NCBI GenBank assembly: GCA_020629755.1
Contig: JAHDCS010000011.1
Coordinates: forward strand, 1-50,679
Source of the DNA: Flavobacteriales bacterium
GTDB taxonomy: Bacteria; Bacteroidota; Bacteroidia; Flavobacteriales_G; JALEGO01
Reading direction: 5' to 3'
DNA length: 50,679 nt
Part shown: piece by piece, positions 1 through 50,679 of the stretch
How the letters are laid out: each line of letters opens with the position of its first letter
Position numbering within the stretch: the first letter of the stretch is position 1
Translations under genes and position numbers: made by a program
Notes under the pieces: generated by a model
Told to the model about the DNA's origin: nothing
Database searches by the model: none
Seen by the model: only the letters and a program-made list of their open reading frames with translations

Positions 1-2
1 TC

Positions 3-2813
3 AATACAGACACACAAGGGGTAGACCTATTTCAGGTAACAAGTGCTGGTGAGTTATATCTGTCTATTGAAGATGATGGAGATGCGGCTCATATTGTAGA
101 TCTTACAACAATAAATGGTTTTGGCGATACGGAATACAATACCGATTTTAACATAGGCTCAGGTAATTTAAATGTTGTAGATGATTCATCCACCCAAAGC
201 GTATCGCTTCAAGATTTAGCAGATTCATTATCTAATTATGGTTTAACCCAAGGCACTGAATACAATACGGATTATAACATTGGTAATGGCAACCTGAATG
301 TAGTGGATGATTCTTCAACGCAGAGTGTATCGCTTCAAGATTTAGCAGATTCGTTAACCAATTATGGGCTATCAAATTCAGACGATCAAACACTCACCCA
401 ATATGAAATAGAGACAGATAGCATTAGAATAGCTATTGAAAATGGCAACAACAAAGCCATTAGTTTAGCTGATTTACAAGATGCGTTAAATAATTTTTCA
501 AATGATCAAGACAGTATAGTAGGAAATGAGTACAATGAAGATTTCTTTTTAACACAGGATTCACTTATGGTAGAAGATGGGGGAGGTAATATAAGTGTCT
601 CTTTGCAGGATTTGGCAGATTCACTAGCTAATTTTGGCTTAGCAGATGATCAATATATAGGTGCCTCTAGTATACATACTGCTGGAGGTATATTGAAAAT
701 GAACAATCATCAGATTTATTTCGGATCAACAACAACAAATAATGGGCTTGCAGTTCCTTCAGGAAATTTCGGGTCTGTTATGACAGTTGGTGTAGGTAAA
801 GGGAATTGGGCAGGCTATTCAATTAATGGAAGATATAATTTTATGTCAAATAGTAATACTTATGCTGGAATATATAACGATATTGACAACCGTTGGTTAA
901 TACGCTATCAAAGGAATAATAATTTGGCATTTTATGACCCAAATTCTGTAAATGAAATTGCACGTTTTGATGTTGACGGTGATTTCGGTATTGGCACAAA
1001 TAACCCAGGACAAAAGCTTGATGTATCGGGTAATATAAGAGCTAATGGAGAAGTTATCTCAACAGCCTCTAACGCATTTAGAGCCATATCGGGCAACTAT
1101 GGTGTTTTTCACAGAAATGATGGGAGTAATTATTATATACTTTCTTCAGCATCAGGAGACCAATACGGCACATGGAATACAATAAGGCCCTTCAGGATTA
1201 ATATAGCTTCTGGAGATGTGTTTCTGGCTAATGGAGCCATCTCAGCAGACCATTCTTCAGGAAGGTTAGGCATAGGCATAACAACACCTTCGAGAAAACT
1301 TCATGTTGTTGGCAACGCTAGGATTACTGATTTAACCAGTAAATATGTTATCTCTGATGCGAGCGGTAATTTATCATCAACTGATGATATTGATTGGGAT
1401 GATATTATCAATGTTCCAGCAGGGTTGGGTTTAGATGGCTACATTGGAAATGCTTCTACTCACACTGCGGGAGGCAATCTTTTAATGACAGACAACGAGA
1501 TTCAATTCACAGGCTTTGAAACAAACATGACATTTGATAATGGACAAGCCAGGATCTCAACGCATGACGGTCAGGGCAATTGGAATTTAATGACTGGTGT
1601 TGATAATAATAACAACTATGTAGGAGCAGGAACAGGAGCCTTTAGAATTACTATGAATGAGGCTGGTACATTAGGTATGTATTCAACGGGTACTAATGGT
1701 GTAGTAGGAAATCCTGTAACAGATTTAAAGTTAGGGTTTTATCAAAACACCCTTGGTAATGTTGGGATTGGTGTTTCACCAGCTCAAAAATTTCATGTTG
1801 GGGGTACTATTCGTTCAAATGATTTATCAGGAACAAACAATAGAGTGTTATTGGCCAATAGTAATGGAGATATTAATGATTTAGCCTATCCTTCTGATCC
1901 GACTAATATGTTTTTAAGAGGAGATGGAACTTGGCAATCTACTTCTACTATTGCTGGAAGCACAGATAATATCTACACAGCTGATGGAAACATTGGTTCA
2001 GGCAATAGAGTAGTCACAGTTAATGGAGCTGGGCATTTGCAATTCAATTTAACCAATACCGGAGATTTTAAAATTTTTGGCAATAGCTCTTCAAATGTGT
2101 TTCACGCCGGCAATGATGGACGAGTAGGAGTGGGAACGCATGCGCCAGGAGCCATGCTTGAAATCAGAGAAAATAGTACGGCAGCTTCTGGTTTGAAAAT
2201 TGCCAACGTAAACAACAGAGCCCATACATGGTTCGGGAACTCAGGAAATAATTATATCACTGGAGATGCTCAAACAGGTGCAGGGCATACTATTTTTAGG
2301 AGTGATAACGGTTCTGCTTATACTGAACATATGCGTATTACTTCTTCAGGAAATGTAGGTATAGGATTAACAAACCCATCTTATGCACTACATGTAGATG
2401 GACGAATTAGATCAAATGGTATTTTAGAAAGCTCAGATGTCAGATATAAAAAAGACATTAACACGTTAAGTTCAGCGCTAGAAAAGGTGCTTCAAATGAG
2501 AGGGGTGTCTTATACATGGAGAGACCCTAAAAAAGACCAGAATATACAAATTGGTTTAATTGCTCAAGAGATAGAAAAAATTTATCCGGAGCTTGTAAAA
2601 ACAGATAATGAAGGATATAAATCAGTAGAATATTCTCATATTGTTGCGATCTTAATAGAAGCGATTAAAGAACAAGAAGAAACGATTAATGTACAACAAG
2701 AGCAGATTAACACTCTTAAATCGCAATCTTCGTTATTAAAGAATAGCCAAGATGTATTAAAAGCCGAGATTGAAGACATAAAAAGCATGTTAAAGATTTC
2801 TTCTAAAAAGTAA
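3..2813 (+). CDS. Tail-fibre-like repeat protein with C-terminal S74 autoprocessing chaperone (5' end outside window)
   Basis: The reading frame is open from base 3, so the gene begins upstream of the window and a GTG at 303 is probably internal. The N-terminal part carries 42-residue repeats (VDDSSTQSVSLQDLADSL and variants). The middle has at least five copies of a GIG..P...LhV.G.ir motif typical of tail-fibre/collar-like beta-rich stalks. The end (from about 2410) is a Peptidase_S74 intramolecular chaperone: SDVRYKKDI holds the Ser-Lys pair spaced five residues apart (Ser codon 2433-2435, Lys codon 2448-2450), followed by IGLIAQEIEKIYPELV and a coiled coil. In this family the chaperone trimerises the stalk and then cuts itself off before the Ser. 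Such proteins are common in Bacteroidota chromosomes as secreted or surface proteins. No other phage gene is nearby. The substrate or ligand is unknown. Confidence 0.85.
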   Translation, partial: NTDTQGVDLFQVTSAGELYLSIEDDGDAAHIVDLTTINGFGDTEYNTDFNIGSGNLNVVDDSSTQSVSLQDLADSLSNYGLTQGTEYNTDYNIGNGNLNVVDDSSTQSVSLQDLADSLTNYGLSNSDDQTLTQYEIETDSIRIAIENGNNKAISLADLQDALNNFSNDQDSIVGNEYNEDFFLTQDSLMVEDGGGNISVSLQDLADSLANFGLADDQYIGASSIHTAGGILKMNNHQIYFGSTTTNNGLAVPSGNFGSVMTVGVGKGNWAGYSINGRYNFMSNSNTYAGIYNDIDNRWLIRYQRNNNLAFYDPNSVNEIARFDVDGDFGIGTNNPGQKLDVSGNIRANGEVISTASNAFRAISGNYGVFHRNDGSNYYILSSASGDQYGTWNTIRPFRINIASGDVFLANGAISADHSSGRLGIGITTPSRKLHVVGNARITDLTSKYVISDASGNLSSTDDIDWDDIINVPAGLGLDGYIGNASTHTAGGNLLMTDNEIQFTGFETNMTFDNGQARISTHDGQGNWNLMTGVDNNNNYVGAGTGAFRITMNEAGTLGMYSTGTNGVVGNPVTDLKLGFYQNTLGNVGIGVSPAQKFHVGGTIRSNDLSGTNNRVLLANSNGDINDLAYPSDPTNMFLRGDGTWQSTSTIAGSTDNIYTADGNIGSGNRVVTVNGAGHLQFNLTNTGDFKIFGNSSSNVFHAGNDGRVGVGTHAPGAMLEIRENSTAASGLKIANVNNRAHTWFGNSGNNYITGDAQTGAGHTIFRSDNGSAYTEHMRITSSGNVGIGLTNPSYALHVDGRIRSNGILESSDVRYKKDINTLSSALEKVLQMRGVSYTWRDPKKDQNIQIGLIAQEIEKIYPELVKTDNEGYKSVEYSHIVAILIEAIKEQEETINVQQEQINTLKSQSSLLKNSQDVLKAEIEDIKSMLKISSKK
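132..383 (+). repeat. Two tandem 126-bp coding repeats
   Basis: GAATACAAT recurs at 132 and 258, giving a 126-bp (42-codon) period. The encoded unit runs EYNTDxNIGxGNLN, then VDDSSTQSVSLQDLADSL, then NYGL. Degenerate copies follow at about 440-510 (ISLADLQDALNNF) and 590-640 (VSLQDLADSLANFGL). The repeats lie inside the tail-fibre-like CDS and are a likely site of unequal recombination. Confidence 0.8.
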
Positions 2814-2824
2814 AAAATATAAAA

Positions 2825-4489
2825 ATGCATAAAACATTAAAGGTTTTGCTGTTTCTTTTTTTTAGTGGTTTTTCTTTAAACGCTCAGTTAACATTTAACT
2901 GGGTTAACCAAATAGGTTCATCAAACTCAGATTATATTTTTGGTTCACCTCCAAACGAATATACAGACCATGCTTATGGCAATTCAATTGATGACTCAGG
3001 AAATGTATACGTATGTGGTACTTTTACTGATATCACAGACTTTGATCCTTCTGTAGCTACTTATTTATTAGATTCAGACAATGAATTAGCAGCTTTTATT
3101 GTAAAATATGACAGTGTTGGTAATTTTATTTGGGCAAATATGATAGGTAAACCTTGGTATCCTAGAAGGGCATATAATGTTTTTGTAGATCAAAATCAAA
3201 ATGTCTATGTTGTTGGGGGGCAAGGGAATAGTTTTTGTATAGAAAAATTTAATATTGATGGTGTTTCACAATGGGTTAAAGGACCTTCTTTTGGGGCAAT
3301 AACATATGTATATAGCGTTGCTACAAACTCAACAGGTGATGTTTTTATTCAGGGGATTTATCAAGGAGGGAGTTTTGGCTCTTTTGCTCTTCCGGCCACT
3401 TCTAATTGGAAGACGTTCTTAATAAAATTAGATCAGTCTACCGGTAATTTTTTGTTTTTAAAAACCTTAGCTGGTCCAGCTAACAAAGCTTCATATTCTT
3501 ATGATATGAAAATAGATTCTGAGGATAATATTTACATAACAGGGGTGCATTGGGGAGACATTGATTTTGATCCTTCACCTACTGACACATATATTCTTTC
3601 AGATAGAAATCCGTATATTTTAAAATTAGATTCTAATGCTAAATTTATTTGGGTAAAAGAACTTCATGGTTCTGGAAGTCATCATAATTTTGGAAATGCT
3701 TTAGATGTTGATGGAGGGTTTATATATTTAATTGGAGCCTTTAAGAGTACTATGAATTTTAATCCCAACCTTACTCCGGCTGCAAATTTAACAAGCAGTT
3801 CATCAGGAAGTACGCCAAATCCTTTTTTACTTAAATTAGATACTTCAGGTAATTTTATCTGGGTAAAACGTTTAAGCACATTTAGATCTTCACCAAGTAC
3901 TTATACTGGAGGATATTTGACTAGTCGAAAATATAGGGTAACCTCTAAGTGTGGTTTTTCTGATGCAATAGTTGCATACCCTAAAATTGTTGGAGATGAT
4001 CATTCAATTTTGATTAACAGAGTAGATGGAAACGGAAACATTCTATTCACATCAGAGGTTGGAGGCAATGAAGTTGTATCCCCAGAAGCAATCTTTCTAA
4101 AAGACAATAAGCTTGTTCTTGCTGGTTCTTTCAAAGGGGTAGCTGATTTTGATCCAGGACCAGGAATCCAAAACAAAACCTCATTAGGGTATTATGATGG
4201 TTTTGTAGTTAGTTACAATATTAATGTGCCCTATACCTCTTGTTGTAGTGGTAGCCCCGTGGGTCTGATAACATGGACTGGGCTTTCAGATCAAGATTGG
4301 CACAATTGTGCCAATTGGAATCCTAAAGTGATTCCCACAAACCAAAGCAATGTAGTGATTCCTTTTAAACCGAATCAGCCTATTATATACTCTGGGCAAG
4401 GAGATTGTTTAGATATTGACATTCAATCTAACTCTGGCGCTCTTTTAGAAATTAAAACAGGCGCTCTTTTAGAGGTTCACAGCCCTTGA
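2825..4489 (+). CDS. Secreted beta-propeller (SBBP-type repeat) protein
   Basis: The 554-residue protein begins with a signal peptide (MHKTLKVLLFLFFSGFSLNAQ) cut before the mature beta-rich chain. Repeats of the form GN.....D..GN.Y..G.F....DFDPS and ...FI.K.D..GNF.W....G recur along residues 30-440, as in SBBP/beta-propeller repeat proteins of Bacteroidota. The last 75 residues hold a W.G....DWH.C.NW.P...P pattern and an ALLEIKTGALLEV end that usually comes just before a type IX sorting domain, but no such domain follows. It starts 11 bp after the S74 protein, so the two are probably co-transcribed, and it ends 4 bp before a convergent gene. The function is unknown; surface or extracellular is likely. 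Confidence 0.7.
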   Translation: MHKTLKVLLFLFFSGFSLNAQLTFNWVNQIGSSNSDYIFGSPPNEYTDHAYGNSIDDSGNVYVCGTFTDITDFDPSVATYLLDSDNELAAFIVKYDSVGNFIWANMIGKPWYPRRAYNVFVDQNQNVYVVGGQGNSFCIEKFNIDGVSQWVKGPSFGAITYVYSVATNSTGDVFIQGIYQGGSFGSFALPATSNWKTFLIKLDQSTGNFLFLKTLAGPANKASYSYDMKIDSEDNIYITGVHWGDIDFDPSPTDTYILSDRNPYILKLDSNAKFIWVKELHGSGSHHNFGNALDVDGGFIYLIGAFKSTMNFNPNLTPAANLTSSSSGSTPNPFLLKLDTSGNFIWVKRLSTFRSSPSTYTGGYLTSRKYRVTSKCGFSDAIVAYPKIVGDDHSILINRVDGNGNILFTSEVGGNEVVSPEAIFLKDNKLVLAGSFKGVADFDPGPGIQNKTSLGYYDGFVVSYNINVPYTSCCSGSPVGLITWTGLSDQDWHNCANWNPKVIPTNQSNVVIPFKPNQPIIYSGQGDCLDIDIQSNSGALLEIKTGALLEVHSP

Positions 4490-4493
4490 TTTC

Positions 4494-6572
4494 TCACTCT
4501 TGATACAAAATCACATTGCCTGATCGAAGCTCTCCAATGACTCTAAATTCGGTTCGTCTGTTCTCAGCTCGCCCATCCGGATTGTCGGTGCCATCTGAGT
4601 ATGTATTGGGTGCTATAGGTCTTTTTTCGCCATAGCCCATAGCTTTAAGTCTTTTTTTAGAAATCCCTTTTTTAATTAAATATGTTTTTACACTTTCTGC
4701 GCGTTTTTGAGAAAGATTAAGATTGTACTTATTAGATCCCAAATTGTCTGTATGCGAAGAGAGCTCAACAATCATTAAAGGGTTTTCTTCTAATGTTTTA
4801 TAAAGTGTTGAATCGAGTCTTTTTTTTGAATCATCTGTAAGATGATGATCGTCAAATGGGTAATATATGTTTTTGATCACAATAGGGTCTAATGTCATTT
4901 CGGTAAGTCCTATATGTTCTCTAATCTCAGTAGAGGAGTTGCTTGTATTTATATAATGGTGTTTGTTAAAAAAACCGTCTTTTTTTACCAATAACTTATA
5001 GCGTTTATCAGGGTGGATTTTAAATACAATTTCACCTTTGTTAGTGGTTTGAACAGAATCTGAAAGTACAGGAATGTCATTGCCTTTTAATTGGTATAAA
5101 TAGACCTTTTGATTTTTGATTAGATGCTTGTTGCTTTCTAAAGTTTGCATTTTTTTGACTTCATCCTCCATCTCAATAATCCGCTCAACTTCAGAGGCAT
5201 TTGAAAGTGTAGCGGTATAGTCTATACGCAGTTCATCTTCTAATACAAAAAAGAATATATCATCACAGCAATTTTTATTTTTGAGGTATAAGGCTTCATC
5301 TCTATTCGAAACAAACACCCCTTCGCTTTTATCAAATGGAGAAATTGAAAAATACAATTCGTCATACGAAGAGTTTAATGGGTAAGGCATGTGTTCAGGC
5401 AATTCCCAAGAGTGATTTGAAAAAGTGGTTTTAAAAATATCTAATCCCCCCAAACCTTCCCATCCATTAGAGCTAAAGTATAAGGCATTAGATTGATTAT
5501 TGTAAAATGGACTTAGCTCATCGTTTGAGGTATTGATATTTGCACCAAGATTTATAAAATCAGAGATTGAGTCGTTTTGAAAAGAGATATTTGCAGACCA
5601 TATGTCTTTATTGCCCTTGCCTTCTTTTCTCTCAGACACAAAAAACAAAACGTCTTTATCAGCGTCGCTCTTTACACCAGGATGTGTGGAACTTACGTTT
5701 TCTATATTTACCGGAGCTGCTAGTTTCACAGCATCACTCCAGCTATTATTTTCTTTACGTGTGAGGTGAATATGACATATAAATTGCCCTTTATTTTGCT
5801 GACACTTTGTAAAGTAAAAGCGCGTTTGGTCTTTGTTGAAGCACCCGTTTCCTAAATCAAATAGGCTGTCATTAACGGGCATAGGCGAAGGTTTAGAGCC
5901 TTCCCAGTTGTTCCCTACTTTTTCTGCTAGAAAAAAGCTTCTTTTTTTGGGGCTTTTTTGATCTGTGTCGTAATAGTTTATTTTCTCTTCTTGGAATGAG
6001 GCGTAAAGCATTTTTTCTTTACTCATAAAAATAGGAGAAAGCTCCATGTGGGGCTTGTTAATGGTAGAGTTCAGGTGCCGGATATGAATTTTTTCTTCTT
6101 GATGCGTTTTGTGAATATCAAGCGCAACAATACATCCTTTTTTTTCTATATGAGCTTGATTAACTAGATATTCGAGTTGGCCGTCTTGTTGGTAAGCGTC
6201 AATAAACTGAGTAAATAAATCAGCAGATGTTTTATATTTTCCGATTTGTTTTTGCATCAATGCATGATAAAATAGAGCCTCTTTAATAGGCTTTTCACTT
6301 CTGTATGTTTTTTCATACCATTCTGAAGCATTTCGGTAGTCTTTATTTAATCGATAATACTGAGCTAATTGATACGCCGCATCTAAATCTTTAGGTTTTA
6401 CCGCACAATATTTAAACATATAATCTGATGCTGAAAAAAAATCGTTTAGTTCAGCGTACTGCAATGCCATATGTTTTAATTGCGCAGCATTAGTGGCCTC
6501 AATATCTTGAGCGTTTGAGCCTATTGAATAGGCAAAAAAAAGCATAAATATGATGAGCTTACATGCGTACAC
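4494..6572 (-). CDS. OmpA-family protein with TPR and PD40 propeller repeats (type IX secretion/motility accessory, PorE-like layout)
   Basis: The 692-residue protein has a signal peptide (cut near SNAQ, residue 22). TPR-like helices follow at about residues 25-140 (AAQLKHMALQYAELNDF, LAQYYRLNKDYRNASEWYEK). Next come PD40/WD40-like propeller blades (about 165-430, for example LYFSSNGWEGLGGLDIF), a short beta domain, and a C-terminal OmpA peptidoglycan-binding domain (about 560-680, IYYPFDDHHLTDDSKKRLD, SSHTDNLGSNKYN, AENRRTEF). The order TPR, propeller, OmpA matches proteins that anchor type IX outer-membrane parts to the cell wall. The first codons overlap the porP-like gene by 14 bp, so the two are translated together. 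It need not be the core PorE; many genomes have several paralogues tied to individual cargoes. Confidence 0.8.
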   Translation of the reverse strand: MYACKLIIFMLFFAYSIGSNAQDIEATNAAQLKHMALQYAELNDFFSASDYMFKYCAVKPKDLDAAYQLAQYYRLNKDYRNASEWYEKTYRSEKPIKEALFYHALMQKQIGKYKTSADLFTQFIDAYQQDGQLEYLVNQAHIEKKGCIVALDIHKTHQEEKIHIRHLNSTINKPHMELSPIFMSKEKMLYASFQEEKINYYDTDQKSPKKRSFFLAEKVGNNWEGSKPSPMPVNDSLFDLGNGCFNKDQTRFYFTKCQQNKGQFICHIHLTRKENNSWSDAVKLAAPVNIENVSSTHPGVKSDADKDVLFFVSERKEGKGNKDIWSANISFQNDSISDFINLGANINTSNDELSPFYNNQSNALYFSSNGWEGLGGLDIFKTTFSNHSWELPEHMPYPLNSSYDELYFSISPFDKSEGVFVSNRDEALYLKNKNCCDDIFFFVLEDELRIDYTATLSNASEVERIIEMEDEVKKMQTLESNKHLIKNQKVYLYQLKGNDIPVLSDSVQTTNKGEIVFKIHPDKRYKLLVKKDGFFNKHHYINTSNSSTEIREHIGLTEMTLDPIVIKNIYYPFDDHHLTDDSKKRLDSTLYKTLEENPLMIVELSSHTDNLGSNKYNLNLSQKRAESVKTYLIKKGISKKRLKAMGYGEKRPIAPNTYSDGTDNPDGRAENRRTEFRVIGELRSGNVILYQE

Positions 6573-7590
6573 AGTTCGGTGTAATCTTTTTTATATTTTC
6601 AAACAAGTTGGTGTAAATAAGGCTAAACTCAATCCCTCCTCTAGAATTAGTAGCTGATTTTAAAGAAGATAAATTAAGATCATAACTCAGTTGTGCTTCT
6701 ATGTTTTTGTAATTTGCCCCTATGCCCATGGCAAGGGCGTCAAAATTTCTTTGAATGCCTGAGCGAATATGTGAAGACACATAAAGAGACTTTAATTTTT
6801 GATTGTACAATTTACCTAGCTGGGCGCCAAGAGCAAATTGACTGGCTCTTTGATTGTAACTATATAACACAACAGGTTGAATAAAAAAGCGTTCTTTTAA
6901 CTGTTGTTTGTAATAGCCATGAATGGTGAATGTGGTATATGTATACGCATCATTACTAATGAAAGAACGTGCAGAAGGGACTATGTTTTTTGCTGCTAAA
7001 CCAATGGCAAGTTCATTAAGCTCTGAAGTTTTGACATAGCTTAGCCCAGTGTTTAATAAAAAACGAGTGTGCTGAAACCGCGTAATGTTTTCAGAAATTG
7101 GCAGAACGCCATTAAACACTCCAGAAGTTTCGTCCCACTGTTCTGGAAAGGTTAAGTTGTCATCTGAAAGTGTATTCAGGGATATACCAGGAGAAAGCCC
7201 AAATCTGAGGGTTTGATGTGTATTCAATTTAAGGGCATATGAAATACTGGGCGAGATTTCTGTTTGCGTACGCTTTGCGTCTCCAGATTGATCGTACAAT
7301 ACATGTAGGCCAGCACTTAAAGTGTTTTTTTGTCTTAAAAGAGGTCTTGTATAAAATAGAAGATTGGTAATATACGGATTAGAAATAGCAGCCCATTGAC
7401 TTCGATACAGATTACCAATTCTATACAGCCCATTGTAATTTCCTGTCATAGAGGGGTTTATATACGCACCGACTTGCTCAAATTGCGTGATGTTAATCTC
7501 TTGTGCAAACAGTTGATCAACGCCAAAAAAGCCTATCCATAAAAACACAGTGCTAAGGACATTTCTGTGGTATGTTTTTAATTGATTCAA
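6559..7590 (-). CDS. PorP/SprF family type IX secretion outer-membrane protein
   Basis: The 343-residue protein has an N-terminal signal segment (VLSTVFLWIGFFGVDQLFAQ) and then the family opening, NPSMTGNYNGLYRIGNLYRSQW, followed by beta-barrel strands rich in aromatic and glycine residues. The start is TTG at 7590; a stop lies four codons upstream and the next Met is about 45 residues into the protein, past the signal peptide, so a TTG start is the simplest reading. PorP/SprF proteins pair with large type B cargo adhesins and help carry them across or hold them at the outer membrane. Here it overlaps the ompA-like gene and lies divergent from, and next to, a type B CTD adhesin, which is the expected arrangement for a cognate partner. 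Confidence 0.82.
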   Translation of the reverse strand: MNQLKTYHRNVLSTVFLWIGFFGVDQLFAQEINITQFEQVGAYINPSMTGNYNGLYRIGNLYRSQWAAISNPYITNLLFYTRPLLRQKNTLSAGLHVLYDQSGDAKRTQTEISPSISYALKLNTHQTLRFGLSPGISLNTLSDDNLTFPEQWDETSGVFNGVLPISENITRFQHTRFLLNTGLSYVKTSELNELAIGLAAKNIVPSARSFISNDAYTYTTFTIHGYYKQQLKERFFIQPVVLYSYNQRASQFALGAQLGKLYNQKLKSLYVSSHIRSGIQRNFDALAMGIGANYKNIEAQLSYDLNLSSLKSATNSRGGIEFSLIYTNLFENIKKITPNCVRM

Positions 7591-7691
7591 GGTATTACAT
7601 TACAAGGTATAAAAAAAAGGCAAAATTTCAGTGCTTGATCAGTGCTTATAAAAATATAGTAGTACTTTTATATCGTATACCTTTTTTTGGG

Positions 7692-10600
7692 ATGTGGATC
7701 AAAAAACATAGCGAGACTTTTAGGTTAAGGCCATTGGTTTTCTTGTGCGTTTTTATAGGGATTCAATTTCGTGTTTTTGGACAAATTCAAGCAGACTTCA
7801 CCTATTCACAATCAGAAGGGTGTGTACCTTTAATTGGTGTGGAGTTTACAAACACAAGTACAGGGGCGTATTCATCTGCACAATGGATTTTTGAAAAAGG
7901 AGGCATAGGGTCAGACAGCATTACGGTATTAAATTACCCCACTCAAACAGATCCTGTGCATACAAATCCGGTATTTTCATATCCATTTTCTGGAGAATAT
8001 GGAGTTACATTAATTGTGTCAGATGGGGTGGATTCTGATACACTCCAACTAGATAGTATTATTAATGTATATGCACGACCTCAAATTAGCTATGCTATTC
8101 GAGAAGACTCAATGTGTTTTCCGCAAGCCTTAGTGATTGACAACAACTCTTCTTCTGATAATTCTTCACAGATGAGTTTTGTGTGGTCTTTCGGAGATGG
8201 AAATACCAGTATAAATACTGATGTTGAGCATTCCTATTCTGCAGTTGGCGCATATACAGTTTTTTTATCAGCCACAGATTCTTTAGGGTGTCAAAGCGAT
8301 TCACTTGCCAATGTTTGGGTATTTGAAAAACCGGTTATTGATTTCACAAGCAATATCACGGTGAGTTGTGAATTGCCTGCCCAGGTTGATTTTTTAGTGA
8401 ATTCTAGTAATGTATTTTTAAGTGATTTTATTTGGAGTTTCGGTAATGGTGATTCAGCCTTTAGTGCTACGCCAACAGAAAGTTATCAGCAAAACGGGGT
8501 CTATGATGTTGTGCTTATTGCTGCAGCAGAGTCAGGTTGTAGGGATACGGTCGAAAAACTACAGTATATACAGGTAGGTGAAATTAACATTCAAGCGACT
8601 TTAAATAAAGATACCTTTTGTCGTTCTGACGATTTGACTTTTGCAGCGCAAGCCGATGATGCGACTGATTATTTGTGGCAGTTTGATGGGTTTAATACCA
8701 ATGCTCAAAGTGGTAGCTTTACATTGCCAAAGACTTTTTCAGGCTGGAGCACTTATACATTACATGTAACTAGCATTGGGTCTTGTGTAGATTCCATTAT
8801 TGATTCGTTTTATGTTGACCGCATTGTGCCTGATTTTATAGCGGTTACAGATACATTTTTTTGCAATGCACCAGCCGAGATTTTGCTGCAAAACACCTCT
8901 GAAATAACTTCTCCTTACGATAGTGTGCTCTGGCAGGTGGGTTCTCAAAATTTTTCGGACTTAGATTCTTTAGAGTATATTTTACCTAATGCGGGCTATT
9001 ATGATGCTTCTTTGATTGTTTTTTCTTCGGGGGGATGTGTGGCCAGTCGCATAAAAGACAGTTTATTTTTTGTATTTGATGCAGAGCCTAAAATCACATC
9101 TATTTCTCAAAGTGAAGGGTGCAGTCCTATTTTCACAAGTATTTCTTTTGATCCCAGTACAGATGCTTATGGCTCTGATATATCTTTGTACACTTTTGAT
9201 TTGTATGGAGACGGCAGTTTAGAGGGGATCAATTCTAATCCGTTATTGTCTGTTTTAGATACCTTTGGTTTAGTATATGCCTATCTAGACGTTCAGTATA
9301 CGAATGGTTGTGTGAAAAGAGATTCTCTTTCAATTGCAGTGGGAGATAAGCCTAACGCTTTCTTTGAGCCTGTTTTTGACACCATTTGTGCCAATCAGGT
9401 TTTTTCTTTTACTGATCAAAGTACATTCTCGCAAACACCCATTGACACATGGCTTTGGAGTTTTTCTGATGGTTCTTCAGATACAACTCAAAACCCAGCG
9501 GTACAATTTTTAGACACCGGGTATATATCGACCTTGCTAGTGGTTGAGAGTTTTGGGTGTATTGATTCTATACGCATTGATTCTTCGGCATACATCAATG
9601 GCCCTGTATTAGATGTTCTTGTGTTAACGCCAGATTGTGATCGTCCACTTGATCTGGTGGCAAGCTTAGAAGAAAAAGGGGCTACACAGTGGTATTGGGT
9701 GCTTGACAATGAGCAAAACCCTATCGATTCAAATACCACAAATTTTTCATACACCTTTGATTCTTCTGGCGTATATACTGGTCGTGTTATTGCTCAAAAT
9801 AATCTAGTAGGCTGTTCTTATGAACAAGAATTTACCTTTTTAGCATACGATCATCCGGCTACGATCTCTGTTGTTTTAGATACTTTTTGTGCGCAGACCC
9901 CTGTTTTGTTTTCCGTAGACGAGCCAGATACATTGGTCTCCTATTCTTGGGATCTTGGTGATGGCACTCCTTTGCTTGATTCTTCAGCGTTTACTTATAT
10001 GTATGCAAGTCCGGGAGGATATCAAATTCAATTGTTTGTAGATTACCCTAATAGCTGTAAAGATACCCTTTTAAAGACGATTTATATGGGCGAGCTAGAG
10101 GTGCAATTTGATATAGACACTACAGAAGGCTGTGCGCCTTTGTCGGTCACTTTTACCGATCAATCGCAAAGTGAATTCGGAATCGCTTCGTGGCAATGGA
10201 TTACCCAGGGCATATTGCAATCCTTTTCGCAAAATTATACCCACGTCTATACCACACAAGGCGTGCATGCCGTTACCTTAAAAGTAACCGATAGCATCGG
10301 ATGTACACAAAGCATTCAATCTTCTCAGGTCATCAAAAGTTATAAGCCAACCGCTTCTTTTATGGCAGATTCTTTTGCTTGTATAGGTTCCGAATTTACT
10401 TTTACCAACACCTCAAATGAAGCAATTCCCTTTCCAAACGTGTATTTGTGGCATTTTGGCGACGGAAGCCTATCCACCCAAGAAAACCCTACGCATATCT
10501 ATGATTCTTTAGGTGTTTATACCATTACACTGATCAGTACTAATGTCGAGAAGGGATGTTCTGACACCTTAGTAGACTCCTTGTACCTGAAGGTAGAAGA

Positions 10601-12155
10601 CTATCCGGTGGCTAATTTTACGGCTGATCCAACCTCAATTGGATGTGCGTCAACACCAAGTGTATTTACCGATCAAAGTACCTCTAATGATTCTCTTTAT
10701 GCCTGGTTTTGGGATTTTGGCGATTTTAACACCGACACGTTGCAGAATCCTGAACATGTGTATTTGATTCCGGGGGGATATGATGTGCAATTGGTTGTTT
10801 CTACTCAGGGGGGATGTTCAGATACACTGTTAAAACCACAATATATTTCTGTGGATGGTCCGTTTTTAAGTTATGGGCTTTCTAAAGATTCAATTTGTAA
10901 GGGGGATGAGGTTTTCTTTCAGATAGATTCGGCTTCTCAGCTTTTGCAATACAGCATTGATTATGGTGATGGCACGCCCATTGATACCATTTTTAATATA
11001 GCTCCGCAAACCTTTTCACATACATATGAGCAAAATGGTGGAATAACGCCTATTTTTACCCTCTGGTCTGATACTAGTGTAGAGAATGAATGCAAAGTAA
11101 GTATTCCTAATCAGTTGTATATCCATCAAGTGATTGCTGATTTTTCAGTGACAGATTCTTTTGTATGTGTCTATAATCCTCAAATAGTTTTTGAAAATAC
11201 ATCTTTAGGCGCAGATTCTATTTTTTGGGATTTAGGAGATGGCACCATTTTTTCAGATTCAAATTCGTTTACACATGCGTTTTTGCCTCTAGACAGTACT
11301 TATCAGGCTAGCATGCACGTTGTTAATTTTCAATACGGATGCAAAGACTCTATATTTCAATCTATTACAGTGAGTAATTTACTGAACGCAGATCTTATTA
11401 AGGATACTTTTTTATGTCAAGGCGACACACTAGATTATTGGTATGCGTTTGATTCATCTGATAGTGTAGTTTGGGCATCTTCGGCAGCCTATTTTCAAAC
11501 GTTCAATGATACGATGTTGCAGGGGTTTAATCCTTCTAATTTTGAAGTGAACCTATTTTTAGAAGACACCTCTGGTTGTATGACTTATGATACGGCATTT
11601 GTCGAAATTATTGGGGGGTATGATTTGAGTTATAACAATCACACCGATCAACAATTTTATGCACTTTCACAAGAGCCCTTTACCCCACAGCTCACTATGA
11701 CGCCTTCAAGTAATGCCTATATATTTAATTGGGCGCCTTCAGTTGGCTTAAGTTGCACAGACTGTTTAAACCCTCAGATTAACATGTCAAATGATCAAGT
11801 CTATACCCTTTCAGTGACAGATCTTTTAGGGTGTAATGCTCAAACCTATGGCATTGAACTAACTGTAATTCCAGAACCAACACTAGAGATGCCGACAGCT
11901 TTTTCTCCAAATGCTGATGGTATAAATGACACGGCTTTTGTTAGAGGTCTTGGGGTGACTGATTTGTTAGAGTATAAAATATTTAACCGTTGGGGTGAGC
12001 TTGTTTATGAAAATACAGGAGATATTTCTAATGGCTGGGACGGACGGTATAAAGATAAAATACAAGCCTTTGATAGCTATGCATATGTCATAAAAGCAAG
12101 GGTATTTACGGGTGAAATTCTAGAAAAAAAGGGATATATAAATTTGATTCGCTGA
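7692..12155 (+). CDS. Large PKD-repeat adhesin with type B type IX sorting domain
   Basis: I place the start at ATG 7692, where a signal peptide follows (RPLVFLCVFIGIQFRVFGQ). The frame also opens at ATG 7572, but that start would overlap the divergent porP start and add 40 unconvincing residues. The mature chain holds many PKD-like Ig modules of about 80-90 residues, recognised by WSFGDG, WDLGDG, WDFGDF and HVY..PG.Y.V.L.V elements, each usually opening with a Cys (EGCVPL, EGCAPL, IGCAST). The last 90 residues (PTAFSPNADGINDTAFV, YKIFNRWGELVYE, NGWDGRYKD) are the gliding-motility-associated C-terminal domain, the type B signal for type IX secretion. The protein is probably exported and surface-bound, like SprB-type adhesins. 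Its ligand cannot be read from the sequence. Confidence 0.88.
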   Translation: MWIKKHSETFRLRPLVFLCVFIGIQFRVFGQIQADFTYSQSEGCVPLIGVEFTNTSTGAYSSAQWIFEKGGIGSDSITVLNYPTQTDPVHTNPVFSYPFSGEYGVTLIVSDGVDSDTLQLDSIINVYARPQISYAIREDSMCFPQALVIDNNSSSDNSSQMSFVWSFGDGNTSINTDVEHSYSAVGAYTVFLSATDSLGCQSDSLANVWVFEKPVIDFTSNITVSCELPAQVDFLVNSSNVFLSDFIWSFGNGDSAFSATPTESYQQNGVYDVVLIAAAESGCRDTVEKLQYIQVGEINIQATLNKDTFCRSDDLTFAAQADDATDYLWQFDGFNTNAQSGSFTLPKTFSGWSTYTLHVTSIGSCVDSIIDSFYVDRIVPDFIAVTDTFFCNAPAEILLQNTSEITSPYDSVLWQVGSQNFSDLDSLEYILPNAGYYDASLIVFSSGGCVASRIKDSLFFVFDAEPKITSISQSEGCSPIFTSISFDPSTDAYGSDISLYTFDLYGDGSLEGINSNPLLSVLDTFGLVYAYLDVQYTNGCVKRDSLSIAVGDKPNAFFEPVFDTICANQVFSFTDQSTFSQTPIDTWLWSFSDGSSDTTQNPAVQFLDTGYISTLLVVESFGCIDSIRIDSSAYINGPVLDVLVLTPDCDRPLDLVASLEEKGATQWYWVLDNEQNPIDSNTTNFSYTFDSSGVYTGRVIAQNNLVGCSYEQEFTFLAYDHPATISVVLDTFCAQTPVLFSVDEPDTLVSYSWDLGDGTPLLDSSAFTYMYASPGGYQIQLFVDYPNSCKDTLLKTIYMGELEVQFDIDTTEGCAPLSVTFTDQSQSEFGIASWQWITQGILQSFSQNYTHVYTTQGVHAVTLKVTDSIGCTQSIQSSQVIKSYKPTASFMADSFACIGSEFTFTNTSNEAIPFPNVYLWHFGDGSLSTQENPTHIYDSLGVYTITLISTNVEKGCSDTLVDSLYLKVEDYPVANFTADPTSIGCASTPSVFTDQSTSNDSLYAWFWDFGDFNTDTLQNPEHVYLIPGGYDVQLVVSTQGGCSDTLLKPQYISVDGPFLSYGLSKDSICKGDEVFFQIDSASQLLQYSIDYGDGTPIDTIFNIAPQTFSHTYEQNGGITPIFTLWSDTSVENECKVSIPNQLYIHQVIADFSVTDSFVCVYNPQIVFENTSLGADSIFWDLGDGTIFSDSNSFTHAFLPLDSTYQASMHVVNFQYGCKDSIFQSITVSNLLNADLIKDTFLCQGDTLDYWYAFDSSDSVVWASSAAYFQTFNDTMLQGFNPSNFEVNLFLEDTSGCMTYDTAFVEIIGGYDLSYNNHTDQQFYALSQEPFTPQLTMTPSSNAYIFNWAPSVGLSCTDCLNPQINMSNDQVYTLSVTDLLGCNAQTYGIELTVIPEPTLEMPTAFSPNADGINDTAFVRGLGVTDLLEYKIFNRWGELVYENTGDISNGWDGRYKDKIQAFDSYAYVIKARVFTGEILEKKGYINLIR

Positions 12156-12739
12156 TGCTAAAATTAAAAATGGCTACCGACCCAAGATGGGTAAATATCG
12201 CAGAAAAAAATATTGAAGAAATTCTAACAGATCATGCTTTTTGTGAACAAAAAGCGGCTTCTTACGGTATTTCTATTATTGTTCAGTATCCAGAAAAAAC
12301 CGAACTGGTTAGTCAGCTTTTAGAAATTGTCTCAGAAGAGTTAGATCATTTTAAGCAAGTGCATCAGATTATTGTAAAAAGAGGCTTTACGCTAGGTAAA
12401 GAGCGCAAAGACCCCTACGTGAATGATTTAAAGCGCTTCTTTGCAAAAGGCTCAGACAAACAGACGCTTTTGGTCTATAAATTACTATTAGCAGCCATGA
12501 TCGAAGCAAGAAGTTGTGAGCGATTTAAAGTATTATCTGAAAACATAGGCGATTCAGAATTAGCAGAGTTTTATAGAGCACTGATGATTAGCGAAGCAAA
12601 TCATTATACTTTTTTTATAGCCCAAGCCAAAAAGGTTGCCCCTCAAGATCTTGATGTCGATGATCTGTGGAAGGCTTTTTTAGAATTTGAGGCTAAGGTC
12701 ATTCTAAAGTACGGCCAAAAAGAACAGATACACGGATAA
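12155..12739 (+). CDS. miaE: tRNA-(ms2io6A)-hydroxylase (MiaE)
   Basis: MiaE is a diiron monooxygenase that hydroxylates the isopentenyl group of ms2i6A37 in tRNAs reading UNN codons. The 194-residue protein is all-helical with ferritin-like metal motifs: an early Glu in NIEEILTDHAFCEQKAA, EELDHFKQVH (ExxH), IEARSCERF and EANHYTFF (ExxH). MLKLKMATDPRWVNIAEKNI is a typical family opening. The start codon overlaps the stop of the adhesin gene in TGATG, so translation may be coupled even though the functions are unrelated. Nine bp downstream comes rodA. Confidence 0.9.
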   Translation: MLKLKMATDPRWVNIAEKNIEEILTDHAFCEQKAASYGISIIVQYPEKTELVSQLLEIVSEELDHFKQVHQIIVKRGFTLGKERKDPYVNDLKRFFAKGSDKQTLLVYKLLLAAMIEARSCERFKVLSENIGDSELAEFYRALMISEANHYTFFIAQAKKVAPQDLDVDDLWKAFLEFEAKVILKYGQKEQIHG

Positions 12740-12748
12740 TGTTTTTAA

Positions 12749-14044
12749 ATGCGTAAACGAGGCTCGTTATTTCAGTATACCAATTTTTCACTTTTGCTGT
12801 TGTACATGATTTTGGTGATCATGGGAGTCTTAAATATTTATGCCGCCACATATACTGAGACAGGTGCATTTCCAAGTTATGCTAAACAAATAACTTGGGT
12901 GGGTTTGTCTTTAATTATGGGACTTTTTATCATGGTTATTGATGTGAAATTTTATGAAAGTTTTGCGTATCATATTTTTTGGATTGTGATGTTATCTCTA
13001 TTAGCTGTTTTAGTTGTGGGTACGGTGCATAAAGGAGCTAGGTCTTGGTTTTCATTAGGGATCGTAAATATACAACCTACTGAATTTGCAAAGTTTGCAA
13101 CAGCGCTTGGCATTTCAAAATATGTGAGCGATATCAGAACGAAGTATTTTTCGAAGAAAAATTATATAGAACTTTTACTGATGATTTTATTGCCTATGGT
13201 TCTGATTAGTTTTCAGCCAGATTTAGGCTCAGCAGTCGTTTTTTTGTGTTTTTATTTTGCACTATATAGAGAGGGTTTCCCGGGTTGGGTAATGCTTGTT
13301 GGATTACTGGCGCTAGTGTTTTTTTTACTGACTGTGTATTTACAAACAATTACTGTTCCATTTGGTAATCTTATAGAGGTAAAGGGAACATATTTACTGA
13401 TTTTTTTAATCATCGCGCTTGCTTTTTTTCTGGCGCGCTACGTACAAAAAAAAAGGATTAAAATTAATAGAGCACTTATTTTAGTAGGGGTAATACCTGT
13501 GATTTGCTACATTTTATTTGTGAATTTTGCGTTTAACGAACTCTTAGAACAAAGACATAGAGATCGGGTAAATAATTTGATAGGCTTAAACACAGATATA
13601 TCAGGATCTGGCTATAATGTACATCAATCAAAAATTGCAATTGGATCTGGCGGATTTTTTGGAAAAGGCTATTTGCAGGGCACTCAGACGAAATACAACT
13701 TTGTACCTGAGCAGCGTACTGATTTTATTTTTTGCACCATCGGAGAAGAGTGGGGGTTTGTAGGGTCAGTGGTAGTTATTCTTTTGTTTTTGCTATTGTT
13801 TTATCTTCTGATTCTTGCTGCCGAAAAACAAAAATCAAGATTCAGTAGATGCTATGGGTATTGTGTGCTGAGTATTTTGTTTTTCCATTTTGCGATTAAT
13901 GTTGGAATGACCATTGGTCTTGTTCCAGTAATAGGGATACCTTTGCCTTTTTTTAGTTATGGAGGATCTTCACTATGGGGGTTTACGCTGTTGTTTTTTA
14001 TTTTTTTAAAGCTAGATTCAGAACAGAAGTTTATGCTTAGATAG
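12749..14044 (+). CDS. rodA: Rod-shape peptidoglycan glycosyltransferase (RodA, SEDS family)
   Basis: The 431-residue polytopic membrane protein has SEDS motifs: IQPTEFAKFATALGI, SFQPDLGSAVVF (with the conserved catalytic Asp), the extracellular stretch SGYNVHQSKIAIGSGGFFGKGYLQGTQTKYNFVPEQRTDFIF, and GIPLPFFSYGGSS near the C-terminus. The QTKYNFVPEQRTDFIF version fits RodA better than FtsW. RodA polymerises lipid II glycan during side-wall growth. The extra hydrophobic loop around residues 190-245 is in keeping with Bacteroidota RodA proteins. Its companions mreBCD and pbp2 are not in the window. Confidence 0.88.
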   Translation: MRKRGSLFQYTNFSLLLLYMILVIMGVLNIYAATYTETGAFPSYAKQITWVGLSLIMGLFIMVIDVKFYESFAYHIFWIVMLSLLAVLVVGTVHKGARSWFSLGIVNIQPTEFAKFATALGISKYVSDIRTKYFSKKNYIELLLMILLPMVLISFQPDLGSAVVFLCFYFALYREGFPGWVMLVGLLALVFFLLTVYLQTITVPFGNLIEVKGTYLLIFLIIALAFFLARYVQKKRIKINRALILVGVIPVICYILFVNFAFNELLEQRHRDRVNNLIGLNTDISGSGYNVHQSKIAIGSGGFFGKGYLQGTQTKYNFVPEQRTDFIFCTIGEEWGFVGSVVVILLFLLLFYLLILAAEKQKSRFSRCYGYCVLSILFFHFAINVGMTIGLVPVIGIPLPFFSYGGSSLWGFTLLFFIFLKLDSEQKFMLR

Positions 14045-14129
14045 ACAAGCGTTTTGTATGGCGTTTTTTAAGACTAAATCTACACCGAGACATCTTGGTT
14101 AGAGACCATTATTTTTTTGATCTCTAGGG

Positions 14130-14720
14130 CTATTTCAGCCTCTTTTTTTTATGAAAACAAGCTCTACAAAGCGGATCGTATTCACTTTGCTTACCAAGCA
14201 TAACCAGCTGGTTTTCTAAAGATTTGCGAAAAGAATAGTTGGCAAGGTGTCCGCAAGACATACAAATGGCTCTTACTTTTGTGATTTGATCAGCAATGGC
14301 TAATAGTTTAGGCATTGGCCCAAATGGATTGCCTTTAAAATCCATATCTAAACCAGCAATAATGACTCTAATGCCTTTGTTGGCAAGTTGGTTACTTACT
14401 TCTGTAATTGAATCATCAAAAAACTGTGCCTCATCAATACCAACAACTTGAGTTTCGCTGTTAATATGAGACAGTATATTTATTGAGCTGGATACCGCTA
14501 GAGCTTCTATCTGAGAGGCATCATGTGATACGACTTTAGAATTGTGGTAGCGGTGGTCGGTTTTAGGCTTAAATACCTGAACAGTAAGTTTTGCAATTTT
14601 AGCTCTGTTTAGTCTTCTGAGTAGTTCTTCGGTTTTTCCTGAAAACATTGAACCACAGATCACCTCAATAGAGCCTGAAGAAATTAACATTTTTTGATTT
14701 TCACTATCCATCCAGATCAA
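14130..14720 (-). CDS. tdk: Thymidine kinase
   Basis: The enzyme phosphorylates thymidine to dTMP in nucleotide salvage. The type II TK fold is clear: the P-loop GSMFSGKTEELLRR, the Walker B-like VVGIDEAQFFDD with the catalytic Glu, the lasso (AGLDMDFKGNPFGPMPKLLA), and four zinc Cys in CMSCG and CRAC near the C-terminus. The first ATG gives 196 residues; a later Met (MDSENQ, residue 4) is an equally good start. It stands alone on the minus strand between rodA and a divergent coiled-coil gene. Confidence 0.95.
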   Translation of the reverse strand: MIWMDSENQKMLISSGSIEVICGSMFSGKTEELLRRLNRAKIAKLTVQVFKPKTDHRYHNSKVVSHDASQIEALAVSSSINILSHINSETQVVGIDEAQFFDDSITEVSNQLANKGIRVIIAGLDMDFKGNPFGPMPKLLAIADQITKVRAICMSCGHLANYSFRKSLENQLVMLGKQSEYDPLCRACFHKKKRLK

Positions 14721-14764
14721 AGAATTATCTTAAATTTAATAAGATTAATGTCACAAAACAAAAC

Positions 14765-15493
14765 ATGGACCATCCTCAGATTGATTTAGGAGTATTAAAC
14801 AAGCTAAAAGAAGCACTCTCAGAGACTCAAAAGTTTTTAACAGAGGCTAAAAACATACCGCCTCATCAAATGGTGCAATTGCTTGATCATTTCGAAGAGT
14901 TAGACCAAAGGTGGCAAGTATTACAAGATACATACAAAAATAAGGTGCAGAAGTATATTCAGGATTTGTCTAATCATGTAGACATCCTTAAAACTGAACT
15001 AAGTGAAAGCCAAAAACAGCCAGAGCCTGCTTTAGAACAAGAAATGCCTCAAACCAATGAGAGTGTTCAAAAAGAAGATAGTCTCAAAGTTCAGAAAGAA
15101 GAGCTTGTTGAAGTTTTTGAAGAGCAAGCCACTTTACAAACTGATGCTGTACAATCAGAAGACCCGGCTTCTAATTTAGACGTTTCTAATTTGAATGATC
15201 AATTAAAAAAGGCACAAAATGTCGATATAAATTCTTCCATAGAGCTTAAAAGTGGATTCAAAGAATTGAGCTTTGATGTCAATGACCGTATTTTCTTTCA
15301 AAATGAATTGTTTAATGCAGATCCTTATGAGTTTCACGTGTCTTTAAAGGAGATGCAAAAGTGTGAAAACATAGCACAATTTAAAACACTTGTGCAAGGA
15401 GCGTTTAACAAAAAATACGATTGGTCTGAAAAAAAAGAAGCCGTTGATCGTCTATATTCATGCGTGCAAACTAAAATTAATAATGATGTCTAA
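14765..15493 (+). CDS. Conserved hypothetical coiled-coil protein with C-terminal NDR-type domain
   Basis: The 242-residue protein starts with a helical, coiled-coil region (residues 5-85), passes through an acidic, Gln/Glu-rich linker (about 85-150) and ends in a compact domain from about residue 160 (SFDVNDRIFFQNELFNADPYEF, then YDWSEKKEAVDRLYSCVQ). I recognise this end domain as a conserved uncharacterised element of Bacteroidota proteins but know no function for it. There is no signal peptide. Its stop overlaps the start of dsbD, so the two are likely co-translated, which might hint at an envelope-linked role. Confidence 0.7.
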   Translation: MDHPQIDLGVLNKLKEALSETQKFLTEAKNIPPHQMVQLLDHFEELDQRWQVLQDTYKNKVQKYIQDLSNHVDILKTELSESQKQPEPALEQEMPQTNESVQKEDSLKVQKEELVEVFEEQATLQTDAVQSEDPASNLDVSNLNDQLKKAQNVDINSSIELKSGFKELSFDVNDRIFFQNELFNADPYEFHVSLKEMQKCENIAQFKTLVQGAFNKKYDWSEKKEAVDRLYSCVQTKINNDV

Positions 15494-17633
15494 GTGGTTC
15501 AATGCCTTGTTTTTTTCTTTTTTGACCTTAAGTTTTTACAGTCAAATATTTGAGCCTGCAAAATGGTCGTTTGATCAAAAAGAAATAGCGCCAAACACCT
15601 ATGAATTAATGTTTATAGCCAATATCGAAGAAGGATGGCATTTGTATTCTCAATTTATTCAAGAAGGTGGCCCAATACCAACCTCTTTTGATTTTAAAGA
15701 AAACAAAAATGTTAAATTGATAGGTAAAGTTCAAGAGCCTAAAGGCATCAACACACACGATGAAATGTTTGATATGTCTATTACGTGGTTTGATAATTCT
15801 GCGCGATTTGTTCAGAAAGTTAAAGTGCTAGAGACTACAGATGTAAAGGGTGAAATCACCTACATGGTGTGCGATCATGAAAGGTGTTTGCCGCCAGAAT
15901 ACAAAGAGTTTACTTTTAATTTGGTTTTTGAACAAGCGAAAAAAACAAAAGTAGAAGACACAAACCCAACGATTGAAAAAACGGCCTTATCTCAACATAC
16001 ATCAAAAGACAATAGTCATACAGCACTTAATACAGAGAACAGATCTAGTACGCCTGAGGTAAAAACACCAGAGCGTAAAATTGATACACAAACCAGTACC
16101 ACTAGTAAAGACACTACAAAAAGCTCTTCTTCTGAATTACAAACCCATAATTTTTCATTTTATAAATCATCTGTACGTTTAGATCACCCCAAAGGCGAAT
16201 GCCAAATCAAAGAGGCTGAGGTGAAAAACAGCAGTATATGGCAGATTTTTGTTTTGGGTTTTTTGGGGGGATTATTGGCGCTGTTGACCCCTTGTGTGTT
16301 TCCGATGATTCCGCTTACCGTGAGTTTTTTTACAAAAGACACCAAAGGCAAAGGCCTCAGAAATGCGGTATTATATGGCGGATTTATTTTAATGGTTTAT
16401 TTGCTTTTGAGCGTGCCTTTTCATTTGTTAGATTCAATTGATCCGAATATTTTAAACACCATTTCAACCAATGTGTATTTGAATGTATTTTTCTTTATTA
16501 TCTTTTTGTTTTTTGCGTTTTCTTTTTTTGGTTTTTATGAGATTACGCTGCCTAGTAGTCTGGCAAATAAAGCAGATTCTGCCTCTTCTGTTGGGGGGAT
16601 AGGAGGGATTTTTTTTATGGCTCTTACTTTGGCACTGGTCTCTTTTTCATGCACAGGCCCTATCTTGGGTTCTCTTTTAGCGGGTTCTCTTTCTAGTAGC
16701 GGAGGCGCCATGCAATTGACCAGCGGAATGGCTGGATTTGGCCTGGCCTTGGCTTTGCCATTTGGGTTTTTTGCGGCTTTTCCAAAGCTTTTAAATGCGC
16801 TTCCTAAATCGGGAGGATGGCTGAGTGATGTAAAAATTATTTTAGGGTTTATAGAGCTGGCGCTAGCCTTTAAATTTTTATCGAATGCAGATCTTGTAAA
16901 ACATTGGAATATACTCCCCTTTGAACTATTTATAGGAATTTGGATAGCAATTGCTTTGGCCACCGTATTGTACTTGCTGAATGTGCTTAAATTTCCGCAT
17001 GCAAGCCCATTTAAGTCATGGTCTGTGCTGCGTATTTTTTTAGTGGTGTTTTTTGCTGGTTCCACAATCTATTTGTTAAGCGGATTTCGTTATAATTCAA
17101 ATACCAACACCTTTACCTCACTGCCGCTTTTAAGCGGACTAGCGCCGCCCACAGGTTACAGCTGGATATATCCGAGTAAATGTCCATTGGGCTTGCCTTG
17201 TTTTAAAGATTATGATAAAGCGCTTGTAGAAGCTAAAAAACAAACCAAACCTTTGATGGTTGATTTCACAGGTCATGCTTGTGTAAATTGTCGTAAGATG
17301 GAAGAGAATGTATGGTCAAATCCTGAGATTTTCAAATTAATTCGAGATAAATACATCTTAGTGTCATTGTATGTAGATGATCGACAAGCATTGCCTAAAG
17401 ATCAACAGCATACTTACAATACGAAACGTGGTAGAGAGAAGAAAATAAGAACCATCGGCGATAAATGGGCCACATTTCAAACCGAAACCTTTGATAATAA
17501 TTCACAGCCTTGGTATCCACTTCTTTCGCCAGATGAAGAACTTTTACTTTCTGCAGTAGGTAATACTCCAGAAATTCCTAAATTTAAAGCATATTTAGAG
17601 TGTGGTTTACAGACCTTCTCGCAAATCAAATAA
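15483..17633 (+). CDS. dsbD: Thiol:disulfide interchange protein DsbD
   Basis: DsbD carries electrons from cytoplasmic thioredoxin across the inner membrane to periplasmic thiol proteins. From the chosen start (MMSKWFNALFFSFLTLSFYSQ, a signal peptide) the protein has 716 residues. The N-terminal DsbD-alpha-like domain covers about residues 20-140 (EGWHLYSQFI, VCDHERCLPPEY). A Ser/Thr-rich linker follows. The eight-helix membrane core has the two redox Cys in LLTPCVFPMIPLTVSFF and LVSFSCTGPILGS. The C-terminal thioredoxin domain has GHACVNCRKMEE (CxxC). The frame opens further upstream at 15390, but that stretch is the preceding gene read in another frame and lacks a signal peptide. The Ser/Thr-rich linker makes it slightly longer than the E. 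coli protein. Confidence 0.92.
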   Translation: MMSKWFNALFFSFLTLSFYSQIFEPAKWSFDQKEIAPNTYELMFIANIEEGWHLYSQFIQEGGPIPTSFDFKENKNVKLIGKVQEPKGINTHDEMFDMSITWFDNSARFVQKVKVLETTDVKGEITYMVCDHERCLPPEYKEFTFNLVFEQAKKTKVEDTNPTIEKTALSQHTSKDNSHTALNTENRSSTPEVKTPERKIDTQTSTTSKDTTKSSSSELQTHNFSFYKSSVRLDHPKGECQIKEAEVKNSSIWQIFVLGFLGGLLALLTPCVFPMIPLTVSFFTKDTKGKGLRNAVLYGGFILMVYLLLSVPFHLLDSIDPNILNTISTNVYLNVFFFIIFLFFAFSFFGFYEITLPSSLANKADSASSVGGIGGIFFMALTLALVSFSCTGPILGSLLAGSLSSSGGAMQLTSGMAGFGLALALPFGFFAAFPKLLNALPKSGGWLSDVKIILGFIELALAFKFLSNADLVKHWNILPFELFIGIWIAIALATVLYLLNVLKFPHASPFKSWSVLRIFLVVFFAGSTIYLLSGFRYNSNTNTFTSLPLLSGLAPPTGYSWIYPSKCPLGLPCFKDYDKALVEAKKQTKPLMVDFTGHACVNCRKMEENVWSNPEIFKLIRDKYILVSLYVDDRQALPKDQQHTYNTKRGREKKIRTIGDKWATFQTETFDNNSQPWYPLLSPDEELLLSAVGNTPEIPKFKAYLECGLQTFSQIK

Positions 17634-17634
17634 T

Positions 17635-18201
17635 ATGGGCAGCACAACAGATATTAAGAATGGCGTTTGCATAAAATTTAATAACGGCATCTGGTCAGTC
17701 ATTGAGTTTTTACACGTTAAACCGGGTAAGGGGCCAGCTTTTGTTAGAACAAAATTGAAAAATTTAGAATCTGGCAAAGTGTTAGACAACACCTTTCCGT
17801 CTGGTGCTAAAATAGATGTTATTCGCGTTGAGCGTAGAAAATACCAGTATTTATATAAAGATGGCGATACGTATCATTTTATGGATACCAGTAATTATGA
17901 ACAGATTACCATTCCTAAAATGGCCATTAATGCTGCAGAGTTTTTAAAAGAAGAAGATACTGTTGAGGTCTTATTTAATACAGCCGATGAAAGTATTTTA
18001 ACCTGTGAACTTAGAGCACATGTTGAACTTGAAGTCACTTATACTGAGCCCGGCATTAAAGGTGATACGGCTACCAATACCTTAAAACCCTCTACAGTCG
18101 AAACCGGTGCAAGCGTAAAAGTGCCTTTGTTTATCAATATTGGAGACAGAATTAAAATTGACACTAAGACAGGGGCGTACATGGAGCGTATTAAATCTTA
18201 A
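17635..18201 (+). CDS. efp: Translation elongation factor P
   Basis: EF-P binds between the ribosomal P and E sites and relieves stalling at polyproline. The 188-residue protein has the three beta domains: the KOW-like N-terminal domain with the tip loop HVKPGKGPAFVRTKL, the OB domain, and a C-terminal OB domain closing with GDTATNTLKP, TGASVKVPLFINIGDRIKIDT. The tip residue is Lys, so any activation would be of the lysine type rather than arginine rhamnosylation; no modification enzyme is nearby. The start at 17635 is one base past the dsbD stop. Three codons separate its end from the RsbU-type gene. Confidence 0.96.
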   Translation: MGSTTDIKNGVCIKFNNGIWSVIEFLHVKPGKGPAFVRTKLKNLESGKVLDNTFPSGAKIDVIRVERRKYQYLYKDGDTYHFMDTSNYEQITIPKMAINAAEFLKEEDTVEVLFNTADESILTCELRAHVELEVTYTEPGIKGDTATNTLKPSTVETGASVKVPLFINIGDRIKIDTKTGAYMERIKS

Positions 18202-18203
18202 TT

Positions 18204-19454
18204 ATGCCGCAAAAGCCTACGACTAAAAGTGTTCTGCGTTCTAAGATTAAAGATCTTAAGCTAGATGCGCTTTTAGAAGTGACAAAGGCGATTAATCTAA
18301 ATGCCAAAGAAGAAGAGCTTTTTGATATTTTTACGTCCTTACTGCAGGGCAGTTTAGATATTGCTAAGCTGGTCATGTTTGTGAAAAACAATGACACCTT
18401 CTTGTGGCGCAATAAACTTCAGTTTGGAGTCGAACACATTGATTTTTCAACACTTGATGTAGAAGGTCAATTAAGCCACATCAAAGACATTACAGTTATT
18501 GAATTGTCTGATGAAAAACAAAGAGAGGTATTTGATATTCTAATTCCGGTATATCATAAGGATCTGGCATTGGCTTATATTTTATTGGGGGATGAAAATC
18601 CAGATCAAATGGCGATTAGTCCAATTATTAAACACCTTCCATTTATTCAAACTCTTGCGAATTTAATTTTAGTGGCCATTGAAAACAAACGTTTAGCAAA
18701 AGAAAACATTGAAAAGCAGGTCTTAAGTAGAGAGCTTGAAATGGCTTCAAAAATGCAAAAAATGTTATTGCCCTCTCATGTACCTATGAATAAGCATTAT
18801 GAGGTAGATGTTTTTTATAGACCACTCTCTGAAATAGGCGGGGATATATATGATTATATAAAAATAAACAATCATGAATCTGTGTTTTGTTTAGCAGATG
18901 TGAGCGGAAAAGGAGTGGCAGCTGCGCTATTAATGGCTAATTTCATTGCAAATCTTAGGGCCTTAGTGTCTGTGAATAAAAACTTAGAAGAGATAGTACA
19001 CGCCTTAAACGATAAAGTGGTAGAAAATGCAGGCGGAGAGCGATTTGTGACTCTTTTTATTGGAAAATACAATGCTAAAACGCAATCCATTAGTTATATT
19101 AATGCAGCACATAATCCTCCATTTTTATCTACAGACGGTAAAATAGAACCATTAGAGAAAGGCTGTGTAGGTATTGGGATGTTAGATCAGATTCCTAAAG
19201 TAGAAACAGGAGAGCTTAATATTAAGCCCTCTTCGATACTTGTTGCCTATACAGATGGTATTACAGATACCTATAATGACCAAGACGACGACTTTGGTGA
19301 AGAGCGCTTAAAAAATATTATTCAAAACAATCAAGAATCGTCTATGCAGATTTTAAATGCAGATATTCTTAAACAGCTCGATGTCCACAGACAAAATCAA
19401 GAATATATAGACGACATTGCCTTAATGAGTATTCGCTTTTTGAATAGTGTTTGA
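18204..19454 (+). CDS. GAF-domain PP2C-type phosphatase (RsbU/SpoIIE family)
   Basis: The 416-residue cytoplasmic protein has an N-terminal GAF-like sensor region (about residues 20-165), a coiled linker (IENKRLAKENIEKQVLSRELEMASKMQKMLLP) and a SpoIIE/PPM phosphatase domain (about 195-410). The metal-binding acidic motifs are present: EIGGDIYDY, LADVSGKGVAAALLMA, AHNPPFL, VAYTDGITD and DDIALM. Such enzymes dephosphorylate STAS-type anti-anti-sigma factors in partner-switching pathways, but no STAS or RsbW kinase gene is in the window, so the substrate is elsewhere or different. It lies directly behind efp. Its last 33 bp overlap the convergent wzy-like gene. Confidence 0.85.
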   Translation: MPQKPTTKSVLRSKIKDLKLDALLEVTKAINLNAKEEELFDIFTSLLQGSLDIAKLVMFVKNNDTFLWRNKLQFGVEHIDFSTLDVEGQLSHIKDITVIELSDEKQREVFDILIPVYHKDLALAYILLGDENPDQMAISPIIKHLPFIQTLANLILVAIENKRLAKENIEKQVLSRELEMASKMQKMLLPSHVPMNKHYEVDVFYRPLSEIGGDIYDYIKINNHESVFCLADVSGKGVAAALLMANFIANLRALVSVNKNLEEIVHALNDKVVENAGGERFVTLFIGKYNAKTQSISYINAAHNPPFLSTDGKIEPLEKGCVGIGMLDQIPKVETGELNIKPSSILVAYTDGITDTYNDQDDDFGEERLKNIIQNNQESSMQILNADILKQLDVHRQNQEYIDDIALMSIRFLNSV

Positions 19455-20894
19455 GTCACCATTTAGCGCTAACCCTTTTTGATTGATGACCGCTATAAAT
19501 GCAAGTGCGCTGAAAAAAAGAAAAGCTGCTTTATCAGTATCTAAGTAGTTGTTTAAAATGCCATGGGCAGCATAAGTGGTAAATCCTAAAAACACAAAAA
19601 AGATGACCTTTTTATCATCCCCATAAAAAGTATAGAGCGCTTTAATGGCGTAAACACACATCAAAAGAATGAATACAAATACAGATAAAAATCCAAAGAC
19701 ACCGCTTTCAGAAAGAGGTCCTAGATATTCGCTATGTGCATTTCCGCCATCTGCAAAATTAGTACTTATAATAGTGAGGTCATCAGATTTTTGAAAACGG
19801 GCATATTGAAACATATAGGTGCCTGGTCCAAAACCAAACACAGGTCGTTCTTTAAACATCTCGATCGCACAATTCCACCTGTTTACTCTTTCTAAATTAG
19901 ACGCATCAGAGGCAATGTTTGAAATGGATTGAACATGCTCTACTAAATCGTCTGATGAATCTTGCTTGTTTTTTTGTAGTTTTAGTAAGATTTGTTCTTG
20001 GTTCACAAAAAGATATCCCCCCAAAAATAAAGCAACGATTACTAAGAACTTCCAGCTTACTTTAAAGTATAAAATCAAGTATAAACCCAAGGCGCCTGCT
20101 AGGCTGACCCAGGCGGCTCTTGTATAGCTAAAGATTAAGCCCATGCTAAACACTATGGTGCTAAATGCAGAAAAGACTAAACGGTTAAATGTTTGTTTTT
20201 TTCTGGTTGCCATATACACCAAAAACGGAGCCATAAAAGCTAAAATAGCTCCATAGACAGTGTGGTCTTTAAAGAAAGGTTGCATCACCCAGTGGGCTGC
20301 TTTTTCGTCGTAGGCATATAAGGTATGCCTGTATAATGTATATGTAATTACAGCTAAAAGTGGAATAAAAAATAAATAGTAGAGTTTTTTTATTTGTTTA
20401 AAGGGCTGTTTGTAGAAAAATAAATAGCTTAAAAAATAAAAACAAAGGATGTAGCTTAGTTTTAAAATGAAAAATTTCAAGGATACCACAGGCATAGAAC
20501 TTGTAAGAACAGTAATGAACATCCAAGCTAAATAAAACAAAATCCCCTTGGTGATCGGCGATTGAAAACTTTCTAAAAGTATTTTTGGGTGCATGAAGAA
20601 TTTAAGACCAATCAGGCAAGTCAGGCTAAATAAAATAGGTTCGGTGGGCAGAATAATGCCAAATCCAAGCCCGATATCGTCGATGGTAATAGACAGCGGA
20701 ATTAAAAAGACAAGCCCACAGTAAAATAAATCGAGCCGCTTAAAAAAGAACCAAACTACAAAGGGTACTATCGGAAGTGCAAAAAGCCAATAGGCATCAA
20801 AAAAAAGCCCTACGCAACAAAGTAGAAGGTAGCCTAAGCCAATAGACGTATATTTATCTATTAAAGAAAAATCCTGAGGAAACAGGCTATGCAT
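19422..20894 (-). CDS. O-antigen ligase/polymerase family membrane protein (Wzy/WaaL-like)
   Basis: The 490-residue inner-membrane protein has about 11-12 hydrophobic segments and one large periplasmic loop carrying the Wzy_C/O-antigen ligase signature (RVNRWNCAIEMFKERPVFGFGPGTYMFQYARF, then GGNAHSEYLGPLSESGVFGFL). It should polymerise or ligate an undecaprenyl-linked polysaccharide. I choose ATG 20894 (MHSLFPQDF), which overlaps the stop of the wzz-like gene by 8 bp; ATG 20915 is also possible. It contains one GGGGGGAT copy (LGGYLF). The C-terminus overlaps the end of the RsbU-type gene tail to tail. Confidence 0.8.
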   Translation of the reverse strand: MHSLFPQDFSLIDKYTSIGLGYLLLCCVGLFFDAYWLFALPIVPFVVWFFFKRLDLFYCGLVFLIPLSITIDDIGLGFGIILPTEPILFSLTCLIGLKFFMHPKILLESFQSPITKGILFYLAWMFITVLTSSMPVVSLKFFILKLSYILCFYFLSYLFFYKQPFKQIKKLYYLFFIPLLAVITYTLYRHTLYAYDEKAAHWVMQPFFKDHTVYGAILAFMAPFLVYMATRKKQTFNRLVFSAFSTIVFSMGLIFSYTRAAWVSLAGALGLYLILYFKVSWKFLVIVALFLGGYLFVNQEQILLKLQKNKQDSSDDLVEHVQSISNIASDASNLERVNRWNCAIEMFKERPVFGFGPGTYMFQYARFQKSDDLTIISTNFADGGNAHSEYLGPLSESGVFGFLSVFVFILLMCVYAIKALYTFYGDDKKVIFFVFLGFTTYAAHGILNNYLDTDKAAFLFFSALAFIAVINQKGLALNGDSNTIQKANTH

Positions 20895-21900
20895 TTTTTG
20901 GCGTAAGAGCATCAAAGAAAATAAGGCCCATTACAGAAACTAAAAGAACCGTGCACGTTGTTAAAACAACAATAAGCCAACGAATGGGGTAAGATTTTTT
21001 TTCTGCAGGTACGGCTTTATTGACAATAAAGGTATGCGGAAGGTTCCTTTCGGCATCTACACGCGCCTCTTCATAAGCTTCTAAAAGCTCTACCAAGCGT
21101 TCACGCTCTAAAATAACCTGTTCAGTAAGGGCATCTGAAGCTGATCCGTATTTGGCTAAAGTGTCTAGCTTATCTTGAAAAAAGCGTTGTGAGGTTTTAT
21201 TTCCTTTGTTAAGTGCAATGCCTAATTGTTCAGAGTATTGCTCGACCTGGGTTTCAAAATCGAGTACGCCCTTTTGGCGGTAGGCACTTAATTGTTCTTC
21301 TAAGCCAAGAATTCTTGTTTCAAGACGATTGTATTCGTCTTTGAGAATGCCAGTCGCTAGTAAAGCGCGGTCTTTTTGAACTCTGTTTTTAACCGAATCA
21401 ATATAGCTTGCAATGTCGTTTGCAATCATGGCGGCTGTGTCAGGGTAATGATCTAAAACTGAAATTTCAATAGAATGAAATTGCGTGCGTTTAAAAGATA
21501 CGTTATCTTCATACTCTAAGCCAAGGTTTGTGTTTTTATACGGATCGTCCTCTTCAATATCATAGTGTCTGAGAAGATTGTATTTAAGGTTGAGTTTTTC
21601 AAGAATTTCATCAGAATACAATATTTGAAGCATTTGCTCTGCTTGTTCTTCTTCGCCAAAGGCCAAGACATCTTTTTTGCCCATCGGATCATCAATGAAA
21701 AGAGATTTTGCTAATGAATTTGTTTGAGCCGGAAAAAGGATAACCGTTGATTTGTATTTTGGGGGGATAAGAAGGGCTACTACTGAAGATACAACCGCAG
21801 CAGTAATGCCAATGTACATTAAATTTTTCCAGTGTGAATGAATCAATTTAAGTAAAGGGCTTGAGTCAAAAAAACGTTCGCTAAGTTCTGAGAATTTCAT
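20887..21900 (-). CDS. Polysaccharide chain-length determinant (Wzz family)
   Basis: The 337-residue protein has two membrane helices, one near the N-terminus (LMYIGITAAVVSSVVALLIPPKYKS) and one near the C-terminus (WLIVVLTTCTVLLVSVMGLIFF), flanking a periplasmic region rich in coiled coil (residues about 150-270). The IPPKYKS... stretch just after the first helix and PAEKKSYPIRW before the second are typical Wzz/PCP features. It lacks the cytoplasmic tyrosine kinase domain seen in Wzc. It sits between the flippase and polymerase genes and should set chain length of their product. A good -7 promoter element lies 8 bp upstream. Confidence 0.85.
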   Translation of the reverse strand: MKFSELSERFFDSSPLLKLIHSHWKNLMYIGITAAVVSSVVALLIPPKYKSTVILFPAQTNSLAKSLFIDDPMGKKDVLAFGEEEQAEQMLQILYSDEILEKLNLKYNLLRHYDIEEDDPYKNTNLGLEYEDNVSFKRTQFHSIEISVLDHYPDTAAMIANDIASYIDSVKNRVQKDRALLATGILKDEYNRLETRILGLEEQLSAYRQKGVLDFETQVEQYSEQLGIALNKGNKTSQRFFQDKLDTLAKYGSASDALTEQVILERERLVELLEAYEEARVDAERNLPHTFIVNKAVPAEKKSYPIRWLIVVLTTCTVLLVSVMGLIFFDALTPKNA

Positions 21901-21907
21901 GCGCTTG

Positions 21908-21915
21908 CAAAGGTA
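21908..21915 (-). promoter_or_regulatory. -7 promoter element upstream of wzz-like gene
   Basis: On the minus strand the sequence reads TACCTTTG, a full match to the Bacteroidota -7 consensus TAnnTTTG. It lies 8 bp before the wzz-like start in the short gap after the flippase gene. No clear -33 TTG at normal spacing was seen, so wzz and wzy may have their own weak promoter. Confidence 0.5.
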
Positions 21916-21948
21916 CGAAATCTAAAGTTATTGATGTAAAATAATGGG

Positions 21949-23208
21949 CTAGGTGTTTTGCTCTGAGCTGAAAGAGGTGTAGGTGAAATAGATGTAAAGT
22001 AAAGAGACAAGCCCTTGAGTAATCACACTTGCCCATGCGGCCCCTTGGGCTTGGTATTTTGGGATCCATAAAAGATTCAATATAAAATTGATTAGCAACC
22101 CTGAAAACGCAATTAGGTTTAAGGTCCAGATGTGTGCTTTGGCCGTTAAATAGGTGCTAAATACATAGTAAATCACTAAACCAATCAAGGAGAGAATGAC
22201 AATTTTAAAAACAGGGGCAGAATTTTTGACATCGCTACTGTCGTATAAAAAACCTATGATATCAAAGCTATAAATCCATCCCACAACCACTACAAAAAGG
22301 GCGGCTAAAAACCCAATCATAAACAATTTTTCTAATAAAGGTTTTAGATCGATGCCTTGGCTCAATTTTTTAGAAAAATAGGGTAAAAATATGCCTGCGC
22401 TTAAATAACCAATCATTGAAAGGGCGTCGATAATACGAAAGGATTGCGCGTATATTCCAGACCAATAATCTCCATTGGGGATAAGTTTTGTAAGCATTAC
22501 GGCATCTTCTCTGAAATACAAGGCTACTAAAATGCCCTGAAGTGCGTATGGATAGCTTTGCTTTAGTACATCTTTCGCCATAAAATCATCTGCAGTCTGA
22601 TTAAACGATGATTTTAAAACCACCATACTGAGTATGAAAACCAACAACAAAGCAAGCGTATACCCTAAAAGTTGAACGCCAACAAATTCTTTTATAGTAG
22701 GCACATAGGTGCTTGACCATAAAAAACATCCCCCCAAAACTAAAACCACAAGCGTTTTGTCAAAAACAGAAAAAAAACTATCTAAGGTAAATTTTTGAAG
22801 TCCTGCAAAATTTGAACGCATGTACAACAATAATGAGTTTGAGGCTTGCAGCGTGCCCATAAAAAGAAGCAAAACAAGCTGTAGCGTATTATACGAAAGC
22901 AGATATCCGGCAGCAAGAAGAATGCTGAAATACAGGAGGCATAAAAACCCTTTTGTTCTAAGTTTTAAAAAGTGAAGGGGTCTGCTAAAGCCTTTTGCGG
23001 CCACATGTTTTAAATTGTGATTGGTGATGCCTAAATCTAAAAGGCTACTTAAAATAAGCGTGAGGCTAATCGCGCTAAAGTACCATCCGTAGACTTCACT
23101 GCCTACTCGATTTTGAAACACTCTATCTACACCAAAAATCCATAGGGGTTTGATTAGTGCATTAAGGATAAGAACAAAACTGACTTTAGATAAAAGTGTT
23201 TTAAGCAT
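21949..23208 (-). CDS. Polysaccharide flippase (Wzx-like, oligosaccharide flippase family)
   Basis: The 419-residue protein has about 12 predicted membrane helices and the N-terminal pattern of the polysaccharide biosynthesis/MATE-like family (LNALIKPLWIFGVDRVFQNRVGSEVYGWYFSAISLTLILSSLLDLGITNHNLK). It should flip a lipid-linked oligosaccharide across the inner membrane. It starts 3 bp after the pheT stop and is followed by wzz- and wzy-like genes, so the trio probably serves one glycan. No glycosyltransferase accompanies them here. One GGGGGGAT copy encodes LGGCF. Confidence 0.8.
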   Translation of the reverse strand: MLKTLLSKVSFVLILNALIKPLWIFGVDRVFQNRVGSEVYGWYFSAISLTLILSSLLDLGITNHNLKHVAAKGFSRPLHFLKLRTKGFLCLLYFSILLAAGYLLSYNTLQLVLLLFMGTLQASNSLLLYMRSNFAGLQKFTLDSFFSVFDKTLVVLVLGGCFLWSSTYVPTIKEFVGVQLLGYTLALLLVFILSMVVLKSSFNQTADDFMAKDVLKQSYPYALQGILVALYFREDAVMLTKLIPNGDYWSGIYAQSFRIIDALSMIGYLSAGIFLPYFSKKLSQGIDLKPLLEKLFMIGFLAALFVVVVGWIYSFDIIGFLYDSSDVKNSAPVFKIVILSLIGLVIYYVFSTYLTAKAHIWTLNLIAFSGLLINFILNLLWIPKYQAQGAAWASVITQGLVSLLYIYFTYTSFSSEQNT

Positions 23209-23211
23209 GAA

Positions 23212-25608
23212 TTAACGAAGCTGGGCATTAAATTTATCTTCAAGTAATTTAGTGATTTTGCTCATGGCGCCATTAATTTGCTTTTCTGATAATGTCTGTG
23301 TGTGGTCAGATAAGGTAAATCTTAGGGCATAAGATTTTTTATTTGCGCCGACGCCTTTTCCGGTATACACATCAAAGACCGAAACCGCATTTAATATAGG
23401 AATGTTTAGCGATGAGATAGACTCTTTAAGCGTATCAAAAGCAATAGATTCATCAATAAGTATTGCAAGGTCTCTTTCGGCCGACATAAATTTACTAATA
23501 GGCTGGTATTTTGGGGCTTTTCTGCGGTTGTTTACTAGCCAATTAAAATCAATTTGTGCCATGTATACAGGATGTGTTAAATCATGTTTTTTCTGAAGCT
23601 CTTTTTTGAGTGTTCCAAGGCTTAGTTTTTCTTGGTCGATCTGAATGCCAGCATCAAAAGCATCAGATGATTCCATCTTTGAAAATGCATAATCAATGCC
23701 AAAGCTGTCTAACAAGTCTTCGATAGTGGCTTTTAAATAATAGAAGTCAAAGCGTTGATCTGAATTCCAATGTTCGGATTGGTGCTCAGATAAACTTAAG
23801 ATGAGCCACTTTTTTTCAATAAAGCCTTCTGGTGTGCTCTTATAGGTTTTTCCAAATTCAAAAAACTGTGCTCTTTTGTTGTTTCTATTTTGGTTATACT
23901 GTAAAGTCTGCAATTGGGAGACCACCAAAGTGTCTCTTAACACATTAAGCTCAGCACTCAATGGATTTTGCATTTTAATGTGATGCTCTTGAGAATCTTT
24001 AAGTGTCAGCTGTAAATCTTGATTTACCAGTGAATTGGTCATGCATTGCATGAATCCTCTGCTACGTAAAAAAGAAGTGATTTTTCTCTCTGTGGCTAAA
24101 TCAATATCAGCTTTTGATTCTGTGGCAGAGAACAAACGCCCAACTTTTGGAGGAGTAATATGATCAAACCCATAAATGCGCGCTACTTCTTCAATTACAT
24201 CTACTTCTCTTATGACATCTGCTCTGTAAAGCGGAACCTCAAGTTGGTACTGGTCTTGATTTGACTCTAATACCTCAATATCTAAACCTTTGAAAATAGA
24301 TAAGAGTTCTTGCTCAGTAAGGCTGTGGCCCATTAAAGACTCGTATTTGTGTTTTGAAAAACGGATCTTATGCTTCTCTGCTTTTTTAGGATATACATCC
24401 ACCCACTGAGAAGAAATATGTCCGCCAGCACTATCTAGAATAAGTGTAACGACTCTTTGAAGTACCTCCATTGTACCATTAGGGTCACATCCTCTTTCGT
24501 AACGATAAGAAGCATCCGTGCTAAGCCCTAGACGTTTAGCGGTTTTACGGATCGATACCGGTGAAAAACAAGCACTTTCAATAAAGATATTTTTAGTATC
24601 AGGGCCAACACCAGAATTTACACTTCCAAAAACACCAGCAATACAAAGCGGTTTTTGATGGTCACAAATTAATAAATCATCTTTAGACAAAGACCTACTC
24701 TCGCCATCTAATGTGACTATAGATTCCTTGGGTTTTGCTTTTCGCACGATAATACCGTTTTGAATATGATCGGCATCAAAGGCATGTAAGGGTTGCCCTA
24801 ATTCATGCATGACGTAATTGGTGGCATCCACAATATTATTAATAGGGTTAAGTCCGATGGCTTTCAATCTGTTCTTTAACCACTTATCAGAAGGCTTCAC
24901 TTCTACTTCAGTGATCAGCACGCCAGAATATCTCAGGCAGTCTTTGCTATTGACCTCTACAGAAAACACGTCTGATGCATTATTTTTAATGGAGTTTGTT
25001 TTTTTTGGGGGGATCAGGCTGATGTCTTTTTCTCTAAAGCAAGTCGCTACTAAATCTCTGGCAACGCCAAAATGTCCCATGGCATCGGTGCGATTAGGGG
25101 TAAGGTCAATATCGATGATTTGATCTGTGTAGTTGTCAAAACATTCAGAAATAGGCATGCCGTTTTCAAAGCTCTGGTCTAATTCGATTAACCCTGAGTT
25201 ATCGTCACTCACCCCAAGTTCTAATGCAGAGCAGAGCATGCCTTCAGATACTTCGCCACGGAGTTTGGCTTTTTTGATTTTAAAAGGAGGATTGTCTTTT
25301 ACACTTACCGTACTGCCGATAGTGGCTACAGCTACTTTTTGCCCCTCTTTGACGTTTGGCGCACCACACACTATTGAAAGAGCCCTTTCCCCTATATCTA
25401 CAGAGGTGAGCTTGAGTTTATCGGCATTCGGATGTGGTTGCACACTTTTGATTTCACCCACGACATAGCCTGATAAATCACTTGATAGGGTAGAGTAGTG
25501 CTCGATGTTACTCACCTCTAAGCCAGAGGCAGTGAGTCTTTCGCTCACCTGATTAATGTCAATCTTTTTAGAGAGATAATCTAAAAGCCATTTGTACGAA
25601 ATTTTCAT
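23212..25608 (-). CDS. pheT: Phenylalanyl-tRNA synthetase beta subunit
   Basis: The 798-residue protein forms, with PheS, the alpha2-beta2 enzyme that charges tRNA-Phe. Visible domains in order: N-terminal MKISYKWLLDYL, tRNA-binding OB fold (about 40-150, VGEIKSVQPHPNADKLKLTSVDIG, VCGAPNV), B3/4 editing domain (NPINNIVDATNYVMHELGQPLHAFDAD), B5 domain (VIEEVARIYGFDHI), the catalytic-like core, and the C-terminal FDX-ACB domain (PISKFMSAERDLAILIDE, SYALRFTLSDHTQTLSEKQIN). Length is normal. pheS is not adjacent, which is usual in Bacteroidota. Confidence 0.97.
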   Translation of the reverse strand: MKISYKWLLDYLSKKIDINQVSERLTASGLEVSNIEHYSTLSSDLSGYVVGEIKSVQPHPNADKLKLTSVDIGERALSIVCGAPNVKEGQKVAVATIGSTVSVKDNPPFKIKKAKLRGEVSEGMLCSALELGVSDDNSGLIELDQSFENGMPISECFDNYTDQIIDIDLTPNRTDAMGHFGVARDLVATCFREKDISLIPPKKTNSIKNNASDVFSVEVNSKDCLRYSGVLITEVEVKPSDKWLKNRLKAIGLNPINNIVDATNYVMHELGQPLHAFDADHIQNGIIVRKAKPKESIVTLDGESRSLSKDDLLICDHQKPLCIAGVFGSVNSGVGPDTKNIFIESACFSPVSIRKTAKRLGLSTDASYRYERGCDPNGTMEVLQRVVTLILDSAGGHISSQWVDVYPKKAEKHKIRFSKHKYESLMGHSLTEQELLSIFKGLDIEVLESNQDQYQLEVPLYRADVIREVDVIEEVARIYGFDHITPPKVGRLFSATESKADIDLATERKITSFLRSRGFMQCMTNSLVNQDLQLTLKDSQEHHIKMQNPLSAELNVLRDTLVVSQLQTLQYNQNRNNKRAQFFEFGKTYKSTPEGFIEKKWLILSLSEHQSEHWNSDQRFDFYYLKATIEDLLDSFGIDYAFSKMESSDAFDAGIQIDQEKLSLGTLKKELQKKHDLTHPVYMAQIDFNWLVNNRRKAPKYQPISKFMSAERDLAILIDESIAFDTLKESISSLNIPILNAVSVFDVYTGKGVGANKKSYALRFTLSDHTQTLSEKQINGAMSKITKLLEDKFNAQLR

Positions 25609-25625
25609 GTCGAAAAACTATTAAA

Positions 25626-25633
25626 CAAAGGTA
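25626..25633 (-). promoter_or_regulatory. -7 promoter element for pheT
   Basis: The minus strand reads TACCTTTG, matching TAnnTTTG, 17 bp before the pheT ATG in the 50-bp gap after the GldM-like gene. No convincing -33 TTG was found at 17-23 bp. Confidence 0.55.
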
Positions 25634-25658
25634 TACAAATGGCACAAAAAGAATGACG

Positions 25659-26309
25659 TTACATGCCAATAACTGTCGGACGCAACTCTGTAGTTCGAAT
25701 ATAAGTGACCCTAAAGGGCTCAAGTCTTGTTTCAATGCCTTTGAAAATTTCTATGGTAATATCACTAAACACTACCAGTCGTCCGTCTTGAAATTTAGTG
25801 GCATCAATTTTGGCTTGCCCCTTGAGTTTATCGCCTTGAATTTCGTGTCTTTTATTAGTGGTGACCTTAAAAGATTTTACTCTAAAGGGTTTAATACCTC
25901 TTGATTTGCCTATTATTCTGTTTGAGAGTATATGTACATCAAACAGAGCGCTATCAGAATAAGCACCTGCAAGCATAGGGCGGATTTCAGGTAATACCCG
26001 GTAGTTTTTTACAAATACTAAGCGATTTTCTCTATCATAGACATTAAGAATAACTTCGTGGTCACTTAATGGTTTAAGAAAAGACCCTGAATCTGTAGTG
26101 ATAAATTCACCTCCAGCTAATTCGTATCTCAGACTATCAGCATCCGTAGTGATTTCTATAGGATGATTGATGTTAAAAAAAAGAGATTTGTATTTTGGTG
26201 AAACGTCAAAGTTTATTTTTTCTTTCTCTAAATTAAAGGTGTGTTCTTGCCCTTTTAAGTTGGCTAGAGTAATTAAAAATAAAAGAAGAGCGGTTAAATG
26301 ATTTCTCAT
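25659..26309 (-). CDS. GldM C-terminal-domain-like exported protein
   Basis: The 216-residue protein has a signal peptide (LTALLLFLITLANLKGQ). The rest resembles the last two periplasmic domains of the type IX motor protein GldM: a beta domain (NINHPIEITTDADSL, then VILNVYDRENRLVFVKNYRVLPEIRPMLAG) and a final domain (FRVKSFKVTTNKRHEIQGDKL, DGRLVVFSDITIEI, TRLEPFRVTYI). It lacks the membrane helix and the first two domains of GldM, so it is not the motor itself. It is the third gene behind an ECF sigma factor and a membrane protein. It may be a stand-alone periplasmic adaptor; this role is inference. Confidence 0.6.
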   Translation of the reverse strand: MRNHLTALLLFLITLANLKGQEHTFNLEKEKINFDVSPKYKSLFFNINHPIEITTDADSLRYELAGGEFITTDSGSFLKPLSDHEVILNVYDRENRLVFVKNYRVLPEIRPMLAGAYSDSALFDVHILSNRIIGKSRGIKPFRVKSFKVTTNKRHEIQGDKLKGQAKIDATKFQDGRLVVFSDITIEIFKGIETRLEPFRVTYIRTTELRPTVIGM

Positions 26310-26336
26310 AATTATTAAAGTTAAAGGATTGTCTTG

Positions 26337-27944
26337 TTATAGCGAGAATAATTCATCCACACTAAGGGTTTCAAATTCTGAGGCACTTATACTTTTTAAA
26401 TGAATGTCAATATTGTTTTTTGAGGGCTCAAGTTCAGAAAATGCACTACTGGGGTAATAATAGACTTTATTGTTAGTGGTAAATAAAACAATCATACTCT
26501 CAGATTCAGGCATAAAACTTATAATGGATTGACTGTTTTTAACCACTTGTCCGTACAAAACATTTGATGACTTATCTGCAAGGTAACAGCCTTGTATTTT
26601 ATCTACAAAAACTTTATTGTTTTCACCTTTAAGGGTCAAATTTATGGCCTGTAATCCTTTTATTTTTCTAGGATAATCAGAGTTGTAAATCCCAAAACCA
26701 GATGCTTGAAATGGGCGGTAAATATTATTAGTATTTTGCCTGATTTGTGCTCTTTGTGCAAGGATGGCTTGATTTGCTAATTTTTCATCTTGTAATTCTG
26801 CAATTTTTCGGGTCAAATAATTCTTCGCCTCTCTCTTTGCTTTTTTTAAGGCTTTTATTTTCTCCTTATAGGCCTTTAACTTTTCTGAGGCCAATGCAGA
26901 AGAAGAGCTAAAATTTTCGGCTTTCACAACCGGATAAGTTTCAAAACATAGGTCTTTAATTGTTTTATTAGAAAAACAAAGAGTGTACATATCTGAGCTG
27001 CCTTTTCTATTAATATTGGCTGACGACCATTTTTGAGACGTATAGTCTTCTAAATTCTCTTTTCCTTTTTTTATTTGAAAGGAGACTTCTTTAAAAGCGT
27101 CTAACTCAGGGTAGTCTGTTTTATCAAAATTAAGCGTAATAAAAGGCTTGTCTTCTACTCTTTTTTTAGGCGAAATTGGTTTTTGAGCCACTAAGTCTTT
27201 TATTTTAGAGTCTATTTCATTTTTATAATCTTCAATATCAGTTAACGAAACACTTCCGGCAGTATCTTTGCCAATATAGGCCCACTGTTTTGTTTGGGGG
27301 TCTAAATAGTACTGATTAAAGTAATTGCCATTATGGTCTGACGACATATCGATTTGAATATTTTTGCCTTTTTCTATCTGTAGCATTTTATCATTTTGAT
27401 AGGCATACAGTTCAAACATGCCCGCTGATTCAAATACAAATGTGGTGCCAGAAGAGTCATAATACATCGGAATGCCTGATTGAATCACTTCTTTTAAATT
27501 TTTAAATGACCTGTAGGTAAGTGTAATGTTGCCCGTTACTCTATCGCCGTTTGATTTGCGTAAAGTGTTCGGGGGGATGATGACTCTTGATGAATCATCT
27601 AGCAATATAATCGTGTTTTCATTCTCATTGAGCTTTACTGTATAGCTTGAAAATGAAATTTCTAGATTTTCTGTTGGGACAGAAAAATCATAAAGACTTG
27701 CTACAATTTTTTGAGCACCTGGCAAAGGCGTTGTTGGGTTTTGGTCTGGATTTTTTTGCATTAAATAGAGTGTACCAAGAGCTGCTAGTATAGCAGAGCT
27801 ACCTAATAAAAGGCCTTTAAAGGGCCAGTTTTTTTTGTTTGTTTTCATGATTGTTGATTTAGGGTTTGACGTTGAGAATTCTGGAATCTCTTTAAGAGAT
27901 TCAAAATAAGCGTCTTTATTGGGGTCAATTTTTATGTTTGTCAT
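26337..27944 (-). CDS. Single-pass membrane protein, possible anti-sigma factor of the adjacent ECF sigma
   Basis: The 535-residue protein has a cytoplasmic N-terminus of about 45 residues, one membrane helix (LLLGSSAILAALGTLYLM, about residues 50-67) and a long periplasmic part. That part has a beta domain (VIIPPNTLRKSNGDRVTGNITLTYRSF, SGIPMYYDSSGTTFVFESAGMFELYAY), found in other Bacteroidota surface proteins, and a Lys/Glu/Ala-rich helical stretch around residues 350-400. It overlaps the sigma gene by 4 bp (ATGA), and a short cytoplasmic segment before one helix is the layout expected of an anti-sigma factor. No zinc ZAS motif is present in the cytoplasmic part, so the assignment rests on context. 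Confidence 0.55.
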   Translation of the reverse strand: MTNIKIDPNKDAYFESLKEIPEFSTSNPKSTIMKTNKKNWPFKGLLLGSSAILAALGTLYLMQKNPDQNPTTPLPGAQKIVASLYDFSVPTENLEISFSSYTVKLNENENTIILLDDSSRVIIPPNTLRKSNGDRVTGNITLTYRSFKNLKEVIQSGIPMYYDSSGTTFVFESAGMFELYAYQNDKMLQIEKGKNIQIDMSSDHNGNYFNQYYLDPQTKQWAYIGKDTAGSVSLTDIEDYKNEIDSKIKDLVAQKPISPKKRVEDKPFITLNFDKTDYPELDAFKEVSFQIKKGKENLEDYTSQKWSSANINRKGSSDMYTLCFSNKTIKDLCFETYPVVKAENFSSSSALASEKLKAYKEKIKALKKAKREAKNYLTRKIAELQDEKLANQAILAQRAQIRQNTNNIYRPFQASGFGIYNSDYPRKIKGLQAINLTLKGENNKVFVDKIQGCYLADKSSNVLYGQVVKNSQSIISFMPESESMIVLFTTNNKVYYYPSSAFSELEPSKNNIDIHLKSISASEFETLSVDELFSL

Positions 27945-28495
27945 GATAGCTTTTTTAGTTTTTGAATAATTCTATGCGTTTTAACGCGCACATTGCTTTC
28001 AGAAAGTCCAACAATTTCTGCAACTTCTTTAAAGGGTCTTTGCTCAAAATATTTTAGCTCAATAAGCTCTATTTCATCTCTTTGTAGAGTATTTAAAAGA
28101 GCAATAAGTTTTTCACTTAGGTCTTTGTTCTGATGATCGGTTACTTCTTCTTTTAAATTGTTGAATTCACGAGGTGAGATCACAGTAATATGTTCTTTTT
28201 TTTGCGCTCTGTAAAATCCTGCAATTTCATTTCTTGCAATTCTGTACAACCAAGATGAAAACGGAAACCCTTTAGATATATAAGTGTTTATTTTCTCTAT
28301 AGCTTTTGTAAACACGATGGATGTAATGTCTTTAGCAATAGGCTCATCACCAGTACGCGTGTAAATAAACTTATAGATTTGTAAGTAGTATTTTTTATAA
28401 AGAGGCTCAAAGAAAGAGATGTCTTTTTTGGCCTTTTCTATTTGCTCTGTTTCAAGCCTTAAAACGGTATGTGTATCAAGCGGCATCTTATGCAA
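27941..28495 (-). CDS. ECF-type RNA polymerase sigma factor
   Basis: The 184-residue protein has sigma-70 region 2 (about residues 27-95: FEPLYKKYYLQIYKFIYTR, AKDITSIVFTKAIEKI, FSSWLYRIARNEIAGFYR) and region 4 (about 125-182: LQRDEIELIELKYFEQRPFKEVAEIVGLSESNVRVKTHRIIQKL) with the helix-turn-helix. It lacks regions 1 and 3, as usual for ECF factors. ATG at 28495 or 28486 could be the start. Two genes follow in the same direction, the first overlapping by 4 bp. It probably responds to an envelope signal passed on by the membrane protein encoded next. Confidence 0.92.
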   Translation of the reverse strand: MHKMPLDTHTVLRLETEQIEKAKKDISFFEPLYKKYYLQIYKFIYTRTGDEPIAKDITSIVFTKAIEKINTYISKGFPFSSWLYRIARNEIAGFYRAQKKEHITVISPREFNNLKEEVTDHQNKDLSEKLIALLNTLQRDEIELIELKYFEQRPFKEVAEIVGLSESNVRVKTHRIIQKLKKLS

Positions 28496-28570
28496 GATTT
28501 ATAGGGGTAATGAAAAAGTAAGATTTTGTTACAAAAAGGATTAAAAAAATGATTTCAAATGCATGAAAAT

Positions 28571-28587
28571 TCCACCTTTTTAAAGGG
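28571..28587. repeat. Inverted repeat CACCTTTTTAAAGGGTG
   Basis: The arms CACC/GGTG pair with a T.G wobble and T-A pairs inside, flanked by A8 and T8 tracts. It lies between the membrane-associated gene at 28659 and the sigma factor at 28495, so it may be a terminator for the former or an operator of the latter. Confidence 0.45.
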
Positions 28588-28625
28588 TGAAAAAAAAGTA
28601 TTTTTTTTGAATAAAGATCAAAAGT

Positions 28626-28642
28626 CACCTTTGTGTAAGGTG
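28626..28642 (-). terminator. Hairpin downstream of the 28659-29273 gene
   Basis: CACCTT, loop TGTGT, AAGGTG forms a perfect 6-bp stem 17 bp after the stop of the minus-strand gene. On the minus strand it is followed by ACTTTTGATCTTT, a weak T-rich tail, so termination is plausible but not strong. Its arms resemble those of the repeat at 28571. Confidence 0.4.
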
Positions 28643-28658
28643 CTGAATAAGGATGTGA

Positions 28659-29273
28659 TTATTTTTTTCCTTTACCCTTTTTTGGCCCAGGCATTATACC
28701 GTCTCTTTTAACATCAAAGTCAAAGGCAATATTCAAGCCAAACCCAAAGTTGGCACCAAATTTAGACAGTCCATATCTGAGCAATGGTCCGGTGTGTATG
28801 TGGTTGAATTCAAATTCATACATAAGTTCAAAATGTTGGCCAAATTGGGCATTAATATTTTTTTTCTCGACCAAGTCGGCATTTGGCCCTTCTGTGGTAA
28901 ACTCTTTGGTTTGAATAAGCACAACCCCTGGATTATAGCTTATGGTAAGGGCTTTTGAAAATTCATAAATCAAAATGGCATTGCCTTTGTAGTGTTTAAA
29001 TTCATCAAAAATCATCCCTGCGCCAAGACCAAACCTTAGGCGCTTCATATTACCAAAACGCTTGATGAGTTGCGCGCGGGCACCAAAGGCGGATTTGTCT
29101 GACGTGTATATTTTACTAAAAAATGGGGCTATAGAGTACTCCCAATGGTAATGGCTGTGAATATCGTTGTGGGTTTCCATGCACACATGACATTTTTTAA
29201 AATTAAAGGTTTGCGCAAAAAAGTAGTTCTGCATTACAACAAAAAACCCGGCAATCAATAAACAATTTTTCAT
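28659..29273 (-). CDS. Exported hypothetical protein, probable outer-membrane beta-barrel, with Cys/His-rich N-terminal segment
   Basis: The 204-residue protein has a signal peptide (LLIAGFFVVMQNYFFAQ). A Cys/His cluster follows (CHVCMETHNDIHSHYHWEY, residues 29-47), which looks able to bind a metal. The rest alternates short hydrophobic strands with turns (RLRFGLGAGMIFDEF, LTISYNPGVVLI, HFELMYEFEF, FGANFGFGLNIAFDF), as in small outer-membrane barrels. The C-terminus is basic (GPKKGKGKK), unusual for a barrel, which normally ends in an aromatic residue. I do not recognise the family. A near-consensus -7 element (TACCTTTC) lies upstream at 29297-29304. Confidence 0.6.
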   Translation of the reverse strand: MKNCLLIAGFFVVMQNYFFAQTFNFKKCHVCMETHNDIHSHYHWEYSIAPFFSKIYTSDKSAFGARAQLIKRFGNMKRLRFGLGAGMIFDEFKHYKGNAILIYEFSKALTISYNPGVVLIQTKEFTTEGPNADLVEKKNINAQFGQHFELMYEFEFNHIHTGPLLRYGLSKFGANFGFGLNIAFDFDVKRDGIMPGPKKGKGKK

Positions 29274-29296
29274 AAATATATTCAGCGTATAATTGA

Positions 29297-29304
29297 GAAA
29301 GGTA
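29297..29304 (-). promoter_or_regulatory. Near-consensus -7 promoter element
   Basis: The minus strand reads TACCTTTC, 7 of 8 positions of TAnnTTTG, 23 bp before the start of the Cys/His-rich exported protein gene and just past the GH3 stop. Confidence 0.35.
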
Positions 29305-29311
29305 CTTTTTT

Positions 29312-30799
29312 TTATGCGAATTTCAGTAAAGCATCTGCGGTTTTTCTGTTGTTGGCTAAACGAGGCACTTTGTTTTGCCCCCCGAGTTTTCCTTGTGATT
29401 TTAAAAAGGCGTTAAACCTTCCGGGTGTTATATATATAAACTTTGCTCTAGATAAGACGCCTCCCTGAATAAGGTCCTTGTAATATCTGTTTTTTTCTTG
29501 TAATTGATGATCAATATAGTGACAACATTCTTTTGAGAATGGCTGTTGGACTTCAACAATCCATTGATGGTAAGGCAAGCCTTGTTGTGGATTAATCATT
29601 GGAGATAAATGAAATTCACCAATCTCTAGGTTAAATGTATCTATGGCTGCGCTCATGGCCTGCTCAACTTCGCTTGCAATAACATGTTCGCCAAAGGCTG
29701 AAATATAATGAGCGGTTCTGCCTACTACTTTTATTCTTGGAGGATGTAAACTAGTAAATTCAATACAATCTCCAATTTTATAGCCCCAAAGACCAGCGTT
29801 GGTATTTAAGATAATGGCATAACTTATCCCTAATTCTACTTGCCCTATGTGCAATCGTTTGGGATTTTCTTTTTCAAGCTCGGGCAAAGGCACAAATTCA
29901 TAGAAAATTCCGCCATTCACAATTAAAAGCAAATCATCTCTGTCTTGCGCATCTTGAAAAGCAATAAATCCTTCTGAAGCCGGATAGGTTTCAATGGTGT
30001 CTATCTTTTTTCCAATAAGCCGATTAAAGTGTTCTTTGTATGGTCTAAAATTAACACCTCCATGCACAAATAGTGTGAAATGTTTAAAAATTTCAGCGAT
30101 AGTCTTTTTGCCAGATTCTGCAAGCAATTTTTCAAAATACATTTTTGCCCATGGAGGGATGCCGCTGATCAGCCTCATGTCTGCTTTAAGGGTTTCCTTA
30201 CATATGGCGTCTACTTTTTCTTCCCAATCTTCAATGCAATTTGTCTGAAAGCTAGGCATTCTGTTTTTTAAAAGATAGGCAGGCACATGATGCGCCACTA
30301 TACCTGAGAGCCTGCCTGTAGGGATACCATTTGTATTTTCTAATGAGGGCGAGCCCTGTAAAAAAATCATTTTACCCCCTAAAAAGGAGGTCTTTCCGGT
30401 ATTGGCAATGTAAGAGAGTAAGGCATTGCGGGCGCCTGCGATTTGATGTTTTATTGATCCATCTGTAATGGGTATATATTTAGCTCCAGAAGTGGTGCCT
30501 GAGGTTTTGGCAAAGTATTTAGGAATGCCTGGCCATAATACGTTTTTTTCGCCAGTTTTGGCACGTTCAATATAGGGTTTAAGAGCCTCGTAATCAGATA
30601 AAGGTACTTGGTCTTTAAACTCTTGATAGGTCTTGATGTTTTTAAAACCATGGTGTTTTCCAAAGGCAGTAGTAGCCCCTTTTTGAATCAATGTTCTTAA
30701 TACACTTTCTTGCACTTTATAGGCTGTTTTACCTTCTTTACGTAACCGCGAGTAGAGGCGTCGGGCCCAAATTTTTGCGATGAAAGAGTTTAATGCCAA
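29312..30799 (-). CDS. GH3 auxin-responsive-promoter family protein (acyl-adenylating enzyme-like)
   Basis: The 495-residue protein matches the GH3 family throughout. Motifs include TTAFGKHHGFKNIKTYQEFKDQVPLSDYE near the N-terminus, the ATP-binding loop FAKTSGTTSGAKYIPIT (about residue 92), ETYPASEGFIAFQD, and GLWGYKIGDCIEFTSLHPPRIKVVGRTAHYISAFGEHV. Plant GH3 enzymes adenylate a carboxylate and join it to an amino acid; bacterial members are widespread but their substrates are not established. It starts 8 bp after the M28 peptidase stop, within the cysS-M28-GH3 run. Confidence 0.9.
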   Translation of the reverse strand: MALNSFIAKIWARRLYSRLRKEGKTAYKVQESVLRTLIQKGATTAFGKHHGFKNIKTYQEFKDQVPLSDYEALKPYIERAKTGEKNVLWPGIPKYFAKTSGTTSGAKYIPITDGSIKHQIAGARNALLSYIANTGKTSFLGGKMIFLQGSPSLENTNGIPTGRLSGIVAHHVPAYLLKNRMPSFQTNCIEDWEEKVDAICKETLKADMRLISGIPPWAKMYFEKLLAESGKKTIAEIFKHFTLFVHGGVNFRPYKEHFNRLIGKKIDTIETYPASEGFIAFQDAQDRDDLLLIVNGGIFYEFVPLPELEKENPKRLHIGQVELGISYAIILNTNAGLWGYKIGDCIEFTSLHPPRIKVVGRTAHYISAFGEHVIASEVEQAMSAAIDTFNLEIGEFHLSPMINPQQGLPYHQWIVEVQQPFSKECCHYIDHQLQEKNRYYKDLIQGGVLSRAKFIYITPGRFNAFLKSQGKLGGQNKVPRLANNRKTADALLKFA

Positions 30800-30807
30800 A
30801 GTAAAAA

Positions 30808-31830
30808 TTACTGGTTGTAAATGTATTGTAAAACAGTCTGACCAACGGCTTTTAAGGTGGGCTTATGAATGACATCCATATTGTCGTTATGGGTATGGTG
30901 AAACGACCCAAAGTCTCTTTTTTGCACATCGTAATGAATGATATCAATAGTAGGTATTTTAGCTATTTCATTCACATACTTGTGGTCATCTGTAATGCCA
31001 TAGGGCTCTATCTCTGAGGTAAAATAACCTGCGTACCCTAATTGAGCAGCTGTTTTCCAAACGTCTTCCACAATATTTTTGGCATAGCGCATCGAATGAC
31101 CTTCTTTAGGAAAACGTGCATCTTTAGCGCCTACCATATCTAGTAAAATACCTGCATTAGGGCTATAGGCAGAGCCAAAACTTTTATTTCTACTCCAGTA
31201 TTGGGCGCCTAAAGCCCATGTATCTTCTTTAGGGCCTTGTGCCGAAGAAGGCTGGCCGTAATCTTCAGCGTCAAAAAAAACAAGATCAATACCTACTTTG
31301 GGTTTTATTTGGGCTTGTATAATACTTTCTAAAACACCAAGAATCACGCCAACCCCACTGGCACCATCATTAGCGCCTAAAATAGGTTTGTCTGTATTCT
31401 GTACATCTCTATCTGCAATGTGTCTAGTGTCGTAATGGGCAAAAAGCACAATGCGCTTTTTCAGATCAGGCATCCATCGTGCACAAATGTTTTTTATGTG
31501 TAATTTTTTTCTATCGTAAGACATCACCACCCCTTTTTGAATTTGGGTCTGTAGGCCAAATCCCTCCAAAACAGAGCGCAAATAATCTACGCAAGCGCCG
31601 TGAGCTTTTGAGTTGGGTACTCTTGGCCCAAAGTCAACTTGAGCTTTTATGTAGTTATAAGCATTTTCACTGTTAAAATCAGGTGCTACAACTTTTGGTT
31701 GAGAGTCAAGTGTTGGTGTTCTACTCTGCTCTTTAGTTGTAGTGTTAGAATCGGATGTGCATCCCCCCAAAAACAACATCCCCCCTAAAAAGAATAGCCA
31801 CAGATTACGTTTTTTCCCAAGTTGTACCAT
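30808..31830 (-). CDS. M28-family metallopeptidase / glutaminyl cyclase-like lipoprotein
   Basis: The 340-residue protein has a lipoprotein signal ([15 protein letters not shown], lipobox Cys near residue 24), so it is probably anchored in a membrane on the periplasmic or surface side. The M28 zinc site is clear: [52 protein letters not shown] and a late His in [14 protein letters not shown]28 lipoproteins of this type are either aminopeptidases or glutaminyl-peptide cyclotransferases; the DAEDYG form with the final FHHTHND segment fits the cyclase-like group well. The start overlaps the cysS 3' end by 26 bp. Two GGGGGGAT copies lie 17 bp apart in the signal-peptide codons. Confidence 0.87.
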
Positions 31831-33274
31831 CTCTAGAATCTTTAAGTTGAATAGAAAGTTCAGAAAGTTTATCTCTAATTAAATCAGAAGTTGCGTAATC
31901 TTTGTTTTCTTTTGCGTTTTTTCGAAGCTCAATAATTAACTGCATCAAATCATCTTGGTTTGACGCTGACTTGTCTTTTGAATCTTTAGGTAATTCTAAT
32001 CCAAGAATCTCAAAGAGGATCACATCAAAATTGTGCTTGAGTAGCTTTAGGTCTGCCAAAGAAAGTTGCGCGTTATTGCGCGAAGCATTTTGAATAATTT
32101 TAACAAGGCCAAAGAGTTCAGCAATACAAATAGGCGTATTGAAATCATCATCTAGTGCGGCAAAACATTTATCTAAAATAGGTTTAATCTCTACAGACGA
32201 GTTTTCAGAAGCCTTAAGATTTTGCAAAACAGAATACCCATTTACAAGCCTTTCAAATCCTTTTTGAGCGGCCAAAAGGGCCTCGTTAGAAAAATCAAGG
32301 GTTGAGCTGTAGTGGGCTCCTAAAATAAAAAAGCGAATGGTCATTGGGCTATACGCCTGTTCAAGAAGTTTGTGATTCCCTTCAAAGAGTTCATCTAGGG
32401 TAATAAAATTACCTAAAGACTTGCCCATCTTTTGCCCATTGATGGTAATCATATTGTTGTGTACCCAATACTTTACGGGTTCTTTACCTGAAGCCCCCAC
32501 AGATTGCGCAATTTCACATTCATGGTGCGGAAATAAAAGATCCATCCCTCCGCCATGTATATCAAAATGTTCGCCCAAATATTTGGTGCTCATCACAGAG
32601 CATTCTAAATGCCAGCCCGGAAATCCTTCACTCCAGGGCGAAGGCCAATGCATCAGATGTTCTTTGGCGGCCTTTTTCCAGAGGGCAAAATCGGTAGGGT
32701 GTCGTTTTTCATCGCCGCCCTCTAAACTACGCGTTTGTTCTAATAAATCTTCAATCTTTCTGCCAGAGAGCTTGCCGTAATGGTGGTGGGTATTGTATTT
32801 GGGTACATCAAAATACACCGATCCGTTGACCTCATATGCATAGCCTGCCTGAAGAATTTTTTCGATCATTTGAATTTGCTCGGTAATGTGTCCGCTTGCA
32901 CAAGGCTCAATAGAAGGAGGGAGGCAATTTAAAGCATCCATGTTCTGGTGATACCTCAAGGTGTAGTGCTGAACCACTTCCATGGGCTCGAGCTTTTCAA
33001 GCTTGGCTTTTTTTTGAATTTTATCTTCACCCTGGTCGCCATCACCCACCAAATGGCCTACATCGGTTATGTTTCTTACAAAGCGCACTTTATATCCGCT
33101 ATAGCTAAGGTAACGCCGCATCACATCAAACACTATACCCGGTCTTGCATGTCCTAAATGGGCATCGCCATAGACAGTAGGGCCGCACACATACATACCA
33201 ACCAAAGGCGCATTCAATGGCTTAAAAAGTTCTTTTTTTCGCGTAAGCGTATTTTTAATGTAGAGATCTCTCAT
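31805..33274 (-). CDS. cysS: Cysteinyl-tRNA synthetase
   Basis: The class I enzyme charges tRNA-Cys. The 489-residue protein has the first zinc Cys and HIGH-like motif in [24 protein letters not shown], the zinc ligands [10 protein letters not shown] and HHECEIAQ, the KMSKS-type loop KMGKSLGNF (Gly in place of the usual Ser), and the helical tRNA-binding C-terminal region ending [10 protein letters not shown]. Length is normal. The first gene of a likely operon with the M28 lipoprotein and GH3. Confidence 0.97.
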
Positions 33275-33284
33275 GGCTAGAGTT

Positions 33285-33292
33285 CAAAGGTA
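33285..33292 (-). promoter_or_regulatory. -7 promoter element for cysS
   Basis: The minus strand reads TACCTTTG, a full TAnnTTTG match, 10 bp before the cysS ATG in the 25-bp gap after rlmH. The same 8 bp also precede pheT and the wzz-like gene. Confidence 0.55.
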
Positions 33293-33299
33293 TTAAATT

Positions 33300-33776
33300 T
33301 TACGAGCCATGGTGATAGGGTTCATTGTGAATAATGGTAAAAGCGCGGTAGAGTTGTTCTAAAAAAAGAATGCGTATAATTTGATGTGAAAAGGTACATG
33401 GTGAAAGCGATAGTTTTTGATTGGCTCTTTGGTAGAGTTTTTCTGAAAAGCCATAAGCGCCTCCAATAACAAATACAATGGGTTGTTTAGACTGATAAAG
33501 CTGCCGCTCTTCAAGGGTTTTGGCTAGTGATTCAGAGCTTTGTAATTTGCCTTTTACGTCTAATAAAATCACCCAATCTTGTGTGTTAATCTTGGCAAGA
33601 ATAGCACTGCTTTCTTTTTTGTTTTTTTCTTTTGGGGGGATGGTTTTTTCAGTGCTTTCTTTCACTGTAGTAATTGAAAATCGGGCGTACTTTTTAATGC
33701 GATTTTCATACAGAGTGATGCCTGTTTTTAGATACTCAAAAGAGGTTTTACCCACTTGGATGAGGTTTATTTTCAT
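33300..33776 (-). CDS. rlmH: 23S rRNA (pseudouridine1915-N3)-methyltransferase RlmH
   Basis: RlmH methylates pseudouridine 1915 in helix 69 of 23S rRNA. The 158-residue SPOUT protein has the knotted SAM site (IVFVIGGAYGFSEKLYQRA) and the family C-terminus (FSHQIIRILFLEQLYRAFTIIHNEPYHHGS). Length is normal. A near-consensus -7 element (TAGCTTTA, minus strand 33796-33803) lies upstream, divergent to nadC. Confidence 0.96.
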   Translation of the reverse strand: MKINLIQVGKTSFEYLKTGITLYENRIKKYARFSITTVKESTEKTIPPKEKNKKESSAILAKINTQDWVILLDVKGKLQSSESLAKTLEERQLYQSKQPIVFVIGGAYGFSEKLYQRANQKLSLSPCTFSHQIIRILFLEQLYRAFTIIHNEPYHHGS

Positions 33777-33828
33777 TTCGGAATTAAATTTTATGTAAAG
33801 CTATAAAAACTAGGTGGCTGGCTTTGTA

Positions 33829-33836
33829 TATTTTTG
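33829..33836 (+). promoter_or_regulatory. -7 promoter element for nadC
   Basis: TATTTTTG matches TAnnTTTG and ends 15 bp before the nadC ATG. No clear -33 TTG was seen. Confidence 0.5.
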
Positions 33837-33851
33837 TCTAAAAGCTGACGT

Positions 33852-34706
33852 ATGGATATTTCTAAATACAGATCGCAAATAGAAGATAATATTAAAAGAG
33901 CCTTTAAAGAAGATGTAGGAGATGGTGATCATACTTCAAATGCTTGTGTGCCAAATACTCAAACCAAAAAAGCCCGGTTATTGGTGAAAGATAATGGCGT
34001 TTTAGCTGGGGTTGAACTCACTAAAATTTTACTTGATCTTCTCGCTCCAGAGATTTCAATAGACGTTAAAATAAAAGATGGCACACAGGTGACACATGGG
34101 GATGTGGCTTTTTACTTAGAAGGCAATGCTAGAAAAATACTCACTGTTGAAAGGCTAATTTTAAATTTCATGCAACGTATGAGTGGCATTGCCACTAAAG
34201 CACATAGCTATGCCCAAAAAATAAGTGATTTACCTACACAGGTGCTAGATACCCGAAAAACAACGCCTAATCAACGGATTTTTGAAAAATGGGCGGTGTC
34301 AATTGGGGGCGGAACTAATCATCGCTTTGGTTTGTACGACATGATCATGATTAAAGACAACCACAACGATTATGCAGGCGGAATTGACAAGTCTATTGCC
34401 CATGTGCATAAATACTTAGAAGAGCTGGGACGAAAAATTAAAATTGAAATAGAGGTTAGAAATTTTGAAGAGCTTGATCAGGTTTTGAGCATAGGCGGTG
34501 TTGATCGAATTATGTTAGATAATTTCTCAGTAGAAGATACCAAAAAAGCGGTAGAGATTATTGATAAAAGATATCAGACGGAGTCTTCAGGCGGTATTAC
34601 CTTAGAAACCATACGTGACTATGCTTTATGTGGCGTAGATTATGTGTCTGTTGGAGCGCTTACCCATCAAATTTTAAGTTTAGATTTAAGCCTTAAGGCA
34701 TGCTGA
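33852..34706 (+). CDS. nadC: Nicotinate-nucleotide pyrophosphorylase (carboxylating)
   Basis: The enzyme turns quinolinate and PRPP into nicotinate mononucleotide in de novo NAD synthesis. The 284-residue protein has EDVGDGDHTSNACVP, the PRPP/quinolinate site residues in ERLILNFMQRMSGIATKAH, TRKTTPNQRIFEKWAVSIGGGTNHRFGLYDMIMIKDNH, IEIEVRNFEELDQVL, IMLDNFS and SSGGITLETIRDYA.CGVDYVSVGALTH. Length is normal. The end overlaps the yihY-like start by 7 bp. nadA and nadB are not in the window. Confidence 0.96.
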   Translation: MDISKYRSQIEDNIKRAFKEDVGDGDHTSNACVPNTQTKKARLLVKDNGVLAGVELTKILLDLLAPEISIDVKIKDGTQVTHGDVAFYLEGNARKILTVERLILNFMQRMSGIATKAHSYAQKISDLPTQVLDTRKTTPNQRIFEKWAVSIGGGTNHRFGLYDMIMIKDNHNDYAGGIDKSIAHVHKYLEELGRKIKIEIEVRNFEELDQVLSIGGVDRIMLDNFSVEDTKKAVEIIDKRYQTESSGGITLETIRDYALCGVDYVSVGALTHQILSLDLSLKAC

Positions 34707-35656
34707 TAGAATTTAGCAAAATAGTAGATGGCACTTTAATTGCGATTAAAAAAAGTAAAATACTCAAACTCTCATTGCCTGGTTTTGACGGCAAAAGCAT
34801 GTATGAGGTATTTGAGTTTTTCTTTAGATCTGTTATTAAAGGTGCTGTAAATATGCGGGCAGCGGCAGTGTCTTTTAAATTTTTCTTAGCGCTTTTCCCG
34901 GCTATGATTTTTATTTTCACCTTGATTCCGTACTTGTTGCAATTTGTCCCTTTTTTGCCCGAACAAGATTATGTACAGTTCATTATGGATGAAATTCATA
35001 TTATTTTGCCTGAAACGGTTTATCAGAGCATTAAAGATACAGTCTTTGATATTTTGAGCATCAAACGCCAGGGGCTTTTGTCTTTTGCGTTTTTACTTAC
35101 GCTTTTTTTTGCTACCAATGGCTTTATGGCTCTTATGACTGCTTTTAACCATTCTATTAATGTGACCACCAAAAGGCATCCCTTAAAACAACGTTTTTTT
35201 GCTATTCTACTGATGTTTATTACGCTTTTTTTGGTCTTATTAACGACTATTTTAGCGGTGGTCAGTGAGTTGGCCTTCGATTATATTTTAAGCCATGATA
35301 TATTGCATAGGGGCTTTATGTACTACTGCATTGTTTTTGTAGACTTTTTAATTATTGTAGCATTAATTTATTTGGCTATTTCGTTCATGTATTATTTTGC
35401 GCCTGAAAACAGAAAACACTGGAAGTTCTTTTCGGCAGGCTCAAGTTTAGCTACTTTACTTTGCATAATGGTAACGGGTGCTTTTAGTTGGTATGTGGCT
35501 AATTTTGGCAATTACAATAAAGTCTATGGCTCTATTGGTACACTGATGATTTTTATGATTTGGGTAAACATCATCTCCACAATTTTGATTGTAGGCTTTG
35601 AGTTAAATTCAAGCATTCAAAGTGCGAGTTTAGTTAGGGAGAATGATAAGGAGTAA
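34700..35656 (+). CDS. YihY/BrkB-family inner-membrane protein
   Basis: The 318-residue protein has six hydrophobic segments with the family hallmarks: RAAAVSFKFFLALFPAMIFIFTLIPYLLQ, a mid-protein LTLFFATNGFMALMTAFN, ITLFLVLLTTILAVVSELAF, YYFAPENRKHWKFFSAGSSLATLL and GSIGTLMIFMIWVNIISTILIVGFELN. YihY/BrkB proteins are widespread; old claims that they are RNase BN are wrong and their role is unsettled (an envelope transport or integrity role is often assumed). It overlaps nadC and is overlapped at its end by a possible 29-codon ORF. Confidence 0.88.
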   Translation: MLIEFSKIVDGTLIAIKKSKILKLSLPGFDGKSMYEVFEFFFRSVIKGAVNMRAAAVSFKFFLALFPAMIFIFTLIPYLLQFVPFLPEQDYVQFIMDEIHIILPETVYQSIKDTVFDILSIKRQGLLSFAFLLTLFFATNGFMALMTAFNHSINVTTKRHPLKQRFFAILLMFITLFLVLLTTILAVVSELAFDYILSHDILHRGFMYYCIVFVDFLIIVALIYLAISFMYYFAPENRKHWKFFSAGSSLATLLCIMVTGAFSWYVANFGNYNKVYGSIGTLMIFMIWVNIISTILIVGFELNSSIQSASLVRENDKE

Positions 35657-35732
35657 AAGAATATTTAAGGGAGCTTTTTTTATATTATTATCAATGGTGA
35701 TAATTACCATTTTAACAGGCTACATTTTCTAG
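35643..35732 (+). CDS. Possible 29-residue single-pass membrane miniprotein
   Basis: An ATG at 35643 lies 14 bp inside the yihY-like 3' end in another frame and opens a 29-codon ORF ending TAG at 35730-35732. The product starts with a basic stretch (MIRSKRIFKG) and continues as one hydrophobic helix (AFFILLSMVIITILTGYIF), an N-in miniprotein pattern. Overlap with the upstream stop would allow translational coupling. There is no homology evidence, and in AT-rich DNA such short hydrophobic ORFs can occur by chance. Confidence 0.4.
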   Translation: MIRSKRIFKGAFFILLSMVIITILTGYIF

Positions 35733-35769
35733 AGGTGGGCAGATAGCTTCATTCTTGGCTTGAATTTTC

Positions 35770-35793
35770 GTTCTTTTCTTCAAGGAAAAGGAC
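35770..35793. repeat. Hairpin after the yihY/miniprotein genes
   Basis: GTTCTTTTC, loop TTCAAG, GAAAAGGAC forms a 9-bp stem with one G.T pair. On the plus strand it is followed by A's rather than T's, so it is a transcript-end hairpin at best and not a classical terminator. Confidence 0.35.
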
Positions 35794-35857
35794 AAAAAAA
35801 AGGATAGAAGAAAATAACTTAAAAAAAACGGGGTAACTCCAACAATGCAAACTTTAC

Positions 35858-35888
35858 TTGACTTGGGTTTAGAGAGTTGATAACTTTG
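35858..35888 (+). promoter_or_regulatory. Full Bacteroidota-type promoter
   Basis: TTG at 35858-35860 and TAACTTTG at 35881-35888 are separated by 20 bp, matching the -33 TTG / -7 TAnnTTTG pattern at proper spacing. It ends 14 bp before the ATG of the orphan lipoprotein gene at 35903 and is the best-formed promoter in the window. Confidence 0.7.
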
Positions 35889-35902
35889 TAAAAAATCGAC
35901 TT

Positions 35903-36313
35903 ATGCAAAAATTTTCACAATTCATCACTTTAGTTATTGTATCTATTTTTTTAACATCTAGTGCTTGCAATAAAAACAATTCTAAAGAAGCACCTTTAAA
36001 CCAAGCAAGGTTTCCGGATTGCACTTGTGATAAAATATTAGATTCTTCACTAGATACTTGGGTAGAAGATATCATTGAAGAACCCAATATATATGGCTCA
36101 GAATTAAAAAGTGATGTTTTTGATCTTAAAGGTATTTATGCATACGAACTATCAACAGGAGATACAATAATTCATATTTTGAGTCAACATGGCGACGATA
36201 ATGGCCCATGGAATGAGCATGGGTATGCCACTTGCGATTTAAAAGCAGCAACATTTATGTATGAGTATACTGGTGAAAAGACTTTGATTGCGACTCTTTT
36301 TTCAGCAGATTGA
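35903..36313 (+). CDS. Hypothetical lipoprotein
   Basis: The 136-residue protein has a lipoprotein signal (FITLVIVSIFLTSSAC; lipobox Cys about residue 22). The mature part is acidic with a short C-x-C pair (DCTCDKI) and a patch GDDNGPWNEHGYATC. It is 9 bp from a convergent VOC gene. I do not recognise the family. A full-consensus promoter upstream suggests it is expressed by itself. Confidence 0.65.
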   Translation: MQKFSQFITLVIVSIFLTSSACNKNNSKEAPLNQARFPDCTCDKILDSSLDTWVEDIIEEPNIYGSELKSDVFDLKGIYAYELSTGDTIIHILSQHGDDNGPWNEHGYATCDLKAATFMYEYTGEKTLIATLFSAD

Positions 36314-36322
36314 GTGATGTTT

Positions 36323-36688
36323 TTAACTCGAATGCAATCCTATTCGATTGCCTTCTGTGTCAATGAACTGTGCAAAAAAGCCAAATTCGCCGATGTCGGT
36401 TTTAGGCACAATGACTTTACCGCCTGCGGGTTCTACTTTGGCTAATTCTATATTTAGATCTTCACACGAAAAATAAATAATAGTGCCATCCGTACTCGGG
36501 TGATTAACTGAAGACTGCACAATACAACCAGAAGAACCTGGCCATTGAGACGACCCAAACATGTACATTTTACTATCAGGCATTTCAATATATTGGAATT
36601 CAAGTCCAAAAACATTGGCATAAAAGACTTTTGCTCTTTCAATATCTGTGGCGGCAATTTCACACCATTGGACTGGGTTTTTACTCAT
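36323..36688 (-). CDS. VOC (glyoxalase/bleomycin-resistance) superfamily protein
   Basis: The protein of about 121 residues has the VOC paired beta-alpha-beta-beta-beta pattern. The first half is VQWCEIAATDIERAKVFYANVFGLEFQYIEMPDSKMYMF and the second TIIYFSCEDLNIELAKVEPAGGKVIVPKTDIGEFGFFAQFIDTEGNRIGLHS. This kind of short protein is often labelled glyoxalase-like, but no substrate can be read. The start MSKNPVQWCEI at 36688 is preferred over the in-frame ATG two codons upstream. Confidence 0.85.
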   Translation of the reverse strand: MSKNPVQWCEIAATDIERAKVFYANVFGLEFQYIEMPDSKMYMFGSSQWPGSSGCIVQSSVNHPSTDGTIIYFSCEDLNIELAKVEPAGGKVIVPKTDIGEFGFFAQFIDTEGNRIGLHSS

Positions 36689-36731
36689 AATCATTGTAAT
36701 TAAAACATTCAGATTGAAATTAAAAAAAATG

Positions 36732-36739
36732 TATCTTTA
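36732..36739 (+). promoter_or_regulatory. Near-consensus -7 element of the second orphan lipoprotein gene
   Basis: TATCTTTA matches 7 of 8 positions of TAnnTTTG, 16 bp before ATG 36756. If it is used, the ATG at 36750 would have almost no leader, which favours 36756. Confidence 0.4.
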
Positions 36740-36755
36740 AAGAAAATTTATGTTC

Positions 36756-37226
36756 ATGAAAAAAATACTTTTTCCTCTTTTAATAATTTTAATGATTTCT
36801 AATTGTTCAAAAAATAAAGATGTTCCTCAATTAGATAGTTTAATTTTTGGTACTTATTATGGAGAGTGTATGCCTTCAAACGAAATGTGTATTGAAACTT
36901 TTAAATTAACCAATACTCAATTATTTGAAGATGAGTTAGATGATTACGATAATACTCAATTTGCATATACACCTCTAAGTCAAGCGCATTTTAACGTTGC
37001 TTCTGATTTAGCTATTACCTTTATACTTTCAAACCTAAATAATTATCCAGATTCAACTTTTGGTTTTCCAGATTCATTTGATCAAGGAGGCGTGTTTATT
37101 TCTGTTGAAGAAAATGGAGTGGCAAAAAGATGGAATATTGATAGAGATTTAACTTTTGTTCCTTCTCATTTGCATTCCCTTGTCAATCAAGTCAATGCTA
37201 AAGTTTATGCTTTACAAGATCTTTAA
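36756..37226 (+). CDS. Hypothetical lipoprotein
   Basis: The 156-residue protein has a short lipoprotein signal (MKKILFPLLIILMISNC; Cys at residue 17). The mature chain is acidic and has a Cys pair (GECMPSNEMC) and a repeated aspect of Phe/Pro (DSTFGFPDSFDQGGVF). I do not recognise the family. Its 3' end overlaps the convergent thioesterase gene by 4 bp. Confidence 0.65.
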   Translation: MKKILFPLLIILMISNCSKNKDVPQLDSLIFGTYYGECMPSNEMCIETFKLTNTQLFEDELDDYDNTQFAYTPLSQAHFNVASDLAITFILSNLNNYPDSTFGFPDSFDQGGVFISVEENGVAKRWNIDRDLTFVPSHLHSLVNQVNAKVYALQDL

Positions 37227-37666
37227 GCGTTTTTTTGAAATGTAAAATATTCCCCTTTTGGCAAAAGGTGAATCATCTCTGCAATTTTTTTTGGGGGGAT
37301 GGTAAGTTTGCGTTTTTGAAGATCAAGCCAAGCGCCACTTAAACTGATATGAGCTGCTTTTTGTCCCTTTTGATTGAAAATCTCGTGGTGCAAGACCCAT
37401 TTAGAGCCATCGGCTGAAAAATCACCTTTTAACACATTGATTTGAATGGTTTCTTCCATTTTAATCTCTTTTAAAAATGTGCATTCTTCTTTAAAAATGA
37501 TAGGGCCAATACCTAAGGTGCTCATTTGAGATGGACTGAACTGATTTTCAGTAAAAAAACGAATGCGGGCATGTGCCCCAAAGTCGTAATAGGCAGAATG
37601 ACGAACATGCCCGTTAGCATCACAATCTTGCCAGCGGATTTCTATTGATTTTTTAAAGGGATCCAT
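37223..37666 (-). CDS. Hotdog-fold acyl-CoA thioesterase (4HBT type)
   Basis: The 147-residue protein starts IEIRWQDCDANGHVRHSAYYDFGAHARIRFF, the usual 4HBT opening with the catalytic Asp region (RWQDCDANGHV) and helix, then the core strands (ECTFLKEIKMEETIQINVLKGDFSADGSKWVLHHEIFNQKGQKAAHISLSGAWLDL). It should hydrolyse an acyl-CoA thioester; the chain is unknown. The gene stands alone, with a perfect 9-bp inverted repeat overlapping its -7-like element just upstream. Confidence 0.87.
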   Translation of the reverse strand: MDPFKKSIEIRWQDCDANGHVRHSAYYDFGAHARIRFFTENQFSPSQMSTLGIGPIIFKEECTFLKEIKMEETIQINVLKGDFSADGSKWVLHHEIFNQKGQKAAHISLSGAWLDLQKRKLTIPPKKIAEMIHLLPKGEYFTFQKNA

Positions 37667-37670
37667 TAAT

Positions 37671-37692
37671 AGTCAAAAGTAGTCTTTTGACT
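37671..37692. promoter_or_regulatory. Palindrome overlapping thioesterase -7 element
   Basis: AGTCAAAAG, spacer TAGT, CTTTTGACT is a perfect 9-bp inverted repeat. The minus strand of 37674-37681 reads TACTTTTG, a full TAnnTTTG match 8 bp before the thioesterase ATG, so the palindrome straddles the promoter and could be an operator. On the plus strand it is also followed by TCTTTTTT, so it could instead end plus-strand transcription. Confidence 0.5.
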
Positions 37693-37727
37693 TCTTTTTT
37701 AAAAATACTGATTTGAATTAGTTATCC

Positions 37728-37816
37728 CGAACTCAGGTTATGAAGTTCTAATGCATAATTCGGGTTGAATTAAATGAAGTTATTAAAGAAAAATTTACCT
37801 TTCTAACCTGAGTTCG
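37728..37816. repeat. Long-range inverted repeat
   Basis: CGAACTCAGGTTA (37728-37740) pairs perfectly with TAACCTGAGTTCG (37804-37816), enclosing 63 bp. The size and terminal inverted repeats resemble a miniature mobile element or a structured RNA. Confidence 0.6.
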
Positions 37817-38028
37817 AAACAAGCATCTTTCAAAAAAGAGCATTTCCACTTACAAAATCAAGTGAACTCAACAAGAATAAGGTTTCGGAAAGATTGGGTG
37901 TGACGAATGGGGTAACACCAGTATTAGCTATTTCAAGTAGCACGTAAAACGCCCTAGTCTCCTAGTTCACATAAAAGAGCATCATAATTTTCACACTAGA
38001 TCTTAATTCGCTTCTTAAGGGAAAGTTT

Positions 38029-38700
38029 TTATAGAATTATACCGTCGCCCATTTTAATTATCCGATCAGTTTTTTTTGCAAAGTCGAGGTCGTGGGTGAC
38101 TACTAAAAGTGACATTTTTTGTTCAAGACTAAGTGCTCTCAAAATATTGAAAACATTATCTGCATTTTTGCTGTCTAAATTACCAGTAGGTTCATCAGCC
38201 ATAATAATTTTTGGGTTATTGATCAGTGCGCGAGCAATTGAAACTCTTTGTTTTTGCCCACCAGATATTTTATATGCTTTTTTGTTTGCTTGAGAAGCTA
38301 CACCCAGCATCTCTAACTTTTCAAAGGCACTTTTTTTTATAATTTCTTCACTCTGGCGCCCTAGTTTAAGTGCTGGAAGCATCACGTTTTTTAATACAGT
38401 AAATTCAGGTAGTAAATAATGAAATTGAAAAATAAATCCAATTTTTTCATTTCGAATTTTTGCCAAATTAGTATTGTTGAGCAGAGACATATTTTCATGA
38501 TCTAATATTAACGTGCCTTCGTATTGAGTGTCCATAGTAGATAAAATGTAAAGAAGAGTTGATTTTCCGCATCCTGATTTACCCATAATAGATACAAATT
38601 CGCCATTTTTAAGTTCAATTGAAATGTTTTTTAAAACATGAAATTTTTCAGGGTCATAGAAATACTTATTAATATTTATAGTTTTTAGAACAGTGCTCAT
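38029..38700 (-). CDS. ABC transporter ATPase (LolD/MacB type)
   Basis: The 223-residue protein has Walker A GKSGCGKST (about residues 39-47), Q-loop FQFHYLLPEFTVLKNV, signature ISGGQKQRVSIARAL, Walker B IIMADEPTGNLDSK and the switch His in VVTHDLDFAKK. It is the ATPase typical of FtsX/MacB-family complexes, which move substrates on the periplasmic side rather than through the membrane. It is the last gene of a four-gene run with the FtsX permease, the MFP lipoprotein and the release-factor-like gene. Confidence 0.93.
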   Translation of the reverse strand: MSTVLKTININKYFYDPEKFHVLKNISIELKNGEFVSIMGKSGCGKSTLLYILSTMDTQYEGTLILDHENMSLLNNTNLAKIRNEKIGFIFQFHYLLPEFTVLKNVMLPALKLGRQSEEIIKKSAFEKLEMLGVASQANKKAYKISGGQKQRVSIARALINNPKIIMADEPTGNLDSKNADNVFNILRALSLEQKMSLLVVTHDLDFAKKTDRIIKMGDGIIL

Positions 38701-38714
38701 TATTATTGATTGGG

Positions 38715-39977
38715 TTATTTTCCTCTGATTATCTCTACTGGATCAATTTTTCTGGCTTTTAAAGCGGGTAAGAAGCCAGCTAAAAAGGTACATATTAAGG
38801 CAAAGGAAATTCCTGTGATATAAAAAAATGGGTCATAATTAATCGGATAGGTCTTTATAGTGGGAAGAGCTTCAGTTATAAAAGGAATATTGTCAATAAC
38901 AATTGAAATGCTGTATCCTAAAATCAATCCAAATATCCCCCCAAAAAGACCGATAATTAAAGCTTGAATAATGAATATCAATAAAATATCATTACCTGAA
39001 AAACCTGTAGCTTTTAGAATAGCGATATCGTCCATTTTTTCATAGATAAGCATGTTTAAAATATTATAAATCCCAAAGCCTGCCACAATAAGTAATGTAA
39101 TAGAAACGGTATATGAGATTAAAGTTCTGATATAGGATCCTGTGTCAAATTGAGCATTGGCAGTATTGATGTCGAGGGCTTTTACTTCAAAGATATTTTC
39201 AATTGTTTTTGAAAGGCCAAGAGCATGTTCAATGTTGTGTAATTTCACATGAATTCGTGTAATATAATTACTGCCCACTCCGAGTAATTGTTGCGCCATT
39301 TTTAAATTTACATAACTTTGAGCGTCATCTATTTCTGCTAAGCCACTTTGAAAGATGCCGCCTATATTTAAGGGGTGGCTTACTCCATTTGTGCCTAATA
39401 CCTGAAGTTTATCACCTACAGAAAGAGATAATTTTTTTGCAATTCCAGCCCCTAGGAGTATGCTGTTTTTTCTTTTTCTTAAACTATTTGGATCGCCCTT
39501 GACAATGTAATCTTTAAAGTTGAACAAGCGCATTTCCTCGCTTACTTCAATGCCGTTGATAATGCCATTTAAGTTATTGGCGCCTGCAATATAAAAAACT
39601 TTACAGGTGGTTTGTGGAGTTGCTCCCTTAACTTTTTTATTTTCTTTTAAATCTTTTAACAAGGGCAAAGCATCATGAATGCGTGCAAGTCTAGATTTTG
39701 GTTTAATAGAATGTATGTGGTGCCAATTAAATTTGAAGTCTTGGTGCCTTTGAATGGGTTGAATTTGGGTGGGATCAGTTTTGTTGTAAATTTGAATATG
39801 AGGTGTTCTGTTTAAAATGAGACCATCTAATAATTGATTTAAACCTGTCATAAAACCCATCATGATAATGTAGGTCCCAATGCCAAACATCACACCAAGA
39901 GCAGCAATTATGGTTTGCTTAATTTTTGAGGTTAAATGTGTTGTTGCGATGTCTAAGATTAAACCAAAATTACGCAT
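38715..39977 (-). CDS. FtsX/MacB-family ABC transporter permease
   Basis: The 420-residue protein has one N-terminal membrane helix (TIIAALGVMFGIGTYIIMMGFMTGL), a large periplasmic domain (about residues 45-275), and three C-terminal helices (ISYTVSITLLIVAGFGIYNIL, IIQALIIGLFGGIFGLILGYSIS, FYITGISFALICTFLAGFLPAL) ending in the conserved ARKIDPVEIIRGK. It should be the membrane half of a tripartite exporter with the adjacent ATPase and MFP. One GGGGGGAT copy encodes GLFGGIFG. It starts 2 bp after the MFP stop. Confidence 0.92.
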   Translation of the reverse strand: MRNFGLILDIATTHLTSKIKQTIIAALGVMFGIGTYIIMMGFMTGLNQLLDGLILNRTPHIQIYNKTDPTQIQPIQRHQDFKFNWHHIHSIKPKSRLARIHDALPLLKDLKENKKVKGATPQTTCKVFYIAGANNLNGIINGIEVSEEMRLFNFKDYIVKGDPNSLRKRKNSILLGAGIAKKLSLSVGDKLQVLGTNGVSHPLNIGGIFQSGLAEIDDAQSYVNLKMAQQLLGVGSNYITRIHVKLHNIEHALGLSKTIENIFEVKALDINTANAQFDTGSYIRTLISYTVSITLLIVAGFGIYNILNMLIYEKMDDIAILKATGFSGNDILLIFIIQALIIGLFGGIFGLILGYSISIVIDNIPFITEALPTIKTYPINYDPFFYITGISFALICTFLAGFLPALKARKIDPVEIIRGK

Positions 39978-39979
39978 GC

Positions 39980-41065
39980 TTAATTGGGTTTAATAATATG
40001 GGTAGTGGTGTCTAAACCATTTTTAATCTCAACAAATCTTAGGTTTTTAACCCCTAATTCAACATCAATAATTTTATCGACTGTTTTAACTTTGTTTTCT
40101 CCTATTAGATATTCTGATGGAATGGTAAGTACATTTTTCTTTTTTGAGACTACAATATTAACTTCGCCAGATAATCCATTATATAATTTAGATGGATATT
40201 CTAAGAAATGGCCTTCAACATGAAAAGTTTGGGTGTTTTTATCTTTTTTATCGGAAATATAACTCAACAGGCATTTAAACACTTTGTTTGGATAGGCGTC
40301 TAAATGAATTATGGCAGTATCTCCCACATTTATCTTAGAGATGTCTACTTCATCAATATACATGTCAATAATATAGTTTTCTGCACTTCCAATTTCAGCA
40401 AAAATTTCTTGCGAATGAATTAAATCTCCGACTTGTTTGTGTATGGCAAAGACTTTTCCGTCCATCTCAGATTTTATTTGAAAATCATCTAGTTGACTAC
40501 GCTCAGATTCTACAATATTCTTTGCTTTTTGCAACTGATTTTTAAGATTAATCTTTGTTTGTGAATACTGGTGCAATAAGCTGTTTATTTGGTTGGATGA
40601 GCTTTGATAAGTAAGCAATGCATTTTCCAATTCGTTTTTAGTGCCTATTTCTTGATTCCAAAGTCGTTTTAATCTTCCATAGTTTATGGAATCTACCTTG
40701 TTTTTTTCTCTTAATGTATGCAATTCTAGTTCAAGATTTAATAGTATATTATTTTTTCCACTATAATTTTCCTTAGCCTCGTCTAGACTTATTTGAGCGT
40801 TTCTAAGTTTGTTTTCTATACTAGTATTTGGTGTTATTTTAAATAACGGATCTCCTTTTGAGACCCGCATTCCTTCTTTGATAAATACTTTCTGGATCAC
40901 TCCCGGTATAGAAGATCTACAAAAGTAAGAGTTTTTTGGGGTCACTGTTGCTGAGGCATATACGGATTCAGTAATGTCATTTAATTTGGGGGTTATTGTA
41001 TCTGAATTTTGTTTAGAATTACATCCAAACAGCAAAATGAGCAAAGAAAGGTAATACGGTCTCAT
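39980..41065 (-). CDS. Periplasmic adaptor (membrane fusion protein, HlyD/RND type), lipoprotein
   Basis: The 361-residue protein has a lipobox (LSLLILLFGC, Cys about 15), a biotinyl-lipoyl-like first half (RSSIPGVIQKVFIKEGMRVSKGDPLFKI), a long coiled-coil hairpin (about residues 80-190), the second lipoyl half (KSEMDGKVFAIHKQVGDLIHSQEIFAEIG) and a beta-barrel. It bridges the FtsX-type permease to an outer-membrane channel, which is not encoded nearby (possibly a shared TolC). The gene lies 19 bp after the release-factor-like gene stop. Confidence 0.9.
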   Translation of the reverse strand: MRPYYLSLLILLFGCNSKQNSDTITPKLNDITESVYASATVTPKNSYFCRSSIPGVIQKVFIKEGMRVSKGDPLFKITPNTSIENKLRNAQISLDEAKENYSGKNNILLNLELELHTLREKNKVDSINYGRLKRLWNQEIGTKNELENALLTYQSSSNQINSLLHQYSQTKINLKNQLQKAKNIVESERSQLDDFQIKSEMDGKVFAIHKQVGDLIHSQEIFAEIGSAENYIIDMYIDEVDISKINVGDTAIIHLDAYPNKVFKCLLSYISDKKDKNTQTFHVEGHFLEYPSKLYNGLSGEVNIVVSKKKNVLTIPSEYLIGENKVKTVDKIIDVELGVKNLRFVEIKNGLDTTTHIIKPN

Positions 41066-41084
41066 AGTTGTATATTTACTTACA

Positions 41085-41492
41085 TTATAGTTTTTTAGTG
41101 AAGTAATCTTGCACCCATGCCTTTAATTGATTTTCTGTCAACTTATTTCCGACAGTTTCAACACCAATCAGTTTCTTTTTAAGAGCCATGTCTTGTTGGA
41201 TGTGTTTCTGATATTGAATCTTAGTTTCTGCAGGGCCAAAAACAACTACTTTATTAGCTGTTAGAATCTTTTTAGTTATCAAATCAAAGAATCGTTTGGT
41301 TTGTTGTTTTCTTCTTTCTAGTAGCTTAGATTCTGAGGTAGCATCCTGAGTTGCGTAAGGGGTTTTACCTTTGGCGCCACCATGTAAATTATACTGTTCG
41401 ATGTTTGAAGAAAGAGTTTCAATTTTTTTGTTTTCATTGTCAATGATTAGAGCTTTGTTTAAATCTAACCATATGCCGATATTATCTCTCAT
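41085..41492 (-). CDS. Small eRF1/Pelota domain-2-like protein (bacterial release-factor-like family)
   Basis: The 135-residue cytoplasmic protein has the pattern of a small, widespread bacterial family often called translational machinery or eRF1-like: NIGIWLDLNKALIIDNENKKIETL at the start, a central basic stretch ending LLERRKQQTKRFFDLITKKI, and ANKVVVFGPAETKIQYQKHIQ (strand, GPxExK turn, helix). The fold of this family is like domain 2 of archaeal/eukaryotic release factors, and related proteins (baeRFs, Balon) bind ribosomes, at times during hibernation. No GGQ loop is visible, so peptide release is not expected. It is the first gene of the left-hand operon of the 38-46 kb island, whose right-hand operon encodes a hibernation factor. 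Ribosome binding is inference from family and context. Confidence 0.6.
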   Translation of the reverse strand: MRDNIGIWLDLNKALIIDNENKKIETLSSNIEQYNLHGGAKGKTPYATQDATSESKLLERRKQQTKRFFDLITKKILTANKVVVFGPAETKIQYQKHIQQDMALKKKLIGVETVGNKLTENQLKAWVQDYFTKKL

Positions 41493-41563
41493 AGTTTTTT
41501 AAATTATACCCCAATGATAGAAAGATATATGAAGGAAAGAAATGAGAATTGATTAGGCAAAGT

Positions 41564-41577
41564 ATGATTTTAATCAT
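41564..41577. promoter_or_regulatory. FNR/CRP-like palindrome in the divergent promoter region
   Basis: ATGATTTTAATCAT is a perfect palindrome with 6-bp arms and a 2-bp centre. It matches the FNR-type core TGAT-N4-ATCA (full consensus TTGAT-N4-ATCAA, 8 of 10). It lies between the divergent release-factor-like and symporter genes. A weak -7-like CAAATTTG at 41600-41607 would put the centre near -41 for the right-hand operon, a class II activator position. A leftward near-consensus -7 (TATCTTTC, minus strand 41520-41527) lies on the other side. Spacing and identity are inference. Confidence 0.45.
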
Positions 41578-41622
41578 TTTTTTTAAGAAGAGGTTATATC
41601 AAATTTGAAGTAAAGTAATCTT

Positions 41623-42900
41623 TTGGACTTCACACCGCTTAAAACACTTTCATTATCTCTTCAAACTTTAGTTGAGCGAAAGCTCTGGGCTAAAGTCTTA
41701 GTTGGAATGTTTATGGGCGCGCTTGTTGGCCTTTTTTTAAGTTCAAAAATCAGCCATTTTCCGACAGAATATGGTGTAGTAATTTCTAATTGGCTTTCGG
41801 TGCCCGGAAAGCTTTTTTTAAAAATGATTCAAATGATTATGATGCCTTTGATTTTCGTAAGTATTATTACGGGCATAGTGAATAGCCCTGTTGAAGAGCT
41901 AAAAAAAATAGGAGGGTTTATTATATTTTATTTTTTTTTATCTACCATTATTTCTGTATTTATTGGGGTAGGAACTTCTCTTCTTATAAATCCCGGAGGG
42001 ATGTTTCCGGAAGACAACCAATATGCTAGACAAACAGTAAAAAATCAAATTTATAGCCAAGGAGATTTTGTGAATCTACCTGAATATATGATGGAGATAC
42101 TGCCAGGCAACCCATTGGCTTCTATGGTTTCAGGAGAGTTGCTTTCAGTGGTAGTGTTTACGTTTATCATAGGCATCTCTATTACCCAACTTAAAGATCA
42201 ATACAAGCAACCAATTATACTTTTTTCATCTTCAATTCAACAAATTTGCATTACTGTAGTAAAATGGGCAATGCGCTTAGTGCCTTATGCTGTATTTGGC
42301 CTCATGACAAACTTAGTCTATTCTACTGGAACAGAAACCTTAAAAGGGTTAGCTATTTATCTTGAAACAGTGTTTGTGGCATTTCTTTTTATGGTAATGG
42401 TTTATAGTATACTCTTACTTATTTCAGGCAGAAACCCATTGGTGTTTTTTAAAAAGAGTAAAGAGGTTTTATTACTTGCATTTTCAACTACAAGCTCAGC
42501 TGCAGTGATGCCTTTATCAATACAAACGGCTCAAGAAAAACTTAAGATAAGTAAGCACATCAGTAATTTAATTATACCATTAGGTACTACAATAAATATG
42601 GATGGCACAGCGATATATCAATGTGTATCTACGGTGTTTATAGCACAAGTTTGCGGTCTAAATTTAGATGTGTCCACATTATTGTTTATAGTAATTACTA
42701 TTACTTTGGCGTCTATAGGAACACCTGGTATTCCAGGTGCCGGAATAGTTGTTTTGGCATCTACTCTTGAAGGCATGGGTATACCGACAGCAGCTTTAGT
42801 ATTGATTGTAGGCTTAGAGAGAATATTGGGGATGTTTAGAACAATGGTTAATGTGATTGGAGATTTAACTGCATGTGTGATTTTTGAAAAATTTACGTGA
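41623..42900 (+). CDS. Dicarboxylate/amino acid:cation symporter (DAACS, GltP/DctA type)
   Basis: The 425-residue membrane protein has the family motifs: FLKMIQMIMMPLIFVSIITGI in the middle of helix 3, the hairpin serines (LAFSTTSSAAVMPLS), NMDGTAIYQCV and the second hairpin (IGTPGIPGAGIVVL). It should import glutamate, aspartate or C4-dicarboxylates with H+ or Na+. The start is TTG at 41623; a stop lies just upstream and the first in-frame ATG (41710) would remove half of helix 1, so TTG is the better choice. It begins the right-hand operon and is 4 bp from the next gene, so it may supply anaerobic or stress substrate uptake; that is inference. Confidence 0.92.
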   Translation: MDFTPLKTLSLSLQTLVERKLWAKVLVGMFMGALVGLFLSSKISHFPTEYGVVISNWLSVPGKLFLKMIQMIMMPLIFVSIITGIVNSPVEELKKIGGFIIFYFFLSTIISVFIGVGTSLLINPGGMFPEDNQYARQTVKNQIYSQGDFVNLPEYMMEILPGNPLASMVSGELLSVVVFTFIIGISITQLKDQYKQPIILFSSSIQQICITVVKWAMRLVPYAVFGLMTNLVYSTGTETLKGLAIYLETVFVAFLFMVMVYSILLLISGRNPLVFFKKSKEVLLLAFSTTSSAAVMPLSIQTAQEKLKISKHISNLIIPLGTTINMDGTAIYQCVSTVFIAQVCGLNLDVSTLLFIVITITLASIGTPGIPGAGIVVLASTLEGMGIPTAALVLIVGLERILGMFRTMVNVIGDLTACVIFEKFT

Positions 42901-42904
42901 ATAG

Positions 42905-43744
42905 ATGAAAAATGATACTACAATCATAAAACGCTCTTTAAAGTCAGCTGTTTTTATTGAAGATAAATTACGCCATTCATTAGAAAGATCCGGAGCAAGT
43001 GATTCTCTTATAGAAAAAATCATTATTGAGGTTAAAAATATTTTATACGAGGGTATTTCTACTAAAGAGATATATAAAAAAGCATTTAGTATGCTTAAAA
43101 AAGAGGCGCTTCCTGCAGCAGGAAGATATAAGCTTAAAAAAGCGATTTTAGAACTTGGGCCAACAGGCTATCCATTTGAAAAATTTGTAGCTGCATTATT
43201 GCAATTTCAAAGCTATGAAATTCAAGTTGGCACAATTGTTCAGGGACACTGCGTTGCACATGAGGTAGATGTTATTGCTGAGAAAAACAATTCAAAATAC
43301 ATTGTTGAATGTAAATTTCACAGCGATTCTTCAAGGCACTGCAATGTTAAAATCCCACTGTACATTCAGTCTCGATTTGTAGATATAAAAAAAGAATGGA
43401 TGAAAAAAAGTAGTGGCGACAAAAAACAGTTTCAAGGTTGGATATTTACCAATACACGCTTTACAAAGGATGCTATTCAGTATGCAAATTGTAGCAACTT
43501 AAAATTAACGGCCTGGAGTTTTCCAAAAGAAGGGAGTTTAAAAGAACGCATTGATCTGTCTGGGCTACACCCAATTACATGCTTAAGCACAATTACGATG
43601 AAAGAAAAAGAGCAGTTGTTAAAACGTGAAGTAGTGTTGTGTAAAAGTATTATCACAGAACCAGATGTACTGAATCTATTAAATATAAAAGAGATTAGAA
43701 AAAAGAAAATAATGAAAGAAATTAAGGAATTATGCAGGTTGTAG
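42905..43744 (+). CDS. ATP-cone / Mrr-like (PD-(D/E)xK) nuclease fusion
   Basis: The 279-residue protein joins an ATP-cone (about residues 7-66, IIKRSLKSAVFIEDKLRHSLERSG and GISTKEIYKKAFSMLKK) to a restriction-endonuclease-like domain (about 85-200, GYPFEKFVAALLQFQSYEIQ, HEVDVIAEKNNSKYIVECKFH). The active-site residues D122, E135 and K137 are intact in the ExD...ExK arrangement. ATP-cones bind ATP/dATP and gate ribonucleotide reductases and NrdR, so the nuclease may be controlled by nucleotide levels. Its last 13 bp overlap the beta-CASP gene. It is not with a methylase, so a standard restriction role is unlikely. Function is unknown. Confidence 0.8.
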   Translation: MKNDTTIIKRSLKSAVFIEDKLRHSLERSGASDSLIEKIIIEVKNILYEGISTKEIYKKAFSMLKKEALPAAGRYKLKKAILELGPTGYPFEKFVAALLQFQSYEIQVGTIVQGHCVAHEVDVIAEKNNSKYIVECKFHSDSSRHCNVKIPLYIQSRFVDIKKEWMKKSSGDKKQFQGWIFTNTRFTKDAIQYANCSNLKLTAWSFPKEGSLKERIDLSGLHPITCLSTITMKEKEQLLKREVVLCKSIITEPDVLNLLNIKEIRKKKIMKEIKELCRL

Positions 43745-45162
43745 ATAAGTGTGTAGCGAAGCCAGAGAGCTTAAAAATTCATTTTTTGGGAGGAGCACAA
43801 ACAGTAACTGGATCAAAGTATTTGTTAGAATTTTCAGACCACTGTATTCTGGTGGATTGTGGCCTGTTTCAAGGAAAAAAAGAATTAAGACAAATAAATT
43901 GGGAGCATTTGCCACTTGAGATTTCAAAAATTGATTTTGTGTTGTTAACACATGCTCATATTGATCATTCTGGCTATTTACCCAAGCTGGTTCAAGCAGG
44001 GTTTAAAGGGCGAGTCTTAGCAACAAGTGCAACAATTCAAATCACAAAAACTATTTTATTGGATAGTGCTAAAATCCATGAAGAATATGCGAAAAAGGCT
44101 AATTTTGAAGGTTTTTCTAAACATAAACCCGCAAAGCCATTATATAGTAGGCAAGATGCTGAAAAAACACTCTCCTATCTAAAGAGTATTGATGAAGGTG
44201 CTTGGGTTCAATTATTTGAACACATTCGTGTGCGATACAATTACAATGGGCATATATTAGGCTCATGTTCTCTTGATTTAGATATTCACGGATCTCGTTA
44301 TGTGTTTTCAGGGGACGTCGGTAGAGAGACAGATTTGCTTTTGCCTTCACCAAAACAACCACTAGAAGCAGATGTTCTTTTTCTAGAAAGCACATATGGT
44401 GATGTAGAACATAAAAAAGAGAATGTAAAAGAGTATTTGATGCAAATCATTAATAAAACTGTTTTGAATAATGGCGTAGTTCTTATACCAAGTTTTGCAG
44501 TTGAAAGAGCTCAGGCATTGATGTACATTTTATGGAAATTAAAAGAAGAGAAGAAAATACCAAATATTCCAATGATCCTCGATAGCCCAATGGCGTCAAA
44601 AGTATTAGAAGTATTTAAAAGTCATCATCAACTACATAAACTAAACAGTACAGACATTAAAAGAATGAAGGAGTCTTTTAAGATTGTGGAGTCTTATCGG
44701 GAGACCTGGGAGGTGATTGATAGTCAAATGCCTAAAATAGTAATTGCAGGCAGTGGCATGGTTACCGGAGGTAGAATTCTGACATACCTTTCAAGGTATA
44801 TAAATAAAAAAGAAACTGGAATTCTTTTGGTAGGATTTCAAGCCGATGGCACTAGAGGTCGGAAATTATTAGAAGGTGAAAAATCAATAAAGATTATGGG
44901 TAAATATTATGATGTTAAAGCGAGTATTTACCATACAGAAAGCTTATCTGCGCACGCAGACCAGAAGGAATTAGTTAATTGGGTAAATAAAATCACTTAT
45001 CCCCCTAAAAAAATATTTATAGTGCACGGAGAGCCTTTAGCGGCAAAAGCTCTTCAAAGAAAACTAAAGGAGATAAAGAAATGGGATGCTCAAATTCCAA
45101 AATTGTTTGAGATTATAGAGTTGCCATTTAAGCCAAATTCTTTAAGGCTTCAAAAATCATGA
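43732..45162 (+). CDS. Metallo-beta-lactamase/beta-CASP RNase (RNA-specificity-domain type)
   Basis: The 476-residue cytoplasmic protein has the MBL signature LLTHAHIDHSGYLPKL (HxHxDH at residues 74-79), further metal ligands in YNGHILGSCSLDL and FSGDVGRETD, the beta-CASP insertion (PSFAVERAQALMYILWKLK, ILDSPMASKVLEVF, IVIAGSGMVTGGRILTYL, LVGFQADGTRGRKLLEG) and the final His motif (SLSAHADQKELVNWV). This group resembles CPSF-73 and archaeal aCPSF but lacks KH domains, and it is a predicted RNase. It overlaps the ATP-cone nuclease gene by 13 bp, so both are likely made together. One antisense GGGGGAT (five G) copy encodes YPPKK. Confidence 0.88.
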   Translation: MQVVDKCVAKPESLKIHFLGGAQTVTGSKYLLEFSDHCILVDCGLFQGKKELRQINWEHLPLEISKIDFVLLTHAHIDHSGYLPKLVQAGFKGRVLATSATIQITKTILLDSAKIHEEYAKKANFEGFSKHKPAKPLYSRQDAEKTLSYLKSIDEGAWVQLFEHIRVRYNYNGHILGSCSLDLDIHGSRYVFSGDVGRETDLLLPSPKQPLEADVLFLESTYGDVEHKKENVKEYLMQIINKTVLNNGVVLIPSFAVERAQALMYILWKLKEEKKIPNIPMILDSPMASKVLEVFKSHHQLHKLNSTDIKRMKESFKIVESYRETWEVIDSQMPKIVIAGSGMVTGGRILTYLSRYINKKETGILLVGFQADGTRGRKLLEGEKSIKIMGKYYDVKASIYHTESLSAHADQKELVNWVNKITYPPKKIFIVHGEPLAAKALQRKLKEIKKWDAQIPKLFEIIELPFKPNSLRLQKS

Positions 45163-45204
45163 CTCTATATGAGGTATGTCATTTTAAATAAATCAAATGA
45201 ATCT

Positions 45205-45212
45205 TAAGTTTG
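45205..45212 (+). promoter_or_regulatory. -7 promoter element of the HPF gene
   Basis: TAAGTTTG matches TAnnTTTG, 24 bp before the HPF ATG at 45237. It overlaps a possible TTG start at 45210 and so argues against it. An own promoter would let the hibernation factor be expressed apart from the upstream nucleases. Confidence 0.45.
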
Positions 45213-45236
45213 ATAATAGAAAATCTAATAAAAGCT

Positions 45237-45557
45237 ATGGATATTAATATAAATGCTAAAAATCATCTGCATCAAACTCAACTTAATGATTATTATTTAA
45301 ATCATTTAAGTCAAAAATTTGAAAGGTATAAGTTCATTAAGACGCTAGAAATAAAGATAGTGAAAAATCAAAGTGATCAATATGTAATTAGCTTAACGGC
45401 GTCACCGACAAATGGTCAGGTTTTATTTGCTGAGGCTGATGAAGCGCTTGAGAGTATCGCATTAAAAAGTGCGATTAAAAAATTAAGCACACAATTAGAA
45501 AAGTATAAAGAAGTACACTACAAGTCGTCTCATAAAAACAAATCTGTTTTTCAATAA
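45237..45557 (+). CDS. Ribosome hibernation-promoting factor (HPF/RaiA, short form)
   Basis: The 106-residue protein matches the S30AE fold of HPF/YfiA: an opening strand MDININAKNHLH, helix LNDYYLNHLSQKFERY, strand TLEIKIVKN, strand YVISLTASPTNGQVLFAEADEALESIALKSAIKKLSTQLEKYKE. Short HPF/RaiA proteins sit in the mRNA channel near the decoding site and stop translation in stationary phase or under stress. The long HPF C-terminal dimerisation domain is missing. I prefer ATG 45237 over a TTG at 45210 because the -7 element lies over the latter. The gene sits in the stress island behind a predicted RNase. Confidence 0.82.
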   Translation: MDININAKNHLHQTQLNDYYLNHLSQKFERYKFIKTLEIKIVKNQSDQYVISLTASPTNGQVLFAEADEALESIALKSAIKKLSTQLEKYKEVHYKSSHKNKSVFQ

Positions 45558-45626
45558 CAATAAAGCAATCTATACAGAAATCTAATTAAGACAGCAGTTG
45601 GTTTTTTGAATTTTAAAATAAGAATT

Positions 45627-46010
45627 ATGAAAAGTATGAAGATTATTTTTTTGCTTTCGGTTTTAATACCGTTTAGCTTTTTCGCTCAAGTAAATAAGAT
45701 ACAAAACAATGCGCAAAACGTTACTCAAAATGAGTCGTATGAAGGTATTGTTGTTTTGCAATTATCTGATGTTTCAAACGAAACCTTTAATAAGGTTGAG
45801 AGGTATTTCTTAAGTAAAAGAAATGCTAATTTAGAGTATAGTTGCATGAAATCTAGCATAGTTGTAATTAAGTTTTATAACAATAATTTTTCATCAAAGG
45901 CAGATAATGCCATGCAGATTAAAAATCAGATATTATCAATTGATAATAAGATAAAAGTGGATGTTGTCTTTGTTGATGTATATCAAAGTACAGCAAGTTC
46001 AAAATGTTAG
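45627..46010 (+). CDS. Small exported hypothetical protein
   Basis: The 127-residue protein has a signal peptide (MKIIFLLSVLIPFSFFAQ). The mature part has about 100 residues with an alternating strand/helix pattern (YEGIVVLQLSDVSNETFNKVERYFLSKR, NLEYSCMKSSIVVIKFYNNNF, KVDVVFVDVYQ) that resembles a single ferredoxin-like alpha/beta domain. It ends at ...TASSKC. No function is recognised. It follows HPF by 69 bp and closes the right-hand operon; ATG 45627 is chosen since the upstream start adds seven residues before the signal. Confidence 0.6.
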   Translation: MKSMKIIFLLSVLIPFSFFAQVNKIQNNAQNVTQNESYEGIVVLQLSDVSNETFNKVERYFLSKRNANLEYSCMKSSIVVIKFYNNNFSSKADNAMQIKNQILSIDNKIKVDVVFVDVYQSTASSKC

Positions 46011-46205
46011 CTCTTTGATGTTTTCTTTTAAGGGGGGATAAGGACAGCGTTTAAAGAATGGATGGATTACCCAATGCAATCCGGATTAAAGCATTTTTCT
46101 GTCATTAAAAAGTCTTAATAGGCACGAAAATTTGAGGATTTTAAAAGCACGCTGTAAGACTGTTATTTAGAAGGGCTTTTGAAACACTAGGTGTGAGAAA
46201 ATAGC

Positions 46206-46213
46206 TATCTTTG
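46206..46213 (+). promoter_or_regulatory. -7 promoter element of the DUF5606 gene
   Basis: TATCTTTG matches the TAnnTTTG consensus and lies 26 bp before the ATG at 46240. The nearest upstream TTG is 24 bp away, slightly beyond the usual spacing. Confidence 0.6.
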
Positions 46214-46239
46214 CCCTTAGAGTTCATAATCATTATTGA

Positions 46240-46788
46240 ATGGAAGACTATAAAAAAATACTAGCCATAAGCGGAAAGCCTGGGCTTTTCAAATTGGTTG
46301 GGCAAATGAAAAATGGCATTGTAGCTGAGGCCTTATCTGACAAAAAACGGTTTCCGGTGTATATGTCTGAAAACACATCTTCATTAGAAGACATTAGTAT
46401 TTACACAGAAGAAGGAGAGGTGCCGCTTAAAGAAGTGCTTGAAAAGATGCACAAGCATTTTTCTGGAAAAGCACATGCGATTTCTATGAAAGACGCAAAA
46501 AAAGTAACGGATGCCTTTTCTAAAATATTGCCTAAATACGATAAAGAGAGAGTATACACCTCAGACATTAAGAAGGTATTGAGGTGGTATAATACTCTTA
46601 TTGAAGCAGATCTTTTGATTTTAGAGACCAAAACAAAAAAGAAATCAGATAAAAAAGAGGCTGACACTACTAAAGAGGCAACCACAAAAAAATCAACTGC
46701 TGCAAAAAAGAAAAATCCGCCTAAAAAAGTAAATACAAAAGTGCAGAGTAAAAAAACGGGTGCAGTTAAAACACCTGTAAAGAAATAA
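46240..46788 (+). CDS. DUF5606 family protein with Lys-rich tail
   Basis: The 182-residue protein opens MEDYKKILAISGKPGLFKLV and continues LSDKKRFPVYMSENTSSLEDISIYTEEGEVPL and VRVYTSDIKKVLRWYNTL-like helices, the pattern of the DUF5606 family that is limited to Bacteroidota. The last 45 residues are mainly Lys, Thr, Ala and Ser (KKKSDKKEADTTKEATTKKS, then more), a disordered, nucleic-acid-binding-like tail similar to histone H1-type tails. The role of DUF5606 is not known. It is followed 6 bp later by the M3 peptidase start region. Confidence 0.85.
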   Translation: MEDYKKILAISGKPGLFKLVGQMKNGIVAEALSDKKRFPVYMSENTSSLEDISIYTEEGEVPLKEVLEKMHKHFSGKAHAISMKDAKKVTDAFSKILPKYDKERVYTSDIKKVLRWYNTLIEADLLILETKTKKKSDKKEADTTKEATTKKSTAAKKKNPPKKVNTKVQSKKTGAVKTPVKK

Positions 46789-46794
46789 AACGGC

Positions 46795-48509
46795 ATGTCA
46801 AAATCCCCCCTAAAAAAAAAAGAACCTACCTTCCTGAAGATTTTCAAATAGCGTCATGGGAAGCGCTACAACCGTATTTTGATCGGCTCGAATCTTTTCA
46901 GCTAAACTCTATTGAAGAGATAAACAAGTGGCTTGGTGAAAAAAGTGAGCTTGATTCATTCTTAGAAGAAGATATGGCCTGGCGCTATATTTTAATGAAT
47001 TTAGACACCACTGACCAAGAAAAAGCCAACAGCTTTCAATTCTTTGCTACTGAAATTGAGCCAAAAATAAGCCCCATTGCCAATAGGCTGAATACAAAAT
47101 TGAATCAATCGAAAGCGAAACACTTCTTAGGCGATGATTATAAAGTATTTTTAAGATCTGTTGCTACAGCGATAGAATTGTTCAGAGAAGAAAATGTGCC
47201 TCTTTTTTCTGAGCTTCAGGTAAAAGCACAAGAATATGGGGCCATTAGTTCAAAAATGACTATAGAGCATGGAGGTAAAGAGCTTACTTTACAACGCGCT
47301 TCCCTTTTGTTAAAAGAAAACGACCGCTCGCTGCGCGAGGCTATTTATAAAAAAATAAGCGCACGTAGAGCTCAAGATTCTCAACAGCTACAAAGCTTGT
47401 TTGATAAGCTCCGCTCGCTGCGCCATAAGGTAGCCTTAAATACGGGGTTTCAAAATTATAGAGATTATAAATTCAAAGCCATGAACCGCTTTGATTACAC
47501 CACTCAAGATTGTGAAGATTTTCACGCGTCTATCAGCGAAGTAGTGACGCCGTTTTTGGCTGAATTTGCAAAGGATCGACAACAAAAAATGGGTTTAGAG
47601 CGCTTAAAGCCCTGGGATTTGTCTGTTGATCCAGAAGGTTTAGCGCCTTTAAAACCTTTTGATACCGCAGAAGAGCTTGTAGAGAAGAGCATAGAAGTAG
47701 CACAAAAAATAGATAAAGATTTTGGCGATTGTTTAACTATGATGCGTGATTCGGGCCATTTAGATTTGGCCTCCAAACAAGGAAAGGCACCTGGCGGATT
47801 TAATTACCCTTTATTTGAATCAGGCCTCCCATTTATTTACATGAATGCTGTGGGGGCTAATCGCGATTTGGTGACCATGATGCACGAAGGGGGGCACGCG
47901 CTTCATTCGTATCTCACAAAAGATTTGCCAATTTCAGATTTAAAGAGTTTTCCGAGCGAAGTGGCCGAGTTGGCCTCTATGAGCATGGAACTGATCTCAA
48001 TGGATCATTGGGATGTGTTTTACACCAATAAAAACGATTTAAAGCGTGCTAAAAAAGAGCAGCTTAAAGGCGTTATTTCAGGATTGCCTTGGATTGCCCT
48101 AGTCGATAAATTTCAGCACTATTTGTACGAAAATCAGAGCTCTAGTGTAGAAGAGCGCAATGCCTACTGGGAGAGTCAACTGCCTTTATTTAGTTCTAAT
48201 GCGGTAGATTTTTCGGGCTTTGAAAATAATAGAAAAGAAAGTTGGCTCAGACAATTGCATATTTTTGAAGTGCCGTTCTACTACATTGAATATGGCTTTG
48301 CACAACTAGGTGCCGTAGCGGTTTGGAAGAATTACAAAGAAAACCCTTCACAAGCCTTAAAAGACTACAAATCGGCCTTATCGCTTGGCGGCACACGCTC
48401 TATTCCTGAGATTTACAAAGCAGCAGGCATCAGGTTTAAATTTGATAAACCATATGTGAAGTCTCTTATGGATTTTGTAGCTAAAGAGCTTAAAGCCTTA
48501 GAGGGGTAA
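46795..48509 (+). CDS. M3-family oligoendopeptidase (PepF-like) with frame break at the start
   Basis: The catalytic part is clear: VTMMHEGGHALHSYL (HExxH zinc site) with the third ligand Glu in FPSEVAELASMSMELIS, and the usual helical N-domain. An ATG at 46974 would give 511 residues. However, the same frame stays open upstream to 46770 and encodes a family-like N-terminus (IPPKKKRTYLPEDFQIASWE, then ALQPYFDRLESFQLN). No ATG, GTG or TTG precedes that stretch. ATG 46795 is in the next frame and would run into it after a C6 and an A10 tract (46805-46810, 46812-46821). One extra base in a homopolymer, or a -1 slip there, gives MSK.PPKKKRTYLPEDF and about 570 residues, the normal length. The coordinates therefore include a frameshift. 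Confidence 0.8.
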
Positions 48510-49178
48510 GCGGATAGATACCTCTTCTAATTTTTCTGATTTAAAAATGGCGTCTGGCGACACAATAATCTCCTGAGGGTTTATTGGTTTTTTGTAGCGT
48601 TCTTTAATTTTAGATTGCACCTCTGGATGCGAGAGATCAAAATCTTTAATCTGCTCTAAGGGGCAAAGTTCAACACCTAAGGCTTCTTTATATATTTTAT
48701 ACACCAATTCAGAGCAATACATTTTTTCGTCTGACCATTCAAACAAAAGATCATAAGGCTTACCTAAGTGTTTTAACCCTTGTTTTTTGAGCTTCATTTT
48801 TTCTAAAGCACTAAATCCTTCGTGGTTTTTTAAGCGCTTAACCACAAAAGCACTGTTTTTTCCTCTTTTAATCCAGTCGGTAAGCGGGGTTATTTTAACA
48901 GGATTCACGGCTTCAAACACCATGAGTTTTTCTTGGTAATTAAAGATAATACCCATGTGGGTATAGTTAGAGTTAGTGGCCAATGCAATGGCCTTACTTT
49001 GAGAAGAGGTAGAGGTATGAAAAATAATATCGCCGTCTTTTAGTCCTTTTTGATCTTGGTGTTTTTGATTTTCTGATGTTTTTGGGGGATGGGTACAAGC
49101 GTTTAAAAAAACACCACAGGCCAATAAAAAACCGCTTAGGATTTGAAAAGTTGAATAGGATAGTCGATTTTTGATCAT
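48498..49178 (-). CDS. YiiX-like permuted NlpC/P60 amidase lipoprotein
   Basis: The protein of about 226 residues has a lipoprotein signal (ILSGFLLACGVFLNAC, lipobox LNAC). The rest follows the YiiX/permuted papain order: GDIIFHTSTSSQSKAIALATNSNYTHMGIIF with the His, FEAVNPVKITPLTDWI, then KMYCSELVYKIYKEALG with the catalytic Cys. The family hydrolyses amide bonds; targets are often peptidoglycan stem peptides or lipid-linked substrates, and the target here is unknown. The start at 49178 is preferred over 49199 because the signal then follows directly. The start codon lies 3 bp from the divergent CstB-like start. A GGGGGAT (five G) copy encodes HPPKTS. Confidence 0.82.
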   Translation of the reverse strand: MIKNRLSYSTFQILSGFLLACGVFLNACTHPPKTSENQKHQDQKGLKDGDIIFHTSTSSQSKAIALATNSNYTHMGIIFNYQEKLMVFEAVNPVKITPLTDWIKRGKNSAFVVKRLKNHEGFSALEKMKLKKQGLKHLGKPYDLLFEWSDEKMYCSELVYKIYKEALGVELCPLEQIKDFDLSHPEVQSKIKERYKKPINPQEIIVSPDAIFKSEKLEEVSIRLPL

Positions 49179-49181
49179 AGT

Positions 49182-50582
49182 ATGCAAGCTGTAAAACAAA
49201 TATATACCAAATGTTTAGCCCAAGGGGCGTATTTTATTTCTAACGGTAAAGAGGCTGTGGTGATTGATCCTTTAAGAGAGGTAGAGCAGTATGTTGAGTT
49301 GGCGAAAGCCAAAGGCGTTGAGATTAAATATATTTTTGAAACTCATTTGCATGCAGATTTTGTGAGCGGACACTTAACGCTCTCAAAAAAAACAGGGGCA
49401 CCAATTGTATTTGGCCCAGGGGCAAAACCTGAGTTTGATGCTCATATAGCGAAAGATGGGGAGGTATTTAAAGTGGGTGACTTACGCCTAAAAGCCATTC
49501 ATACGCCTGGCCATACACCAGAAAGTACCTGTTTTTTACTCTTAGATGCATCTGATACACAACATGCGCTCTTTACGGGCGACACCCTTTTTATTGGAGA
49601 TGTGGGGCGCCCTGATTTGGCGCAAGAAAACACAGGACTTACCAGTCGTGATTTAGCAGGTATGCTTTACGATAGCTTGCATCAGAAAATAATGCCTTTA
49701 GACGATCATATTATCATTTATCCAGCCCACGGCAAAGGCTCTGCATGTGGCAAAAATATGAGCAGTGAAACCTCAGATACCTTAAAAAATCAAAAAGCAG
49801 AGAATTACGCACTGTCTACTACTCTTTCTAGAGAAGAGTTCATTGATAAGCTCACCACTGATTTAGAAGCACCTCCTATGTATTTTAAAGACAATGTGCG
49901 CTTGAATACTACGGGTTACATGCATGTAGACAGACTGCTAGAAAAAACACAAAGTAAAGCACTGTCTATTGAGGTGTTTAAAGAAAAATTAAGTGACCCT
50001 GACACAGTGCTTTTAGATGTACGGCATCAAGATGATTTTGTGAAAGGCTATATTCCGGGTGCTATTTTTGTGGGTTTAAATGGTAAGTTTGCTCCTTGGG
50101 TAGGCACGCTGCTTAAAGAGGTGAAAACACCTATATTGTTTATCTCGCCAGCTGGGCGAGAAGAAGAAACCATCACAAGATTGGCGCGGGTTGGTTTTGA
50201 TCACGTATTAGGGTACTTGTCTGGAGGGATGGATACCTGGAAAAAGCACCATGAAAAAGAAGAAAAGATTGATCAGATTTCAGCAGATCAAATCAAAGAC
50301 ACAATACGTGAACCAAAAAATAAAATAGTAGATGTGAGAAAACCATCTGAATACGCTCTTCAACATTTAAAAGAGTCTATGCCTATTTCTTTATCGACTC
50401 TAAGTGATCAAATATCAAAATTTGATAACAAACAACAGTATTTTTTACACTGTGGCGGCGGCTACCGTTCTGTAATTGCGGCTTCTATTCTTATAAAAGA
50501 AGGTATTTCTAATGTGATTGACATTAAGGGTGGGTTTGGCGCTATTGCTAAGCAAAAAGAGCTACACTTTGAGTTTGGGTAG
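49182..50582 (+). CDS. Persulfide dioxygenase/rhodanese fusion (CstB/BlH-like)
   Basis: The 466-residue protein has an N-terminal ETHE1-type MBL domain (about 1-240) with THLHADFVSGH (residues 54-64), IHTPGHTPESTCF, FTGDTLFIGDVGRPD and IYPAHGKGS, then two rhodanese domains. The first (about 260-355, VLLDVRHQDDFVKGYIPGAI) reads ILFISPAGREEE where the active-site Cys loop should be, so it is inactive. The second (about 365-460, KIVDVRKPSEY) has the loop LHCGGGYRS with the catalytic Cys. In CstB this layout turns persulfides into thiosulfate and sulfite during sulfide stress. A role in sulfide detoxification is therefore likely. Confidence 0.9.
   Translation: MQAVKQIYTKCLAQGAYFISNGKEAVVIDPLREVEQYVELAKAKGVEIKYIFETHLHADFVSGHLTLSKKTGAPIVFGPGAKPEFDAHIAKDGEVFKVGDLRLKAIHTPGHTPESTCFLLLDASDTQHALFTGDTLFIGDVGRPDLAQENTGLTSRDLAGMLYDSLHQKIMPLDDHIIIYPAHGKGSACGKNMSSETSDTLKNQKAENYALSTTLSREEFIDKLTTDLEAPPMYFKDNVRLNTTGYMHVDRLLEKTQSKALSIEVFKEKLSDPDTVLLDVRHQDDFVKGYIPGAIFVGLNGKFAPWVGTLLKEVKTPILFISPAGREEETITRLARVGFDHVLGYLSGGMDTWKKHHEKEEKIDQISADQIKDTIREPKNKIVDVRKPSEYALQHLKESMPISLSTLSDQISKFDNKQQYFLHCGGGYRSVIAASILIKEGISNVIDIKGGFGAIAKQKELHFEFG
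49197..49223 (-). promoter_or_regulatory. Promoter of the YiiX-like gene inside the CstB-like coding region
   Basis: On the minus strand TTG (49221-49223) is followed after 16 bp by TATATTTG (49197-49204), a full TAnnTTTG match. It lies 18 bp before the YiiX-like ATG at 49178 and within the first codons of the divergent CstB-like gene, supporting ATG 49178 for the lipoprotein. Confidence 0.5.
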
Positions 50583-50679
50583 AAGGTAATATTTTCTTAA
50601 TAATCTAACCTTTAGTTTCTTGTTCAATCCTGTCCTAAACGTTTCGGATAATGTTTTTCATTTGAGTATTGATGGGCTT

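Follow-up and report, generated by a model that had tools for sequence, protein, structure and literature searches.

The window, the whole 50,679-nucleotide stretch of DNA that was analysed, carries a gene for an M3 family oligoendopeptidase whose start codon lies in a different frame from the conserved N-terminus that follows it. The features of the locus are:

46240–46788, + strand: gene for a DUF5606/DUF6852 protein with a Lys-rich tail (Pfam PF18347 and PF21186)
46795–46797, + strand: ATG at which the M3 gene starts, read in the frame from which a shift is required (aligned with an ATG in both relatives, G001 and G002)
46795–46851, + strand: unshifted 18-codon ORF, with the translated product MSKSPLKKKEPTFLKIFK and then a stop
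46803–46810, − strand: one copy of the octamer GGGGGGAT (ATCCCCCC on the + strand), absent from the G001 and G002 orthologues
46812–46821, + strand: putatively slippery A10 tract encoding the KKK of LKKKR (A10 in G001, A11 in G002)
46821–46973, + strand: 51 codons of conserved M3 N-terminus, read in the shifted frame and lacking a start codon
46821–48509, + strand: M3 family oligoendopeptidase (TIGR02289), the full-length frame past the shift (profile, alignment and Foldseek)
46974–46976, + strand: first ATG in the M3 frame; its Met is internal, falls midway along a predicted helix and is not a conserved start
47883–47897, + strand: intact HEGGH zinc-binding motif (invariant columns H361–H365)

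Six bases separate the stop codon of the DUF5606/DUF6852 gene from the ATG at 46795, and this gene order is kept in G001 and G002. Read directly, the ATG is followed by TCA AAA TCC CCC CTA and then by the A10 tract, with ATCCCCCC at 46803–46810 and a T at 46811; the ten A's at 46812–46821 include the last A of CTA. The frame break sits at this homopolymer, which belongs to the class of at least nine A's. Adding one base at the tract gives a translation beginning MSKSPLKKKRTYLPEDF, a full-length M3 product of 571 aa. The M3 frame is open in the 5′ direction as far as a stop shortly before the tract and in the 3′ direction to 48509, and within the window it contains no ATG, GTG or TTG start before 46974. 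This layout is exactly that of a preliminary description, which had placed the M3 N-terminus out of frame at a C6/A10 junction with the ATG at 46795 one frame off; its count of about 58 residues before the internal Met needs correcting to the 51 codons between the tract and that Met.

The identity of the gene is supported by a full-length profile match, the zinc motif and the family fold, all of which mark it as an M3 oligoendopeptidase resembling Pz peptidase A. The product with its N-terminal segment scores 522 bits against TIGR02289 (cut-off 442) over profile positions 1–549 of 549, while without the segment the score is 503 bits and the match begins at position 41 rather than 1; the segment is therefore real, as had been proposed, and is coded without a start of its own. 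An AlphaFold2 model of the full-length protein (mean pLDDT 92) matches Pz peptidase A (3AHM) in Foldseek with a TM-score of 0.92 over 559 alignment columns, and the N-terminal segment is thus an ordinary part of the fold. It contributes to helices at residues 19–31 and 37–67, and the internal Met is residue 58, within the second of these, where pLDDT is 93–97. A predicted tryptic peptide of the M3 product, TYLPEDFQIASWEALQPYFDR, comes from the segment that precedes the internal Met.

A second species shares the A10 defect

Orthologues were gathered from whole genomes and genome contigs, and a search for further members of the family gave four genomes, including that of the window. The one other species of the genus compared, a Flavobacteriales MAG (G001; L002/L029), has 62% protein identity, and its gene reads ATG GCA CAG GCT GAA TT followed by A10 and GAAGT. 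The A10 lies at the matching site, the one-base defect is identical and the ATG is again in the wrong frame. The orthologue from the sister genus (G002; L003/L030) carries A11, and its frame is unbroken: ATG...TTA AAA AAA AAA AGA. In alignment the ATG takes the same place in all three genomes, just past the stop of the 5′ gene, and when one A is added to the window and to G001 all three read LKKKR followed by [TS][YF]L. The tract lengths across the three species, each represented by one consensus, are A10, A10 and A11. Comparison with relatives had been put forward as a check in the preliminary description, and it finds the defect shared within the genus and the A11 form intact outside it.

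There are several features of the wider family that bear on where translation starts. First, none of the other Bacteroidota orthologues examined has such a break, and those listed have an in-frame start codon at or near the family start and no A tract longer than eight in the start region, leaving aside a few contig-edge, partial or distant matches that are uninformative for this comparison. Second, orthologues starting at the internal Met were also looked for, as a finding that would speak against a displaced N-terminus; among those listed there is none, and the Met itself is present in G001 and G002. Third, no alternative ATG, GTG or TTG serves the M3 frame in G001, where a TGA and then an ATT stand directly before the tract, and the ATT is the only conceivable upstream start. 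Initiation at a non-canonical codon at or just 5′ of the tract would use this ATT, or ATA or ATC codons that lie in frame in the window, and AUU starts are known for infC. Neither the position nor the codon is conserved, however, in contrast to the out-of-frame ATG, which G002 shares, and we regard such initiation as highly improbable.

In each of the three genomes LKKKR is coded by an uninterrupted A tract, for which codon usage gives a joint chance of about 0.002 (a post hoc calculation), and synonymous sites have diverged among these genomes. None of the nine KKK triplets in genes of the window is spelled AAA AAA AAA. On these sequences, the unbroken A coding hints at a tract that is maintained.

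Constraint on the N-terminal segment and the context of long A tracts

Across the 51 codons from the tract to the internal Met, the window and G001 are 45% identical, compared with 63% for the remainder of the protein, and N-termini in this M3 family are less conserved in general. Because NG86 is saturated for the rest of the gene, constraint was judged from codon-position differences, a comparison across the family and a simulation of drift. Under simulated drift (5000 runs) the mean identity falls to 16% with a maximum of 35%, and the frame stays open in 2.7% of runs. In the comparison of 88 sequences the window N-terminus lies on the regression line (z = −0.18), and that of G001 is low (z = −2.57), yet clearly homologous; the low value fits some relaxation. 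R7, S48, E49 and E56 are invariant in 30 orthologues, and the codon for Arg7 uses the last A of the tract. This coding constraint is found on the 3′ side of the break; the 5′ side comprises 5–8 codons, few and variable. Such conservation shows that translation of the segment went on for the greater part of the period since the two species diverged, and a recent loss of an A in each is still compatible with it.

These data bear on the suggestion of a true deletion, in which the product would start at 46974. The ATG at this position does open a 511-aa ORF and its Met is shared with G001 and G002, such that the gene could encode a shortened 511-residue enzyme or be a young pseudogene. However, the segment 5′ of the internal Met is conserved, no orthologue examined starts at this Met, and a start here would fall inside a confidently modelled helix. 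Decay is likewise at odds with the intact remainder of the gene, HEGGH site included. We consider shortening or decay very unlikely.

Long A tracts are scarce in the DNA around the gene. A/T runs of at least nine number three in the window against about 21.5 expected from a second-order model, while runs of up to eight match the expectation of that model, a clear length threshold. Depletion of A/T runs of nine or more is what is expected where slippage matters (PMC1088944).

The genomes as a whole contain 20 exact A10 tracts in the case of the window genome and 11 in G001, and the survey of frame breaks took in these and some tracts of A11 or longer. Among ORFs of 150 codons or more in the window genome, about nine run through an A10, or terminate at one, in frame; two genes are broken, the M3 gene and an arginine-decarboxylase-like gene. 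In G001 about four ORFs of this size are clear cases in frame, and M3 alone is clearly broken. If A runs were systematically miscalled, most genes with an A10 would be broken, and since most are intact there is no sign of it.

A sequencing or assembly error, with a true tract of A11 in one or both genomes, was among the explanations first offered. Homopolymers are the commonest site of sequencing error, and both genomes appear to be draft assemblies, of 92 and about 90 contigs. Nonetheless the two species would have to carry the same error, identical in sign, other A10 ORFs are in frame in both assemblies and the second break in the window genome is opposite in sign, and we judge this explanation to be improbable.

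The arginine-decarboxylase-like gene (L129:906–2292, on contig C50 of the window genome) is split into two frames at a ATCCCCCC-A10 junction, with the tract at 1279–1288. It has one base too many, the sign opposite to that of the M3 break, and its G001 orthologue (L168) is intact; the break therefore arose independently, perhaps through a recent mutation. At L140:1501–1529 (contig C14, 12038–12066, in the same genome) a stretch of 29 A's lies near a contig end and is possibly an assembly edge artefact.

Proposed slippage at the A tract and its alternatives

The arrangement at the M3 gene is probably best explained by a slippery A10 near the start, conserved within the genus, from which the full-length enzyme would be made by transcriptional slippage (+1 A) or by −1 ribosomal slippage. 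According to this proposal the gene has been maintained with a frame one base short at the A tract, a state that most simply predates the split between the two species of the genus. Translation would begin at the ATG at 46795 and most transcripts would yield just the 18-residue peptide, while in a fraction RNA polymerase would slip on the tract, converting A10 to A11 and giving the 571-residue enzyme. Alternatively the ribosome may slip −1 on A AAA AAA AAA, giving the same protein and leaving the two agents indistinguishable by sequence. The preliminary description had listed slippage of both kinds among its options, and slippage on the A tract is the one that fits best. We infer that slippage occurs and with what efficiency, as well as RNA polymerase over the ribosome as its main agent.

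Several observations are relevant to that agent. A slippery heptamer, A_AAA_AAA, is present in the zero frame (CTA AAA AAA AAA G), and −1 ribosomal frameshifting is described at A_AAA_AAA and A_AAA_AAG (PMC3711429, PMC4066793). However, there is no stable RNA structure 3′ of the tract in the window (z = 0.35), the downstream folds of G001 (z = −2.72) and G002 (z = −1.72) differ from that of the window, and no stimulatory structure is common to the three. Nothing here thus points to a classical stimulated ribosomal frameshift, and we do not favor a programmed event of that type; the run is also long enough for RNA polymerase to slip. Transcriptional slippage is favored because single-base additions make up most transcription insertions and occur chiefly in homopolymers (PMC5574713). 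The same study counsels caution, as no correction of frameshifted genes was detected in its Buchnera data.

The main rival of slippage is a recent or phase-variable change in the tract, in which replication slippage flips a hypermutable run between A11 (on) and A10 (off) and both samples happen to be A10. Tracts of this length are mutable, the sister genus has A11, and the decarboxylase gene, whose frame is broken where C6 meets A10 but whole in G001, indicates that tract indels do occur in the lineage. A mutation that flipped the tract between A10 and A11 would leave conservation equal to that observed, and it counts against slippage that the defect is carried by two species only. Set against phase variation are the finding that both sampled species sit in the same off state, the nature of the gene, which encodes a housekeeping-type cytosolic peptidase and not a surface or modification function, and the other genic A10 tracts, which are mostly in frame. 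On balance it seems rather unlikely.

The slippage reading has precedents, and rescue of frameshifted genes at poly-A is already known. The closest is tssM1 of Citrobacter rodentium, a chromosomal gene likewise broken beside an A run (A11), in which about 20% frameshifting and mRNAs with 10–15 A's have been described (PMC4256274), and gain of an A in the mRNA restores the full-length protein. The tssM1 shift requires no ribosomal stimulators, and the M3 tract is likewise without a shared downstream structure. Unlike the M3 tract, which lies at about codon 7 and has an 18-residue unshifted product, that of tssM1 lies deep within the coding sequence, and the gene's two products each have a function; moreover, slippage in tssM1 has been measured, whereas in M3 we infer it.

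Transcriptional slippage also rescues poly-A/T frameshifts in Blochmannia and Buchnera, as recounted in PMC3017870 with reference to Tamas et al. 2008 and Wernegreen et al. These are, like the M3 break, single-base poly-A frameshifts conserved between species with the rest of the gene undecayed, but they occur in AT-rich reduced endosymbionts with many such tracts, whereas the M3 host has a 2.4 Mb Flavobacteriales genome whose window is strongly depleted in A/T runs of nine or more. In dnaX of Thermus and Chlorobi, slippage occurs at A9/A10, including tracts of 10 A's (PMC1088944, PMC3711429), a similar length to the M3 tract, and variable A numbers in the mRNA set the frame; there, unlike in M3, the slip comes late in the gene and makes two useful subunits. 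No paper linking an oligoendopeptidase to transcriptional slippage was found. The novelty lies in the gene, in the lineage (a Flavobacteriales genome of 2.4 Mb with few long A/T runs in the window) and in how early the tract comes, near codon 7, leaving only a short peptide as the unshifted product.

If the slippage reading is true, annotation pipelines would label a functional enzyme as truncated or as a pseudogene, and slippage would let a genome without strong reduction tolerate a long-lived frameshift. Whether the tract further acts as a start-proximal poly-A gate across the genus, its length setting the fraction of transcripts that encode M3 as a maintained control, is a speculative extension to which we give only a modest chance. 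Were it so, slippage would control the expression of a housekeeping enzyme in an organism that is not a reduced endosymbiont and in a gene that is not part of a mobile element. The in-frame A11 form of the sister genus offers a natural test between A10 slippage as a tolerated defect and as a maintained control.

The octamer beside the tract

The C6 tract is part of one copy of GGGGGGAT, and the octamer had been raised as a possible unstable element. That suggestion does not hold for the M3 break, as the sister species is broken alike without the octamer or a C-run. A shift within C6 is also the less likely placement for a second reason: the Leu before KKK is common to the three genomes if the shift lies in the A tract.

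The octamer is nonetheless abundant in the window genome, where it has 732 copies (367 and 365 on the two strands) and its reversed string 75; the other species of the genus has only 11 octamer copies. Within the window it is found at 5444, 9029, 10772, 10808, 16265 and 13 other positions. It is often preceded by a T-run and represents a species-specific, genome-wide motif expansion. Three of the 20 A10 tracts of the window genome lie 0–2 bases past ATCCCCCC, against about 0.01 expected by simple multiplication, an excess that follows from the T-runs preceding the octamer. It could be an uptake-, Chi- or HIP1-like motif.
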